Assembly (NCBI RefSeq): GCF_000236035.1
Contig: NZ_JH393258.1
Coordinates: 1-64,000 of the forward strand
From: Vreelandella boliviensis LC1
GTDB taxonomy: Bacteria > Pseudomonadota > Gammaproteobacteria > Pseudomonadales > Halomonadaceae
Length of the DNA: 64,000 nt
Direction: 5' to 3'
Position numbers and translations under genes: made by a program. Every line of letters starts with the position of its first letter. The stretch's first letter is position 1. Under the pieces are notes generated by a model. That model was given only the letters and a program-made list of their open reading frames with translations. It was not told the DNA's origin and did no database searches. Shown piece after piece: positions 1 through 64,000 of the stretch.

Positions 1-545
1 CGCGCGTAGTGCTCCAGTAGGTGATGCCGAATCAGACCTCTCAATTTGTCCCGTTTCTCGCCCAATTCTTTAAACGTGCCAGACCACTCTTTGGAGGCAT
101 CGGAGGACATCTTGCAGCCGTCAATGGCAAAGAGCTCGTTACCCAACAAGCCTTGTTCGTGGCACACCAGTAGCACTTGTTCGAATAGCGCTTCAATCTC
201 ATCGGCATGCCGACTGACGAAGCTTGCCAATGTGGTGAAGTGGGGAACGGTATCGCAGGAAAGGGCTTTGAAAATGATATTGGTCTCAAAGCACCACTGC
301 ATTTCACGGCTGGAGGTGATGCCTTTTGAGTAAGCAAACAGGATGATCTTCAACAAGATAGCCGAATCATAGGCCAGCCGACCGGTCGCGTCGTTGCGGC
401 ACTTGGGATGGAAAACGGATAAGTCGAGCTTGTGCTCGATCAGATAATGCACTGCGTGTTCAAAGGTGCCTGGCTGGAGTTGATCCTGGTAGTTGATCAC
501 CACCATGGCGTTCTGATCGTAGTTATAAGCCTTGAAGCGCGGCAT
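1..545 (-). CDS. IS1182-type transposase, 3' part cut off by window edge
   Basis: An open frame starts with ATG at 543-545 (MPRFKAYNYDQNAMVVINYQ) and runs uninterrupted to position 1, so about 181 N-terminal residues are visible and the C-terminal catalytic half lies outside the window. The N-terminus resembles the DUF772/InsH-type domain of IS1182/IS5-like transposases; recognisable stretches are HAVHYLIEHKLDLSVFHP, ILLKIILFAYSKGITSSRE, TVPHFTTLASFVS and LFAIDGCKMSSDASKEWSGT, the last probably carrying the first catalytic Asp. No frameshift is seen in the visible part. A T/A-rich stretch around 585-612, next to the attC site at 613-732, probably contains the element's end, so the IS appears to sit directly against an integron recombination site. 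Assignment to IS1182 rather than another DDE family is from memory of the family and is moderately sure. Confidence 0.8.
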   Translation of the reverse strand, partial: MPRFKAYNYDQNAMVVINYQDQLQPGTFEHAVHYLIEHKLDLSVFHPKCRNDATGRLAYDSAILLKIILFAYSKGITSSREMQWCFETNIIFKALSCDTVPHFTTLASFVSRHADEIEALFEQVLLVCHEQGLLGNELFAIDGCKMSSDASKEWSGTFKELGEKRDKLRGLIRHHLLEHYA

Positions 546-612
546 ACTGACCACTCCTCATCTGTTTCTTCGATCCTACCAAAACTTAGCCGTCAGTGGG
601 GTTTTTCTACAG

Positions 613-732
613 CCTCAACGCCCGCTTAAGGGGCTGACAACGCCAACCACCAAACCTAAACCATTGCACATTAAACATTCAGCTTGAACAGAGATCACCA
701 AGCGTTGTAAATCCGCCTTAAACGCCTTGTTA
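613..732 (-). other. integron attC site, Vibrio-repeat-like
   Basis: Read on the minus strand, this 120-bp stretch begins TAACAAGGCGTTTAAGG and ends with GCGTTGTCAGCCCCTTAA followed by GCGGGCGTTGAGG. The last 29 or so bases are nearly identical to the end of the Vibrio cholerae repeat (VCR), and the length matches long VCR-type attC sites. The two ends form an imperfect inverted repeat: GCGTTGT near 638-644 against ACAACGC near 701-707, and CCTTAA against TTAAGG. The terminal GTTGAGG fits the GTTRRRY core in 6 of 7 positions. The site lies just after the stop of the cupin gene on the same strand, which is the standard gene-then-attC order of a cassette. Confidence 0.75.
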
Positions 733-739
733 TGGTGAT

Positions 740-1090
740 TTATTTTAGGCTTGCTTGAATGATTAGCAACTCAATTTCACTGTCCGATGTATTAACCAAA
801 CCATGGGTGCCAAAACGTTTATTAACTATCATATCTCCTGAAACCACGTTTCTTTTCTCACCTTCAATGGCCATAGTGCCTTCACCTTTCAAAATGATAT
901 ACATTTCTTCATCGTCTCCGTGAGTATGCTCACCCATAGAGCTTCCCGGTGGCATAATGACACGGATAGCGAAATCCCAAGCACCATCAAAATCCTTACG
1001 TCTGAACGCACGATAGATATCAATTGAACCTTCTCCATCATGGCTATTTTCGTCGACTTCTTTATCGCAAGTGTAAAAATTACGTATCAT
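740..1090 (-). CDS. cupin-domain protein in an integron gene cassette
   Basis: This 116-residue protein is a single small beta-barrel cupin. Motif 1 is visible as PPGSSMGEHTHGDDEEMYII followed by LKGEG (residues about 47-71), giving the two His and the Glu that usually bind a metal. Motif 2 is GDMIVNKRFGTHGLVN (about 85-100), where the Pro is replaced but the His and the downstream Asn are kept. No second domain is present, so the substrate cannot be predicted; free-standing cupins of this size include isomerases, dioxygenases and binding proteins. The gene is followed within 10 bases by an attC site on the same strand, so it is the payload of a cassette. Its AT-rich codon use differs from the surrounding GC-rich core genes and supports acquisition by transfer. 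Confidence 0.8.
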   Translation of the reverse strand: MIRNFYTCDKEVDENSHDGEGSIDIYRAFRRKDFDGAWDFAIRVIMPPGSSMGEHTHGDDEEMYIILKGEGTMAIEGEKRNVVSGDMIVNKRFGTHGLVNTSDSEIELLIIQASLK

Positions 1091-1465
1091 TTATTTCAAA
1101 TTCCTTTCCGATTAGTTTTCGCAGATCTATAGAGCACCATAACGCTTTGCTAATTGGCTGCTGAAGCAAAGCCACGGCACACCTGGGTTACGTTAGAACG
1201 CTCTGGTTGCGACCGTGCCTGTCTCATTAACCATACCTTATTCATAAACTTCTCTTAGGTCACGTGTGGGTGCAAAAAAGTGTTTCCTCTTTGGGGTCAA
1301 CAACGCGTTGGCTGCATTGATCTTGTACCGCTGCGCGGTGCTTTCGCGGGTGCCTCGCTTCGCTCGTTACCACGCGCTACGAAAACCACTCAATCATTTC
1401 CTGCCTACTGCTGGTCTTCCTTTGCAAATCCTATTAGCCTGCTAATTCACTATTAAGGGTTTGGC
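1091..1465. other. intergenic region upstream of the cupin cassette
   Basis: No convincing gene is visible in these 375 bases. On the minus strand, 1139-1197 reads TTCTAACG ... GCGTTATGG, with 8-bp arms GCTTTGCT and AGCAAAGC at 1143-1171. This could be the remnant of a second, short attC site marking the upstream border of the cupin cassette, but the arms do not pair in the canonical attC way. A GC-rich patch at about 1330-1385 shows no coding potential. A purine-rich AAGGG at about 1454-1458 is the ribosome binding site of the next gene. Confidence 0.4.
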
Positions 1466-2779
1466 ATGCAAGAGATGACTTCTCGGCAGCGCTTAGCGGG
1501 CGTGCTGATTCTGCTTGGATTGATCGCACAAATTATTGGCTTTACCGGCTGGTTGAGCACTGCCCATGCGGTGAGTTATTTGCTGTGGGCGGCGGTTGTG
1601 TTGCTGTGGCGGGACATTCCTAAGCGTTCGCGCATTCAGGCGGGCGTGCTGATTGCGCTGGGTGCAGGCATGCTGCTGGTGGCGCGGTTTGTGTATGGCG
1701 CGGAGGTGGATTGGCCCGCTATGTTGCAAGGGAATATCTTTGTAGCGGCGATGCTGGTGGGCGTTAGCTTTATTTCGCTGATTGGCAAGCAAGGCAATAA
1801 AGGCGCGACGGGAAGTCGAGTGACCGGTGCGGGCGGTATTTTGCGCACCTGGCTGGGCGTTCACTTCCTGGGGACGATTTTAAACCTCTCTACCGTGTTT
1901 ATGGTCGGTGACAAGCTGGCCCGGCGCGGGCCGCTGAAGACGCCGCAGCTGTTGGCGCTTAACCGGGGGCTAAGTAGTGCGGCGCTATGGTCGCCTTTTT
2001 TTGCTGCCATGGGTGTGGTGATCGCGCTAGTACCCGACGTTGAGTATGCGCAGATTGCCGTGGTGGGCTTTCCCATGGCGATGCTGTCGGGGCTGTTAAC
2101 CACCCTGGAAATGCGCAAGCGATTTGATCTTGCTGAGGTGGATGGCTACTCACTGGCGCCGCGTAGCCTGTTGATGCCGGTTGGTATGGCAGCGTTGGTG
2201 ATGCTGTTTCACTTTGTGTTCACCCCTGCCCTGACCATTGTCAGCATTATCACGTTTCTGCTACCAAGCGTTGCGCTGCTAAGCAACCTGCCCCATGGAC
2301 CCAAATTTACTCTACGGCGCATTCGCCAACACACCACTATACGTTTACCCGCCATGCGCGGGGAAATTTCGCTGTTTTTGGCGGCCGGCTTATTAACCAT
2401 TGGGCTTTCGACACTGGTAACAGCCATGGCTGGCAGCGACTGGACGCTGTTCACTCGCTTTGGCATGCCCCAGGCGATGATCAGTTTCGCGGCGATTACG
2501 CTTAGCGCGCTGGCGGGCCTGCACCCGATTATTGGCGTCTCGGTGCTGGCGTCGATCCTCAATTTGCAGGGCGGCGAACAGACCGTGTTTGCGTTTGTGG
2601 CGTTAACGTCGTGGGCGGTGGGCACCAGCGTGGGCCCGCTTTCGGGGATCAACCTTTCTCTGCAGGGGCGTTACGGTGTGAGCGGTTATCGCATGATGAA
2701 AGATAACCTGCTCTACGCAGCAATCATGAGCCTGCTTTCGCTAAGCGCGATTGCAGGCGTCAGCTACCTCACTGGCTAA
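1466..2779 (+). CDS. multi-pass inner-membrane protein of unknown function
   Basis: The 437-residue product is almost entirely hydrophobic and I count about ten to twelve membrane segments, the first at residues 10-30. The first hydrophobic block is followed by a basic loop (RDIPKRSRIQ), and the middle contains VGDKLARRGPLKTPQLLALN. The long helices, the internal repeat-like pairing of halves and motifs such as GTSVGPLSGINL and LAGLHPIIGVSVL recall the ion transporter superfamily (citrate, arsenite and TRAP/CitM-like permeases). I do not recognise a named family. The start is chosen for its AAGGG Shine-Dalgarno about 6 bases upstream. It is a single-gene unit facing the zinc-ribbon gene, with only 17 bases between their ends. 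Function is open; a transporter is the likeliest role. Confidence 0.65.
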   Translation: MQEMTSRQRLAGVLILLGLIAQIIGFTGWLSTAHAVSYLLWAAVVLLWRDIPKRSRIQAGVLIALGAGMLLVARFVYGAEVDWPAMLQGNIFVAAMLVGVSFISLIGKQGNKGATGSRVTGAGGILRTWLGVHFLGTILNLSTVFMVGDKLARRGPLKTPQLLALNRGLSSAALWSPFFAAMGVVIALVPDVEYAQIAVVGFPMAMLSGLLTTLEMRKRFDLAEVDGYSLAPRSLLMPVGMAALVMLFHFVFTPALTIVSIITFLLPSVALLSNLPHGPKFTLRRIRQHTTIRLPAMRGEISLFLAAGLLTIGLSTLVTAMAGSDWTLFTRFGMPQAMISFAAITLSALAGLHPIIGVSVLASILNLQGGEQTVFAFVALTSWAVGTSVGPLSGINLSLQGRYGVSGYRMMKDNLLYAAIMSLLSLSAIAGVSYLTG

Positions 2780-2796
2780 TTTGCTAGGCGGCTCGC

Positions 2797-3318
2797 TTAG
2801 GTCTCAATGATGTTACTGGGAAACCGGTAGAAGTAGCGATGGCCACACTGATGGCAAGGTTCCAGGCGCGCAACGTTAGGCAACATCACCTGCGCATCGC
2901 AGTGTGTGCACGCCATTAGGCCTGGCGCGGCCATCTCGCCCTCACAGTAGTCGGCGCGGGCTGCTTCTAAATCCTCCTCAAAGCGTTCGCGATCTACTAC
3001 GCTACGGTCGGCAATCGAAAGCAGCGACTCGGCCACGCGGCGGGAAAGGCCGTCGATATCGATGCCTAACCAACTGGCCACCTGCTTGCCGGTGTCGGCC
3101 ATGTAGTAGCGCATATCTTTAAGGTCACGCTCGACCCAGGCGCGCAGCAAGGCCAGCTCGTCTTTGGTGTACTCTTCCAGCTCCGCTTCAAACTCCACCG
3201 CGTCGTCCAGATCCTTCTGCAAGTTTTCCCAGGTTAGCTCGTTAGCGCCCCCCTGCATCCGCTCTAGCAAGCGTTCGTAGCCTTCGCGTAAGCGATTGTC
3301 ATTCTGTTGATCACTCAT
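2797..3318 (-). CDS. zinc-ribbon protein, DUF1451/YbeL family
   Basis: This 173-residue soluble protein has a helical, acidic N-terminal two-thirds and a C-terminal zinc ribbon with CTHCDAQ and CHQCGHRYFYRF as the two Cys-X2-Cys pairs. The architecture and length fit the DUF1451 family, to which E. coli YbeL belongs; ybeL also lies near leuS in E. coli, and this gene is divergent from leuS here. The start is supported by a strong AGGAGAGG immediately upstream. The family's biochemical role is not known to me. The 161-base divergent region with leuS must carry promoters for both genes. Confidence 0.8.
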   Translation of the reverse strand: MSDQQNDNRLREGYERLLERMQGGANELTWENLQKDLDDAVEFEAELEEYTKDELALLRAWVERDLKDMRYYMADTGKQVASWLGIDIDGLSRRVAESLLSIADRSVVDRERFEEDLEAARADYCEGEMAAPGLMACTHCDAQVMLPNVARLEPCHQCGHRYFYRFPSNIIET

Positions 3319-3428
3319 GGTGCCTCTCCTTTTGTCGACGCGTGCAGTTGTCTATCATCGGCTTACCGTTCAAGGATACACCCGCATAGGATACAATCGA
3401 CCTCACTTATCTGACAGATGTCATCTAA

Positions 3429-6552
<3,124 letters not shown>

Positions 6553-6556
<4 letters not shown>

Positions 6557-7620
6557 AGGTATTTGCTGATCAGCTACCCGCTGCGTTGGCAAAAAAGCTT
6601 CCCCGTGTGGTGATCGTAGCGGGAGATGAACCCTTACAGCATCGCGACGCCTGCGATGCTGTAAGGGCCGCAGCTCGACGGGCTAGTGTTGAAGAGCGTG
6701 AAGTTCTCGATGTCGAGCCCAATTTTGCTTGGGGCCGCTTGATGGAAATGTCGAGCAATCTCTCACTGTTTGCGACTAGCAAGCTACTGGAATTGCGCTT
6801 AGGCAATCACAAGCTCGGGCAAGAAGGCAGTAAAGCCTTGGCGCACTTCGCCGAGACCCTGGATAATAGCGATGACGTCCTGCTCATCAGTATGGGTAAG
6901 CTAGACGCTAAACAGCAAAAAAGCGCCTGGTTTAAAACACTGGATAAGCACGGCCTGTTTGTACCGGTGTGGCCGGTAGATGCTTCGCGATTAGGCTATT
7001 GGCTGCGTGACCGCGCCTCATTACATGGGGTACAGATAGACCTTGATGCCGCACGCCTGCTGGGCGAGCGCACCGAAGGCAACCTGCTAGCCGCTGACCA
7101 GGAACTGCAAAAGCTGGCGCTGATTCATCCCCAAGGTACGCGCTTGAACGTCGAGAGCATCGCTCAGGGGGTGGAGGACAGCACCCGTTTTGATGTCTTC
7201 AATTTGGCCGATGCTTGCTTGAAAGGCGAACCCAGCCGCGCCTCACGCATTGTTAATGGCCTGCGCAGTGAAGGCGTTGAGGCGCCTATTGTGCTGTGGG
7301 CGCTTAGTCGGGAACTTCGTACCCTGCTCTCGCTGCATCAGCATCTGGATCAAGGACAGAGCTTTGAGCACGCTTGCAAAACACAAAAGCCGATGATTTT
7401 TGATAAGCGCCGACCCGCTTACCAGAAAGCGATTGGCCGCCTGCCCATGAAGCGATTGCATAAATTGCTATTAATGGCGCAACGCCTAGATTTAGCCGTA
7501 AAAGGTGCGGCGGCAGTACCACTATGGCCCGGCCTACACGATTTGGCCATGACCATGGCCGGGGGGCGTGGCTTACTCTCCGAGTCCGCCTGGACCTATC
7601 GTATTAGTGCAAATAATTAG
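6553..7620 (+). CDS. holA: DNA polymerase III delta subunit
   Basis: HolA is the delta subunit of the clamp loader; it opens the beta sliding clamp so it can be placed on DNA. The 355-residue length is right for the family. The start is a GTG whose last bases form the TGA stop of lptE (GTGA overlap). The N-terminal domain contains VVIVAGDEPLQHRDACD, a degenerate P-loop region typical of delta, and the C-terminal collar region includes RFDVFNLADACLKGE and APIVLWALSRELRTL. It is the last gene of the leuS-lptE-holA unit and is followed by 104 bases without an obvious hairpin terminator. Confidence 0.95.
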
Positions 7621-7724
7621 CACTTTGCACATTGCCCTTAAAATATGTCCCGTTTGTTTCTATACTATTGATTCAAGCTAAAAAAAGCTTGTGCCATCCC
7701 GACTAGTCTATAAGGAAGAAGACG

Positions 7725-8129
7725 ATGAAAACATTGCGCGCTTACCTCTCCACCTTGTTAATTGCAGCACTCGTTATTACCAGTTTACCGGTTGCAGCTG
7801 CCCCCGCTGCTCCCCAATCAATGGATTTAGTCTCTACTCAATCTGCTTTGGCAGCTGACCGTGCTGGCGCTGATCGCGAGCGTATCAACGAGGTGCTGGC
7901 CCGTGCCGATGTGCAAGATCAGCTGCTAAAACAGGGTGTTGATCTGGACGAAGTCGAGGCTCGGGTTGCGGCACTGAGCGATAGTGAAGCACAACAAATG
8001 GCCCAACAGCTGGAGCAACTGCCAGCCGGTGCTGGTGGTGGCGTGGTAGGCGCGCTATTTGCGGTATTTATCATCCTACTGATTACCGACATCCTCGGCC
8101 TAACTGACGTTTACCCGTTTACTCGTTAA
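7725..8129 (+). CDS. PA2779-family small exported membrane protein
   Basis: The 134-residue product has a cleavable-looking signal sequence (residues 1-26, ending VAAAPA), a short charged helical middle (INEVLARADVQDQLLKQGVD and LDEVEARVAALSDSEAQQMA), a glycine hinge (PAGAGGGVVG, about 98-107) and one C-terminal membrane helix ending DILGLTDVYPFTR. This is the layout of the PA2779 family named after P. aeruginosa. The next gene encodes the matching PA2778-type cysteine peptidase, and the two families travel together. Starting ATG has a good AAGGAAG upstream. The glycine-rich motif before the membrane helix could be a processing site for the partner peptidase; that is inference. Function is unknown. 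Confidence 0.8.
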   Translation: MKTLRAYLSTLLIAALVITSLPVAAAPAAPQSMDLVSTQSALAADRAGADRERINEVLARADVQDQLLKQGVDLDEVEARVAALSDSEAQQMAQQLEQLPAGAGGGVVGALFAVFIILLITDILGLTDVYPFTR

Positions 8130-8141
8130 TATAGGCAGCAC

Positions 8142-9080
8142 ATGACCTATTTGCTTGCTAACGCCCGCTTTGCGGGCGTTTTTATTATGCTACTAATACT
8201 TAGCGGCTGTGCACGTAATCCAGTATTACTGCAAAGCACCTATCAATCCCTACCACCCCATGCAGAAATCACCCGCGTGCCGTTTTATGCCCAAACGGAA
8301 TTTCAGTGCGGTCCTGCCACGCTGGCGATGATACTCAATCATCAGGGTGTCGACACCGACATCGAACAACTGATCCCCCAAGTGTTTTTACCCGGGCGCG
8401 ATGGCAGCGTTCAGCCTGAAATGCTGGCCACTGTGCGGCGGCATGAGCTGCTCGCGTTTCCTATTCGCGGAACCATGGATGTCCTATTAAACCATTTAGC
8501 AGCCGGCGATCCGGTAGTCGTTATGCAGAATTTGTCATTGCCGATTTACCCTATGTGGCACTACGCAGTCGCCATTGGCTACGACCTGCCCAATGAAACG
8601 CTTATTCTGCGCAGCGGCGAGATTGAGCGTCATACGATGTCGTTTAGTCGCTTTGATGCCACCTGGGCACGCACACAGCGCTGGGGGTTTGTGGTTGCCG
8701 AGCCGGGTTCACTGCCCACGGGCATTAGCGCCCGTAATGCGCTGGAAGCAATTAGCGCTTACGAAGAGTCACATGGGGCGCGTGCCACGCTTTCAAGCTG
8801 GCAAGCCTTTGCAGAGCGCCATCCTGGCAGCGCAATGGGGCAATTTGCTCTGGGCAACGCGCTATATGCTGACCAACAACCCGACAACGCACGCAAGGCG
8901 TTTGAGCGGGCAACCGAGCTTGATGAAAATATGGGGGCTGCGTGGCTAAATCTAGGCCTTCTACTGCTTCAAAACGATGCACCTGATACGGCTCGCGAGG
9001 CGTTAACGCAGGCCACATCACTTGAAGGTAGCTGGCAAGGAAAAGCTCGTTCAGCCTTGGAGTCTTTAAATAGCGATTAA
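8142..9080 (+). CDS. PA2778-family lipoprotein cysteine peptidase with TPRs
   Basis: The 312-residue protein starts with a lipoprotein signal (lipobox LSGC, Cys23). A papain-fold C39-like peptidase domain follows at about 45-195: the catalytic Cys is in QTEFQCGPATLAMIL (Cys56) and the His in MWHYAVAIGYD (His140), with Asp148 a possible third member. The C-terminal third (about 205-312) carries tetratricopeptide-like helices (ANALYADQQPDNARKAFERA, AWLNLGLLLLQ). C39 domains usually cut after double glycine in leader peptides, but this one is not fused to an ABC exporter and should face the periplasm. It lies 12 bases after the PA2779-type gene, which could be its substrate. The first 45 codons overlap a perfect terminator-like hairpin (8160-8183). 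Confidence 0.82.
   Translation: MTYLLANARFAGVFIMLLILSGCARNPVLLQSTYQSLPPHAEITRVPFYAQTEFQCGPATLAMILNHQGVDTDIEQLIPQVFLPGRDGSVQPEMLATVRRHELLAFPIRGTMDVLLNHLAAGDPVVVMQNLSLPIYPMWHYAVAIGYDLPNETLILRSGEIERHTMSFSRFDATWARTQRWGFVVAEPGSLPTGISARNALEAISAYEESHGARATLSSWQAFAERHPGSAMGQFALGNALYADQQPDNARKAFERATELDENMGAAWLNLGLLLLQNDAPDTAREALTQATSLEGSWQGKARSALESLNSD
8160..8183 (+). terminator. terminator-like hairpin inside the start of the C39 peptidase gene
   Basis: AACGCCCGC at 8160-8168 pairs perfectly with GCGGGCGTT at 8172-8180 around a TTT loop and is followed by a T run (8179-8183). It has the form of an intrinsic terminator 30 bases after the PA2779-type gene, yet it lies within the signal-peptide codons of the downstream gene (ANARFAGVF). 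It may reduce transcription of the peptidase relative to the upstream gene. Confidence 0.6.
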
Positions 9081-9360
9081 ATATCGATTTTTAACTGAGA
9101 TATTAATAATAATGAGTACAAGTATGATCCTGCAATTAGTAAAGTTGTGGGATGGCAGACACGGCCAGTGAGTGCTTAAGTTGTATAAGGATGATGACTT
9201 TATTCTGTTCATTGGACAACCTAACCATTAGCGGGAGAGGTGCCATGCGGAACTGCCCTTTGCAACGGAAGCGCTCTTTTGATGATAACGTTTCTTCGCC
9301 CAACCCTACTCTGCAGTACGCAGTGAGGGGCGACATCATTGTCAGCTTGCTGATTATCTC

Positions 9361-10566
9361 GTGATGATGCTTCGCTTTCTTCGTCAGCCTAGCGGACGCT
9401 TAGCGTCCATTTTTGCCGCTCTCCTTTGCGCGATGACGGCAGTAATGGGTAGCTATGTCTACAGTGCCTGTCAAAAAGCCAGTGCCGACTACACTACGTT
9501 GATTAGTGACATTGTACTGGCCCAGCAAGCCACACCTCAGTTAAGGACCGCACTAGAGGAAGGCAGACGCTTGCCTAGTAGTGAGCAGATTGAATACATT
9601 GATTATTTTATTTCACTTTCCAAGCAACACTTAAATAACATAAAGAGCAGTATTGAACGCCATCGATACCTCATCTCAGATGTTGAATATCTCAATAATC
9701 ATTTCAGCGAGCTTAATAGTCGCCTTTCTGATCTAAACCTGAAGGCACAAAAAGCCCAACAGCGGCCAGAGCTTGTTGACCCGTTACAGCGCGTTGCAAT
9801 GGATATCGGTGGCGCCCAATCATGGCTGTATAACCAACTGCTAGAAGAAGTTCGCGCTATTTCCGTTCAACAACGCTTTGTCATGCAGCGGCTCTCGATC
9901 GCCGTGAGTGTGCTGCTGGCATTGATGGTCAGCGCTGCGATAACGCTTTGCTTGGCGGTTATTTACCTGCACCGTCAGCGCAACGTAATGCAACAGTTAA
10001 TGCTAACTGATGAACTAACTGGTCTATATAACCGGCGCCATTTAGTCAATGTAGCATCTGCAGCGCTCACTCAAGCACAACGTGATAATGGATCGCTTAG
10101 CCTAATGCTGTTAGATATTGATCACTTTAAGCAAGTTAACGACACCTATGGCCATCCTACTGGCGATGAGGTACTTCGCCAGATCAGTAAACTGCTTCGC
10201 AAATTAAGCCGCCCATCCGATACATTAGCGAGAATTGGTGGTGAGGAATTTTGTTTATTAATGCCCAACACCACTACCCATGATGCGCTACAGGTAGCAG
10301 ATCGGCTGCGCCGAGAGATTGAAGTTAATACGCTGAGCGGTATAGATCTGCTCGCCAATCCGACCATCAGCATAGGCGTGACAACATGCCATGGCGGCTC
10401 GCTGACGTTTGAGCAGCTTTATTCGTATGCCGACAAAGCGCTCTACCAGGCCAAAGCGCTGGGACGCAACCGCGCTGAAAGCCAGCTGCCCCCCACTGAA
10501 CCCACACCCTATAAAAACCCACAAGCTTATGCTCATCTCCTGATTAGCGAACCCATCGACTCTTAA
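9361..10566 (+). CDS. membrane-bound GGDEF diguanylate cyclase
   Basis: The 401-residue protein would make cyclic di-GMP from two GTP. Residues about 15-35 form the first membrane helix, 36-175 a helical periplasmic sensor segment, and about 178-205 a second membrane helix. The GGDEF domain follows: LTDELTGLYNRRHLV, LMLLDIDHFKQVNDTYGHPT, and the active-site loop RIGGEEFCLLMP. The inhibitory site is present as RPSD exactly five residues before GGEEF, so product feedback is expected. Three start codons in a row (GTG 9361, ATG 9364, ATG 9367) lie without a clear Shine-Dalgarno, so the exact start is uncertain. The 280 bases upstream hold no convincing gene, only a doubtful 70-codon frame whose stop overlaps these starts. 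Confidence 0.92.
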   Translation: MMMLRFLRQPSGRLASIFAALLCAMTAVMGSYVYSACQKASADYTTLISDIVLAQQATPQLRTALEEGRRLPSSEQIEYIDYFISLSKQHLNNIKSSIERHRYLISDVEYLNNHFSELNSRLSDLNLKAQKAQQRPELVDPLQRVAMDIGGAQSWLYNQLLEEVRAISVQQRFVMQRLSIAVSVLLALMVSAAITLCLAVIYLHRQRNVMQQLMLTDELTGLYNRRHLVNVASAALTQAQRDNGSLSLMLLDIDHFKQVNDTYGHPTGDEVLRQISKLLRKLSRPSDTLARIGGEEFCLLMPNTTTHDALQVADRLRREIEVNTLSGIDLLANPTISIGVTTCHGGSLTFEQLYSYADKALYQAKALGRNRAESQLPPTEPTPYKNPQAYAHLLISEPIDS

Positions 10567-10617
10567 AAGACAATGGCTAGATGAAGCTATGAATAAAACC
10601 CAGGTTAAAAGCACTCA

Positions 10618-12009
10618 TTAGAAAACACGGTTTAAGCCGTTCTGCGCAGCCACCCTGTACGCCTCTGCCATGGTGGGATAGTTAAACGTGGTATTCACAA
10701 AGTAGTTAAGTGTATTGGCCTCACCCTCTTGCTGCATGATCGCTTGGCCGATATGTAGTATTTCAGACGCTTGGTCGCCAAAACAGTGAATACCGAGTAT
10801 TTCCAAGGTGTCCTGGTGAAAAAGAATTTTAAGCATACCTACGGTGTCACCGGTAATTTGCGCCCTGGCGGTATCTTTGAATAAGGCTTTGCCTATTTCG
10901 TAAGGCACTTTGGCTTCCGTGAGCTCACGCTCATTCGGGCCAAAGGAGCTGATTTCGGGGATGGTATAGATCCCGGTGGGTACATCGCTGACAAAGCGAT
11001 ACTCTTTATCGAGCAATTCATTACACAAGTTCAAGCCTTGATCGTAAGCCGCGCTCGCCAAACTTGGCCAACCAATTACATCACCCGCCGCATAAATATG
11101 GGCAACCGCGGTGCGATAGTGCTCATCGACACTTAACTGCCCGCGTTCATTGGCGGTTAAGCCAACGTTCTCAAGACCTAAGCTGTCGGTATTACCTGTA
11201 CGGCCGTTGGCCCATAAAAATGCATCAGCGCGAATTTTCTTACCTGACTTGAGGCGCACAACTACGCCTGATTCATCGCCCTCAACACTTTCATACTCTT
11301 CATTATGACGTACTAACACACCATGCTTACGCAAATGGTAAGAGAGCGCATCGCTAATCTCGTCGTCCAGAAACGACAGCAGGCTGTCACGGTTATTAAT
11401 TAAATCAACTTTGACGCCTAACCCCGAAAAGATTGATGCATACTCGCAACCAATTACCCCCGCCCCAAATATCACCAACGTGCGCGGGGTATGGGAAAGG
11501 CTCAAAATCGTATCGGAACAGTAAATACGCGGATGACGGAAGTTTATATCAGCTGGGCGATAGGGACGCGAACCGGTGGCAATCACAACTTTCTTGGCCA
11601 CCAACTCTTCCATGCCTTCCTGAAGGTCACGTACTAACAGGGTGTGCTCATCTTTAAACCGGGCGACGCCATGGAACAGGTCGATACGGTTACGAGCATA
11701 GAAGGTGGTGCGCATTTCTACCTGTTTATCGATGGTTCCTCGTGAGCGCTCCATCACCTTGGGAAAGGAGAACCAGCGTGGCTCACCAATATCGCGGAAC
11801 ATACGGTTAGTATTGAACGCCAAAATTTGTTTGACCTGATGGCGCAGGGCTTTGGAAGGTATGGTGCCCCAGTGAGTGCAGTTACCTCCGACCTGAACCT
11901 GCTTCTCAATAATTGCGACGCGCTTACCATGCTTTGCAGCGTTGATAGCAGCGCTTTCCCCGGCCGGCCCCGTACCGATAACCACAACATCGTAATTGTG
12001 AACCGCCAT
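10618..12009 (-). CDS. sthA: soluble pyridine nucleotide transhydrogenase
   Basis: SthA is a cytoplasmic flavoprotein that moves hydride between NADPH and NAD+, usually to drain excess NADPH. The protein (463 residues from the ATG at 12007-12009, preceded by GGAGA) has the FAD-binding motif [14 protein letters not shown] near its start, an NAD(P) motif [20 protein letters not shown], and the C-terminal dimerisation domain. The redox-active Cys pair of the related lipoamide dehydrogenases is altered: [17 protein letters not shown] keeps the first Cys but has Thr in place of the second, as is characteristic of SthA. The open frame extends 18 codons upstream of the chosen start, but that part lacks family similarity. 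It converges with the cyclase gene. Confidence 0.95.
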
Positions 12010-12133
12010 ACTCTCTGCGTCTCCTATTCCCCGTCTAAAAAAAACGCACCCATCCGCACGCATGGTTTAAAGCATAAATTCGTTGCTAAAGGGTGGCCAC
12101 GTACACCTGCATGCCTTTAAATCTACTCACTAA

Positions 12134-12388
12134 TCACCGACGTGTAGCGTCGTAACCTAGGTCGGCACCGCGGCTTTCATCGCTGCGACGACGAACGCTG
12201 CCGCGCTTGCGATTTTCTTCTTCGCATACTTCGTCTTTACCGCCGCAAATATCACAGCCATCTTTCATGCCAATTTGATTCAAACCGCCGCAAGAACCGG
12301 CAATCGGTTTGCGGCCCATAATGACGCCCACGGCCATCGCACCCATAATCAGCGCCATAAAACCAAATACCAGTAGCCAAATCGTCAT
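12134..12388 (-). CDS. nqrM: Na+-NQR maturation protein NqrM
   Basis: NqrM is needed to insert the iron centre shared by NqrD and NqrE. The 84-residue product has one N-terminal membrane helix (MTIWLLVFGFMALIMGAMAV) and a cysteine motif KPIAGSCGGLNQIGMKDGCD followed by ICGG; these Cys residues are the presumed iron ligands. The tail is charged and variable. The ATG at 12386-12388 has GGGAG upstream; a longer frame to 12475 is not supported. It lies downstream of nqrF in the same direction, separated by a hairpin terminator, so it may depend on read-through or its own promoter. Confidence 0.92.
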   Translation of the reverse strand: MTIWLLVFGFMALIMGAMAVGVIMGRKPIAGSCGGLNQIGMKDGCDICGGKDEVCEEENRKRGSVRRRSDESRGADLGYDATRR

Positions 12389-12540
12389 ATCAATCTCCCT
12401 GCATTGCATTGCATTGCCTAGCTTTAAATTATTGGCCTTACCTGCCGACAACAGCCGTACTGATAAGTGCCTCACGGTCTTTATTGATTATACCTCAGCC
12501 GCACTATTCATATCAGCGCTTGGGGGCGCGTCTTCATCTA

Positions 12541-12575
12541 TAAACAAACGGGGCCGACCAAAAGGCCAGCCCCGC
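12541..12575 (-). terminator. intrinsic terminator after nqrF
   Basis: On the minus strand, CGGGGCTGGCC pairs with GGTCGGCCCCG around a TTTT loop (two G-T wobbles), followed by TTTGTTTAT. It sits 30 bases after the nqrF stop and should end the nqrABCDEF transcript before nqrM. Confidence 0.8.
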
Positions 12576-12606
12576 TTGCAACGACTATCAGCTCTACACC
12601 GACAGT

Positions 12607-13839
12607 TTAGCCACCGAAATCATCCAACAGGATATTTTCCGGCTCAACGCCCATATCAAGCAGCAGCTTGATAACTGAGGCGTTCATCATCGGCGGCCCA
12701 CACATGTAGTACTCACAGTCTTCAGGTGCTGGGTGATCTTTCAGATAGTTTTCGTACAGCACATTATGGATAAAGCCTGTCGGCCCTTCCCAATTATCTT
12801 CCGGCTGAGCATCAGACAGCGCCAGATGCCACTCAAAGTTGGGGAACTCTTCGGCTAGCTGGTCGTACTCTTCGTTGTAGAAGGTTTCACGCCAGGAGCG
12901 GGCACCGTACCAGAAGGTGATCTTGCGATCAGACTTCAAGCGCTTCAACTGATCGAAGATATGACTGCGCATTGGTGCCATACCCGCACCACCACCGATA
13001 AAGATCATTTCGGCATCAGTATCACGGGCAAAGAACTCACCGAACGGCCCCATCACGGTGACCTTATCGCCTTCTTTTAGATTGAAGACGAAGGTAGACA
13101 TCAGGCCAGGTGGATGGTCAGTGCCGGGAGGCGGCGTGGCGATACGAATGTTGAACTTGAGGATACCCTTTTCGTCTGGGTAGTTCGCCATGGAGTAGGC
13201 GCGAATCACTTCCTCGTTGCTCTTATGGGAAATTTTGAACATATCAAATTTTTCCCAATCACCCCGGTACTCCTCATCAATATCAAAGTCAGCGAACTTG
13301 ATATCGTAAGGCGGCGCAACAAGCTGCACGTAACCACCGGCGCGGAAGGCAACTTCTTCGCCCTCTGGCAGTTTTAGATTCAGCTCTTTGATAAAGGTGG
13401 CAACGTTCGGGTTAGCAATAACCTCGCACTCCCACTTCTTCACCCCAAAGACTTCTTCAGGCACTTCTATTTTCATGTCCTGCTTGACAGGAACCTGACA
13501 AGAGAGCCGCCAGCCCTCTTTCTTCTCACGCATGGTGAAGTGCGACTCTTCAGTGGGCAGAATAGAACCACCGCCCTCTTCTACCCGGCACTTACACTGG
13601 GCACAAGAGCCACCGCCACCACAGGCGGAAGAGAGAAAAATACCGTTAGCGGCAAGGGTGTTAAGTAACTTACCACCGGCCTGGGTACTTAGGGTATGCT
13701 CAGGGTCGCCGTTGACCTCGATGGTCACGTCCCCGCTACTCACAAGCTTACTGCGCGCTGCCAGAATGATCACCGTTAAACTAATAACGATGACCGTGAA
13801 CATGACAACACCGAGCAAGATGACTGTTGTATCAACCAT
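12607..13839 (-). CDS. nqrF: Na+-translocating NADH:quinone reductase subunit F
   Basis: NqrF is the electron entry subunit: it oxidises NADH and passes electrons through FAD and a 2Fe-2S cluster. The 410-residue product has one N-terminal membrane helix (about 4-27), a ferredoxin domain with cluster ligands Cys73, Cys79, Cys82 and Cys114, an FAD-binding beta barrel with RAYSMANYP, and an NADH-binding domain with [13 protein letters not shown]. Cysteine spacing matches the Vibrio enzyme. The C-terminus ends DDFGG, as usual. It is the last gene of the nqrABCDEF operon, 72 bases after nqrE. Confidence 0.98.
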
Positions 13840-13911
13840 GTCGGTTTCCTATTGCTGGAGGTTTTCTATTACCCAGCAGTGCTTGGCACCGCTGGGAAAA
13901 ACCGGCTGCGC

Positions 13912-14529
13912 TTAAAGCTGAATGCCGGAGAAGGACATAAAGCCCAACGACATCAGCCCCACGGTGATAAAAGTAATGCCCAGCCCTTGGAGGCCACCCG
14001 GCACATCGCTGTACTTCAGCTTTTCACGGATACCTGCCAGAGCGGCAATGGCCAGCGCCCAACCGGTGCCCGCGCCAAAACCATAGACCACGGCTTCGCC
14101 AAAGTTATAGTTACGCTCTACCATAAACAGTACGCCACCCAGGATGGCGCAGTTAACGGTAATCAACGGCAGGAATACCCCTAGCGCGTTGTAGAGCGTC
14201 GGCACGTACTTATCAAGGAACATCTCCATGATCTGTACCAGCGCAGCAATAACACCGATATAGGAGAGCAAACCAAGGAATGATAGGTCAATGTTTTCAG
14301 CACCGCTAATACCGGTCCAGGTTAACGCGCCTTCCTGCAGCAAGAAGGTATAGACAAGGTTGTTGATCGGCACGGTGACGGTCAGCACCACAATAACCGC
14401 AATGCCCAAGCCAATCGCTGAGGAGACTTTTTTGGACACTGCCAAAAAAGTGCACATCCCTAGGAAGAAGGCCAGTGCCATGTTTTCAACAAACACCGAG
14501 GCAACAAAAAGACTCAGATAATGTTCCAT
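13912..14529 (-). CDS. nqrE: Na+-translocating NADH:quinone reductase subunit E
   Basis: NqrE is one of two homologous integral-membrane subunits (with NqrD) that hold an iron centre between them and form part of the sodium path. The 205-residue product has six membrane helices, beginning [20 protein letters not shown] with the characteristic LGMCTF Cys in the first half and VNCAILGG in the second; these two Cys are the expected iron ligands. Family length is normal. It lies one base after nqrD. Confidence 0.97.
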
Positions 14530-14530
14530 G

Positions 14531-15199
14531 TTACACGGCCTCCTTGGGTTTGGTGTTTTCCTTCATTTTGAACTCATTATTTTCTACCTGCTCAGGGTTA
14601 ACGGAACGCATCACCCAGATCAGTAGACCGATAATAAAGAACGCCGAAGGCGGCAGTAACAGCAAGCCGTTGGGAACGTACCAACCACCGTTTTGGACGG
14701 TCTGGAGGATGGTGACCCCAAATACGCTGCCAGAGCCCAGCAACTCGCGTACAAAGCCCACCACCATCAGTACAAAACCGTAGCCCAGGCCGTTGCCGAT
14801 ACCGTCTAAAAACGAAATGCCTGGTGTGTTGGACATCGCAAAACCTTCCGCACGCCCCATGACGATACAGTTGGTAATGATCAAGCCAACGAATACCGAG
14901 AGCTGCTTGGACATCTCATAGGCATAGGCTTTAAGAATCTGATCAACCACAATAACCAGCGAGGCAATAATGGTCATCTGCACGATGATACGAATCGAAG
15001 AGGGAATATGATTCCTGATCAACGATACGAACAGATTCGATAACGAACTAACAAAGATTACCGCCAGCGCCATAACGAGCGACACGCTCATGCTGGTGGT
15101 TACCGCAAGTGCCGAACAAATCCCCAGTATTTGTAGCGCAATGGGGTTGTTGTGAAAAATCGGCGCCGTTAAAACGCCTTTTGCATTTACGTCCGCCAT
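14531..15199 (-). CDS. nqrD: Na+-translocating NADH:quinone reductase subunit D
   Basis: NqrD is the partner of NqrE, with six membrane helices and the same internal symmetry. The 222-residue product contains [20 protein letters not shown] (first Cys) and [16 protein letters not shown] (second Cys), which supply the other iron ligands, and a polar C-terminal tail ([13 protein letters not shown]). It lies two bases after nqrC and one base before nqrE, consistent with tight translational coupling of the membrane subunits. Confidence 0.97.
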
Positions 15200-15201
15200 G
15201 A

Positions 15202-16023
15202 TCAGGCCCCCTCAACGTCTTCGAAGTTGGTATCGGTCTCTTCGGCGTCTTCCGGCTCAGTGCCACTGCGGAATTTTGCCAAATACGGACCGAAAGCCTC
15301 TTCGCTTAGCCAGAACTGCAGCATGTTAGTGACGCCGTTACTGGTTAGCGTAGCGCCAGATAGCGCATCGACTTCGTATTCGCTGCTAGCGCCACCTTTG
15401 GTCAGGTGAATTTCCGGTGAGAGGTCGCCCTCTTCATCGTAAATTTTCTTACCTTCCCACTGTGCTTGCCAGCGCGGATTATTAACTTCAGCGCCTAGAC
15501 CAGGTGTTTCGCTGTGCTCGTAGTAGGTGATACTGACGATGGTATTGCCGTCACCCTCTACGGCCAGGAAGCCACGCATTAGGCCCCAAAGACCTTGACC
15601 ACGAATGGGCAGCACGATCTGATCCGGATCGTCTTCGCCGCCAATCAGGTAAACCGTGGCGAAGTTTTCGACGCGTGATAGACCTGCGATGTCCTGCTCG
15701 CCGGAAAGCGTGCGACCCGAGGCGGGGTCACGGGCGGCTTGAAAGCTATCGTAGGTATCGGGATCAAACTCATCGGAGTACTCACCCGTATCCAGGTCAA
15801 CGACCCGAGCGGTTATCTCTTCGCGAAACACCTCTTCAACGTTCATGCCCGGCTCATAAAGCTTGGCAACGTTTAAGATATTAGTTTTACGGTCAAGCTC
15901 CTGGTTAAGCTGTTGCATGGGTCGCAAAGCGACCGCTGCTGTCGAGACAATGACGGAACACACGATACACAGTGAGAACGCCACTATCAGGATTTTTTTG
16001 ATGGAGTTGTTACCTTGTGCCAT
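15202..16023 (-). CDS. nqrC: Na+-translocating NADH:quinone reductase subunit C
   Basis: NqrC carries a covalently bound FMN on the periplasmic side. The 273-residue product has one N-terminal membrane helix (about 12-32) and a soluble FMN domain with the attachment motif [13 protein letters not shown], whose second Thr region matches the phosphoester-linked FMN site attached by ApbE. The acidic tail ([18 protein letters not shown]) is longer than in some relatives and suits a halophile. Its ATG overlaps the stop of nqrB by one base (TAATG). Confidence 0.97.
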
Positions 16024-17246
16024 TAGGCAGTCTCCTCGGCCGGTACGCCGGTACGCTTAACACGACGCTTGATATTGGCCTGGACGAAGAAATGGTCAAT
16101 CAGCGGTGCAAACAGGTTAGCGAACAGAATCGCCAGCATGATGCCTTCCGGGAAAGCCGGGTTCACAACGCGAATCAATACGGTCATCACACCAATCAGC
16201 GCACCAAACAGCAGTCGGCCTTGGTTGGTCATTGAGGCTGACACCGGGTCAGTGGCCATAAATACCATACCGAAGGCGAAACCACCGATTACCAAGTGCC
16301 AGTACCACGGCATGGCAAACATCGCATTGGTATCAGAGCCAATCAGATTAAACAACGTGCTGGTAACGACCATACCCAGAAACACGCCCAGCATGATTCG
16401 CCAGGAGGCAATCCCCGTCCACAGCAGTACAACAGCACCGATAAAGATCGCTAGCGTCGAAACCTCACCTACAGAGCCAGGGACAAAGCCAAGGAAGGCA
16501 TCCCACCAGCTAAAGGTGTCGGTTAACGCAGACATACCTTCCTGGAACGCGAGAGAGAGTGCAGTCGCACCGGTATAGCCATCAGCGGCAACCCATACAG
16601 AGTCACCGGAGATTTGCGCAGGATAAGCAAAGTAAAGGAATGCACGGCCTGTTAGCGCGGGGTTTAAGAAGTTCTTGCCCGTACCACCGAAGATCTCTTT
16701 ACCGATTACCACACCAAAGGTGATACCCAGAGCAACCTGCCATAGCGGAATAGTGGCGGGAAGAATCAGCGCAAATAACACAGAGGTAACGAAGAAACCT
16801 TCGTTAACTTCATGGCCACGCTTGATGGCAAACAGCACTTCCCAGAAGCCACCGACCACAAAGGTAACCAAGTAGATGGGCAGGAAGTAAGTAGCGCCGA
16901 GGACAAAGTTCGCCCAAAAACTGCTGGGATCATGCCCGGACGCAAAGACCATCATAATGGCTTCGCGCCAGCCAGCCATTGAGGCGTAGCCAGCATCGAT
17001 GGCGGTGTTAGCCTGCCAGCCAGCGCTCCAAATACCGAACAGCATTGCTGGGAAGGTACATAACCATACGGTAATCATGATGCGTTTAAGATCGATACCG
17101 TCACGCACGTGAGCAGTGGTTTTAGCAACGCTCGGCGGTGTATAAAAAATGGTATCTACCGCTTCAAATAGCGGATAGAACTTTTCGTACTTTCCGCCTT
17201 TGTGGAAATGCGGCTCGATATTTTGGAGTGTCTGTTGAATACCCAT
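16023..17246 (-). CDS. nqrB: Na+-translocating NADH:quinone reductase subunit B
   Basis: NqrB is the largest membrane subunit and is thought to contain the sodium channel; it also binds riboflavin and a covalent FMN. The 407-residue product has about ten membrane helices. The FMN attachment site is visible as [12 protein letters not shown], and the [20 protein letters not shown] stretch is typical of the family. The cytoplasmic N-terminus (residues 1-55) contains the conserved [16 protein letters not shown]. It begins two bases after nqrA. Confidence 0.97.
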
Positions 17247-17248
17247 TA

Positions 17249-18613
17249 TCAGGCCTCTTTCTCGATCATGGTGAGATTATCACGCAGGATGGGGCCATAT
17301 TCGTATTTGCCGGGGCAAACGTACGTACACAGCGCCAGATCCTCTTCGTCCAGCTCCAAACACCCAAGCTGCATGGCAGCCTCAATGTCGCCCACGATCA
17401 GCGAACGCAGTAACTGAGTTGGCATGATATCCAACGGCATCACCGTCTCATATGCACCTACCGGCACCATAGCACGCTCGGAGCCATTGGTAGAGGTAGT
17501 CGGCGCGTAGTTGCTCAGGCCCTTAATCTTAGAGATGTAGATACCCAAGACCGAGTGACGATTGGCACCAGGAGAAAGCCAACCCATAAACGTGCGCTTA
17601 TTGCCTTCTTCCAGCAAACTGAGTTGATTGCTGAAGCGGCCAAGGTAAGTCAACTTACCTTCTGCGGCAAAGCCAGAGAATACTGAACCAGAAATTACGC
17701 GGGTGTCATCGGGTTTGATGACTTCGCCTGCCAAGAGTTCATCCGTGCTAGCGCCAACACGCGTACGTATCAAGCGAGGATTTTCAGCACGTGGGCCACC
17801 AATGGCAACCACACGACTCATATCCAGCTTCCCTTCGACAAAGAACTTACCGAACGCGATAACGTCCTGATAGCCGATGTGCCACACTTTTTTATGCAGT
17901 GCGACCGGAGAAAGATAATGGATATGAGTACCGACAAGCCCGGCAGGATGAGGGCCAGCAAAGCTTTCAGTTTTTACACCTTCAACATCACCGCCCGGAA
18001 TCGAGGCCTTTTCGCCTGTACCTGTCGCCCCTGTACACAGGAAGACGTTGCCCTCGGTCAGGCGCGCTAACACCTTGAGGCCATCCTCGAATGCTTGCGC
18101 CTGTTCATTGATGATCAGGGCAGGATCAGGGCTAAGTGGATGAGTATCCACGGCGGTTACAAAAATATCGGCCGGGGTGCTATCAATGGCCGGGGTGCGC
18201 GAGAAAGGACGGGTGCGTAAAGCAGTCCAGAGTCCCGACTCTACCAGTTGGTCGACAACGACCTGACGCTCAAGCTGCGCTATGGCATTACGATCGTGAG
18301 CAGCGAATTCAACCGCCTCCTCAGTTTCGTCGACTTTAATCACGACAGATAGTAAACGACGTTTTTCGCCACGGTTTATTGCAAGCACTTCACCGGCAGC
18401 GGGCGCTGTATAGCGCACACCATCAATTTTCTTATCAGTGAAGAGCAATTGGCCTAGTTTGACCTTATCCCCTTCCTGGACTTCCATTGTTGGCTTCATG
18501 CCAACGTAGTCGGTACCCAGGATTGCCACGTGGCGCACAGGCCGCGCATCTTCAATACGCTGCTCGGGCGCTCCCGTGATGGGGAGATCCAGGCCTTTTT
18601 TGACTTCGATCAT
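17249..18613 (-). CDS. nqrA: Na+-translocating NADH:quinone reductase subunit A
   Basis: NqrA is the soluble peripheral subunit at the quinone-binding side of the complex and carries no covalent cofactor. The 454-residue length is standard. It begins [16 protein letters not shown] and contains [20 protein letters not shown], a biotin-lipoyl-like fold, plus [15 protein letters not shown] and [13 protein letters not shown], which are typical of the family. It is the first gene of the operon. The 305-base upstream region holds a probable promoter (-10 at 18756-18761) and two identical 15-bp direct repeats close to the start. Confidence 0.97.
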
Positions 18614-18664
18614 AGTCTCGCCCAGTTGTTGGATCGGATATACGAAGGTATGGGGTTCGAATGC

Positions 18665-18701
18665 TTATTTTCTGCTCAGTGAATTGTTATTTTCTGCTCA
18701 G
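18665..18701 (-). repeat. paired 15-bp direct repeats upstream of nqrA
   Basis: The sequence TTATTTTCTGCTCAG occurs at 18665-18679 and again, identical, at 18687-18701: a 22-base period, close to two DNA turns. The pair lies 52-88 bases before the nqrA start codon. It could be a tandem binding site for a regulator or a feature of the nqr leader RNA. Confidence 0.75.
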
Positions 18702-18755
18702 ATTGTTACCAGTCCGGCCCAAGCAGCACTTGAACCACCCCGAAAAATCCCTCGT

Positions 18756-18761
18756 ATTATA
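18756..18761 (-). promoter_or_regulatory. probable -10 element of the nqr operon promoter
   Basis: A perfect TATAAT on the minus strand, preceded by TT and, after a 17-base spacer, by the weak -35 match TGGTCA. Transcription would begin near 18749 and give a leader of about 135 bases that includes the direct repeats. The rest of 18702-18838 shows no gene. Confidence 0.45.
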
Positions 18762-18838
18762 AAGATAAGCGCGTCCAATGACCACATCCCTGATGACCAC
18801 CAAAAGTGCTATAGACATCGCTTAAAGATGTTATTGAG

Positions 18839-18864
18839 AAAAAAAAACGCCACCCGAAGGTGAC
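18839..18864 (-). terminator. intrinsic terminator after gap
   Basis: On the minus strand CGTCACC and GGTGGCG (18847-18864) form a 7-bp stem closed by a TTCG tetraloop and followed by eight T (18839-18846). It lies 55 bases past the GAPDH stop and should insulate the downstream nqr promoter. Confidence 0.85.
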
Positions 18865-18918
18865 GTCAGCGTATTTTCTTAGCTCTAACACCCGACGTAC
18901 GGGCTTTGCTAAGTTTAA

Positions 18919-20373
18919 CTAGCGAGGAAGTTTTAAGAACCGCACGTTAGACATTTGCTGCAAAATACGTACGACTTGGCAGCTATAACCAAACTCGTTG
19001 TCATACCACACATAAATGACCGCATGATGACCGTTGGCAATGGTGGCCTTGGCATCGACAATACCGGCATGACGGTTACCTACAAAGTCCGATGACACCA
19101 CCTCAGCAGAGTCAACAAAGTCGATTTGCTTCTGGTAGGCAGAGTCAATCGACATCCGGCGCAGGTAATCATTTAACGCCACGGCGTCAGTCGTTTTATC
19201 CAGGGTCAGGTTGAGAATCGCCATGGAAACGTTGGGGATCGGTACACGAATCGCATTACCGGTCAGCTTACCCTCAAGCTCGGGCAACGCTTTCGATACG
19301 GCCTTGGCTGCCCCTGTCTCGGTCAATACCATGTTCAGCGCCGCACTACGGCCACGACGATCGCCTTTATGGTAGTTATCGATCAGGTTCTGGTCGTTGG
19401 TGTAAGCATGTACGGTTTCAACGTGACCATTCACCACACCATACTCATCGTTAAGCACTTTCAATACCGGCACGATCGCATTGGTTGTACACGACGCGGC
19501 GGAGACAATTAGATCGCTGTCGCCAATGGATTCGTGGTTAATGCCATAAACGATGTTTTTGATATCGCCTTTACCCGGTGCCGTCAACAGGGCTTTGGCA
19601 GCGCCTTTACATTGCAGGTGCTGGCCAAGACCCTCTTCATCGCGCCAAATACCGGTATTGTCCACAATGACTGCGTTATCGATAGCGTACTCGGTGTAGT
19701 CAATCTCGCTGGGCGAGTCAGCGTAAATGACCTGAATCACATTGCCGTTGACCGTTAGCGTGCGGGCATCGGCATCAACCATAATGGTGCCGTCAAAGGG
19801 CCCGTGCACGGAATCGCGGCGCAGCAGGCTGGCACGTTTTTCAAGATCTTTGGCAACATCACCACGGCCACGAACCACAATAGCGCGCAAGCGCAAAAGA
19901 TTACCGCCACCGGCTTTCTCAATCATCACCCGTGCCAGCAAACGGCCAATGCGACCGAAACCGTAGAGCACCACATCTTGTGGCTCACCGGTACTGGCTC
20001 CCGGCTGGTAGCCATCAATAATTTCGTGCAGCTCTTTGCGCAGGAAGGCTTCGACATCACCACCGCCCTGATTCTTAAACATTACCGCCAGTTTGCCCAC
20101 ATCAACATGGGCGGGACCAAGGTTCAAAGCGATCATGCCCTTCACGATGGGATAGGTATCCTCAACAGAGAGCTCTGTCCCTTCTACTTTGCGCACAAAG
20201 CGATGGTCTTTAAGAATACGGATGACCGAGCGTTTGATCAGCGAACGTCCGAACATGGTGGCAACAACGTTATTTTGGCGATAGAGCCGCCCTACTAACG
20301 GGATCATCTGCTCCGCCAAGGCTTCGTTGCCTTGCCATTCTTGAAAAACGTTTTCGAGAGCTTGCTGACTCAC
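18919..20373 (-). CDS. gap: glyceraldehyde-3-phosphate dehydrogenase, long form
   Basis: The enzyme interconverts glyceraldehyde 3-phosphate and 1,3-bisphosphoglycerate with NAD(P). The dinucleotide fold begins VVLYGFGRIGRLLARVM, and the catalytic Cys is in VSAASCTTNAIVPVLK. At about 484 residues it is some 150 longer than classical GAPDH; the extra N-terminal 130 residues are helical (EALAEQMIPLVGRLYRQNNV). This long form also occurs in Pseudomonas between nqr and mfd, the same context as here. I chose the GTG at 20371-20373 because TGAGG lies six bases upstream; ATG codons at 20385 and beyond lack a Shine-Dalgarno. The gene is divergent from mfd. Whether it works in glycolysis or gluconeogenesis cannot be told from sequence. 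Confidence 0.9.
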   Translation of the reverse strand: MSQQALENVFQEWQGNEALAEQMIPLVGRLYRQNNVVATMFGRSLIKRSVIRILKDHRFVRKVEGTELSVEDTYPIVKGMIALNLGPAHVDVGKLAVMFKNQGGGDVEAFLRKELHEIIDGYQPGASTGEPQDVVLYGFGRIGRLLARVMIEKAGGGNLLRLRAIVVRGRGDVAKDLEKRASLLRRDSVHGPFDGTIMVDADARTLTVNGNVIQVIYADSPSEIDYTEYAIDNAVIVDNTGIWRDEEGLGQHLQCKGAAKALLTAPGKGDIKNIVYGINHESIGDSDLIVSAASCTTNAIVPVLKVLNDEYGVVNGHVETVHAYTNDQNLIDNYHKGDRRGRSAALNMVLTETGAAKAVSKALPELEGKLTGNAIRVPIPNVSMAILNLTLDKTTDAVALNDYLRRMSIDSAYQKQIDFVDSAEVVSSDFVGNRHAGIVDAKATIANGHHAVIYVWYDNEFGYSCQVVRILQQMSNVRFLKLPR

Positions 20374-20605
20374 GTGCGGCCTCATCAGGTAGTGAAACGG
20401 AAATTGCATTATCCGGGGCATGTACAGTCGTAGCAATGAATGGATAGTCGCACAACATGTAGGGGTATTACAGAAATGCCAATCTCACTACAAAAACGGC
20501 CTCACTAAAAAGTTTCAGCCGCTACCATAAGCCGCGGCACTCTAACTGAAACGGGTGATCGTGTATGATCTCCGTTCCGTTTCAGCGCAAAACGATATCT
20601 TGCTT

Positions 20606-23600
20606 ATGCCGACATTCTCTCTGCTCGAACCGCCCCAGCCCCAAGGGACTCGCGATACGCTCTACTGGACATCGCCGCCGGGCAGCGCGACTGCGCTGGC
20701 ACTCTCCCGTGTTGCCGCCAAAGCCCCGCTTTTGGTGATTACTCCCAATACGGCCAGCGCGCAGCGCCTTGAACAAGACCTCTTCTTCTATAGCGATGTA
20801 CCGGTATTGCCCTTCCCAGACTGGGAAACGTTACCCTACGACAGCTTTTCGCCCCATCAGGATATTGTCTCGGCCCGGCTGCGCACCCTACGCCAACTGC
20901 AAGACGGCGTGCGCGGCATTGTCCTGGTGCCGATTAATACACTGATGCAGCGCTTACCCCCGGTTGAGTACATAGCTGGGCGGGTAATGACGCTTAAAAG
21001 CGGCGAGCGATTAAATCGCGAAGCGTTCCGTGAATCGCTCTCCCGGGCTGGCTATCGCGCCGTTGAAACGGTGTATGAGCCCGGCGAATACGCCATGCGC
21101 GGCGCGCTGATTGATCTGTTTGCGATGGGCATGGATGAGCCGATCCGCATCGATCTGTTTGATGATGAGATTGATTCGCTGCGCCACTTCGACCCGGGTA
21201 GCCAGCGCTCAACTGATAAGCTTGAATCGCTAGAACTGCTCCCCGCCCACGAATACTCGCTAAGCCGTAGCGCTATCGCCTGTTTTCGCGAGCAATTTGA
21301 AACCCTGTTTGACGTCGACCCGCGCCAGTGCCCGCTTTATAACGATGCGCTGAAAGGCATTCCGTCACCGGGGCTTGAGCACTACCTGCCACTGTTTTTT
21401 GAACAGACCGCTTCGCTGTTTGAGCACCTGACCGACGATACCCGAGTAGCTCTGCTGCCAGGGGTTTTTGAGGCGGCCGAGCAGCACTGGCAGTCAATCG
21501 ATGCACGCTACGTTAATTTGGGTGTTGACCCAACCCGACCGCTACTGCCTCCGCACAGGGCGTTTTTTCCGGTCAACGACGTATTCTCGGCGATCAAAGC
21601 CCGCCCGCGCATAGAGTTAACCGAGGATAGCGAGCAACGCCATGCGCAGCAGCCCGAATCTGCACCGCTCCCCACACTGTCTATCAATGCCCGCGCCAAA
21701 CAGCCATTAGCCGAGATATCAGCCTTTTTACACTCCCACGCCCAAACCCGCGTTTTGTTCGTGGCCGAGTCGCGGGGTCGCCGGGAAGCGCTGGAAGAGA
21801 TCCTGTCACCGCTCAAGCTCTCGCTACCGCATACCGATAGCTTTCATGACTTTCTGGCTAGCGACTCTGCTTACGCCATCACCGAAGGCTTAGTGGATAG
21901 CGGCCTATGGCTGAATAACCCAAACATTGCGGTGATTAGTGAAACCGAGCTGTTTGGTGACGTGGTACGCCAGAGCCGTCGGCGCGAAAAAGCCACCGAC
22001 GACAACGAGCTTGCGGTACGCCACCTGTCGGAGCTTCGCGAAGGCGCGCCAGTGGTTCACCAGGCCCATGGCGTAGGCCGCTACCTTGGGCTGGAAACCT
22101 TAGAGGCTGGCGGCCAGGCGAATGAGTTCCTGGCGCTCTCCTACGCCGATGGCGCCAAGCTTTATGTGCCCGTCGACAGCCTGCATATGATCTCCCGCTA
22201 CAGCGGTGCCGGTGACGAACTGGCCCCACTGCACAAACTGGGATCGGATCAGTGGGAAAAAGCTCGCCGTAAAGCCGCCGAGAAAATTCGTGATACCGCC
22301 GCGGAACTGCTGGATGTCTATGCCCGTCGGGAAGCCCAGCAAGGGGTGGTCTACGAAGCGCCAGGCGATGAGTACCTGCGTTTTGCGGGCAACTTCCCGT
22401 TTGAGGAAACCCCCGACCAGCACGCGGCGATTGAAGCGGTGATCAGCGACATGACCTCTCCACAGCCAATGGATCGCGTGGTGTGTGGCGACGTCGGCTT
22501 CGGTAAAACCGAAGTCGCCATGCGTGCGGCATTTCTTGCCGTGCAGTCTAGCCGCCAGGTGGTGGTTCTCGTACCTACCACCCTGCTGGCGCGCCAACAC
22601 TTCGAGAACTTCCGCGACCGTTTTGCCGACACCGCCGTTAATATTGGCCTCATCTCTCGCTTCACCAGTGGCAAAGAGGTCACCCAGACGCTAGAGAGCA
22701 TTAAAAGCGGCCAAACGGATATCGTCATCGGCACCCACAAGCTGCTGGCCAAAAGTGTTGAGTTGCCCAAAATGGGCCTACTGATCATCGACGAGGAGCA
22801 CCGCTTTGGCGTTGCGCAAAAAGAGAAGCTCAAAACCCTGCGCGCCGAAGTCGATATTTTGACGCTGACCGCGACCCCTATTCCGCGCACGCTCAATATG
22901 GCGATGAGTGGCATCCGTGACCTGTCGATTATTGCCACGCCGCCCGCCCGCCGCCTATCGGTAAAAACCTTCGTCCAGCAGCACGACGCAAGCATCATCA
23001 AAGAAGCCCTGCTGCGCGAGATACTGCGCGGCGGTCAGGTCTATGTGCTGCATAACGAAGTCAAAACCATTGAGAACAGTGCTGAAAAGATCCGTGAGCT
23101 GATCCCCGAGGCACGCGTGGGCGTTGCCCACGGCCAGCTCCCCGAGCGCAGCCTGGAACGCATCATGTCGGACTTCTACCACCGCCGCTTTAACGTGCTG
23201 GTATGTTCGACCATTATTGAAACCGGCATTGATGTGCCGAGTGCCAATACCATTATTATTGAGCGTGCCGATAAATTTGGCCTGGCGCAACTGCACCAGC
23301 TGCGGGGCCGGGTTGGGCGTAGCCACCATCAGGCTTACGCCTACTTACTGACCCCGCCACCCAAAGCGATGACCCGCGATGCCATAAAGCGCCTGGAAGC
23401 GATTAGCGCTTCGGACGATTTAGGCGCAGGCTTTACCCTGGCCAGCCACGATATGGAGATCCGCGGCGCGGGTGAACTGCTGGGTGACGAGCAGAGCGGC
23501 CAGATGGAAACTATCGGCTACACGCTTTATATGGAGATGCTGGATCGTGCGGTGAAGGCCATTCGTGCCGGCAAAACGCCCAATATCGATGCGCCCTTCA

Positions 23601-24055
23601 ATACCGGCGTGGAGATTAACCTCAACCTGCCCGCGCTGATTCCCAATGATTACATTCACGATGTGCAGCAGCGGCTGGTCATGTATAAACGGATTGCCAA
23701 TACCCAGAGCGATAGCGAGCTTAAAGAACTGCAGGTGGAGTTAATTGATCGTTATGGCCTGCTCCCCAACCCGCTTAAAAACCTGGTTCGCCAGACCAAG
23801 CTGCGCCACCGCGCAGAGCAGCTAGGTATCAGCAAGATCGAGGCTGGCGAGAGTCGTGGCAGAGTGCTGTTTGATGGCAGCACCCAGGTGGATCCTTTAA
23901 CCCTGGTGACGCTTATTCAGGCCTCTCCAACACATTACCGTTTAGACGGTTCTGACACCTTACGATTTGAATTACCAATGGAAAGTGTCGACAAGCGCTT
24001 CCAGCAGCTTGAGAACCTACTCAGCACCCTTAATCAAAAAGTAGCGGCGGCGTGA
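20606..24055 (+). CDS. mfd: transcription-repair coupling factor
   Basis: Mfd removes RNA polymerase stalled at DNA lesions and recruits UvrA. The product from ATG 20606 is 1149 residues. The order of domains is visible: a UvrB-like N-terminal part (LPFPDWETLPYDSFSPHQD), the RNA polymerase-interacting domain (APVVHQAHGVGRYLGLETLE), the RecG-like translocase with Walker A GDVGFGKTEVAMRAAFLAV, the DEEH box LLIIDEEHRFGVAQ, the ATATPIPRTLNMAM motif and the QLRGRVGRS motif VI, then the C-terminal TRCF domain. An upstream GTG at 20555 is in frame, but the extra 17 residues do not resemble family N-termini. Confidence 0.97.
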   Translation: MPTFSLLEPPQPQGTRDTLYWTSPPGSATALALSRVAAKAPLLVITPNTASAQRLEQDLFFYSDVPVLPFPDWETLPYDSFSPHQDIVSARLRTLRQLQDGVRGIVLVPINTLMQRLPPVEYIAGRVMTLKSGERLNREAFRESLSRAGYRAVETVYEPGEYAMRGALIDLFAMGMDEPIRIDLFDDEIDSLRHFDPGSQRSTDKLESLELLPAHEYSLSRSAIACFREQFETLFDVDPRQCPLYNDALKGIPSPGLEHYLPLFFEQTASLFEHLTDDTRVALLPGVFEAAEQHWQSIDARYVNLGVDPTRPLLPPHRAFFPVNDVFSAIKARPRIELTEDSEQRHAQQPESAPLPTLSINARAKQPLAEISAFLHSHAQTRVLFVAESRGRREALEEILSPLKLSLPHTDSFHDFLASDSAYAITEGLVDSGLWLNNPNIAVISETELFGDVVRQSRRREKATDDNELAVRHLSELREGAPVVHQAHGVGRYLGLETLEAGGQANEFLALSYADGAKLYVPVDSLHMISRYSGAGDELAPLHKLGSDQWEKARRKAAEKIRDTAAELLDVYARREAQQGVVYEAPGDEYLRFAGNFPFEETPDQHAAIEAVISDMTSPQPMDRVVCGDVGFGKTEVAMRAAFLAVQSSRQVVVLVPTTLLARQHFENFRDRFADTAVNIGLISRFTSGKEVTQTLESIKSGQTDIVIGTHKLLAKSVELPKMGLLIIDEEHRFGVAQKEKLKTLRAEVDILTLTATPIPRTLNMAMSGIRDLSIIATPPARRLSVKTFVQQHDASIIKEALLREILRGGQVYVLHNEVKTIENSAEKIRELIPEARVGVAHGQLPERSLERIMSDFYHRRFNVLVCSTIIETGIDVPSANTIIIERADKFGLAQLHQLRGRVGRSHHQAYAYLLTPPPKAMTRDAIKRLEAISASDDLGAGFTLASHDMEIRGAGELLGDEQSGQMETIGYTLYMEMLDRAVKAIRAGKTPNIDAPFNTGVEINLNLPALIPNDYIHDVQQRLVMYKRIANTQSDSELKELQVELIDRYGLLPNPLKNLVRQTKLRHRAEQLGISKIEAGESRGRVLFDGSTQVDPLTLVTLIQASPTHYRLDGSDTLRFELPMESVDKRFQQLENLLSTLNQKVAAA

Positions 24056-24148
24056 AGCTTGGGGCAAACTTGCCATTAGCCAGCTGCTAATCAGCAACAG
24101 CGGCCCAACAACGTGCAGCAGCAGTGAATTAACACACTAGGAACGACC

Positions 24149-25318
24149 ATGAACATTCGCGATACCTTTACTCTCTGGGGCCCAACCAGTTTGGCCGTGC
24201 TACTCGCCGCTAGTCTGGCGAGCCCAGCTTTAGCGCAACCGGCTGACGAGCAAGCAGACAGCCAAGAGCAAGTGCAAGAACAGCAGACGCAAGAGCAGCC
24301 AGAAGAACCGTCACAAGAGCAAGCACAGGAAATCAGCATCGACGCCGTGGACAGCGCCTTGCTGGTAACTGACCAGAATGAACTGCCCCGTGGCCACTTC
24401 CACCTACCTGAAAAAGGTGATGTGATTGGGGAGCGCTATACCGTTGTTGTTGAAGACCCCAAGCAGACGCTGATCGACATCGCACGGCGCCATAACATTG
24501 GCTATGAAGAGATCCGCATGGCCAACCCGAATGTTAGCCTATGGGTGCCAGGCGTAGGTACTGAGGTGGTTATTCCCACCCAGTACATTCTGCCGCCTGC
24601 ACCGCGCGAAGGCGTTGTCATTAACCTGTCTGAGCTGCGCCTCTACTACTACCCTGCCGATAAGCCTGGCATTGTCGAAACTTACCCGGTCAGCGTAGGG
24701 CGTGAAGAGTTCGCCACCCCCGTGGGCATTACCCGCACCACGGTTAAGGTTAAGGACCCCGCCTGGGCGCCGCCCTCTTCCATGCGTCGCGAAGCGGCCG
24801 CACGCGGCGAACCAGCACCCTCTGTGGTTCCGCCAGGCCCTGACAACCCTCTAGGCGAGCACGCGATACTGCTGGCCATGCCGAGCTATCTGATTCATGG
24901 CACCAACCGCCCCGATGGCGTGGGCATGCGCGTTAGCCGCGGCTGTATTCGTATGTACCCCGAAGATATTAAATCACTTTATGAGCGCTTACCCAGCGGC
25001 ACCCAGGTCAACCTGATGGATGCACCGTTCAAAGCGGGCTGGGCAGCCGACGGCACGTTGTTTGTGCAATCTTTCCCACAGCTGGAAGAGAATGTAGGCG
25101 GTTTTGAGCCGCTGCTGAACGCCCTTGAGCGGGTCACTGAACTGACTGAAAATGATATTCAAATCGACTCTGAGCAGATCGAGCGCGCGGTTGCAGCGCC
25201 AGACGGCCAATTTATTGCACTCTACGGCCCTCAAGCGCCTGAGCCAGAACCCGAGCCTGTTGAGCTGTTTGATGAGGTAGAACTCAGCGCCACCCCCGGC
25301 ACTGACAAAGACGCTTAA
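24149..25318 (+). CDS. L,D-transpeptidase with LysM domain
   Basis: The enzyme should form peptide cross-links or attach lipoprotein to meso-DAP residues of peptidoglycan in the periplasm. Of 389 residues, 1-30 are a signal peptide, 31-66 a Gln/Glu-rich linker, about 88-148 a LysM-like wall-binding domain (RYTVVVEDPKQTLIDIARRH), and about 152-290 a YkuD catalytic domain with the motif HGTNRPDGVGMRVSRGCIRM holding the catalytic Cys. A Pro/Glu-rich acidic tail follows. The architecture is that of the ErfK/YbiS/YcfS/YnhG group, some of which anchor Braun lipoprotein; an lpp-type gene lies 166 bases downstream in opposite orientation. Confidence 0.92.
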   Translation: MNIRDTFTLWGPTSLAVLLAASLASPALAQPADEQADSQEQVQEQQTQEQPEEPSQEQAQEISIDAVDSALLVTDQNELPRGHFHLPEKGDVIGERYTVVVEDPKQTLIDIARRHNIGYEEIRMANPNVSLWVPGVGTEVVIPTQYILPPAPREGVVINLSELRLYYYPADKPGIVETYPVSVGREEFATPVGITRTTVKVKDPAWAPPSSMRREAAARGEPAPSVVPPGPDNPLGEHAILLAMPSYLIHGTNRPDGVGMRVSRGCIRMYPEDIKSLYERLPSGTQVNLMDAPFKAGWAADGTLFVQSFPQLEENVGGFEPLLNALERVTELTENDIQIDSEQIERAVAAPDGQFIALYGPQAPEPEPEPVELFDEVELSATPGTDKDA

Positions 25319-25334
25319 CTGAAACCGCATCAAC

Positions 25335-25362
25335 AAAAAACCCCGCCGAGGCGGGGTTTTTT
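25335..25362. terminator. bidirectional intrinsic terminator
   Basis: CCCCGC at 25341-25346 pairs with GCGGGG at 25351-25356, flanked by A6 on one side and T6 on the other, so it can act on both strands. It ends the LD-transpeptidase transcript and probably also the convergent lpp transcript. Confidence 0.9.
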
Positions 25363-25483
25363 GCGTAGCTAGTAGCAAAACCTTCTTGCCTGACGCTTTA
25401 ACTTACTAACGTCGTACTAACTACAACTTTCATCCAGCAACCACTGAGAGAGCCTGGTGACTCCCTAAGCAGCCCAAGCAGAA

Positions 25484-25747
25484 TTACTTCTGCATGGAAC
25501 GCTGGAACATACGGTTCATTTCTTCACGGTTCTGCTCAGACATCTGCAGTGCAGCCTGCGCATCGCGCTGGGCTTGGTTTGCAGTGTTCATAGCTTGTGA
25601 AGCCATGCTGCGTGCTTCTGCAGCGTCAGCCTGTGCAGATTCTGCAGTCATGCGAACTTCTTCCAGCGCGCTGGTAGAAGCACAACCAGCAAGAATTGCC
25701 AGTGAAGCGGCAGCAGCAGTCATCTTCAGAGTAGTTTTCAGAGTCAT
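25484..25747 (-). CDS. lpp: Braun-type murein lipoprotein
   Basis: This 87-residue lipoprotein would link the outer membrane to peptidoglycan. The lipobox LAGC places the lipidated Cys at residue 22. The mature part is one long coiled coil with regular Ala heptads (ESAQADAAEARSMASQAMNT), as in Lpp and OprI, and it ends in Lys87, the residue that is joined to meso-DAP in this family. AAGGAG precedes the ATG. It sits between two LD-transpeptidase genes, which could carry out that attachment. The coding sequence is highly biased, consistent with high expression. Confidence 0.9.
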   Translation of the reverse strand: MTLKTTLKMTAAAASLAILAGCASTSALEEVRMTAESAQADAAEARSMASQAMNTANQAQRDAQAALQMSEQNREEMNRMFQRSMQK

Positions 25748-25959
25748 AATGTTCTCCTTGAGTCTTCCTTGGGTACTACGTTAAGGGTATGACAAAGGTA
25801 AGACTAAATAATTAGCTTAAATTTGTCTACCTGCGGTGCAGGTTCTTTACAGTGACTTGTGCTGCGAAGCACGCAAGTCAAACGCTGTTTTATAATAGAC
25901 CACAGCGGTTGTCTATAGCCACTTGTTTAAAACCTCGAACTTCCATCAACGGCGTTAGC

Positions 25960-26589
25960 TTAACGGATCACTACTCGAGTGCCAACACCCACTAGCGCTG
26001 CCAAGCGATCAATTTGCTCGTTGGTAACGGCGACACACCCTTGAGTCCAATGATAACGCCCATGAATATCAGGGTCTGCGCTTCCAAGGCCATGAATCCC
26101 AATCGCCCCACCCAGCGCGGTGTTTTGCGGCGGGTGACCGTAACGTCGATAGTAGTCGAAGTAATCATCATAGTCAGATTGGGAATAAATCCCTTTTTCC
26201 AGCGCCATTCTAGCGTGCGCTGGTGTTGGGTAGTCAATGCCAATGAATGTACGCCACTGGCTTTCATAGTTAAAACGATTGATACGAAACTCACCCATGG
26301 GGGTCACGTTATCACCACGAACGCGTTGGGTTTTAGCCCCTGCGCGGCCAAGTGATATAGGCGCAAACCGCTCCAATAGCGCATTGCCTTGAAACACGCT
26401 GAGGGTTGCCTCTTGGTCGTCAACCAACACCCATAGCTCGTTGCTATTGCGCGGCACATGGGCACGGCTTAGCAGCGTTTCAACAAGGTCAGTGGGACTG
26501 GCCTGACTAGGTGCAGTGACAGCAGCACTGGCCACGGCTGGCAAGCTCAGTGCCATGGCTAAAAAACGACGGCGATTAACTAAAAACAT
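25960..26589 (-). CDS. L,D-transpeptidase family protein with Tat-like signal
   Basis: The 209-residue product is a minimal YkuD-domain enzyme. The N-terminus VNRRRFLAMALSLPAVASAA has twin arginines followed by FLAM, resembling a Tat export signal, which is unusual for this family. The catalytic region is IHGLGSADPDIHGRYHWTQG followed by CVAVTNEQIDRL; the usual S/T-H/R-G-C motif is TQGC. No LysM or other wall-binding domain is present. Family members can be transpeptidases or DAP-Lys hydrolases. It lies 212 bases upstream of lpp in the same direction, so both enzyme genes flank the likely substrate gene. Confidence 0.85.
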   Translation of the reverse strand: MFLVNRRRFLAMALSLPAVASAAVTAPSQASPTDLVETLLSRAHVPRNSNELWVLVDDQEATLSVFQGNALLERFAPISLGRAGAKTQRVRGDNVTPMGEFRINRFNYESQWRTFIGIDYPTPAHARMALEKGIYSQSDYDDYFDYYRRYGHPPQNTALGGAIGIHGLGSADPDIHGRYHWTQGCVAVTNEQIDRLAALVGVGTRVVIR

Positions 26590-26743
26590 GACAGCTCTCG
26601 AAACAAGTTAGCCTGTGGTTGACCGACTAGGCGCATCTGGTGGCTGTTATACCTTATTCCCACATCTGCCGTTAGTAATTTCGTCATGTTCGCGGCTGAC
26701 GCGTGCCAAGAGCAATTACCTATAAACCACTGATAGAGACCCA

Positions 26744-27211
26744 TTAAACGCCCTGCAACTCTTCCATACTTGCCATTATATGACGTATTTCAGAATTATG
26801 CCCTTGAGCCAGAGCGTTAAAAAACTCCTCTTCAGGCTCAATTTTGGCACGCGAAGCGCGATATTCGTAAAGTGCCTGAAGACGCTGGTGCGCAGACGCT
26901 GCTGTTCTCATCGCATCATCTATTGAGCCGGTTACGGTTTGCTCTGCCATGCGATCCAGTTCAGGCGGCTGAGGAAAATCGCTCGAATCATCGAACCAAA
27001 TCTCCAATACCTCTGAATGATCAGAACCATCATGAAAGAGGTTTTCAAGGCCCGTTTTCATTTTCAGCTCGCGGCCGGCCAAATAATTAAACGCCATCTG
27101 CAGACGCTCATTCTCTGCCTTGCTAGCGGCTTCGCTGTACTGCCCCGCCATCCGCGCATGAAAACCCGCTGCCCAGTCGACTAAATCTTTCACTTGGTTA
27201 TAGCGCATCAT
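26744..27211 (-). CDS. ferritin-like helical protein of unknown function
   Basis: The 155-residue protein appears all-helical with four long amphipathic helices (VDWAAGFHARMAGQYSEAAS, LQMAFNYLAGRELKMKTGLE, DAMRTAASAHQRLQALYEYR, EEFFNALAQGHNSEIRHIMA). The layout resembles ferritin-like or rubrerythrin-type bundles, but the E-X2-H metal-binding pairs are not clearly conserved, so a metal site is doubtful. The start has GGAGATC directly upstream of two adjacent ATG codons; either may be used. It lies 27 bases downstream of the topA-linked gene on the same strand. No named function is recognised. Confidence 0.7.
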   Translation of the reverse strand: MMRYNQVKDLVDWAAGFHARMAGQYSEAASKAENERLQMAFNYLAGRELKMKTGLENLFHDGSDHSEVLEIWFDDSSDFPQPPELDRMAEQTVTGSIDDAMRTAASAHQRLQALYEYRASRAKIEPEEEFFNALAQGHNSEIRHIMASMEELQGV

Positions 27212-27255
27212 GATCTCCTTTCTCGACTACTTGAGCGATGCCTAAAATCAAACAC

Positions 27256-27717
27256 TCACCACTCCAGGCTGGTTTCGCGCAGCGCACCTATTTCGTGCTT
27301 GGCAGCCTGAAGATTATCCAGCAACTGCTGACGTAAACCGGTTGGATTACCCACCGCTATCATAGCGGGATTGTGAGCCGTACGCCGTGCAGCACCATCA
27401 TCACTATGCAGGCGCTCAAGTTGAACCACCAGCCAATTCAGCCAGCTTTCCGGCTGAGCAGCTAAATCGCGCAGACGTTGCAACTCGGCTAAAGCAGGGC
27501 CTTCCTGGGCTAGCAACAGCGTCCAACGGTGGTTAGACAAGCGGGCGTGTTCCGTCACTTCACGCAGCAGCGACTCCAATGCCAGCTCAAACAGCGCCAA
27601 AGCACTCTCTTCCAGCGCCATCTGCCGCGCCGAGGCATGCTCATCATCCCCCGCAGGCAAAGCAGCTAGCAGCTCTGCTTGGTAGAGCAGCTGATTGGTC
27701 CGTGACCGTGCATTCAC
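27256..27717 (-). CDS. small helical protein coupled to topA (DUF6586-like)
   Basis: The likely start is the GTG at 27715-27717, which overlaps the topA stop as GTGA and has GGAGG nine bases upstream inside topA; the open frame extends eight codons further but without such a signal. The product is then 153 residues, helical and soluble ([34 protein letters not shown]). A small unknown protein follows topA in Pseudomonas too (PA3010 next to PA3011), and I believe it belongs to the same family (DUF6586). Tight coupling suggests a role linked to topoisomerase I, but this is inference. Confidence 0.75.
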
Positions 27718-30341
27718 TTGCGCTTGTCCTCCACGTGCCATTTTCCGGCATCAAACATGGCCTTCCAGCCGGTGGCCTTGCCCTCCTCATCAGTCATCAC
27801 GTACTGCTCTTTACTCTTACGCGAGTAACGGATTTGCGCCGGGCGACCATCCGGGTCTTCACTGGGCGCTTTGAGAATAAAGTGATACTTCTCAGGCAGC
27901 TCATCGGCATGCGCTTTAAGCTCTTTCACCAGCGGCGGACGCGTTTCGCGATTTTTAGGAAACTTACTGGCGGCCAAAAACAGTCCACTCGCCCCATCAC
28001 GCAGCACGTAGTGGTCGTCAACTTTTTGACAGGCCAGCTCCGGCATCGGGATCGGATCCATTTTCGGCGGAGCCACCTCGCCACTTTTCAACAGTTTGCG
28101 GGTGTTTTTACACTCACTATTGGTACAGCCAAAATACTTGCCAAAGCGGCCTGATTTCAACTGCATCTCAGAGCCACACTTGTCGCATTCGATGATCGGA
28201 CCGTCGTAGCCCTTGATCTTGAATTTACCGCTTTCCACTTCGTAGCCATCACAATCAGGGCTGTTACCACAGATGTGCAGCTTACGTGTTTCATCGATCA
28301 GGTAGTTGTCCATCGCCGTGCCACACTTGGGGCAGCGACGCTTGGCTCGCAGTGCATTGGTTTCCGCCTCTTCGCCCGCGTCTTCGGCCACTGCCTCTTC
28401 ACCTGGAATCAGGTCAATGGTGGTTTTACAGCGCTCTTTGGGCGGTAAATTGTAGCCACTACAACCCAGGAAAACCCCAGTGGAAGCAGTGCGAATCTGC
28501 ATATGACGGCCACAGCTTGGGCAATCGATATCCGTTGGCACCGGCTGATTGGGTCGCATGCCATCTTCGCTCTCCGCCTTAGCCAGCTCTTCACGAAACT
28601 CGCCGTAGAAGGCATCTAGCAGCGCCTGCCAGTTACGTTCGCCTTCGGCAACTTCATCCAAGCTATCTTCCATGCGAGCGGTGAACGAAAAATCCATCAA
28701 ATCAGGGAAGGACTCTTTCAACCGCTCGGTGACGATATCGCCTAGCTTTTCGGCGTAGAAGCGGCGGCTTTCTAACTTAACATAACCGCGATCCTGGATC
28801 GTCGAGATGATCGAGGCGTAAGTCGAAGGTCGGCCGATTCCCTGCTTCTCAAGCTCTTTGACCAGACTTGCTTCGGTGTAGCGTGGCGCGGGTTTGGTAA
28901 AATGCTGCTGAGGGTCAAGCGCTTCCATCGCCATGGGCGTGCCTTTAGGCAAGTCGGGCAGGCTTTGGTCTTCATTTTTCCCGCTGGGCTTCATCACCCG
29001 GGTATAACCATCAAACTTTAGCACACGGCCTTTTGCACGCATCTCGTAACCGTCGACTTCGACACTTAGCGTACTCGACAGGTACTCTGCGGGGGTCATT
29101 TGGCAAGCCACAAACTGGCGCCAGATCAGTTCGTAAAGGCGCTCTGCGTCGCGCTCCATACCGGCCAGGTCTGACGCCTTACGCTCAACACTAGAAGGGC
29201 GAATCGCTTCGTGAGCCTCTTGGGCACTTTCTTTACTGCTGTAGCGATTAGGTGCTTCTGGCAGGTAGCTTTTGCCGAACTCTTCGACGATATAACTGCG
29301 CACACCTTCAACCGCATCTTTCGACAAGTTGGTAGAGTCGGTACGCATATAGGTAATGTAGCCCGCCTCATAGAGACGCTGGGCCATGGTCATAGTCTTT
29401 TTGACAGAAAAACCTAACCTGCCGCTCGCCGCTTGCTGCAGCGTAGAGGTAATAAAGGGGGCCGTGGGTTTTGAGCTGGTGGGCTTGTCTTCCCGGGAGG
29501 TAATCGCCAGCTTGGCTTTTCTAAGCTGCTCAATGCGCGCCAAGGTGTCTTTTTCGGACGTGGGCTTAAAGGCTTTGCCATTTTGGCGCACCAGTGCAAA
29601 GCGCACCAACTCACCCTCTGGTGAGGCCAAATCCGCATGTACATCCCAAAATTCTTCAGGAATAAAGGCGCGAATTTCACGCTCGCGCTCGACAATCAGG
29701 CGAACCGCAACTGACTGTACGCGGCCAGCCGAGAGCCCACGCGCCACTTTCGCCCACAGCAAAGGCGAGAGCATAAAGCCCACGACACGATCCAGGAAGC
29801 GCCTTGCTTGCTGCGCTTCTACCCGCGGAATATTGAGCGCACCAGGCGCCTTGAACGCGTCCTGAATAGCGTTTTTGGTGATTTCGTTAAATACCACGCG
29901 CTTGTAGCGGCTGTCATCTCCACCGATGGTCTCGCGCAGGTGCCAAGCAATGGCTTCCCCTTCGCGGTCCAAATCCGTTGCGAGATAGACAGCGTCAGCT
30001 TTCTCAGCCAGCTTCTTTAGTTCGGCAACGACTTTCTCTTTTCCGGGCAGCACCTCATAACGGGCCTCCCAGCCGTTATTGGGGTCAATACCCATCCGCC
30101 GAATTAGCTGATCTTGGCTTTTACGCTTCTTATACTCTACCTTCTCTTCCGCCGACATCTTGCGTGTCGCTGCGGCCTGGCGCGCGCGCTCCTTGGGATC
30201 GGAGGCTGCCTTACCTGAGCCGCTGGTCGGCAGGTCACGAATGTGACCCACGCTCGACTTCACGATGAAATCGTTGCCGAGATATTTGTTAATCGTCTTC
30301 GCTTTAGCTGGCGACTCGACGATGACCAGTGACTTGCCCAT
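27714..30341 (-). CDS. topA: DNA topoisomerase I
   Basis: TopA relaxes negative supercoils by a type IA mechanism. In 875 residues it shows the TOPRIM domain ([20 protein letters not shown] at 4-23 and DLDRE at 123-127), the catalytic Tyr331 in [14 protein letters not shown], and the gate domains. The C-terminus has three zinc ribbons ([16 protein letters not shown] and CDKCGSEM, each with a second Cys pair) and further RNAP- or DNA-binding repeats ending CKNTRKLL and beyond. A short insert rich in charged residues at about 45-75 ([17 protein letters not shown]) follows the first motif. The leader upstream contains a 9-bp inverted repeat. Confidence 0.97.
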
Positions 30342-30600
30342 AGTGCTCCACTTTCCTAATGCACGGACTGTCTAGCGCGTGCTCTGAATTCGGTGCCGTA
30401 TCATCGGGATAAAACCGTCCGTTAAAATGATACGGATGAAAAAATGCGCCTACCCTAACCCAGCCCTTAGCTAAGCGCCAGTAGCAACCAAGTCGCAGGG
30501 AAAATCCGTAGATTTCAGGCAACCAAGGTCATATTTCAGATAAATAGTAGCTAGACACTAGACTGACACCGGCATTACAGCAACCCATAAGGTATTGAGA
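30342..30600. other. intergenic region with inverted repeat upstream of topA
   Basis: Apart from the inverted repeat CCGTATCAT (30396-30404) / ATGATACGG (30427-30435), with a 22-base spacer 55-95 bases before the topA start, I see no gene or other structure. The repeat could be an operator or a leader stem-loop controlling topA. Confidence 0.45.
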
Positions 30601-30634
30601 CAAACAAAACGCCCCCACCAAATAGGCGGGGGCG
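30601..30634 (-). terminator. intrinsic terminator after the DUF3141 gene
   Basis: On the minus strand CGCCCCCGCC pairs with GGTGGGGGCG (10 bp, one wobble) around TATTT, followed by TTTTGTTTG. It lies 20 bases past the stop of the upstream gene. Confidence 0.85.
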
Positions 30635-30654
30635 CGGTGAGCCAAGGCACTGCT

Positions 30655-33264
30655 CTAGCGTTTAGGCGGCGTCTTTTTACCTCCGGTAGTGCTATCGGGT
30701 TTAGCCGCAGGCGATTTAGTGACCTCTGGCCCTGTTTTGACAGCGGCGGGGGCTTTCGGCTTGCTTTCCTCGCCTTTAGTGGTGCCTTCAGCATTAACCT
30801 CTGCGGGCTTAACTGTGGCGGCCTTAGGCTTAGCGGGCGCTGCTGTTTTAGCAGCAGCCTTTGGCTTTGCGGGGCTAGCTTTTTCAGTGGCCTTGGCTTG
30901 AGCAGGCACTGCTTCAATGCTTGGAGCTGGCTTCTTCGCAGCAGCGGGTTTAGCCTTCGCAGCCGGTTTTCTGGCTGCCGGCTTACTCGCTACCGACTTG
31001 CTCGGCCTTGCCTTATCAAACAGTGCTTTTACCTGAGCAAAGCGATCAGCAGCATGCTCAGAAAGGTCGCCGCTAGCAGCGAACACGTGTTCAAGGTGGC
31101 TAATATGGCCATCGATATCGTCGTTGCTGTTACCTGCAAGCAGATCAGGCAGTGAGTTCAATGCCTGTTCGCGATCCAGCTTCAAGATAAAGAACTGCTC
31201 GCGCACTAGGCGTTTAAATTCACACAGCTTGATACCGGGTTCAAGCTCGGCGCGTGAGGCGCGCAGCCGCTTAAAGTTACGCTCATCCGTGGCCGGGGCA
31301 CCGCCAAGCACGTAGATAAGCGAACGCATAACCGCTTCATGGGCACCACCCTGAGCAATTTTCTGGCGCAGCTCTTCCTGGCGCTGTTCAATAAAGCGGC
31401 GGTGCTCGGGCTCAGCCCCTGGGCGGCGGCGATGCACATGGGCATCACCATACAAGCCAACGGCGGCCTGCAACAGCGGTTGACCATAGATATCCATGAA
31501 CATTTTTTCGGTACTGCTATCGCGTAAATCGCGCATCGCGTTGAGACTTGCGACCAGCTGGTCAGACCCCATGGTTTCAAGCGCTTTAAACAGGTTGTCT
31601 TGCGACACCGGGTGACGATTCTTACGCACCGTTTCCGCCATTACCGGCAAGGGTACTGAAAGCGGATTGCGGTCTGAAAGCAGCTTGTAGCCCAAACGGA
31701 TTGGGTGCATACGACGAATAAAGCGAGCAGCTTCCGGCGTCATGATGGCTTTTAGCCAAGGCTGCATAAAGAGCCGATACAACCCCAAATTGATTTCTGA
31801 GATACGCGCTACTGTGGCAAAACGGCGATCATCCTCTGGCTTATGCAATACTGAAGCATCCAGTTCGGCAAAGTTGCGCGGCATAAATTCGAGCAGGTAG
31901 TCACGCTCGAACAGCTCGGCATCTTCGCCTTTTTCGGCAGGCGAAATGGCGGTTTCATACAGCCCTGGCGGCAGTACGTCGATGTAATCCATATTGGCTG
32001 TGAATTCGGTATGCTCTTTTCGCGATACGCTGCCAGAAACGAAAATACCTAGGTGGCCGGTAGTATCATGCTGGCAATAAACTATGGTCTGCTCGTTAGC
32101 GATGATGTCGTCTGTGTTTTCATATAAATCACGAATCCAGCCCAACGCCTGAGGCGGCGGAGTAATATCGTCCCCTCGCGAGCAGAAAACCACTACTGGC
32201 GAGCGTACATTGCGCAGGTCGATTCGTCGCCCATCATGGGTGACCAACTGCGCGGTAGAGAGTCGATTGCCTATAAACAGGTTATCGACAATGTATTGAA
32301 TCTCTTCGCCGCCCAATACGACGTGACCACCCCACCAGCGTTCAAAATCTAGATATCGGCCCGCTTCTGTATCGATGTTGTCGTAAAGGTGATATTGCTT
32401 TTTCCAGTAGGTATTAGCCGGGTTGAGGCGCTCAAAGTTCTGCACCAACCACGCCCCGTCAAACAGGCCATCGCCGATATCGCTAGTGAGCGCCGTAATC
32501 CAGCTGCCCCCCGCCATGCCGCCGGTATAGCGCATTGGGGCTTTGCCGTGCTCACCCGCCCAGTATGAAAGCGGTGCACCGGCAATCAGAATAGGCCCAA
32601 AAACGTCCGGCTCTAAGGCAGCCGCCATCATGATTTGCCAGCCCGCCTGGCAATTGCCTACCACCATCGGTTTTTCGGTGGTTTCGGGATGAAGCGCAAT
32701 CACATGACGAAGAAACGCCACTTCCGACTCAACCACATCCTCGACGGTTTGACCCGGCTCTGGAAACGGTAAAAAACCAATAAAATAGCAGGGATGCCCC
32801 GCCTTAAGCGCCACACCCAGCTCACTGTCCGGCTTAAACCCACCAATCCCTGGCCCATGTCCCGCGCGCGGGTCTACCACTACAAAAGGGCGCTTTTCTA
32901 GATCAATTTCCGTCCCTTCGTGGGGCAGTACGCGCAGCAGCTCATAGTTGGTTGGCCGCGGCAGCATCCGCCCATCCATCAGCACTTCGGTTTCAAACCC
33001 CAATACGCTGGGCTTTGTTTGCTCCATATGCTCAAGGTACTGATTACCACGTTCGCGCATAACGTCCAGGTATAGAACGCTGCGCTCCATGCTATCGCGC
33101 CAGTAACCAAAGGCGGCACGCCCAAACCCGAACGGGTCAAGAAAAGAAGCGATCGCCTCACTTCCAGGTACAGTTGTGGAATCATTTTGTTGTTTTAGCC
33201 ATGCGCTGGTAAAAGCATTGGCAGGAAACAAAGGATTGGCGAGTGGGTTGGCAAGAAAGTTCAT
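30655..33264 (-). CDS. DUF3141 PhaC-like alpha/beta hydrolase with histone-like tail
   Basis: The 869-residue protein (ATG at 33262-33264, GGGAG five bases upstream) has an alpha/beta-hydrolase core resembling polyhydroxyalkanoate synthases. The nucleophile elbow is GNCQAGWQ with Cys205, matching the G-X-C-X-G box of PhaC; Asp365 (SRGDDITPP) and His404 (HDTTGHLGIF) complete a plausible triad. The family is annotated as DUF3141. Residues about 410-750 are family-specific. The last 119 residues (about 751-869) form a low-complexity tail rich in Lys, Ala and Pro (KPAARKPAAKAKPAAAKKPA), like histone H1, AlgP and the PHA-granule protein PhaF. No phaA/phaB or phasin gene is adjacent. Polymerase activity is possible but unproven. 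It is divergent from a LysR regulator. Confidence 0.82.
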   Translation of the reverse strand: MNFLANPLANPLFPANAFTSAWLKQQNDSTTVPGSEAIASFLDPFGFGRAAFGYWRDSMERSVLYLDVMRERGNQYLEHMEQTKPSVLGFETEVLMDGRMLPRPTNYELLRVLPHEGTEIDLEKRPFVVVDPRAGHGPGIGGFKPDSELGVALKAGHPCYFIGFLPFPEPGQTVEDVVESEVAFLRHVIALHPETTEKPMVVGNCQAGWQIMMAAALEPDVFGPILIAGAPLSYWAGEHGKAPMRYTGGMAGGSWITALTSDIGDGLFDGAWLVQNFERLNPANTYWKKQYHLYDNIDTEAGRYLDFERWWGGHVVLGGEEIQYIVDNLFIGNRLSTAQLVTHDGRRIDLRNVRSPVVVFCSRGDDITPPPQALGWIRDLYENTDDIIANEQTIVYCQHDTTGHLGIFVSGSVSRKEHTEFTANMDYIDVLPPGLYETAISPAEKGEDAELFERDYLLEFMPRNFAELDASVLHKPEDDRRFATVARISEINLGLYRLFMQPWLKAIMTPEAARFIRRMHPIRLGYKLLSDRNPLSVPLPVMAETVRKNRHPVSQDNLFKALETMGSDQLVASLNAMRDLRDSSTEKMFMDIYGQPLLQAAVGLYGDAHVHRRRPGAEPEHRRFIEQRQEELRQKIAQGGAHEAVMRSLIYVLGGAPATDERNFKRLRASRAELEPGIKLCEFKRLVREQFFILKLDREQALNSLPDLLAGNSNDDIDGHISHLEHVFAASGDLSEHAADRFAQVKALFDKARPSKSVASKPAARKPAAKAKPAAAKKPAPSIEAVPAQAKATEKASPAKPKAAAKTAAPAKPKAATVKPAEVNAEGTTKGEESKPKAPAAVKTGPEVTKSPAAKPDSTTGGKKTPPKR

Positions 33265-33509
33265 AGGGTCTCCCATTGGGTTGATGCACAGGCACCAGAC
33301 CCGAAAGCAATGATGCTGCAATGCAATATAGTTTAGGCCACTACGCGTGCGGCGTCGATCTTTAACCCTGATAATTACGCCTTATGCGACTAATTAACGC
33401 CTGTTTAGGCACTGTCAAAGGTTCAGTGGTAGCATGCTTTGCCCTGGCGATGAAGCTTGATTTTGATATTAATTTTACGACGTTAAAGGGTGCTCACTAC
33501 GAGGTTGCT

Positions 33510-34496
33510 ATGTCATCCCCCAATCTGCTCAATCGCCTCACATTTCGGCAACTACAGGTCTTCCAGGCGGTGCATCGGCAGCGCTCATACTCCCGTGCGG
33601 CTAAACAACTGGGGCTTACCCAGCCCGCAGTGAGCGCGCAAGTACGCCAACTAGAGTTGGCATTGGGTCAGCCGCTGTTTAAATACGCGGGCAAAACACT
33701 CCACACACTTCCTGCCGCTGACACCCTCGCCCACTCGACGCGAGAAATTTTTGGTCAGCTGTCACGCTTGGAAATGAATCTATCGGATATTAACGGCAAA
33801 ATAAGCGGCGAACTTAATATCGCCGCGGTTTCCTCGGCCCAGTATGTAGTGCCCTACTTACTCGCCCGCTTCCGCGCTCACTATCCTGAGGTACATGTGC
33901 GCTTAAAGGTGTGCAACCGCCGTCAGGCACTTGAACGGCTGACCGAGCAGCAGGACGATCTAGTCATTATGGCGATGGTGCCTGAAGATGATCGCTTAGT
34001 GGTCATGCCGATTATTGATAACGAGCTGACCGCCGTTGTCTGGCCCGAGCACCCACTGCTGTCAATGCCTCAGCCCTCGTTAGCAGACTTCGCTCGCCAC
34101 TATGTGCTGATGCGAGAACCTGGTTCTGGCGTACGCAATGCCTTTGAGCAAATGGCCGCCAATCAGCAGGTCGCTCTTCCCCACTGCATTGAACTAGGCA
34201 CCAATGAAGCGATTAAAGTCGGCGTAATGGCCCACTTGGGGGTTGCTGTACTGCCGCGCTTGGCGGTACAGCTGGAGCTTGAGCAGGGGTTGCTTTTTGA
34301 GCTGGGGCTGCCCGACTTTCCCATCCACCGTTCCTGGTGCACGGTCTATACGCGGGAGCGCTTTCCTACCCCGGTCGCTGAACTCTTTTTGAGCTTTATT
34401 CGTGAGCACTTATCCGACTACCGCCGCCATTTTCAGGCACCCTCCAGCCCCTTGCCCAGCCACGGTGTAGCCTGTTTACCGATACTTTCACCCTGA
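33510..34496 (+). CDS. LysR-family regulator
   Basis: This 328-residue protein has an N-terminal winged helix (LTFRQLQVFQAVHRQRSYSR, then AAKQLGLTQPAVSAQVRQLE) and a C-terminal effector domain (SGELNIAAVSSAQYVVPYLL). It looks most like CbbR/CysB-type members. The ATG at 33510 is chosen because GAGG lies five bases upstream and the family begins here; the frame stays open 42 codons further back without similarity. It is divergent from the DUF3141 gene across about 245 bases and is the natural candidate to control it, since LysR proteins usually regulate the adjacent divergent gene. Confidence 0.9.
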   Translation: MSSPNLLNRLTFRQLQVFQAVHRQRSYSRAAKQLGLTQPAVSAQVRQLELALGQPLFKYAGKTLHTLPAADTLAHSTREIFGQLSRLEMNLSDINGKISGELNIAAVSSAQYVVPYLLARFRAHYPEVHVRLKVCNRRQALERLTEQQDDLVIMAMVPEDDRLVVMPIIDNELTAVVWPEHPLLSMPQPSLADFARHYVLMREPGSGVRNAFEQMAANQQVALPHCIELGTNEAIKVGVMAHLGVAVLPRLAVQLELEQGLLFELGLPDFPIHRSWCTVYTRERFPTPVAELFLSFIREHLSDYRRHFQAPSSPLPSHGVACLPILSP

Positions 34497-34584
34497 TGGA
34501 GAGTAACGGTTTACGGTGTCTTGTTAACAGCGAGATATGTTACATTAGCAGCAATAAGCGCGATGAAATATCGTGCGCACTCGT

Positions 34585-34609
34585 ATTAATTAACCACGTT
34601 TTAATTAAT
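34585..34609. promoter_or_regulatory. AT-rich palindrome upstream of lipA
   Basis: ATTAATTAA (34585-34593) and TTAATTAAT (34601-34609) are perfect inverted repeats around CCACGTT, 83 bases before the lipA start. It could be an operator; no known consensus is matched. Confidence 0.4.
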
Positions 34610-34691
34610 TAGGTATCAATTGGCAGGCCTTGGAAGGGTTAGCGCCCATTCATGCCTCCGGCCTACCGCACAGAAGAGAGGCTCTGTCCCT

Positions 34692-35756
34692 ATGAGCAAT
34701 ACCCCCTCGCAGCGCGTGTCCAGCGGTGAAAAATACCGTAACGAACATGGCATGTCGGTGATCAAGGATGGCATGAAGCAGCGCAAAGCGCAGGCAGAGG
34801 TTCCTTCTGTTGAGCTTGAGCGCAAACCCAAGTGGCTGCGGGCACAGATCCCAGGGGGCGAGCGTTTTGAGGCGGTCAAGAAAAACGTCGCCACCCATCG
34901 CTTAAGCACTGTTTGTGCCGAATCCCACTGCCCCAATATGGGCGAGTGCTGGAGCAACGGCACCGCCACTATCATGCTGATGGGCTCGGTATGTACCCGC
35001 GCCTGCCGATTCTGTGCGGTAGACACCGGCAATCCCCAGGGCTGGTTAGATCTCGAAGAACCTGAAAACACCGCCAAGTCCGTGGAGCTAATGGGGCTGC
35101 GTTATATCGTATTGACCTCAGTAGATCGTGACGACCTCGACGATGGCGGCGCTACCCACTACGCCAACTGCATTCGCGCGATCAAAACCCGCACACCAGA
35201 AGTGGTAGTGGAAGCCTTAACACCCGACTTTGATGGTGAGCTTGCCGCAATCGAACGCGTTGTCGATTCTGGCCTGCAGGTATTTGCCCAGAATGTGGAA
35301 ACCGTTGAACGGCTAACAGGCCGCGTGCGTGACAGGCGGGCAGGCTACCGTAAAACTCTCGATGTACTCGCCCATGCCAAGCGCTACCGCCCTGACATCA
35401 TCACCAAAACCAGCTTGATGCTGGGCTTGGGTGAAACCGACGAAGAGATTTTGCAAACCTTTGACGATCTACGCGAGATCGGTGTGGATATCGTCACTCT
35501 GGGTCAATACCTACGCCCGACCAAAAATCACCTGTCGGTCGAACGCTGGGTGACACCTGAAGAGTTTGATCGCTACCGCGTAATTGGCCTGGAAAAAGGC
35601 TTTATGGAAGTACCTTCTGGCCCGCTAGTGCGTTCTAGCTACCGCGCTGATCGCGTGTTTGAGAAAAACAACCTGGGACTGGCCTCACCTGCAGCAATCC
35701 CTGGTCAGGAGCAAGAATCGAATCCTAATCTAATCCCAGCATTAAACGTCGGATAG
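34692..35756 (+). CDS. lipA: lipoyl synthase
   Basis: LipA inserts two sulfurs into octanoyl groups on lipoyl domains by radical SAM chemistry. The 354-residue product has the auxiliary cluster ligands Cys75, Cys80 and Cys86 ([13 protein letters not shown]), and the radical SAM motif Cys101, Cys105, Cys108 (CTRACRFC). The C-terminal RSSY motif, source of a cluster-ligating Ser, is present as [11 protein letters not shown]. The ATG at 34692 is preferred over an upstream TTG at 34620. A C-terminal extension ([20 protein letters not shown]) is longer than in many relatives. It converges with lipB, which makes the octanoyl substrate. Confidence 0.97.
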
Positions 35757-35774
35757 GCATAAATTTAAGGCTAC

Positions 35775-35823
35775 ATGGGGCTTGCTGCTATTGAGCCAGT
35801 TTTAAGCCCCGTTTTATAAGCCC
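35775..35823. terminator. possible bidirectional terminator between lipA and lipB
   Basis: ATGGGGCTT (35775-35783) can pair with AAGCCCC (35804-35810) or with AAGCCCCAT (35818-35826 region); the first option is followed by GTTTTAT. Loops are long, so it is only a weak candidate in a convergent gap. Confidence 0.35.
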
Positions 35824-35862
35824 CATATTGAACCGTTTTTTAAACAGCGCTGACCCAATTTT

Positions 35863-36531
35863 TTACAGTGGAGATCGTTCAACACTGACCAATTCGCGGT
35901 TTAACAGTATGGCCAACGCTTCGGCCAGTTGCTCCCCCACCCGATGATCGCTTGGCAATGACACCAAGTCAGCCAATTTCGCCATGGGCATACCTGCATA
36001 GCCGCAGGGGTTAATGCGCAAAAAAGGCGCTAAGTCACCGTCTACATTTAACGCTACGCCATGAAAACTTGCCCCCCGCCGAATACGTAAGCCAAGTGAG
36101 GCAATCTTCGCCTCTCCCGATTCTGTCATAACATAAACACCGGGCGCATCGGGGCGTGCGCGGGCACTTACACTATAGCTGCTCAAAACGTTAATCACGG
36201 CATTCTCCAACGCAGTGACTAAATCGCGCACGCCAATTTTACTCCGCCGCACATCCAGCAGTGGATACAGCACCACCTGCCCAGGCCCGTGATAGGTGAC
36301 CTGGCCTCCCCGATCAACGTGCACCACCGGAATATCACCGGGCAGTAGCAGATGCTCGGGTTTGCCAGCCTGCCCTTGGGTAAACACCGGGTCGTGCTCA
36401 ACCAACCAGAACTGATCTGGGGTTTGCGCATCCCGCGTATCGGTTAGGGTACGCATGGCCTCCCAAACCGGCAGGTAGGCTTGACGCCCTAAATCGTGCA
36501 ACTCAATCGGCACGGCATTATCCACGCTCAC
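35863..36531 (-). CDS. lipB: octanoyltransferase
   Basis: LipB transfers octanoate from acyl carrier protein to lipoyl domains, the step before LipA. The 222-residue product has the conserved [12 protein letters not shown] motif (74-85), and the catalytic pair Lys142 ([15 protein letters not shown]) and Cys176 (INPCGYAG). The GTG start overlaps the TGA stop of ybeD (GTGA), so the two genes are translationally coupled. It is the 3' end of the long cell-wall and lipoate gene series reading leftward from proA. Confidence 0.97.
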
Positions 36532-36839
36532 ACCACCATATGTACACGGCCGGTAGCCTTGAGAGCCTCAAACAGCTCTTTAATATGCTGCTCGCCGGTC
36601 GCCCTAATCACCACACGTACCGATTGAAAACGGCCATTACGGCTGTCGACCACCTGCATCGCTGTTGCATCGAAGTTGGGGTCGTGGCGCACAATTACCT
36701 GGCACACACAGGCAGGAAAATCCTCGGCAGCATCACCGACAACTTTTAACGAGTAATCACAGGGAAAAGTGATTTTCGGCGGCTCCTGAGCCGCCGGTTG
36801 GCGCAAATCACGCAGCCCCTGAGGAGCATCTTTTTTCAT
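36528..36839 (-). CDS. ybeD: DUF493/YbeD-family regulatory protein
   Basis: The 103-residue product begins [12 protein letters not shown] and has the ACT-like ferredoxin fold of the DUF493 family ([40 protein letters not shown]). In E. coli YbeD lies between dacA and lipB, exactly as here, and has been suggested to influence lipoic acid metabolism; its mechanism is unresolved. The ATG at 36837-36839 fits family length; a GTG at 36863 in the same frame is an alternative. Confidence 0.88.
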
Positions 36840-36916
36840 AACAAGCCTATTTCGCAAAGACACCGTTCATGACAGAACCACAATGGCGTCTATCAATGCT
36901 GCGGTCGTCACGCTGA

Positions 36917-38116
36917 TTAATCGGTAAAATTACTAATCAGATTACTAAAGAAGCGCTGCACCTGATCGAACAGACGCTTGAAAAAACCACCCTCTTCGAC
37001 GTTCTCCAGCGCTACTAAGCGACGCTCACCGACCACTTCGTCACCTAAATGCACTTCCAGCGTACCGACCTCGTCGCCAATGGCAATCGGTGCTTGAAGG
37101 TCTGGGTTGAGGTTGAGACGTGCACGCAGCTCTTCATTGCGGTTGCGCGGCAGGGTCATAAACACCTCTTCATCCACACCGACACGCAGTTCATTAATAT
37201 CGCCACCCCAAACCCGCGGCGTTGCCAATACGGCACCACGCTCATAGAGTTTCATGGTTTCGAAAAAGCGGAAACCGTAGCTGAGCAGCTTTTGGGTTTC
37301 TTGGGCGCGCGCCTCATCAGAATTAGTACCCATTACCACTGAAATCAAACGCATATCGTCACGCTTGGCTGATGATACCAGGCAGAAACCAGCTTCCGTT
37401 GTCCAGCCGGTTTTCAGGCCATCCACGGACGGGTCGCGCCACAGCAGACGGTTACGGTTGGGCTGGTCAATACCGCCGTAAGAGAACGTGCGGTGGGAAT
37501 AAATTTCGTAGTGGTCAGGGTAATCATTAATGATGTGCTGGGATAAACGCGCCATATCATGGGCAGTTGAGTAGTGATTCTCACCCGGCAGACCAGTGGC
37601 ATTCTGGAAGTTGGTGTTATTCATGCCCAAACGAGTGGCATGCTGATTCATCAGATCTGCAAACGGCGCTTCCCCGCCAGCTAAATGCTCCGCCATGGCA
37701 ACACTGGCATCGTTGCCTGATACAATAATGATGCCGTGGAGCAGGTTATCTACCGATACTTGATCACCCACTTCAATAAACATTTTCGAGCCGCCGGTAC
37801 GCCAGGCGTTCTCGCTAATGTTGATCATATCGGTCAGATTGATAGTCCCTCGATCAAGCTCACGCTCAACTAAATAGGCGGTCATCAGCTTGGTCAAACT
37901 CGCCGGTGGCAGGCGCTCATCGGAGTTATGCTCTGCCAGTATACGACCACTGTTAGCATCCATGAGTATCCACGAACTTGCCGCTAACTGGGGGGCTGCA
38001 GGGATAATGGTTTGCGGCTGCGGGATTACCTGGGCTGCGGCAGGCACGGCAACTGTCGCCATGGCAGCAAAAAGGCACAGGCGTGCAGAGCGACCAATGG
38101 ATGTAAACACGTTCAT
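36917..38116 (-). CDS. dacA: D-alanyl-D-alanine carboxypeptidase, PBP5/6 type
   Basis: The enzyme trims the terminal D-Ala from peptidoglycan stem peptides in the periplasm. The 399-residue protein has a signal peptide (to about residue 28), the SxxK motif SLTK at 73-76, SGN at 133-135 and KTG at 235-237, then a beta-rich C-terminal domain and a terminal amphipathic helix (RLFDQVQRFFSNLISNF) that binds the inner membrane as in PBP5. Between rlpA and ybeD it occupies its conserved position. Confidence 0.96.
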   Translation of the reverse strand: MNVFTSIGRSARLCLFAAMATVAVPAAAQVIPQPQTIIPAAPQLAASSWILMDANSGRILAEHNSDERLPPASLTKLMTAYLVERELDRGTINLTDMINISENAWRTGGSKMFIEVGDQVSVDNLLHGIIIVSGNDASVAMAEHLAGGEAPFADLMNQHATRLGMNNTNFQNATGLPGENHYSTAHDMARLSQHIINDYPDHYEIYSHRTFSYGGIDQPNRNRLLWRDPSVDGLKTGWTTEAGFCLVSSAKRDDMRLISVVMGTNSDEARAQETQKLLSYGFRFFETMKLYERGAVLATPRVWGGDINELRVGVDEEVFMTLPRNRNEELRARLNLNPDLQAPIAIGDEVGTLEVHLGDEVVGERRLVALENVEEGGFFKRLFDQVQRFFSNLISNFTD

Positions 38117-38213
38117 ACGATTGTCTCACTTAACTTAAAAGCTTACTTGCAAAGCTTATTTGTAAAATACGGCGGCGCGTAAGAGGCACCACAAGGAATA
38201 AATAGGGAATCAA

Positions 38214-39209
38214 TTATCGCACAACAAAGACCTGGGGGAACCCTGCTTGGCGCAGTGTTTCTCGCGCCTGAGGTTCTTGGCTTGGCGTAATGGGCCCCAC
38301 TTGGACACGATAAATGTCGGCGTCACTCAAAATTCGCACCCCATGGGGTTGTTCACCTTGTAAGCGCTGCTGTAATTGCTGAGCACCCTCAGGATTCCCT
38401 AACGCCGCGATCTGTAGATACACCGCGTCACTTGTCTCGCCCTGACTAGAAGGCGAATGCGACGCTTGTGATGAACGGGCAGGCGCAGACGCAACTGACT
38501 GAACAGCCGCAGGTGAAGCGTTTGGTGCGACGCGTGGCGCCTCCGCCACCCTTGCCGGAGTGTGAGCTCTGCCGCGCTCGGCTAACCACTGCTCAGGATT
38601 GATCGCTTCAACTTTAACGGATCCGGTCCCGCTCTCAAGAAAACCCAGACGTGCCGCTGCCGCATAGGAGAGATCGATCTCCCGGTCACTATGGAAGGGG
38701 CCACGGTCATTTACCCTGACAATAACCGATTGCCCATTATCTAAACTGGTGACCCGGGCAAATGTGGGCAGAGGCAGCGAACGGTGCGCCGCCGACATTT
38801 TATACATGTCGTAGATTTCACCGTTTGACGTTGCGTAGCCATGAAATTTTTCGCCATACCAGGATGCCGTACCGCGCTTCTCATAGCCCGTTGCATCAGG
38901 CAGAACGTGGTAGGTTTTACCCCACACTTCATAGTTAGAACGGTTGCCTGCACGAGAAGGCTGCTCAATACGCGGCTCTGCGTCAGGCACCTTGGTAACA
39001 TCCGGCGGCTCAAGGGGGTAGGCATCGCCACTCATTGCATAGCGGCCTCCGCTAGTGCTGGCCGCCGTTGCAGCCGGAGCCGCCGTTTGTTTGCTGGATT
39101 CCGGCGGCGCATCTATCCGCTGAGTGCCATTGCTGGCACAGCCGCTGACCAGCGCTAACAAGGCGAACACCCCACCCACCCGCTGGGTCATCGTCAGTTT
39201 TCTGTTCAT
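38214..39209 (-). CDS. rlpA: RlpA septal-ring lytic transglycosylase with SPOR domain
   Basis: RlpA cleaves peptidoglycan strands lacking stem peptides during daughter-cell separation. Of 331 residues, the lipobox VSGC gives lipidated Cys24; a Pro/Ser-rich linker follows; the double-psi beta-barrel catalytic domain lies at about 110-205 with GTASWYGEKFHGYATSNGE, the AAHRSLPLP His and the NDRGPF Asp; and a C-terminal SPOR domain (about 255-331, AVYLQIAALGNPEGAQQLQQ) targets denuded septal glycans. Its ATG overlaps the mltB stop. Confidence 0.95.
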   Translation of the reverse strand: MNRKLTMTQRVGGVFALLALVSGCASNGTQRIDAPPESSKQTAAPAATAASTSGGRYAMSGDAYPLEPPDVTKVPDAEPRIEQPSRAGNRSNYEVWGKTYHVLPDATGYEKRGTASWYGEKFHGYATSNGEIYDMYKMSAAHRSLPLPTFARVTSLDNGQSVIVRVNDRGPFHSDREIDLSYAAAARLGFLESGTGSVKVEAINPEQWLAERGRAHTPARVAEAPRVAPNASPAAVQSVASAPARSSQASHSPSSQGETSDAVYLQIAALGNPEGAQQLQQRLQGEQPHGVRILSDADIYRVQVGPITPSQEPQARETLRQAGFPQVFVVR

Positions 39210-40267
39210 GCCTCATCCTCATGCAGCTCAGCAATCGCTTCCGCCAACTCAGCTACGGCCATGGCATAGAGGTGACTATGGTTGTAGCGGGTAATCACGT
39301 AAAAATTATACTCGCCAAACCGGTACCGGGTTGTTCCATCGGCGAATTCAAGCGCCAAAGGTACGACTAATAAATCATCATCGAGTGGCTCGTTGGGCTC
39401 AAACCCATGTGAGGCCAGCTGAGCAATGCTCAACTTGGGAGGCGACGTTTGATTAAATGAGAGTTCCTGCAGTAGCTCTACGGGCAGTACGTCTGGCCCA
39501 CTGGCCTGGCGGTAAATGTCGGCTCCCGGCTGCCAGTTATGTTCAGCAAAGTAATTGGCGACGCTGCCAATAGCATCGACCGGATTTTCCCAAAGATCAC
39601 GACGCCCGTCGTCATCAAAATCCACGGCATAGGCTTGATAACTGGTGGGAATAAACTGAGGATAGCCCATGGCACCCGCGTAGGAGCCGCGTAGTTCGGT
39701 AGGATCGACCTCCTGCTCGTAGGCGATCCTTAAAAAGGCCGCTAGCTCACCGCGAAAAAAAGCGCCCCTTGTCGGGTGGTGAAACGCCAGCGTGGAAAGC
39801 GAATCCAGCACGCGATGCTGGCCTTTATGCCGACCATAGTAGGTTTCAACGCCAATAATGGCGGCAATGACCTCTGCGGGTACACCGTAGGTGCTTTCAG
39901 CTCGCGCTAGGGCATCGGCATGCGCGTCAATAAATTCTGTGCCCTCTTCAATGCGCTGCTGGGTCAGAAAAATAGCGCGATACTCATGCCACTTCAGGCG
40001 GCGTTCTGCGGCCCCTTCCATCGCGTCTAACACGCTCTGGGTGTAATTTGCCTGCGATAGCGCCTCTTCCAGCCACTCCTCGGGCAATCCTTGTTCGATC
40101 AGTTCTTCCATCAGCGCTTGGCTGTCAGCATTCTGCTGGGGTGCAAAGTGCTGTGGAACAGCGAATTGAGATCCCTGCGAAGGTTGATCAGCAAACGCCG
40201 CGGGCGTTGCCCAGCACATTAGCGCGGCCAACACATAGCTGCTCCTCTTCCCTTGAACCTTGTTCAT
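39206..40267 (-). CDS. mltB: membrane-bound lytic murein transglycosylase B
   Basis: MltB cuts glycan strands to give 1,6-anhydro-muramyl ends. The 353-residue product has a signal sequence (to about residue 26, AFADQP) but no lipobox, so it may be soluble in the periplasm (SltB-like) rather than lipid-anchored. The catalytic Glu141 lies in AAIIGVETYYGRHKGQHRVL, and the family signature GAMGYPQFIPTSYQAYAVDF is intact. It sits between rodA and rlpA. Confidence 0.93.
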   Translation of the reverse strand: MNKVQGKRSSYVLAALMCWATPAAFADQPSQGSQFAVPQHFAPQQNADSQALMEELIEQGLPEEWLEEALSQANYTQSVLDAMEGAAERRLKWHEYRAIFLTQQRIEEGTEFIDAHADALARAESTYGVPAEVIAAIIGVETYYGRHKGQHRVLDSLSTLAFHHPTRGAFFRGELAAFLRIAYEQEVDPTELRGSYAGAMGYPQFIPTSYQAYAVDFDDDGRRDLWENPVDAIGSVANYFAEHNWQPGADIYRQASGPDVLPVELLQELSFNQTSPPKLSIAQLASHGFEPNEPLDDDLLVVPLALEFADGTTRYRFGEYNFYVITRYNHSHLYAMAVAELAEAIAELHEDEA

Positions 40268-40326
40268 TGGCTCTCCACTCTTGAGCTATTCATTCCAGAA
40301 CCATCCATGCCTGAGCCTTCTATTGC

Positions 40327-40390
40327 CGAGCAACATAATTTTTGAGCAACCTAGTTATTGAGCAACCTCGTTATCGAGCAACACAGCCGT
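40327..40390. repeat. four tandem 16-bp repeats between rodA and mltB
   Basis: Four consecutive 16-base units share the core GAGCAAC: CGAGCAACATAATTTT, TGAGCAACCTAGTTAT, TGAGCAACCTCGTTAT and CGAGCAACACAGCCGT. The two middle units differ at one base. They lie between the rodA stop and the mltB start, in the probable transcript. Confidence 0.85.
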
Positions 40391-40408
40391 CTGAACTAGG
40401 CAGCGCGA

Positions 40409-41569
40409 CTAGCGCGACAGCAACCGACGATGAGCATGTATCGACATGAGAATACCGAAACCCGCTAACAAGGTCACGCTTGAGGTGCCGCCATAACTAA
40501 CCAACGGCAGCGGCACACCTACCACGGGTAAAATGCCGCTCACCATGCCCATATTGACAAACACATAGATGAAAAACGTTAAAATGATACTACCCGCCAC
40601 CAAGCGGCCAAAGGTATCCTGCGCCGAGCTTGCCATCCACAAACCACGGCTCACAATCAATAGATACAGGAACAACAACACCAGCATACCGACCAAACCA
40701 AACTCTTCGCCTAAAACGGCAATAATGAAATCGGTGTGCCGCTCAGGCAAAAACTCTAGCTGGGACTGGGTACCCTGCAGCCAACCTTTCCCCCATAGCC
40801 CGCCACTGCCAATAGCCGTGGTCGATTGAATAATGTTCCAGCCAGCCCCCAATGGATCGCTTTCAGGGTTTAGAAATGTCAATACCCGCTGGCGCTGGTA
40901 GTTATGCATATTCATCCAGAGCGGTGGCACAGCGGCTGCCCCTAGCACTGCTATAAATCCGATCAAACGCCACGACAAGCCCGCCAGCAGCACTACAATT
41001 AGGGCCGCACTGGATACCAGCAGCGAGGTACCTAAATCAGGTTGGATCGCGGTTAGCACCACTGGGACGCCAATAATGACTCCACACACGACAATATCGC
41101 GCAGGCGTGGCGGTAATTCACAGCGATTAAGATAGGCCGCCACCATTAACGGGGCCGCCAACTTCATCATTTCCGATGGTTGAAAACGTATTACCCCCGG
41201 TATCTCTAGCCAGCGCTTGGCGCCCATGCCCACATCGCCCACAACATCAACGGCAACCAGCATGACAACACCAACGCCGTAGGCCAGCGGCGCCCAGCGT
41301 AGAAAGGTGGTCGGTGAAAATTGGGCAATAATCACCATCCCTACCAATGCGATACAAAAGCGCATGCCCTGGCCGATAACCGCATCAAGGGATTGACCGG
41401 AAGCACTATAAAGAACAATTAGGCCGCTCCCCATTAACACCAGCAGCAAGCCTAACAGCCAAGGATCAAGATGAATTCGCTCCCAAATACTTTTGCGCCG
41501 AGCGATACCACTTTCGGGTGGACGCACAGGGTGGCCACGCATCGAACGGGCTAAGTAATGCCAAGGCAT
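40409..41569 (-). CDS. rodA: rod-shape SEDS glycosyltransferase RodA
   Basis: RodA polymerises lipid II into glycan strands during cell elongation, together with PBP2. The 386-residue membrane protein has ten membrane helices and SEDS hallmarks: a conserved Asp in AIQPDLGTSLLV, the GAGWNIIQSTTAIGSGGLWG loop, and FLPERHTDFIIAVLGEEFG. The basic N-terminal tail (about 1-35) is somewhat long. It starts four bases after the mrdA stop. Confidence 0.97.
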   Translation of the reverse strand: MPWHYLARSMRGHPVRPPESGIARRKSIWERIHLDPWLLGLLLVLMGSGLIVLYSASGQSLDAVIGQGMRFCIALVGMVIIAQFSPTTFLRWAPLAYGVGVVMLVAVDVVGDVGMGAKRWLEIPGVIRFQPSEMMKLAAPLMVAAYLNRCELPPRLRDIVVCGVIIGVPVVLTAIQPDLGTSLLVSSAALIVVLLAGLSWRLIGFIAVLGAAAVPPLWMNMHNYQRQRVLTFLNPESDPLGAGWNIIQSTTAIGSGGLWGKGWLQGTQSQLEFLPERHTDFIIAVLGEEFGLVGMLVLLFLYLLIVSRGLWMASSAQDTFGRLVAGSIILTFFIYVFVNMGMVSGILPVVGVPLPLVSYGGTSSVTLLAGFGILMSIHAHRRLLSR

Positions 41570-41572
41570 GGT

Positions 41573-43480
41573 TTAGTTACCCTCCACATTGGCATTATCT
41601 TCCTCTAACACTTCGCGCACTTCCTCTACGTCGGGGGCCTTATCCTTGAGCAACCATGCATCGGTCATGGCGCGCGCCAAGTGGGCCGCGTGGGTACTAC
41701 CACCGCCAGCGTTTTCAACAATCACAGACACGGCAATCTGAGGATTCTCCAACGGCGCAAAGGCCATAAACAAGGCGTGGTCACGTAAACGCTCTGCTAG
41801 CTCGTCGGCGTTGTAGCGCTGATCCTGACCTAGCGAAAATACCTGCGCCGTGCCTGACTTACCGCCCATACGGTACTCAAGGCCGACACCGGTTCGGCGG
41901 GCTGTGCCTTCACGGCCACTGATCACTTTTTCCATCCCACTGAATACTCTATCCCACCAGCTATCATTGGCTAGCTGAATATCATCCAGGGTATTTGGCA
42001 GATCACGGGGAACGGGGGTGTCGCCAATCTGACGAGCCAACCTCGGTTTCACCCAGTGACCGCGATTGGCCAACGTTGCAGTGGCGCTGGCAAGCTGAAG
42101 AGGCGTGACTTGCCAATAGCCTTGCCCAATCCCCACCGAGAGGGTTTCGCCGGGGTACCAGGGCTGGTTAAAGCGGCCACGCTTCCAGTCCCGCGAGGGC
42201 ATCAATGCGGTGCTTTCGCCTTGTACGTCATGGGCTACGCGCTGGCCAAAGCCAAAATTACTCATTTGCTCATGCAGATTATCGATGCCCAGGTCATGTG
42301 CCAAGGTGTAGTAATAGGTGTTATTGGAGACGGCAATGGAGCGTTCCATATCGACACGGCCATGCCCCCAACGCAGCCAGTTGCGGTAGCGACGGGAATC
42401 GTTAGGTAATTGGTAGTAACCGGGGTCATTAATGGTGCTATCCGGGGTGATCACCCCCTCCACCAACCCCGCCAGGGCTAGAAACGGTTTGATCGTAGAG
42501 CCTGGCGGATAGTGGCCACGAATAGCGCGATTAAACAGCGGTAGGTCAAGGTCTTCCTGCAGCCCACGGTAAGAAGCAACGTCAATCCCAGTGACAAACT
42601 GGTTACTGTCAAACCCAGGGGTCGATACCATAGCCAGGATCTCGCCTGTTGCTGGCACGATGGCCACGATAGAGCCGCGCCGGCCATCCAGCAGCTCATA
42701 GGCAAGCATCTGCATGGACTTGTCTAACGTTAACGTCAGATTCGCCCCAGGCACGGGGTCGGTTCGGCCAAGTTCTCGCAATACCCGTCCACGGGCGTTC
42801 GTCTCTACTTTGCGCAAGCCTGCCTGACCGTGTAGTTCCTCTTCGTAAAAACGCTCAATACCGGTTTTACCGATAAAGTGGGTGCCCGCGTAGCGGCCCG
42901 CATCCAGCGTTTCCATCTCTTCAGCATTTATACGTCCAACGTAGCCTAATGAATGCGCCATGATTTCAGCATCGGGATAGAAACGCAGTGGCTGAGCCTC
43001 TATCTCAACCCCAGGCAGGCGGTGTCGGTTAACCGCCAAACGGGCAATTTGCTCTTCGCTTAGGTCACTGGTGAGTAGCGCGGGCTGGAAGGGGCGCTGG
43101 CGTTGGCGCGAGCGCACGTTGAACGCTTCAATTTCTTCGTCAGGCAACTCAAGCAGATCAACCAACAGCGCCAGCGTTTCGTCAAGGTTATCGACACGCT
43201 CGCGTACCAGAGTGAGGTTGTAGGTAGGGCGGTTTTCCGCCAGCAGTACGCCGTTTCGGTCATAGATCAAGCCGCGGTTAGGCGGCAGCGGCTCGACGCG
43301 CACCCGGTTATTTTCAGAGCGCGTGCTGTACATATCATGCTGAACGATCTGTAAATAAACTAAGCGCCCCGTGAGCAAGCCGGCAAGCGTAAAAACCACC
43401 AGCACCGCAAGTAGCGCTCTAACACGAAAAATACGCAGTTCTTGCTCGGAGTTTTTTAGCGTGTTGGGACGCTTGAGCAT
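41573..43480 (-). CDS. mrdA: penicillin-binding protein 2
   Basis: PBP2 cross-links new glycan strands for lateral wall growth in complex with RodA. From the ATG at 43478-43480 the protein is 635 residues: a cytoplasmic N-terminus, one membrane helix (about 20-45), a pedestal domain (NRGLIYDRNGVLLAENRPTY), and the transpeptidase domain with catalytic Ser328 in GSTIKP, SNN at 385-387 and KSG at 541-543. Nine upstream codons are in frame but unlike the family. An acidic tail ends the protein. Confidence 0.97.
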   Translation of the reverse strand: MLKRPNTLKNSEQELRIFRVRALLAVLVVFTLAGLLTGRLVYLQIVQHDMYSTRSENNRVRVEPLPPNRGLIYDRNGVLLAENRPTYNLTLVRERVDNLDETLALLVDLLELPDEEIEAFNVRSRQRQRPFQPALLTSDLSEEQIARLAVNRHRLPGVEIEAQPLRFYPDAEIMAHSLGYVGRINAEEMETLDAGRYAGTHFIGKTGIERFYEEELHGQAGLRKVETNARGRVLRELGRTDPVPGANLTLTLDKSMQMLAYELLDGRRGSIVAIVPATGEILAMVSTPGFDSNQFVTGIDVASYRGLQEDLDLPLFNRAIRGHYPPGSTIKPFLALAGLVEGVITPDSTINDPGYYQLPNDSRRYRNWLRWGHGRVDMERSIAVSNNTYYYTLAHDLGIDNLHEQMSNFGFGQRVAHDVQGESTALMPSRDWKRGRFNQPWYPGETLSVGIGQGYWQVTPLQLASATATLANRGHWVKPRLARQIGDTPVPRDLPNTLDDIQLANDSWWDRVFSGMEKVISGREGTARRTGVGLEYRMGGKSGTAQVFSLGQDQRYNADELAERLRDHALFMAFAPLENPQIAVSVIVENAGGGSTHAAHLARAMTDAWLLKDKAPDVEEVREVLEEDNANVEGN

Positions 43481-43568
43481 GGCAACGATGACTCTCAAAT
43501 CAAACAATCAAATCAAACAAAAGGCGTAGCAGGCCATAACAGTGATCGCCCGCCATGTCAGTCAGCCA

Positions 43569-44036
43569 TTAGCGGTGATAAGGGTGACCTATCAATAATG
43601 TCCAGGCGCGGTAGAGCTGCTCTGCCAGCATAATACGCACCAGCGGGTGAGGCAGCGTTAGCGGAGAGATCGACCACTTTTTATCAGCCATCGCCGATAG
43701 CGAGGGCTCAAGACCATCGGGCCCACCCACAAGCAGCACAATATCGCGCCCGGCCATGCGCCAAGCGTCGGCTTCTTGCGCCAGCTGTTCGGTGGTCCAA
43801 GGCTTACCTTTGACTTCAAGGGCTACCACGTATTCGTCGCCACGTAGCTTATCGCGAATACGCTGTGCCTCCTGGGCACGCGCTTTCGCAATATCTGCAT
43901 TTTTGCCACGCTGACCGAGGGCAATTTCTTCTATCTCGAGATTAAAATCTCTCGGTAGCCGCTTGCGGTAAGTGTCGACGCCCTCTTCTACCCACCCAGG
44001 CATTTTGCTTCCCACCGCTAACAGCCGGATCCTCAT
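43569..44036 (-). CDS. rlmH: 23S rRNA pseudouridine-1915 N3-methyltransferase
   Basis: RlmH methylates pseudouridine 1915 in the decoding region helix 69 of 23S rRNA. The 155-residue length is exact for this SPOUT-knot enzyme. SAM-binding segments VLLVGGPDGLEPS and LTLPHPLVRIMLAEQLYRAW are present, and the C-terminus ends GHPYHR as in E. coli. Its start overlaps the rsfS stop (ATGA). Confidence 0.97.
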   Translation of the reverse strand: MRIRLLAVGSKMPGWVEEGVDTYRKRLPRDFNLEIEEIALGQRGKNADIAKARAQEAQRIRDKLRGDEYVVALEVKGKPWTTEQLAQEADAWRMAGRDIVLLVGGPDGLEPSLSAMADKKWSISPLTLPHPLVRIMLAEQLYRAWTLLIGHPYHR

Positions 44037-44419
44037 GACATGCCGGCTCGCTCTTGAAAGCGCTCAAGGGACTCACCAATGGCACCCGAATCACTCGGCA
44101 GGTCGGCCCACAGGCGCTCTAAGTCATAAAGAGTACGCGCCTCGGGCATCATCACGTGGACAACAACATCGCCCAGGTCAACCAGTACCCAATCGGCGTT
44201 ATCACCACCTTCAACGCCCAGCGGACCCAGCCCTGCGGCCTTGGCTTTTTCCACGACGTTTTGTGCCAGCGCCGCCACATGGCGTGTTGAAGTGCCGCTG
44301 GCGATCAGCATGAGGTCAGTTACCTCGGTTAATTTGGCAACATCCAACTGCGTAATGTCACGTGCTTTCAGTTCTTCCAGCGCGTCAACCGCTAGATTTT
44401 TCAATGTATCGATGTGCAT
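44033..44419 (-). CDS. rsfS: ribosomal silencing factor RsfS
   Basis: RsfS binds ribosomal protein uL14 and blocks subunit joining in starvation. From ATG 44417-44419 the product is 128 residues, with the core motifs DITQLDVAKLTEVTDLMLIA, GTSTRHVAALAQNV and DNADWVLVDLGDVVVHVMMP. A TTG start five codons upstream is an alternative because the AGGAG before the ATG is only two bases away. It is coupled to rlmH and follows nadD after an 87-base gap. Confidence 0.95.
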   Translation of the reverse strand: MHIDTLKNLAVDALEELKARDITQLDVAKLTEVTDLMLIASGTSTRHVAALAQNVVEKAKAAGLGPLGVEGGDNADWVLVDLGDVVVHVMMPEARTLYDLERLWADLPSDSGAIGESLERFQERAGMS

Positions 44420-44506
44420 GACTCCTAAAGACAACCTTATTGGTTAATCGGTCAATAAAGCCGGCCATTGTAACGGCTTCTTCGATGACTGCCAGCGCTA
44501 TTCGCG

Positions 44507-45157
44507 CTAGCGGTAAAGACCACCCTGTTCAATGGCCTGATCGACGGGGTCTGGCAGCAAATAGCGTACGCTTTTTCCTGCCTCCAAACACTCACGAATA
44601 TAGGTCGCAGAGATCGCCATCAACGATGGGAGTTCCAACGCCAGGTAGCTTCCGTAGGGCCGCTGCATTAATGCCTCTACGCTATCGACTCTGCGATGCT
44701 CCACCAGTTCCGTTAATGATGCCGGCAGCGCATCGCCGTAGCCAGGCCTGGCAATCACCACCAGATGGGCGAGCTCAAATAGACGCTCTGGCTGGTGCCA
44801 CTGAGTGAGGCGTAGGAAGGCATCAAAGCCAATCGCCATCACCAAACGCGCCCGGCCACCGTATTCGGCACGCAGCTCGGCTAGTGTATCGGCACTGTAA
44901 GAGGGGCCATCGCGGCGAAGCTCGCGGTCGTCGGCGACCAATCCTGGTGTGTCACCGATGCCCGATTTTAACAATTCCAGCCGCTGCCGAGCGGAAACCT
45001 GGGGCTGCCCTCGTAACGGTGGCTGTTGGGCGGGTATCATATGCAGCCGATCAAGCGATAGCGCCTCATGCAGTTCTACCGCGCTACGCAAATGCCCCAA
45101 ATGAACAGGGTCAAAGGTGCCGCCCAGCATGCCAATACGTTGCTCCGTTTGACTCAT
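44507..45157 (-). CDS. nadD: nicotinate-nucleotide adenylyltransferase
   Basis: NadD adenylates nicotinate mononucleotide in NAD synthesis. The 216-residue product has the nucleotidyltransferase motif GMLGGTFDPVHLGHLRSA with HLGH at 19-22 and the second motif ISATYIRECLEAG. Length and order between proA and rsfS match the pseudomonad arrangement. In E. coli nadD sits directly after holA; here holA is 37 kb away. Confidence 0.96.
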   Translation of the reverse strand: MSQTEQRIGMLGGTFDPVHLGHLRSAVELHEALSLDRLHMIPAQQPPLRGQPQVSARQRLELLKSGIGDTPGLVADDRELRRDGPSYSADTLAELRAEYGGRARLVMAIGFDAFLRLTQWHQPERLFELAHLVVIARPGYGDALPASLTELVEHRRVDSVEALMQRPYGSYLALELPSLMAISATYIRECLEAGKSVRYLLPDPVDQAIEQGGLYR

Positions 45158-45198
45158 ACAAGCTCTCTATTTATACCAACACCACTCATGCCAACACG

Positions 45199-46506
45199 CT
45201 ATTCGCGCACCTGACCGTCACCAAAAACGACATATTTCTGCGTGGTTAGGCCTTCTAACCCCACAGGTCCACGAGCATGAAGCTTGTCGGTTGAAATGCC
45301 AATTTCAGCGCCCAGTCCGTACTCAAAACCATCGGCAAAGCGGGTCGAGGCGTTAACAATCACAGAGCTGGAATCGACTTCCGCCGTAAAGCGGCGTGCG
45401 AGGGAATAATCCTGGGTGACAATCGCATCAGTGTGGTGAGAGCCGTACTGCTCAATATGTGCAATCGCCTCGTCGATACCATCGACCACTTTAATGGCCA
45501 GCACCGGGGCCAAATACTCGGCATACCAATCCGCCTCTTCGGCTGCTGAAGCCTGGGGTAATAGCGCCTGTGTGCGCTGGCAACCACGCAGTTCGACGTC
45601 ATGCTCGGCATAGGCACGGGCCAATTCCGGCAGCAGCAGGTCAGCAATCGGTGCATCAACTAGCAGTGTTTCCATGGTATTGCAGGTGCCGTAGCGATGA
45701 GTTTTCGCATTGACGGCGATGGCTAGCGCTTTGGCTGGATCAGCGGTGGTATCGATGTACACATGACAAACGCCGTCGAGATGCTTGATGACCGGTACGC
45801 GCGCATCACGGCTTATCCGCTCAATCAGCGACTTTCCACCGCGCGGGATAATCACATCGACATAGTCCGGCATGCTGATCATTTCACCCACCGCCGCACG
45901 ATCAGTGGTGGCTACCACCTGCACGCTACCTGCAGGCAGACCCACATCAGCTAGCCCCGCCTGAATAGAGGCGCTAATAGCGGCATTTGACTGACTGGCT
46001 TCCGACCCACCACGCAAAATACAGGCGTTGCCCGATTTTAAACATAGGCTTGCGGCTTCCAGGGTCACATTCGGGCGCGACTCGTAAATAATTCCAATAA
46101 CGCCCAGCGGTACGCGCATTTTGCCCACTTGGATACCGCTAGGCCGATAGCGCATATCGCTTACTTCGCCCACCGGGTCGGGCAAGCCCGCTACCTGCTG
46201 CAGCCCTTCAATCATGGCATCAATACGCACATCGTTCAGGGCTAAACGGTCTAGCAGCGCGCTCTCCAAACCATTCTGGCGGCCACGCTGTAAATCTTCA
46301 GCATTGGCGTCTAGTATCTGACCACGCGCTTCTGCCAAACGGTGCGCCATGGCCATCAGAGCACGATTTTTCAACCCTGTATCAGCCCTCCGCAGTTCGC
46401 TCGCTGCGCGGCGCGCCGCCTGCCCCAAGGCCTGCATATAGGCGGATACATTCCCGGCGGTTAAGTGCTGATGGGCCTCGTCCTGGAACGGTGTTGAAGC
46501 GCTCAT
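45199..46506 (-). CDS. proA: gamma-glutamyl phosphate reductase
   Basis: ProA reduces gamma-glutamyl phosphate to glutamate semialdehyde with NADPH in proline synthesis, a pathway also relevant to osmoprotection. From ATG 46504-46506 (GGAG upstream) it has 435 residues. The catalytic Cys275 lies in [14 protein letters not shown], and [20 protein letters not shown] is the usual cofactor region. A 12-codon upstream extension of the frame is not family-like. It is divergent from the membrane-GGDEF pair across about 200 bases. Confidence 0.96.
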
Positions 46507-46705
46507 AGTGTCTCCATACGGAAGGGTGCTTTGATTTTGCAATAAGTCGGGTGTAGACGTTTTAAACGTTTTGCTTATATTACGTCATTTCGCCGTTATA
46601 CTAAGGATGTTTAAGGCACCAATGTGTGTCGTGTACGTTTATTATCCTACAATTACTTTACTTGATGAGATACATCTGGTTATTCAGGACAAATAGTAAG
46701 TCACC

Positions 46706-47560
46706 ATGCAAAGCAAGTACAAAATCCGCCTGCTACGTGCCAATCTTTTAGCCGCTGCCGTTGCCTTGGCATTATGGACACCTGCCACGCCCCCCGCTGC
46801 GGCCCTAGTGCTGTGGCTATCAGTCGGCTGGCTATTCATCACCGCGCTAATACTTGATTTTAGCCACCGCCACTCGCGGGGACTCCCATGGCAAATTGTG
46901 CCTGGCGCGCTGCTGTTGGGTTTAATTGCCTCCGCGCCAGAGCGACACAGCATTTTAATCTGGGCGTGGGCCGCGATGCTGATGCTGCCACAAAATAATT
47001 GGGTAGCCGCTTTCAATCTCAGCGCTACGCTGATTAGCTTTGTGATGGTAGCGCCTCTGTTGGACGGGCCGGCGTTTATTCTGCTGATTTGTTCCCTGCT
47101 GGTACTCGGCCTGCTTGCCTTATCAAGAGCCCAGCAGCTTATTGATATGAATGGCTCTATTCGTCAACGCCTGCGGTTAATTCCGGGCCTTAACCTCTGG
47201 GCCGGTGAGCAACTACTGCGCGACATCAGCCGAGAACAAACGCGCTGTGAGCGCGAAGGTGTCCATGCCGAACTATTTATTCTGCACATAAAACGCCACC
47301 AGCTGTGGCCAACGGCTCAAAAACTGTGCGAACTAACCTATGATTTTGAAAACGTTTACCGCTTAAGTAGCACAACGCTGGTGACGTTGATTCTCGCTCG
47401 TTCGCCTAAAGAAGCCTCGCAACGACGGAGCCTACTGCTCGCCGACTTACCCGACAATATCACCAGTGAGCACCTTGAACTAATTGATATCGAACCGGCA
47501 ACGCTTTCGGTGTGTGAAATCAGCAAACTACCGGCCGAGCGGGTGCGTGAGACGATATGA
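46706..47560 (+). CDS. membrane protein with degenerate GGDEF domain (first of pair)
   Basis: The 284-residue protein has about five hydrophobic helices in residues 8-145 and a cytoplasmic C-terminal half that follows the GGDEF fold by pattern: an initial helix (NLWAGEQLLRDISREQTRCE), a strand HAELFILHIKRH, and VYRLSSTTLVTLILARSP where active cyclases have R-X-GGDEF-X-LLP. The GGDEF signature is replaced by SSTTL and the metal Asp is missing, so it cannot be a diguanylate cyclase. Its last bases overlap the next gene (ATGA), which encodes a second protein of the same build. No named family is recognised. Confidence 0.7.
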   Translation: MQSKYKIRLLRANLLAAAVALALWTPATPPAAALVLWLSVGWLFITALILDFSHRHSRGLPWQIVPGALLLGLIASAPERHSILIWAWAAMLMLPQNNWVAAFNLSATLISFVMVAPLLDGPAFILLICSLLVLGLLALSRAQQLIDMNGSIRQRLRLIPGLNLWAGEQLLRDISREQTRCEREGVHAELFILHIKRHQLWPTAQKLCELTYDFENVYRLSSTTLVTLILARSPKEASQRRSLLLADLPDNITSEHLELIDIEPATLSVCEISKLPAERVRETI

Positions 47561-48489
47561 CTGAGCACCACATTCCCAAGCGGTTGATGACTCTCGCTTA
47601 TACCGCCAGCATCGCGCTGATGGCAGGCTACGCGCTATGGCTGTATGCCATGGGAGATTACCGCGACCTGCTGATTCCCACCTTTATGACCCTACTGCTC
47701 ATGTCGGCTCTACTCATGCATCTCGGGCAAGGGGTGAATAGCTACCTACCGCGCAATATTCTACTTTGCGGTACCTACTCGGTAGTCCTGGGCGCGTTCT
47801 ACTATCAGCCTCTGGTATCGCCTATTTGGCTAGGCCTGCCGATTACCGCCGCTTTTTTACTGCTACCGCTATGGGCCGCGTTACTGATCAATATCGCTGT
47901 TGGGCCATTGTGGTGGCTGCTCCCCTCGGTCGCCTCTGCTCCACCGGCCATTATTGTTGGCTATGCTGCCTTGACGCTGCTACTCGCACTCCCCCGCTGG
48001 GAACACGCGCGACGCCGTGCACTGCTGCGTGCCACGGACCCCAACGACAGCGACTGCACTGCATACCACATTGACACGCTAAAAGAGCGCTTACACAGCG
48101 AGTTCCAACGGGCGGCCATGCTCAACCAGCAACTCGCAGTACTGGTACTGTATTTGCCGCAGTTGGATATGGCAGAAGAGCAGTTTGGTCATCGCGCACA
48201 ATCTGCACTGCTGGAGGCGCTGTGCAGTGAAGTGAATAGCCGCTGTCGCGACCATGACGTGCTTGGGCGCGCGGAAAGCGCCACTTTTTGGCTTGTTCTA
48301 CCTGACACCAGTGAGAGCGGCGCTTTGTTAGTGCGCGAACGCTTGCAACGAGCACTCTCTCAGCGTGTATTGGTAGAGACCGGCCAGCTGGAAGCTCGCA
48401 TTGCAGCCTGCTTACCCAGCCGTACGGAACATTTTGAGCAGTATCTAAAGCGCCTTGGAGCTCGCGGCATGGCCCTTGCCAATGTCTAG
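47557..48489 (+). CDS. membrane protein with degenerate GGDEF domain (second of pair)
   Basis: This 310-residue protein has membrane helices in about residues 12-150 and a C-terminal domain clearly modelled on GGDEF: HIDTLKERLHSEFQRAAMLN, LAVLVLYLPQLDMAEEQFGH, LLEALCSEVNSRCRDHDVLG and RAESATFWLVLPDTSESGAL. The GGDEF motif is replaced by AESATF and the DxxF metal site is changed (YLPQLD), so catalysis is very unlikely. It starts inside the end of the previous gene, and the DedA-PAP2 gene follows 45 bases later, suggesting a three-gene operon. A role as a nucleotide-sensing or structural partner is inference. Confidence 0.75.
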   Translation: MTEHHIPKRLMTLAYTASIALMAGYALWLYAMGDYRDLLIPTFMTLLLMSALLMHLGQGVNSYLPRNILLCGTYSVVLGAFYYQPLVSPIWLGLPITAAFLLLPLWAALLINIAVGPLWWLLPSVASAPPAIIVGYAALTLLLALPRWEHARRRALLRATDPNDSDCTAYHIDTLKERLHSEFQRAAMLNQQLAVLVLYLPQLDMAEEQFGHRAQSALLEALCSEVNSRCRDHDVLGRAESATFWLVLPDTSESGALLVRERLQRALSQRVLVETGQLEARIAACLPSRTEHFEQYLKRLGARGMALANV

Positions 48490-48533
48490 GACTCGCTTTT
48501 ATTACTTTCTATTACTTGCCGCCGGAGTACTCA

Positions 48534-49931
48534 GTGCCGCTAGCAGATATGCTCCACTCATTAACGCCATCACCGCCGCTTATCATCTTTTTGGTGTTGG
48601 TAATTGCATTAGTAGAATCACTTGCCCTAGTGGGGTTACTGGTACCAGGAGTGGTGTTAATCACTACCGCTGCATCCCTGGCGGGGCACCAGGATATCGG
48701 CCTAGCGTGGTTAATCGGCGCTGCCTTAATAGGCGCTGTTTTAGGCGATGGCATCAGTTTTTCGTTAGGCTTCAAGCATCGAGAACAAGTCACAAAGAGA
48801 TGGCCACTGTCCCAGCATCCAGAATGGTTAGGTCGCGGGGCGCGGTTCTTTGAGCGCTATGGCATATGGTCGGTTTTTATCGGCCGATTTGTCGGCCCTG
48901 TGCGGCCAATTATTCCTCTGGTAGCAGGCATGATGCGGATGCCACCACGAACGTTTGTTTGGGCCAATCTAACCTCTGCAGCGCTGTGGGCACCTGCCTA
49001 TGTACTACCCGGCTATTTGTTGGGGCGCACCTGGCAGCACCACTTAAATCTTCCGCCAGGCCTAGAGGCGGCTTTACTTATCCTTGCCGCGATCATTGTC
49101 GTGCTCGCGATAATTTTCTCCTGGGGCCGACACCAGGCGACACGGCATGGCCGACTGTACCGGGCGATTGCCGGTAGCATTCGCCGTGTTCCGCTGCTAC
49201 GCAGACCTTGGCTCGCCATGAGCCAAAGCGGTGACGTTCCATTAGCCTCACTATTGCTGCTGGTAATCGCGCTAGGCAGCCTGTCGGGCTGGACACTGCT
49301 GGTCATTACCCACCATGGTCCACTGGAAATGGATCTGCTTATTCAGCAATTGTTCGCCCAGCTGCAAAGTGATGTTACTTATCTAGCGGGGAATATTTTT
49401 GCGCGCATCGGTGACACCCTGGGCATTATCGCCTTAATACTCCCCTGGGCGATGTGGTTGCTGGTGAGTAAGCGATGGGCGGCATTGCTGCACTGGTGTG
49501 GCGCCTTTACTGGCGTTGCCCTGCTGAACATTATCGGTAAGGCGTTGTTTGGGCGCGCTCGCCCAGAGACACCGGACTACCTGATCGGGTCGTTTTCCTA
49601 CCCCAGCGCCCATACTTCAACCGCCGTGGTGCTATTTGGCCTTACTGCAGCCTTCGTTGCTGCCGAGATGCCCCGCCAAAAACGTTTTTGGGTTTACTGG
49701 ATTGCACTAACCCTGACGCTGCCCATGGCGCTATCAAGGCTGGTCGTGGGTGTGCACTGGTTCAGTGATTTGGTGGGCGGTGCGCTACTCGGCCTGGTCG
49801 TCTGCGCGCTCACGCTGCTGCACTGGCAGCAGCAGCCCCGCCCTTCCATGCGACCTTGCCCGTGGCGTCTGCTCAGCGTCACTTCGCTGGTACTGATTAG
49901 CGCACGGGTGGGCCTCTTACCGCCAGTTTAA
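48534..49931 (+). CDS. DedA-PAP2 phosphatase fusion protein
   Basis: The N-terminal half (about 1-210) is a DedA/SNARE-associated membrane domain (VESLALVGLLVPGVVLITTA, RGARFFERYGIWSVFIGRFV and GPVRPIIPLVAGMMRM), a family recently linked to flipping undecaprenyl phosphate. The C-terminal half (about 250-450) is a PAP2 lipid phosphatase: K-X6-RP as KALFGRARP, SYPSAHTSTAV for the PSGH motif, and SRLVVGVHWFSDLVGG for SR-X5-H-X3-D. One polypeptide could dephosphorylate undecaprenyl pyrophosphate and return the carrier. I chose GTG 48534 because GGAG lies six bases upstream; TTG 48516 and ATG 48549 are in frame. Confidence 0.88.
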   Translation: MPLADMLHSLTPSPPLIIFLVLVIALVESLALVGLLVPGVVLITTAASLAGHQDIGLAWLIGAALIGAVLGDGISFSLGFKHREQVTKRWPLSQHPEWLGRGARFFERYGIWSVFIGRFVGPVRPIIPLVAGMMRMPPRTFVWANLTSAALWAPAYVLPGYLLGRTWQHHLNLPPGLEAALLILAAIIVVLAIIFSWGRHQATRHGRLYRAIAGSIRRVPLLRRPWLAMSQSGDVPLASLLLLVIALGSLSGWTLLVITHHGPLEMDLLIQQLFAQLQSDVTYLAGNIFARIGDTLGIIALILPWAMWLLVSKRWAALLHWCGAFTGVALLNIIGKALFGRARPETPDYLIGSFSYPSAHTSTAVVLFGLTAAFVAAEMPRQKRFWVYWIALTLTLPMALSRLVVGVHWFSDLVGGALLGLVVCALTLLHWQQQPRPSMRPCPWRLLSVTSLVLISARVGLLPPV

Positions 49932-49940
49932 AAGCCCCCC

Positions 49941-50564
49941 CTAACCGAGCGCCAGCCATAAACCAACGCCAATCATCAGCGTTCCGGCGATGCGGTTAAG
50001 TAACCGTACATTGCCGCTTTTACCGAGCACATTGCGTAACGTTTTGCCGCCGGTGGCGTAGACCAGCATGCTGGCAAACTCAATAGTCAAAATGACCGCG
50101 ATCAGCAGACTAAGCTGGCCTGGCAGCGGGCGGCTGCTATCCAAAAAGGGCGGCAGCAGTACCATAAAAAATGCCCACCCTTTGGGGTTTGCCACCGCGG
50201 TAACAAACCCTTGCATGGCTAGCTGCAGAGGGCTTGCGGGCGGGCCCGCATCCAGCTCACTGGGAATTGCCATACGCCCGCGGGAGCGCCACATCATAAT
50301 CCCCAAATAGCCCAGGTAAGCGCCCCCCACCCACTTAAATAGTACAAATAGCTCTGGCTGGCGCAGCATTAGCGCCGCCACACCTGCGCCAGCGGCTGCC
50401 GCTACCAAACCAACACCGAGCAACTCGCCAATCATCATCCACAGCGTACGCTTAACACCTTGGGTCATGCCCAGCACCATGGCCAGGGTCATGCACATAC
50501 CAGGGGTCAGCGAGACAAACAGAAACGTTGGCACAAAAACCGAGAGCGTAGCCCACGACATCAT
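49941..50564 (-). CDS. LysE/RhtB-family amino-acid exporter
   Basis: The 207-residue membrane protein has six helices and the family's N-terminal signature FLFVSLTPGMCMTLAMVLGM followed by TQGVKRTLWMMIGELLGVG. Members export amino acids such as lysine, homoserine or threonine; the substrate here cannot be assigned. It faces the DedA-PAP2 gene with only nine bases between the ends, and lies three bases after ubiX, probably in the mpl-ubiX unit. Confidence 0.92.
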   Translation of the reverse strand: MMSWATLSVFVPTFLFVSLTPGMCMTLAMVLGMTQGVKRTLWMMIGELLGVGLVAAAAGAGVAALMLRQPELFVLFKWVGGAYLGYLGIMMWRSRGRMAIPSELDAGPPASPLQLAMQGFVTAVANPKGWAFFMVLLPPFLDSSRPLPGQLSLLIAVILTIEFASMLVYATGGKTLRNVLGKSGNVRLLNRIAGTLMIGVGLWLALG

Positions 50565-50567
50565 AAA

Positions 50568-51224
50568 TTAGTCATCCTTAACGGCTGCAGCGTCACCGAC
50601 CTCACCCCAGCGAGGTACCAGCGTATGCTCGATGCCCAACTGATTAAGGATTCGCGCGACAATAAAATCAATCAGATCATCAATACTTTGTGGGCAGTGA
50701 TAAAACCCTGGCGCGGCCGGCAAGATGACCACTCCCAAACGGCTCAAGGCCAGCATATGCTCCAAGTGAATCGGTGAAAACGGACTTTCCCGCGGCACCA
50801 GAACTAACGTTCGGCGCTCTTTAATCGCCACATCCGCCGCCCGCTCAATCAGGTTATTGCTGGCACCCGTTGCAACGGCTGAAAGCGTTCCCGTTGAACA
50901 CGGGCATACCACCATTGCAGACGGTGCTCCAGAGCCTGAAGCCACCGGTGCCATCCAGTCTTCGCGGCCGAAACAGCGAATCTGACCCGGCTTCGCGCCA
51001 CTGCGCTCACTCAGCGCTTCGACTAAACGCTGGGGCTGTGCAGGCAGCTCAATATCAGTTTCCGTGGCGATGACCATATGGGCGGCTTTGGAAATCATTA
51101 CCCACACTTCATGACCCGCTGCGACTAACACATCGATCAGACGTAAACCGTATTGCGCCCCCGACGCACCGGTGAGCGCCACGGTAATCGGCTTTTTAAA
51201 CGCTGCCTCTACTCTATCTGTCAC
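50568..51224 (-). CDS. ubiX: flavin prenyltransferase UbiX
   Basis: UbiX makes prenylated FMN, the cofactor of UbiD decarboxylase in ubiquinone synthesis. The 218-residue protein has the flavin-binding start [20 protein letters not shown], the [20 protein letters not shown] region and [20 protein letters not shown]. The GTG start overlaps the mpl stop as GTGA. The pairing of mpl and ubiX is common in related bacteria. A C-terminal extension after the core is short and acidic. Confidence 0.95.
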
Positions 51225-52642
51225 GCTTTTCCCTCTTTGGCTATCGCTAATGCGGCCAGCAGTCGCTCATGGACACTCTCAAAGCCACCGTTGGACATCA
51301 CTACAATACGGTCTAGCGGTGACGCTTGGGTGACCACGGCCGCCACCAGCGCGTCAATGTCGCTAAACAGCTGGGCGTGCTCGCCCTGACGGGAAACCAG
51401 TTCGTCCATCGACCAGTCAAGCCCAGCAGGCTGAAACCAAAATACGCCATCCGCGTCTGCCACGCTCTCGATTAGCCGCTCGCGCAGTGCGCCTAAACGC
51501 ATGGTATTAGAACGCGGCTCAATCACCGCCAGCAGACGCCCTTTGGTTGTCGCTGCACGTAGACCTTTAAGCGTGGCGGCAATCGCCGTGGGGTGGTGGG
51601 CAAAATCATCAATGACCTGGATGCCATTGATCTCACCGCGCACTTCCTGGCGCCGTCTGGGCGTTTCAAAACGGGCCAGCGCCGCGCAGCCACGGGCTAA
51701 ATCCACCCCACACAAATGGGCCGCCGCCAGCGCCGCCAGCGCATTGCGGGCGTTATGCTCGCCGGTAAGCGGCCACTCAACGACCCCATCTTGCTCTTGG
51801 TTACTGCCCGCCTGACCCGTCTTATCACCGCTATAAATGACCTGGAACCGACTGGCGTCGGCACGCTCCAGCTTGAGCTGCCATTCGCTCGTGTCCTGAT
51901 CGCCAAAGTGCACCACCGGCGTCCAGACTCCCTGCTCTAACACACGCTCAAGCGCAGGCTGCTGATCGGCAACTAACAACTGGCCCTGGCTGGGCACGGT
52001 GCGCACCAAATGATGAAACTGGCGCTCGATTGCTGTCAGGTCGGGAAAGATATCCGCATGGTCAAATTCAAGATTGTTGAGGATGGCGATATGCGGACGG
52101 TAGTGAACGAACTTGGAACGTTTATCGAAGAACGCGGTGTCGTACTCATCGGCCTCCACCACAAACGGCGCTTGAGGATCACCCAAGCGCGCCGACACAC
52201 CAAAATTACGTGGCACGCCACCAATCAAAAAGCCCGGCGTTAAGCCGGCACTGTCCAAGAGCCAAGCTAAAATGCTCGCGGTGGTAGTTTTGCCGTGGGT
52301 ACCCGCCACGGCAATGACACGCCTGCCAGGCAACACGTGCTCCGCCAACCACTGCGCCCCCGAGGTATACGGCAGGCCGCTATTGAGTAACGCTTCAACC
52401 TCTTCATTGCCCCGTGACAGGGCATTGCCCACCACTACAAGATCCGGCACAAGCCCCGGTACAGACGACAGATGCTCGGCGTGGTAGCCCTCCATCAAGG
52501 TGATGCCCGCATCAACCAGCTGGGTGCTCATAGGTGGGTAAACATTCTGATCGGAGCCACTCACCTGGTGCCCCATTTCACGCGCCAACAGCGCCAGGCT
52601 ACCCATAAAGGTGCCACAGATACCCATAATATGCAGATGCAT
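51221..52642 (-). CDS. mpl: UDP-MurNAc:tripeptide ligase Mpl
   Basis: Mpl recycles cell wall by joining L-Ala-gamma-D-Glu-meso-DAP tripeptide to UDP-MurNAc. The 473-residue protein has the Mur ligase fold: a Rossmann N-terminal domain ([20 protein letters not shown]), the ATP loop [13 protein letters not shown] with GTHGKTT at 114-120, [19 protein letters not shown], and [17 protein letters not shown]. The pattern separates it from MurC by length and the [12 protein letters not shown] motif. It complements the lytic enzymes encoded 12 kb away. Confidence 0.96.
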
Positions 52643-52873
52643 GGCTCTCGCCCCATTAATCGCCAGTAATCGAATTTACTAAAAGCCAAAAAATGGCGTA
52701 AAAAATAAAAATAAAAATAGCTAAGTAGCCTAGCATGTTGGCTCTATTTGCTCATCTACTCATCGCCATAAGCGCTGGCAAAACGCCCCTCAAGTGACAA
52801 ATCCCTTCAGTTGTTGCAGGATGCGGCCACTGTTTTTATCAATGATGACTCACTCATTCTTCCCACACGTCAC

Positions 52874-52897
52874 GCTGATGTAAGCCAACACATCAGC
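52874..52897 (+). promoter_or_regulatory. inverted repeat just upstream of the glutaredoxin ribosome site
   Basis: GCTGATGT (52874-52881) and ACATCAGC (52890-52897) are perfect 8-bp arms around an 8-base loop, ending two bases before the AGGAG that serves the next gene. It could be an operator or a leader hairpin limiting translation. The rest of 52643-52870 shows nothing further. Confidence 0.55.
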
Positions 52898-52911
52898 ATA
52901 GGAGCCTTTCG

Positions 52912-53298
52912 ATGCGCATTTTAATTCGCTATTTTTTCCGTGGCCTTCGCCTGGTGCTTACCCCGGTCATGCTGATTTCCGAGAAGCTATCTACACCTAA
53001 GTCAGTAGAGCGTAGGCCTGAAGAGCAAGCTAAAGTGGATATAGCCTGCCAGAACCTCGCGCTGTACCAGTTCCGCACATGCCCTTTTTGCATCAAGGTG
53101 CGCAAAGAAATGGCACGCTTAGGCCTGAACATTGAACGACGTGATGCCCAGCTCGACCCTGCCCATAAGCAGGCGCTGTTGGAAGGGGGTGGTAAAGTCA
53201 AAGTGCCCTGCTTGAAAATCACCCACGACGATGGGCGTGAAGAGTGGATGTACGAATCTGACGCCATTAATGCTTGGCTGCACCAGCAGTTTGGCTAA
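52912..53298 (+). CDS. membrane-anchored glutaredoxin
   Basis: The 128-residue protein has a glutaredoxin domain with a CPFC active site (Cys57, Cys60), the KVPCLKI cis-proline segment, and YESDAINAWLHQQF. The first 25 residues (RYFFRGLRLVLTPVMLI) form a hydrophobic, basic segment that probably anchors it to the inner membrane with the domain in the cytoplasm, unlike ordinary soluble GrxC. It would reduce disulfides or glutathione mixed disulfides near the membrane. The start is supported by AGGAG seven bases upstream. Confidence 0.9.
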   Translation: MRILIRYFFRGLRLVLTPVMLISEKLSTPKSVERRPEEQAKVDIACQNLALYQFRTCPFCIKVRKEMARLGLNIERRDAQLDPAHKQALLEGGGKVKVPCLKITHDDGREEWMYESDAINAWLHQQFG

Positions 53299-53339
53299 GA
53301 AAACTCTGATTAACGTGGGTGGCCACTTAGGCCTTTTCA

Positions 53340-53363
53340 CCAGGTCGGCGAAAGTCGACCTGG
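53340..53363. terminator. stem-loop between convergent genes
   Basis: CCAGGTCG (53340-53347) and CGACCTGG (53356-53363) form a perfect 8-bp stem with an 8-base loop between the glutaredoxin gene and the converging gene at 53368. There is no T tract directly after it, so termination is only possible. Confidence 0.4.
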
Positions 53364-53367
53364 GGGA

Positions 53368-53886
53368 TTAGAACTCTATTTTTTGCGCCTCCACATCGAA
53401 TGCCACGTCAATCTCAATGCCCTCCTCCTGGCTTGGCGGTTCGCCTAGTTCGACTTGCAGTCCCAGCACTCCCTCTATCTTTCCAGCCACGCGAACTGTT
53501 TGGCTGGTACGTTCATATTGAGTCAGCGTTACTGCCACTTCTCCGCCTTCAGAGGTGAATAACGGTGGGGAAATAGAAGTCGCAATGGAATGAATAACCA
53601 CCGCATTTATCAACTGCTCTTCGTTCACGGTCAGGCTAATAAGGAGCGCTTCCTCGCCCTCCCATTCCTCATCGTCAATAGAGCCAGTGATATCAATATT
53701 GATATCGTCGCCCAGCTCAACAAAAGAAGCATTTGAGTCATTGCCATGACTTAAAATAAACCACTCGCGTAGTTCACCATCCAACGACCCTGCTATTTCA
53801 GGGGTACGTTGCTCCGCGAACTCAGTGGCAAAACCGCTGATAGGTAGCCAGGAAGCGATCAACACTATCCCAATTTTTTTCCACAT
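53368..53886 (-). CDS. acidic exported protein of unknown function
   Basis: From ATG 53884-53886 the product has 172 residues: a signal peptide (MWKKIGIVLIASWLPISGFA) and a very acidic, beta-rich mature part (DDINIDITGSIDDEEWEGEE, GEPPSQEEGIEIDVAFDVEA). I recognise no domain. Strong acidity suits a periplasmic protein in a halophile. An eight-codon upstream extension exists but would weaken the signal peptide. It stands alone, between the glutaredoxin gene and the peptide-transport operon. Confidence 0.65.
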   Translation of the reverse strand: MWKKIGIVLIASWLPISGFATEFAEQRTPEIAGSLDGELREWFILSHGNDSNASFVELGDDINIDITGSIDDEEWEGEEALLISLTVNEEQLINAVVIHSIATSISPPLFTSEGGEVAVTLTQYERTSQTVRVAGKIEGVLGLQVELGEPPSQEEGIEIDVAFDVEAQKIEF

Positions 53887-54037
53887 AAGATTTTCCGTCC
53901 TGTTATGCATCGCTTTTCGCTTACTACTTTCGTCTTAAAAAAAGCCATCAGCATGCCGCTATTAGCCCCATCATTCAGTTGACGAATGATGCCTGTCATT
54001 ATTTCGATTGTATGACGCGATAGGCACTCTCTATGTT

Positions 54038-54077
54038 GTAAGCCTAGGTTGTAAGCTTGTTTTGTAAATAGGCTTAC
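54038..54077 (+). promoter_or_regulatory. inverted and direct repeats upstream of the peptide importer
   Basis: GTAAGCCTA (54038-54046) and TAGGCTTAC (54069-54077) are perfect inverted repeats 22 bases apart. Inside and overlapping them, a 13-base direct repeat begins GTTGTAAGC at 54035 and 54048, with a partial third copy TTTGTAAAT at 54061. The group lies 107-150 bases before the binding-protein gene and looks like a complex operator. Confidence 0.5.
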
Positions 54078-54183
54078 CAACTGACCGTGTATGTTTTGCT
54101 GACGCTTTCCTAGTTGAAAGGGTGCTTCTAGCCTGGAAAACGGCGGTAAAACGAACAATAAACAATGACCTAAGGGAACGATA

Positions 54184-55764
54184 ATGACGCTCAAGAAAAC
54201 CTTACTGGCTTCCGTTATTGGTGCAGTGGTTGCGGGTACGACATTGCTGCCGATGACTGCAAGCGCTGAAACGCTGCGCATTGGCTACTCCGCTGACCCT
54301 GAAACCCTCGATATCCATGAGCAGCTTTCTGGCGGCATGCTGCGTTTCTCTCACTTAACCTTTGACCCGCTTGTACGCTGGACAAAAGATTTTCAGTTTG
54401 AGCCGCGCTTAGCCACCGAGTGGGAGCAGGTCGACGAAACCACCATGCGTATGACGCTGCGTGAAGGCGTTACTTTCCACTCTGGGAACGAATTTACTGC
54501 CAAAGACGTGGTTTGGACCATTGAGCGTTTAAAAGAGAGCCCTGACTACCGTGCTATTTTTGAGCCGGTTGCCAGCGCTGAAGCTGTTGACGACTATACC
54601 GTTGAGATTGTCACCAGCGAACCTTACCCGCTGCTACTCAACCTTGCTACCTACATCTTCCCGATGGATAGCGAGTTCTATACCGGTGAAACCGACGACG
54701 GCAACGACAAAACTGAAATCGTTAAAGCAGGCAACTCCTTTGCTTCGCGCAACGTTTCCGGCACCGGCCCATTCGTTGTCACCGACCGCCGCCAAGGTGT
54801 GCGGGTTGATTTCGAACGCTTTGAAGATTACTGGGATACCGAAAGTGAAGGCAATGTGTCTAGCATTGTGCTGACGCCCATCGCTGAGAACGCCTCGCGG
54901 GTTGCCGCCTTGCTCTCCGGCGGGGTCGACTTTATTGATGCCGTTCCGCCCAACGATCTGGATCGCGTACGCGAGGCTGATGGTGTCAACCTGATTGAGA
55001 TTGACGGCACACGTATCATTGGCTTCCAAATGAACGAAGAACGCGTTGAAGCCTTCCAAGATGTACGTGTTCGTCAAGCGGTTGATCTGGCCATTAACCA
55101 AGAAGCTATTGCTGATCGTTTGATGCGCGGCTTCGCCACTCCGGCGGGTCAATTCTCACCGGATGGCTACTCAGGTCATAACCCAGACTTAGCGCCGCGC
55201 TACGACATTGAGCGCGCCAAAGAGCTAATGGCCGAAGCGGGCTACGAAGAGGGCTTCAGCGTTGAAATGATTGCCCCCAACAACCGCTACGTGAACGATG
55301 CCCAGATTGCTCAAGCGGTAGCCAACATGCTGGCACAAATCAACATTAACGTTGACCTGCGTACCATGCCCCTGGCGCAGTACTGGCCTGAATACGATAC
55401 TCGTCAATCCGATATGGCGATGATCGGCTGGCACGCTGACACCGAAGACACCGCTAATTTCTTCCAGTACCTCTCTTTCTGCATTGATGACGAGACCGGT
55501 GCGGGTCAGTACAACTACGGCAACTACTGCAACGAAGAGATTGATGCATTGGTAACAGAAGCCGATAGCGAAACCGATCTGGAAAAACGCAACGAAATGC
55601 TGCGTGAAGCCGAAGCCATGCTTTACGAAGACGTAGGCTACATCATGCTGCACTGGCAGAACCTTGCCTACGCCGCCGCTGACGGCATTGAGGCTGAGCC
55701 AGTGGTCAACGCCATCGACTTCCCCTACCTGGGGGACTTGGTCATTAACCGCAGCGACGACTAA
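54184..55764 (+). CDS. peptide ABC transporter substrate-binding protein
   Basis: This periplasmic receptor delivers ligand to the permeases encoded next. The 526-residue protein has a signal peptide ending ASA-E (about residue 28) and the family 5 binding-protein signature: LRIGYSADPETLDIHEQLSG, YRAIFEPVASAEAVDDYTVE, and DVRVRQAVDLAINQEAIADR. DppA-type members bind dipeptides, others opines, heme or nickel; sequence alone does not settle the ligand. GGGAACG precedes the ATG. A stem-loop separates it from the permease genes. Confidence 0.93.
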   Translation: MTLKKTLLASVIGAVVAGTTLLPMTASAETLRIGYSADPETLDIHEQLSGGMLRFSHLTFDPLVRWTKDFQFEPRLATEWEQVDETTMRMTLREGVTFHSGNEFTAKDVVWTIERLKESPDYRAIFEPVASAEAVDDYTVEIVTSEPYPLLLNLATYIFPMDSEFYTGETDDGNDKTEIVKAGNSFASRNVSGTGPFVVTDRRQGVRVDFERFEDYWDTESEGNVSSIVLTPIAENASRVAALLSGGVDFIDAVPPNDLDRVREADGVNLIEIDGTRIIGFQMNEERVEAFQDVRVRQAVDLAINQEAIADRLMRGFATPAGQFSPDGYSGHNPDLAPRYDIERAKELMAEAGYEEGFSVEMIAPNNRYVNDAQIAQAVANMLAQININVDLRTMPLAQYWPEYDTRQSDMAMIGWHADTEDTANFFQYLSFCIDDETGAGQYNYGNYCNEEIDALVTEADSETDLEKRNEMLREAEAMLYEDVGYIMLHWQNLAYAAADGIEAEPVVNAIDFPYLGDLVINRSDD

Positions 55765-55845
55765 GCATTAACATCGCTGATTAAGTGCCTAGCATTAAAT
55801 CAAAAGAGTCACTGCAGCGTTAGCAGGAAAGTAAACTGCAAGGAT

Positions 55846-55886
55846 GCTTCGCTCCCTAAGCGTTTAGGGAGCGAAGCCTTTTGTTT
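55846..55886 (+). terminator. strong stem-loop between receptor and permease genes
   Basis: GCTTCGCTCCCTAA (55846-55859) pairs perfectly with TTAGGGAGCGAAGC (55864-55877) around GCGT, followed by CTTTTGTTTG. Such a 14-bp stem after a binding-protein gene usually lets the receptor be made in excess, by partial termination and by protecting its mRNA end. Confidence 0.8.
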
Positions 55887-55965
55887 GCCGGTTCGCGTCT
55901 GCGAGAACTCTTCATAACATGCCCCTACTCCCTTTGTTGAACCCTTCACATAGGTGGCGTACGCC

Positions 55966-57015
55966 ATGATTGCCTTTTTAATCAAGCGGCTGATGCACGC
56001 GATTTTGGTGATGTTTGTCATCAGCGTGCTGGCCTTCGCCATTCAGGATAACCTGGGTGACCCCGTACAGCAGATGGTCGGCCAGTCGGTGCCGGAAAGT
56101 GAGCGTGAAGCCCTTCGCGAGCGCCTAGGCTTGAATGACTCTTTTTTGATCCAGTACGTCCGTTTTGCCAAAAACGCTGTGCAGGGTGATTTTGGCGACT
56201 CGTATTTCTACCGCGAACCGGCGTTGGAAGTGATCGCTCGCCACTTACCCGCCACCCTGGAGCTGGTATTTGCTGCGACGCTGATTATTGTGCTGTTTTC
56301 AGTCCCTATCGGGGTGTATAGCGCCATTAAGCCCCGCTCGCCGATTTCACGCCTGTTTATGGGCATATCGATCATCGGCATCTCCATTCCGGTGTTCTTG
56401 ACCGCGATAGTGCTTATTCAAATTTTCTCGATTGGCGTCACCGTTACGCTATTCCCCGAAAGTACCGGCTGGGGCGCTTGGCTCAATGCTTTCTTCTCCA
56501 CCGAAGGCAATATGCCCTCCTTCGGCCGTGGCTATGACCTCGTCAACGTGGTGGGTAACTGGGATACCAACCTAGCCACCTGGAACGGTTTACAGCATCT
56601 AGTGCTACCGGCGGTCTCATTGGCCTCCATTATGCTACCGCTGTTTATCCGCTTGATCCGCGCCGAAATGATGGAAGTCCTGCAGTCGGAGTACGTGAAG
56701 TATGCCCGCGCTAAAGGGATCTCTATGCGCCGGGTGTATTTCGTTCACGCACTCAAGAACACCATGTTACCCGTGATTACCGTGGGGGGCGTGCAGATCG
56801 GCACCATGGTGGCATATACCATTTTGACCGAGACCGTTTTCCAATGGCCTGGCATGGGCTTGATGTTTTTGGATGCGATCAACCGCGCCGACATCCCGCT
56901 GATTGTGACCTACCTGATGATTGTCGGGGTTATTTTCGTGGTCACCAATACGATTGTGGATCTAATCTACGGTCTGGTGAACCCCACCGTTAAACTGACT
57001 GGGAAGCCCGCATGA
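55966..57015 (+). CDS. peptide ABC transporter permease, DppB type
   Basis: This is one half of the membrane channel. The 349-residue product has six membrane helices, a long periplasmic segment (about 40-95) and the coupling-helix motif EYVKYARAKGISMRRVYFVH preceding LKNTMLPVITVGGVQIG. The ATG at 55966 is chosen; a GTG four codons upstream lacks spacing for a ribosome site. Its stop overlaps the next permease start by four bases. Confidence 0.94.
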   Translation: MIAFLIKRLMHAILVMFVISVLAFAIQDNLGDPVQQMVGQSVPESEREALRERLGLNDSFLIQYVRFAKNAVQGDFGDSYFYREPALEVIARHLPATLELVFAATLIIVLFSVPIGVYSAIKPRSPISRLFMGISIIGISIPVFLTAIVLIQIFSIGVTVTLFPESTGWGAWLNAFFSTEGNMPSFGRGYDLVNVVGNWDTNLATWNGLQHLVLPAVSLASIMLPLFIRLIRAEMMEVLQSEYVKYARAKGISMRRVYFVHALKNTMLPVITVGGVQIGTMVAYTILTETVFQWPGMGLMFLDAINRADIPLIVTYLMIVGVIFVVTNTIVDLIYGLVNPTVKLTGKPA

Positions 57016-57965
57016 GTATGACACCTAATTCCACCGCGAGCGCTCCACCCAGCCGCTGGGCGCGCCTGCGCGACTCCTACATGTGGCACAGCTTCAAACG
57101 TGACTATACCGCCCAGCTCTGCCTGGCTGTATTTATTTGCATGGTCATTGCCGCCTTTGCCTCACCGCTGCTGGCACCCACCAACCCTTATGATCTCTCT
57201 CAGATCGACATCATGTCATCCGAGCTACCGCCCTTCTGGATCGACGGCGCTGATGACCGCTTTGCCCTGGGTACCGACGCCCAGGGGCGCGATTTGTGGT
57301 CGATTGTGCTTTATGGCACACGTGTCTCGCTGCTGATCGGCTTCGGCGCGGTTATTTTGCAGGCTCTGCTAGGAGTGACCTTCGGCCTAATGGCGGGGTA
57401 TTTGGGCGGTCGTGTTGATACACTTTTGATGCGTCTGGCGGATATTCAGCTGTCATTCTCGACACTGATGGTCGCGATCGTGGTGGGCGCCTTGGTCAAA
57501 GCGACCATGGGCAGCGCTTTCTATAGCCAGTACGCAGTGATGATGCTGATCCTGATTATCGGCCTGGCCGAATGGCCGCAGTATGCGCGTACCGTGCGCG
57601 CCTCAGTGCTGGCAGAGAAGAACAAAGAATACGTTGACGCTGCCCGTGTGATGGGGCTGCGCAGCAAACGGATTATGTTCCGCCACGTGTTGCCCAACAC
57701 CATGTCGCCGATCTTTGTTATCTCCACCGTGCAGATTGCCAACGCGATTATCTCTGAAGCGGCACTGTCGTTTTTGGGACTGGGTATGCCAGAGACGCAC
57801 CCGTCGCTGGGCTCACTGATCAAGTCTGGCTTTGACTATATTCAGTCAGGCTCCTGGTGGATCACCTTGATCCCGGGTGCAGTTTTGGTGGTGTTGGTGC
57901 TGTCGATCAATCTACTTGGCGATTGGCTGCGTGATGTCATGAACCCACGACTCTATAAAGGCTGA
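57012..57965 (+). CDS. peptide ABC transporter permease, DppC type
   Basis: The second channel subunit, 317 residues, with the OppC-type N-terminal helix (YTAQLCLAVFICMVIAAFAS), a DAQGRDLWSIVLYGTRVSLL motif, and the coupling segment KEYVDAARVMGLRSKRIMFR followed by HVLPNT. ATGA overlap with the upstream permease and an eight-base gap to the ATPase gene indicate one transcript. Confidence 0.94.
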   Translation: MSMTPNSTASAPPSRWARLRDSYMWHSFKRDYTAQLCLAVFICMVIAAFASPLLAPTNPYDLSQIDIMSSELPPFWIDGADDRFALGTDAQGRDLWSIVLYGTRVSLLIGFGAVILQALLGVTFGLMAGYLGGRVDTLLMRLADIQLSFSTLMVAIVVGALVKATMGSAFYSQYAVMMLILIIGLAEWPQYARTVRASVLAEKNKEYVDAARVMGLRSKRIMFRHVLPNTMSPIFVISTVQIANAIISEAALSFLGLGMPETHPSLGSLIKSGFDYIQSGSWWITLIPGAVLVVLVLSINLLGDWLRDVMNPRLYKG

Positions 57966-57972
57966 GGACACC

Positions 57973-58989
57973 ATGGCACTACTTGAAGTCAACAACCTCG
58001 ATGTCCGCTTTGCGCTGCGCCAAGGTGACGTACACGCCCTGCGCGATATCAGTTTCAGCCTTGAGCGTGGTGAGCGCTTGGGCATTGTCGGTGAGTCCGG
58101 CGCAGGTAAGTCGGTCGCTGCGTTCTCGCTACTCAACCTGATTGCCAAACCGGGCTTTATCGCCGGTGGTACAGTGACCTTTGACGGTCAGGTGCTTAAC
58201 CGTATGTCTGAGCGTGGCCTGCGTAAAGTACGCGGCAACCGCGTTTCGATGATTTTTCAAGACCCGATGATGACGCTAAACCCGGTGCTCTCTATTGGCG
58301 AACAGATGGTCGAGTGCTTAAAAGCGCACCGACGCATCTCCTCTAAGGAGGCCCGCGCGATCGCCCTGGACAAACTACAACAGGTGCAAATCCCTTCGCC
58401 GGAAACGCGTCTTGATCAGTATCCTCATGAGCTTTCGGGCGGTATGCGCCAGCGGATTATTATCGCCATCGCCCTACTGCTTGACCCGGACATTATCATT
58501 GCCGACGAGCCTACCACGGCACTCGACGTGACGATCCAGGCCGAAATCATGGCATTGCTGCTGGACCTTTGTGAGCAGCACAATGTGGGGCTTATCCTGA
58601 TCACCCACGACCTGGGCGTGGTCAGCCAGGTCACCCAGCGCATGCTGGTCATGTACGCTGGTCGAGTCATTGAGCAAGGCCCAACCCGGGAGATTATCAA
58701 CGATCCGCAGCACCCTTATACTCAGGGGTTAATCAACGCCCTGCCCCAGATGGCAACGCCCGGCGAAAAGCTCAATCAGATTCGTGGCAGCATGCCGTCG
58801 CTCTCCAACCTGCCCAGCGGCTGCGCGTTTCATCCTCGCTGCGATTTTATCAATCGTGCCGATGGTCAGCCCCGCCCCGCCTGCACCCAGCAAGTGCCTG
58901 AATTTGTCGAATCTGGCAACTGCCGTGTCGCGTGTCATATGGTAGCTGAATTGCTTGAAGATCGCCGTTTGAAGGAGGTAACCTCATGA
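57973..58989 (+). CDS. peptide ABC transporter ATPase, DppD type
   Basis: One of two ATPases that power the importer. The 338-residue protein has Walker A GESGAGKS (40-47), Q-loop [12 protein letters not shown], signature LSGGMRQR, Walker [14 protein letters not shown] and the H-loop LITHDLGVV. The C-terminal oligopeptide-transporter extension has the Cys-rich [14 protein letters not shown] motif, which in relatives binds an iron-sulfur cluster. GGACACC precedes the ATG. It overlaps the next ATPase gene by four bases. Confidence 0.95.
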
Positions 58990-60059
58990 GTGCGCACGCT
59001 GAGGCTATAACGGACAGCCATAATCCTACCCCCCGTCAGAACGAAGAGAGCGCTGATTCACTGCTGCAGATTCGCGATCTGAAAAAACGCTTCTCCCTCT
59101 CTGGAGATTTCCTTGATCAGTTGCGCTTTAAGGGCGGCAAGCTAGTTCGCCATCAAGAGCACGTCCATGCTATTAACGGCGTTAATCTGGATATCAAGCG
59201 CGGCGAAGCGCTGTGCGTAGTTGGCGAGTCGGGCTGCGGTAAATCCACCGTGGCGCGTACCGTTATGGGGCTGCTGACCCCAACAGAGGGCGAAATACGC
59301 TACGACGGCAGCCGCATCGACAACTTAAGCTCGCGCCAACTGCTGCCGTATCGCAAGCGGATGCAGATGATCTTCCAGAACCCGTATGCGTCGCTCAACC
59401 CGCGTATGACCATTCAGCAAACCCTGGAAGAGCCGCTGCGCCTGCACCACCCTGATTGGAAACGACCGCAGATTCTCGACAAAGTAGAAGAAGTGATGCG
59501 CTCGGTGGGCATCGACCCGGATTGGGGCAAACGCTTTGGCCACGAATTCTCTGGCGGCCAGCGTCAGCGTATTGCCATTGCCCGTGCCCTGGCCGTTGAC
59601 CCTGAGTTTATCGTTGCCGATGAGCCTATTTCCGCGCTCGACGTCTCGATTCAAGCCCAGGTGCTCAACCTGCTGATGGAAGCCCAGCAAGAGCGCAACC
59701 TGACCTATTTGTTCATTACCCACGACCTAGCCGTCGTAGAGCACTTTGGCACCCGCGTAGCGGTGATGTACTTAGGCACGGTGTGTGAAATTGCCACCAC
59801 GGCGACGCTGTTTGATAAGCCGCGCCACCCTTATACCCAGGCGCTGCTCTCGGCGATTCCACGCTTGAAGGATGACCGCCCGCAGCATATTCGTCTCACT
59901 GGCGAGGTGCCAACCCCAGTTAACCTGCCTAGCGGCTGCGTTTTCCATGGCCGCTGCCCGCATGCCAATGCACGCTGTAAGCAAGAGATCCCCGTGCTGC
60001 AAACACAGGATGACGGAACCCGCGTGGCGTGCCACGCTGTTGAGGAGGGGCGCCTGTGA
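58986..60059 (+). CDS. peptide ABC transporter ATPase, DppF type
   Basis: The second ATPase, 357 residues. Walker A is GESGCGKST, the signature FSGGQRQRIAIARALA, Walker B FIVADEPISALD and the H-loop FITHDLAVV. The C-terminus repeats the LPSGCVFHGRCPHANARC motif. The N-terminal 28 residues are a polar extension before the fold begins (LLQIRDLKKRFSL). It closes the importer operon; the LysR gene follows after 49 bases. Confidence 0.95.
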   Translation: MSAHAEAITDSHNPTPRQNEESADSLLQIRDLKKRFSLSGDFLDQLRFKGGKLVRHQEHVHAINGVNLDIKRGEALCVVGESGCGKSTVARTVMGLLTPTEGEIRYDGSRIDNLSSRQLLPYRKRMQMIFQNPYASLNPRMTIQQTLEEPLRLHHPDWKRPQILDKVEEVMRSVGIDPDWGKRFGHEFSGGQRQRIAIARALAVDPEFIVADEPISALDVSIQAQVLNLLMEAQQERNLTYLFITHDLAVVEHFGTRVAVMYLGTVCEIATTATLFDKPRHPYTQALLSAIPRLKDDRPQHIRLTGEVPTPVNLPSGCVFHGRCPHANARCKQEIPVLQTQDDGTRVACHAVEEGRL

Positions 60060-60108
60060 ATCGGGCGTCATATTCGATACAGCGAACCCAGGCGCTGAGA
60101 GGTAGAGC

Positions 60109-61020
60109 ATGGAAATTCGCTGGCTAGAAGATTTTATCGCCCTGGCCAGAACGCGGCACTTCTCACGCGCAGCAGATGATCAAAACGTTACGCAACCCAC
60201 CTTCTCCCGGCGGATTAAACTGCTTGAGGAGGAGATGGGCGTGACGCTGATTAATCGTCAAACGCTGCCACTCTCGCTCACTCCGGCCGGGGAGGAGTTT
60301 CTGACCCTGTGCGAACAGGTGACCGACCGGGTGCGGTTAACCCGTGACCGGGTGCGCGAAATTAACGCTGGTCAGCAGCGGCGCATCATGGTCGCAGCAC
60401 CGCAGAGCCTGTTGCCGCACTTTTTACCGGAATGGTTGGCATCTACGGGGTGGCAAGATCGCGTACAGCCCTATTTGCGGGCGACCGGCTGGGTAGCCAA
60501 TGACTATTTTCAAGCCTTAGCGCGTGCCGAGTGCGACTTGGCTATCTGTTACTGGCCGATTGGGCGCTGCGATCTGGACATCGACACCAGCGCCTGCAAC
60601 TATCGTGTGATTGGTCATGAAAGACTGATTCCAGTGACCGGTTTAAGCCCAGAGGGAGAACCAAGGGCACTGCTGCCAGGGTCGCGCCACCAGCCATTGC
60701 CTTGGCTTGCCTATCCTAAACGCGGGTTGTTGGGGTCTGCGGTTAAAGCACACTTAGCCAGACTCTCCCAAACTACCTATTTAACCGCGCAAAGTGAAAA
60801 TCTCTACGCGGCGGGTATTAAAGAACTCGTGCTACTGGGCTACGGCATGAGTTGGCTGCCAGAGCGCAACGTCGCTGCTGAACTTGCTCAAGGCACATTG
60901 GTACGAGCGGGCGATAGTCGCTGGGATGTGCCCATGGAGCTAAGGCTGTACCGCCATCAAAATCATCGCCACGTGGAACTGGATAGCCTGTGGAGCAAAC
61001 TCGCGCCGCCACGTGTATGA
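60109..61020 (+). CDS. LysR-family regulator next to the peptide importer
   Basis: The 303-residue protein has the winged-helix domain MEIRWLEDFIALARTRHFSR followed by AADDQNVTQPTFSRRIKLLE, and a C-terminal effector-binding domain. It resembles HypT/YjiE-type LysR proteins in its start (MEIRWLEDFIALA...HFSRAA); HypT responds to hypochlorite, but that assignment is not secure. GAGAGG lies seven bases before the start. Placed between the importer and the peptidase, in the same direction, it may control either. Confidence 0.88.
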   Translation: MEIRWLEDFIALARTRHFSRAADDQNVTQPTFSRRIKLLEEEMGVTLINRQTLPLSLTPAGEEFLTLCEQVTDRVRLTRDRVREINAGQQRRIMVAAPQSLLPHFLPEWLASTGWQDRVQPYLRATGWVANDYFQALARAECDLAICYWPIGRCDLDIDTSACNYRVIGHERLIPVTGLSPEGEPRALLPGSRHQPLPWLAYPKRGLLGSAVKAHLARLSQTTYLTAQSENLYAAGIKELVLLGYGMSWLPERNVAAELAQGTLVRAGDSRWDVPMELRLYRHQNHRHVELDSLWSKLAPPRV

Positions 61021-61064
61021 AACCGCATTTGAGAAAGCTAACTTAAGAGAGGGCACAGCTTTGT

Positions 61065-62363
61065 ATGTCAACCACCCTATTTAACCTGCAACGCGATCAT
61101 ATAGCGCATCTACAGCAAGCATATAGCGACATTTTGACCAACCACGGGTTTGATAGTCTGGCAATTTACAGTGGTCATGCCAGCGTATATTTTGCTGATG
61201 ATCACGCGCCCCCTTTTCAAACTTACGGACATTTTATGCACTGGGTGGGGTTAGCCGATGTGCAGCATAGTTGGTTGATTATTCAGCCAGAAAAGCGCCC
61301 ACAGCTGTACTTGTATGCGCCCGCCGATTTTTGGCACTTGCCCACTCACCTACCCGAAGAGCCCTGGGTCGAGGCGTTCGATGTCCACTTATGTAGCGAT
61401 AAAATCTCCCCACCGCTTTCGGGAAATACCGCCATCATTGGTGATATCGAGCGTCTTGCCACCAGCGCACAGCTGGCATTAAAGGCTGACATTCATCCAG
61501 AGCCCGTTGTGAAGGCACTTGATGAGTTACGACTGTTTAAAACGCCCTATGAGATCACCTGTATCCGTGAAGCCAACCGCTTAGCTATAGCGGGCCATCA
61601 GGCAACGCAGGCCGCCTTTATTGGCGCCGCCGGTGAGTTGGATATTCAGTTGGCGTACTTAGCAGCGAGTCGTCAGCGCGAGTCAAACGTTCCTTACCAA
61701 AATATTATTGGCTTAAATGAGCATGCAGGCGTGCTGCATTATCAACATTACGACCTTCACGCACCTAAACAGCGCTATAGCCTGCTAGTCGATGCTGGCC
61801 GCCGCTTTCGCGGTTACTGCGCCGATATCACTCGTACTTACGCCGGCCCCGATGCACCCGCCGCGTTTGGCGAGCTAGTCACCGCCATGAAGGTTTTAAA
61901 AGATGAGTTGGTTAAAGGCGTTGCCCCGGGGGTTAGCTTTGTGGCACTGCACGAGCAGATGCATCACCACCTGGGTGAAATACTGGTGGCTAACGATGTG
62001 TTTAAAGGCACCGCCGAACAAGCGGTTGCCGAAGGTGTTACGCGGGCATTCTGCCCTCATGGGCTGGGTCACTCTCTAGGTCTTCAAGTCCATGATGTGG
62101 CAGGATTACGCCACCCAGATGGCACACCCGCCCCTGCGCCAGAGCAGCACCCAGCGCTGCGGCTTACACGCACGCTGCGCCCTGGCATGGTCGTTACCAT
62201 TGAGCCTGGGCTCTATTTTATCGCTATGCTTCTCGCACCACTGCGCAACACCTCACTGCCAATTAACTGGAGTTTGGTCGACCAACTCTCATCCTGCGGT
62301 GGCATTCGTATCGAAGATAATGTGGCGGTGACGGAGAGTGGTTTTGATAACCTAACACCCTGA
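61065..62363 (+). CDS. pepQ: M24 Xaa-Pro dipeptidase (PepQ-like)
   Basis: The enzyme should split dipeptides with proline at the second position. Of 432 residues, the C-terminal pita-bread domain carries all five metal ligands: Asp243 and Asp254 (LVDAGRRFRGYCADITRTYA), His336 (HGLGHSLGLQVHD), Glu380 (VVTIEPGLYFI) and Glu417 (GGIRIEDNV). Length and ligand spacing match E. coli PepQ. It follows the dipeptide importer, so imported dipeptides would be cut directly; the released proline is also a compatible solute. PepQ enzymes also act on organophosphate triesters, but no such role is implied. Confidence 0.92.
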   Translation: MSTTLFNLQRDHIAHLQQAYSDILTNHGFDSLAIYSGHASVYFADDHAPPFQTYGHFMHWVGLADVQHSWLIIQPEKRPQLYLYAPADFWHLPTHLPEEPWVEAFDVHLCSDKISPPLSGNTAIIGDIERLATSAQLALKADIHPEPVVKALDELRLFKTPYEITCIREANRLAIAGHQATQAAFIGAAGELDIQLAYLAASRQRESNVPYQNIIGLNEHAGVLHYQHYDLHAPKQRYSLLVDAGRRFRGYCADITRTYAGPDAPAAFGELVTAMKVLKDELVKGVAPGVSFVALHEQMHHHLGEILVANDVFKGTAEQAVAEGVTRAFCPHGLGHSLGLQVHDVAGLRHPDGTPAPAPEQHPALRLTRTLRPGMVVTIEPGLYFIAMLLAPLRNTSLPINWSLVDQLSSCGGIRIEDNVAVTESGFDNLTP

Positions 62364-62398
62364 GCAATTTAGCGGTGCTTTCTATTACCCCAAACGAA

Positions 62399-62425
62399 CA
62401 ACGCCCAGCGCAAGGCCGGGCGTTG
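62399..62425. terminator. stem-loop between pepQ and ompW
   Basis: CAACGCCC (62399-62406) pairs with GGGCGTTG (62418-62425). On the minus strand it is followed by TTCGTTTGG, so it may terminate ompW; it also lies 36 bases after the pepQ stop. Confidence 0.55.
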
Positions 62426-62449
62426 ATTGATTACCAAATACTAAACGGT

Positions 62450-62494
62450 ATTTAATCAAATGTTACTTAAGCAAATAGTGCTTAAGCAAATAAA
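62450..62494. repeat. three tandem 15-bp repeats after ompW
   Basis: Units ATTTAATCAAATGTT, ACTTAAGCAAATAGT and GCTTAAGCAAATAAA follow one another, with a fourth partial unit GCTTAGAAA entering the ompW stop codon. They lie in the 3' untranslated part of the ompW transcript. Confidence 0.75.
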
Positions 62495-62496
62495 GC

Positions 62497-63093
62497 TTAG
62501 AAACGGTAAGTAATACCACCGCCAACGGTAACGGGCTCGATGTCGACTTTACCACCAACATTGATATCCGCATTCACGTCAGCGTAGCTTGCGTAACCAT
62601 TAAGCATGATGTTATTGGTCACGGCCAGGTCAATACCCACTTGACCGATAGCGCCGTAGCTTTCATCAATGTCTAAACCGCTCGGCTCACCGGAGAAACG
62701 TGTGTAGTTAAGGCCAGCACCGATATAAGGCTGTACACGTGAATCCAAACCACCCATCGGATAGTAGTTAATTAATAGGTTAATCGGAAGACGATCAACA
62801 CTACCCGCATCGCCACCAGTAGCGGTGCTGATATCGTGCTCAAACTTCTCTGAGCTATTCAGTTCAACGCCGAGCTTGTCGGTAAACAGGTAGCCAGCAC
62901 CGAAAGTGAAACCCCGTGCTTCGTCTACACTTAGTGGATCACCAGCCACGTTACCATTACCTGAACCCGTGTCCGTTTGGGCAACGCCGCCACGAACGAA
63001 TACGTCACCAGCGTTATAAGCGAGTGCCGCTTGGCTGACCAGTGCAAAGCTAGCAGTGATAACAGCGGCAGAAATCAGTTTCATATTACTCAT
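62497..63093 (-). CDS. ompW: OmpW-family outer-membrane protein
   Basis: OmpW is an eight-stranded barrel with a narrow hydrophobic channel for small molecules. From ATG 63091-63093 (AGAGGA seven bases upstream) the product has 198 residues: a signal peptide ending ALAYN, VFVRGGVAQTDTGSG, alternating beta strands (FTFGAGYLFTDKLGVELNSS, VQPYIGAGLNYTRFSG) and a C-terminal Phe (GGGITYRF), the outer-membrane assembly signal. A candidate promoter (TTGGAA, 15 bases, TATACT) lies at 63171-63197. Loops are acidic. Confidence 0.92.
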   Translation of the reverse strand: MSNMKLISAAVITASFALVSQAALAYNAGDVFVRGGVAQTDTGSGNGNVAGDPLSVDEARGFTFGAGYLFTDKLGVELNSSEKFEHDISTATGGDAGSVDRLPINLLINYYPMGGLDSRVQPYIGAGLNYTRFSGEPSGLDIDESYGAIGQVGIDLAVTNNIMLNGYASYADVNADINVGGKVDIEPVTVGGGITYRF

Positions 63094-63266
63094 CAGGGTC
63101 ATCCTCTGTATGCAGCGCATGTTCCTTGCGCTTGGGATTGCGGTAGTTGCCATCCAACTTTCCTGTACAGAGTATAGTATACGAACACTGTTTCCAAATT
63201 GCTTGTAAAATATTGTTATAAGTAATGCAACTTTGATAGTTTTTTCTATCTATAAAATTCAGGCAT

Positions 63267-63406
63267 AAAAAAAGTCCCCCGAAGGGGACCCAGGTGGAGC
63301 ACGCCAGCTCACTCGGTTTATCGCTACTAGGTGGTAGCGATGTAGGTGAAGAAGGGAGAGAAGCAAACTATCTAAGCCGTTGTTTCTCTATTCACTCACC
63401 CTTTGC
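63267..63406 (-). ncRNA. candidate small RNA with sigma54 promoter and terminator
   Basis: No open frame explains this stretch. Read on the minus strand from about 63406, three hairpins follow each other: GGTGA/TCACC with inner AGAGAA/TTCTCT; a perfect ATCGCTAC/GTAGCGAT stem (six-base loop) at about 63330-63352; and a GTCCCC/GGGGAC stem with a TTCG-type loop followed by seven T (63267-63289), a textbook intrinsic terminator. A sigma54 promoter sits at the right distance upstream. The single-stranded part includes AGAAACAACGG, which could bind Hfq. Length is about 140 bases. I do not recognise it as a known family. Confidence 0.62.
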
Positions 63407-63415
63407 CATATATAT

Positions 63416-63431
63416 TGCGATCTGCGTGCCA
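63416..63431 (-). promoter_or_regulatory. sigma54 (-24/-12) promoter
   Basis: TGGCACGCAGATCGCA on the minus strand matches the TGGCACG-N4-TTGCA consensus at all but one position, with the invariant GG and GC ten bases apart. Transcription should start about 10-12 bases downstream, near 63405-63407. Confidence 0.68.
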
Positions 63432-63516
63432 CTTTTTAAAAAACCAATATAAAACAATGCATTAATAAAATACAGCTTGATTTCTATTAACCTCTCTCGC
63501 ACTGCAGCACATTAAC

Positions 63517-63533
63517 TGCACCAGCATTGCGCA
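63517..63533. promoter_or_regulatory. NtrC-like upstream activator site
   Basis: TGCACCAGCATTGCGCA resembles the NtrC site TGCACCA-N3-TGGTGCA, with two mismatches in the right half, and lies about 90-100 bases upstream of the sigma54 element. Other TGCA-containing motifs lie at 63503-63520 and 63537-63552. The rest of 63432-63603 shows no gene. Confidence 0.4.
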
Positions 63534-63603
63534 ATTTGCAGCCTTTTTGCATCACAAAGCATCATTTGAGTTCGTTATCGCTTAGAAATCCTCAAAGTAG
63601 TGG

Positions 63604-64000
63604 CTAGGGCGTCACGATGATTTTCACCTGGGCTTTATCGCTGAGCAGCGCCTCAAAGCCTTCTTCCACGATATCCGCCAGTGGAATGCGCTGGGTGACC
63701 ATATCTTCGGCGCGGAAGTAGCCCCGCTGCATTAGCGCCATTACCGCTGGATACACATGGCGATAGGCAATAATACCCTTCATGGTGCGCTCTTTAATGA
63801 CCAGGTCGTTAGGCTGGAAGCTGGCCTCCCCTTCCCAGATACTCACCACCACCACTTCGCCGCCTTCGTGGGTGCTATGTAGCGCCTGATTGAGCACGGC
63901 GGGAATGCCTGTCACTTCAAACGCCACATCCACACCGCCACTGTTCAGCGAATGAATTTTTGCCACCGCATCCTCCTGCTGCGGGTCAACCACAATAGCG
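63604..64000 (-). CDS. butanediol dehydrogenase-type zinc alcohol dehydrogenase, N-terminus beyond window
   Basis: The frame enters from the right edge, so only about 131 C-terminal residues are visible. They include the end of the NAD-binding fold (GGVDVAFEVTGIPAVLNQAL, EGGEVVVVSIWEGEASFQPN), DLVIKERTMKGIIAYRHVYP and PLADIVEEGFEALLSDKAQV, ending KIIVTP. This pattern is that of (R,R)-2,3-butanediol dehydrogenases and related zinc-dependent medium-chain dehydrogenases. The catalytic zinc ligands lie outside the window. The start codon cannot be placed; an internal GTG at 63991 is not the start. Confidence 0.85.
   Translation of the reverse strand, partial: AIVVDPQQEDAVAKIHSLNSGGVDVAFEVTGIPAVLNQALHSTHEGGEVVVVSIWEGEASFQPNDLVIKERTMKGIIAYRHVYPAVMALMQRGYFRAEDMVTQRIPLADIVEEGFEALLSDKAQVKIIVTP

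Follow-up and report, generated by a model that had tools for sequence, protein, structure and literature searches.

A candidate nitrogen-responsive small RNA gene with sigma54- and NtrC-like control elements in Vreelandella boliviensis and its sibling core behind amtB in Halomonadaceae

CrcZ, GlmY/GlmZ, and Qrr are small RNAs with sigma54 promoters. Two further RNAs are tied to nitrogen, and it is these that the RNA described here would, by analogy, most resemble in the way it works. First, NrsZ of Pseudomonas aeruginosa, as presented in the sections of the paper drawn on here, is encoded between ntrC and PA5126, is regulated by nitrogen via NtrB/C and RpoN, and folds into several hairpins over about 226 nt, the first 60 nt of which form its short functional part (PMC8395346). 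Second, GlnZ of Enterobacteriaceae, again as presented in the sections drawn on here, comes from the 3'UTR of glnA, an NtrC/sigma54-controlled nitrogen-gene mRNA; it is Hfq-dependent, carries the conserved seed UUGCCGUGGAAA, which adjoins the terminator in S. enterica, and has sucA as a target (PMC9731577).

The locus that we compare with these systems lies in a window of 64,000 nucleotides of Vreelandella boliviensis LC1 (contig NZ_JH393258.1, positions 1 to 64,000), in which the original prediction, made from the letters alone, had proposed a sigma54-driven small RNA in a 450-base gap without a gene. Every part named in that gap was found in place, on the minus strand, as follows.

63604–64000, running on past the window, minus strand: upstream neighbor, zinc-binding dehydrogenase gene (Pfam PF00107/PF08240; its coding end is 63604), outside the RNA gene.
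63548–63564, minus strand: weaker second NtrC-like site TGATGCTTTGTGATGCA, offset -133, 8 of 12 positions; offsets across the loci have their second mode here.
63517–63533, minus strand: NtrC-like palindrome TGCGCAATGCTGGTGCA, the main enhancer site, at offset -102, a class shared by 82 of 96 standalone loci.
63416–63431, minus strand: sigma54-type -24/-12 promoter TGGCACGCAGATCGCA; present at each of the 34 genus loci, with a strict match at 87 of the 99 standalone loci.
63267–63406, minus strand: predicted small RNA of ~140 nt, its start inferred from the promoter.
63347–63398, minus strand: 5' hairpin, stems 63398–63395/63350–63347 and 63389–63384/63362–63357; compensatory changes at 4 of 4 and 4 of 6 pairs.
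63320–63341, minus strand: second hairpin, stem 63341–63337/63324–63320; compensatory changes at 4 of 5 pairs.
63296–63312, minus strand: 17-nt invariant core GUGAGCUGGCGUGCUCC, the proposed seed, which can fold into a GAGC/GCUC hairpin with the loop UGGCGU.
63267–63291, minus strand: intrinsic terminator GGGTCCCCTTCGGGGGACTTTTTTT, stem 63291–63272, then a T run to 63267.
62497–63153, minus strand: downstream neighbor, gene for an OmpW-family outer membrane protein (Pfam PF03922), outside the RNA gene.

From the comparisons set out below, we conclude that the gap very probably holds the gene for a small regulatory RNA that is switched on when nitrogen is short. The reading that we prefer, with a probability of about 0.72, is that of an NtrC/sigma54-activated, trans-acting sRNA of ~140 nt, the core of which pairs with mRNAs and which has a sibling in the 3'UTR of amtB. 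Under nitrogen limitation, phosphorylated NtrC would bind the palindromes 100–135 bp upstream and activate sigma54 RNA polymerase at the -24/-12 promoter, so that expression would depend on both NtrC and RpoN, and the RNA would end at its own terminator. Its working part would be the 3' module, consisting of the 17-nt core, the terminator, and the U tail, which probably binds Hfq and thereby lets the core pair with target mRNAs, and the amtB mRNA would probably release a sibling sRNA with the same core. An inducible promoter, a structured 5' part, an invariant core, and a terminator with a U tail would together make up the layout of an Hfq-dependent trans-acting sRNA.

The locus shares a sigma54-type promoter with CrcZ, GlmY/GlmZ, and Qrr but differs from them in having no Rfam match to any of them, either at gathering score or up to E = 10. 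No Rfam family reaches gathering score in the window, which agrees with the proposal that the RNA is not obviously related to known families, or in the stretches L328, L156, and L090; further, none of the eight matches that our stretch gives up to E = 10 is to a sigma54-dependent sRNA family. As far as the cited sections describe NrsZ, the likeness lies in a nitrogen-linked RNA with several hairpins and a short conserved part. The differences are that NrsZ adjoins ntrC, whereas the neighbors here are the OmpW-family and dehydrogenase genes, with no ntrC, and that the functional part of NrsZ is 5', whereas the conserved part here is 3' and adjoins the terminator; the two RNAs are thus set apart by description. 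With GlnZ, on the same partial footing in the source, the amtB copy shares its layout (a seed by the terminator, 3' of a nitrogen gene). The parent gene of GlnZ, however, is glnA, whereas here a separate, standalone gene of sigma54 type carries the same core as its twin behind amtB. Reading the predicted RNA by eye, we did not find the GlnZ seed, as given in those sections, in it. Because position, parent gene, or core differ, we place the RNA with neither NrsZ nor GlnZ, and our searches, which covered open-access papers, brought up no prior description of it.

The core lies directly before the terminator and is the most conserved part of the RNA, exceeding even the terminator stem. A DNA search of 58 genomes (our own, 36 of the same genus, and 21 of the same order) matched 37, namely our own, 35 of the same genus, and one of the same order (a 29-base match, E = 0.0017). 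The standalone gene is present in our own genome and in 33 of the 36 same-genus genomes; in G007 and G030, the amtB copy alone was seen, and G009 gave no match. In the 34 genus RNAs and the first 11 amtB copies, the core is invariant, and one further amtB copy (G019) has it with a single change. When one mismatch is allowed, it is found in 114 of the 151 genomes sampled from Halomonadaceae and in 16 of their 24 genera; reversed, the pattern occurs once (G070). The matches in G100 and G133, to which their genus adds no others, fall within coding sequence, have no terminator, and were dropped, which leaves 112 of 151 genomes and 15 of 24 genera, with part of the other one-mismatch matches inspected individually. 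The RNA had been predicted for this genus; it is present there but is not confined to it, given those 15 genera. Across the class, just 2 of the 369 genomes sampled carry the exact core, and both belong to this genus. A scan by named species returned at least 118 core-matching stretches; among the 80 listed by name, 79 are from Halomonadaceae (Vreelandella, Halomonas, Billgrantia, Chromohalobacter, Salinicola, Modicisalibacter, Litchfieldella, Onishia, Franzmannia, and Aidingimonas), and one is a Pseudonocardiales record (L086) without a terminator, which is likewise absent from L173.

The second setting of the core is an operon of nitrogen genes. In our own genome, the order (L328:3773-6015) is a PII gene, an ammonium transporter gene, core and terminator, and a second PII gene; the Pfam domains are P-II, Ammonium_transp, and P-II, and the best NCBIfam match of the transporter is the marine-subtype ammonium transporter (amtB, glnK1, and glnK2 are labels assigned in this analysis). 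Among 60 unique amtB-type loci, recognized by the AmtB C-terminal sequence, a PII gene follows downstream in 59, and the core starts 13–18 bases past the amtB stop codon in 50; in our own genome, this distance is 35 bases. A strict -24/-12 match within 200 bases upstream was seen in just 3 of 61 amtB copies, which means that a sibling RNA would mostly need to be cut from the mRNA. A -24/-12-like element precedes the first PII gene in 36 of 36 loci (10–12 of 12 points, within 420 bases; no control), and the best NtrC-like site of that gene is near -104 or -135 in 25 of the 36 and off these offsets in 11 (no control), our own operon being among those that depart from the usual offsets, with its best site at -145. 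In L148, which is not among the 36 loci, the PII gene is absent from the searched stretch. Because the 3' module follows the amtB stop codon in an operon with a like promoter at its first gene, we consider it probable that the amtB mRNA releases a sibling. The RNA had been proposed to respond to nitrogen or carbon; the sibling copy points to nitrogen rather than carbon. Beside these results, we note that a conserved stretch, GGTGTATGCT, 3' of the amtB-copy terminator in our own genome may serve the second PII gene as its promoter and that, at ~7590-8900 of L328, two ORF translations contain X runs, indicating N stretches in the sequence.

Searches for partners of the core gave no convincing target. 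In the search for start-site targets, the sequence GGAGCACGCCA, complementary to the core's 3' portion, had 70 matches in 10 genomes, 20 of which were the RNA copies themselves (reversed control, 13), and CACGCCAGCTC had 62, again including 20 RNA copies (reversed control, 54). The sequence GGAGCACGCCATG was found in 88 of 151 genomes and, with a shuffled spacer, in 36 of 151; the genes behind it differ. It makes up 156 of 7352 matches of the open pattern GGAGNNNGCCATG (2.1% against 1.6%, or 1 in 64), and its share is 140 of 6316 in the 112 core-bearing genomes and 16 of 1036 in the 39 without the core (Fisher p = 0.20). Being near the ordinary start-site background and in front of different genes, start-site targets via GGAGCACGCCATG were rejected and are not counted as evidence. 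The full complement of the core (G-U allowed, up to one mismatch) was below its reversed control in 9 of 12 genomes and above it in 3, and the 41 such places that we read (25 in our own genome, 10 in relatives, and 6 more including one amtB copy) offered no convincing start site; one of them, L397, has possible GTG starts, yet inside a long open frame. The GlnZ target sucA showed no consistent pairing with the core over 11 loci, and, as its orthologues and those of the PF02812 dehydrogenases (12 loci) disagree, both were rejected. Individual starts did better than most of the shuffled seeds in a few cases (L369, 8 of 200; L378, 7 of 200; L379, 1 and 6 of 200). Among 49 ORFs of the window, the best energy was -25.0 kcal/mol, compared with a mean best of -23.5 and a minimum of -29.2 for 60 shuffled seeds. 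Start-site complementarity was thus near background in these searches.

This outcome also fits the main rival to a pairing core, in which the GAGC/GCUC hairpin with its UGGCGU loop is bound by a protein and both RNAs are decoys or stability elements under nitrogen limitation. CrcZ and RsmZ have a decoy-type mode of action. Further, stem as well as loop are invariant in the 34 genus copies and 11 amtB copies, and the core occurs in two different transcripts. Against this, a role in structure only usually tolerates compensatory changes in the stem, none of which were seen, and each RNA has a single copy of the element, a low number for a decoy. We therefore regard a protein-binding hairpin as unlikely, even though it is the rival to be taken most seriously, and continue to favor a core that pairs with mRNAs.

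Sequence comparison also brings out the promoter and enhancer-like architecture. The -24/-12 element is where it had been predicted, at 63431–63416, with an exact -24 GG and -12 GC, the -12 element being TCGCA, not TTGCA. In the window on its own, the pattern TGGCAYNNNNNTYGCW is seen three times against 0.57 expected, a count reached by 3 of 100 shuffles (the two further matches are at 4332–4347 and 27569–27584, minus strand), and an NtrC-like pattern with up to one mismatch is seen twice against 2.86 expected. Because the promoter is thus mildly unusual and the palindrome is not, the motifs are weak evidence when the window alone is considered, and the case rests on the comparison with relatives. 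Among these, TGGCAY-N5-TCGCW is present in 34 of 34 standalone genus loci, in a scan that demanded CGC and accepted either T or C as the base in front of it. More widely, among the 99 unique standalone copies that have a terminator, 87 are preceded by a strict -24/-12 match, which occurs in 8 of 640 control blocks, and 96 by a relaxed match, which occurs in 164 of 640 blocks (117 of 395 in an earlier control at the relaxed level). We note a conserved departure from the sigma54 consensus, in that the -12 element has TCGC in place of the usual TTGC at 78 of the 96 standalone loci.

The NtrC-like palindrome, predicted about 95 bases upstream, begins and ends 86–102 bases before the first base of the -24 element. 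When the best match to TGCACC-N5-GGTGCA was sought within 220 bases upstream, 82 of the 96 standalone loci had it in one of two offset ranges, -99 to -107 or -131 to -139; for palindromes with shuffled arms, the mean was 14.2 loci and the maximum 51. The promoter and enhancer counts are strong but not independent, since the loci are related and the scan criteria, scoring, and offset windows were fixed after a first look at them. The two offset classes are ~32 bp apart, and E. coli glnAp2 has two NtrC sites with a like spacing of about 32 bp. With a conserved promoter directly 5' of the RNA and NtrC-like sites at conserved offsets, the latter in windows chosen post hoc, the RNA would belong with the sigma54/NtrC-activated sRNAs, and the relatives, through promoter, offsets, and covariation, support the sigma54-driven small RNA with an NtrC-like enhancer that the original prediction had put forward.

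An enhancer-binding protein other than NtrC might serve the same promoter. The sigma54 activator gene at L329:10795-12786, ~2.8 kb past the right window end, has Sigma54_activat and Fis-type HTH domains, which makes its product a candidate, and the palindrome by itself is not rare in the window; this activator gene is near the dehydrogenase gene and a flavin monooxygenase gene. The palindrome nevertheless stays at its offsets from genus to genus, also at loci that lack the tested window neighbors within 1.5 kb, and the twin copy sits in the PII-amtB operon, both of which speak for NtrC and make an NtrC-independent sigma54 RNA improbable.

The same neighbors bear on whether the RNA is a part of another transcript. 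It might be a 5' leader (attenuator) of ompW or a 3' remnant of the dehydrogenase transcript: it is on the same strand as both neighbors, and an OmpW gene is 3' of 41 of 99 standalone copies. Yet a strong terminator stands between the RNA and ompW, and none of the 16 standalone loci from other genera of which the flanks were inspected contains any tested window neighbor, while promoter, core, and terminator persist in all 16. Because the neighbors are missing there, promoter, RNA, and terminator appear to move as a unit, and a leader or remnant is very improbable. The gap showed no promoter of the sigma70 type. The single ORF in the gap encodes 52 amino acids on the opposite strand, and a coding reading was rejected since the minimal RNAs of 47–48 nt, described below, are too short to fit an ORF.

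The preferred reading of a discrete, structured small RNA draws further on its fold. The stretch 63406–63262 has a predicted energy of -53.4 kcal/mol (z = -4.13), and none of 200 shuffles is as stable. In agreement with the consecutive hairpins and clean terminator first proposed, the predicted fold consists of a long 5' hairpin, the second hairpin, a short core hairpin, and a strong terminator. Among the 34 genus RNAs, both partners have changed at 14 of the 28 predicted pairs, and 95.8% of alignment cells pair, compared with 40–51% for slid partners. The covariation score is 0.299 against 0.173 for shuffled alignments, with 0 of 500 shuffles reaching the real score, the structure having been predicted on the same alignment; a second covariation measure, the count of further pair types, was not above shuffles (166 of 500). 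Thus, the outer stems covary in relatives, and loss of stem conservation, which had been named as grounds for refuting the RNA, is not what was found; the core hairpin is without covariation support because it never varies. That core and terminator are simply a conserved terminator-type repeat with no regulatory function, as their constant company in the standalone and amtB sets might suggest (a terminator was required when building the sets), has a negligible probability, since copies are few per genome and at defined nitrogen-linked sites, the core is conserved beyond the terminator stem, and the outer stems covary.

Over 96 loci, the predicted RNA ranges from 47 to 192 nt, with a median of 139. 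At the short end, in Halomonas halmophila (L090), H. caseinilytica (L091), and H. elongata (L156), the -24/-12 element is 26–27 bases before the core, so that the predicted RNA is 47–48 nt, namely core and terminator; promoter scores are 8–9 of 10, and the best NtrC-like site is at the usual offset in two of the three. This natural short form suggests that the 5' hairpins are dispensable. We give about even odds to a broader proposal, in which Halomonadaceae have a two-source nitrogen sRNA system, an NtrC/sigma54 gene and the amtB 3'UTR delivering one 17-nt seed and thus joining ammonium transport and global nitrogen status in one post-transcriptional regulon, with the gene pared to ~47 nt, seed and terminator, in the Halomonas elongata group. 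A dedicated gene and a 3'UTR copy with one core, together with a natural 47-nt form, would allow a clean test of whether a terminator-adjoining seed suffices for sRNA function.

Halomonas relatives serve in the production of the bioplastic PHB, typically under nitrogen limitation. In H. bluephagenesis, according to the sections of a 2026 report drawn on here, disruption of sigma54 raised PHB and slowed growth (PMC13101641). If our reading is true, a conserved sRNA linked to nitrogen would supply a post-transcriptional layer so far missing from that nitrogen/sigma54 response.

Finally, altered copies were seen with R1, a covariance model of the 3' module, in a sample of 37 genomes without a core match, four with a one-mismatch match, and our own. 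Matches at E up to 0.1 were found in 34 of these 42 genomes and are, by score, mostly plain terminators. Among the 13 R1 loci that were read, four are behind amtB; of these, G064 and G160 have an altered core, and G149 and G132 have none that is recognizable. Halomonas maura (L108 and L113) has two core copies, neither of them at amtB, with a promoter-like element 61 and 128 bases before the core.
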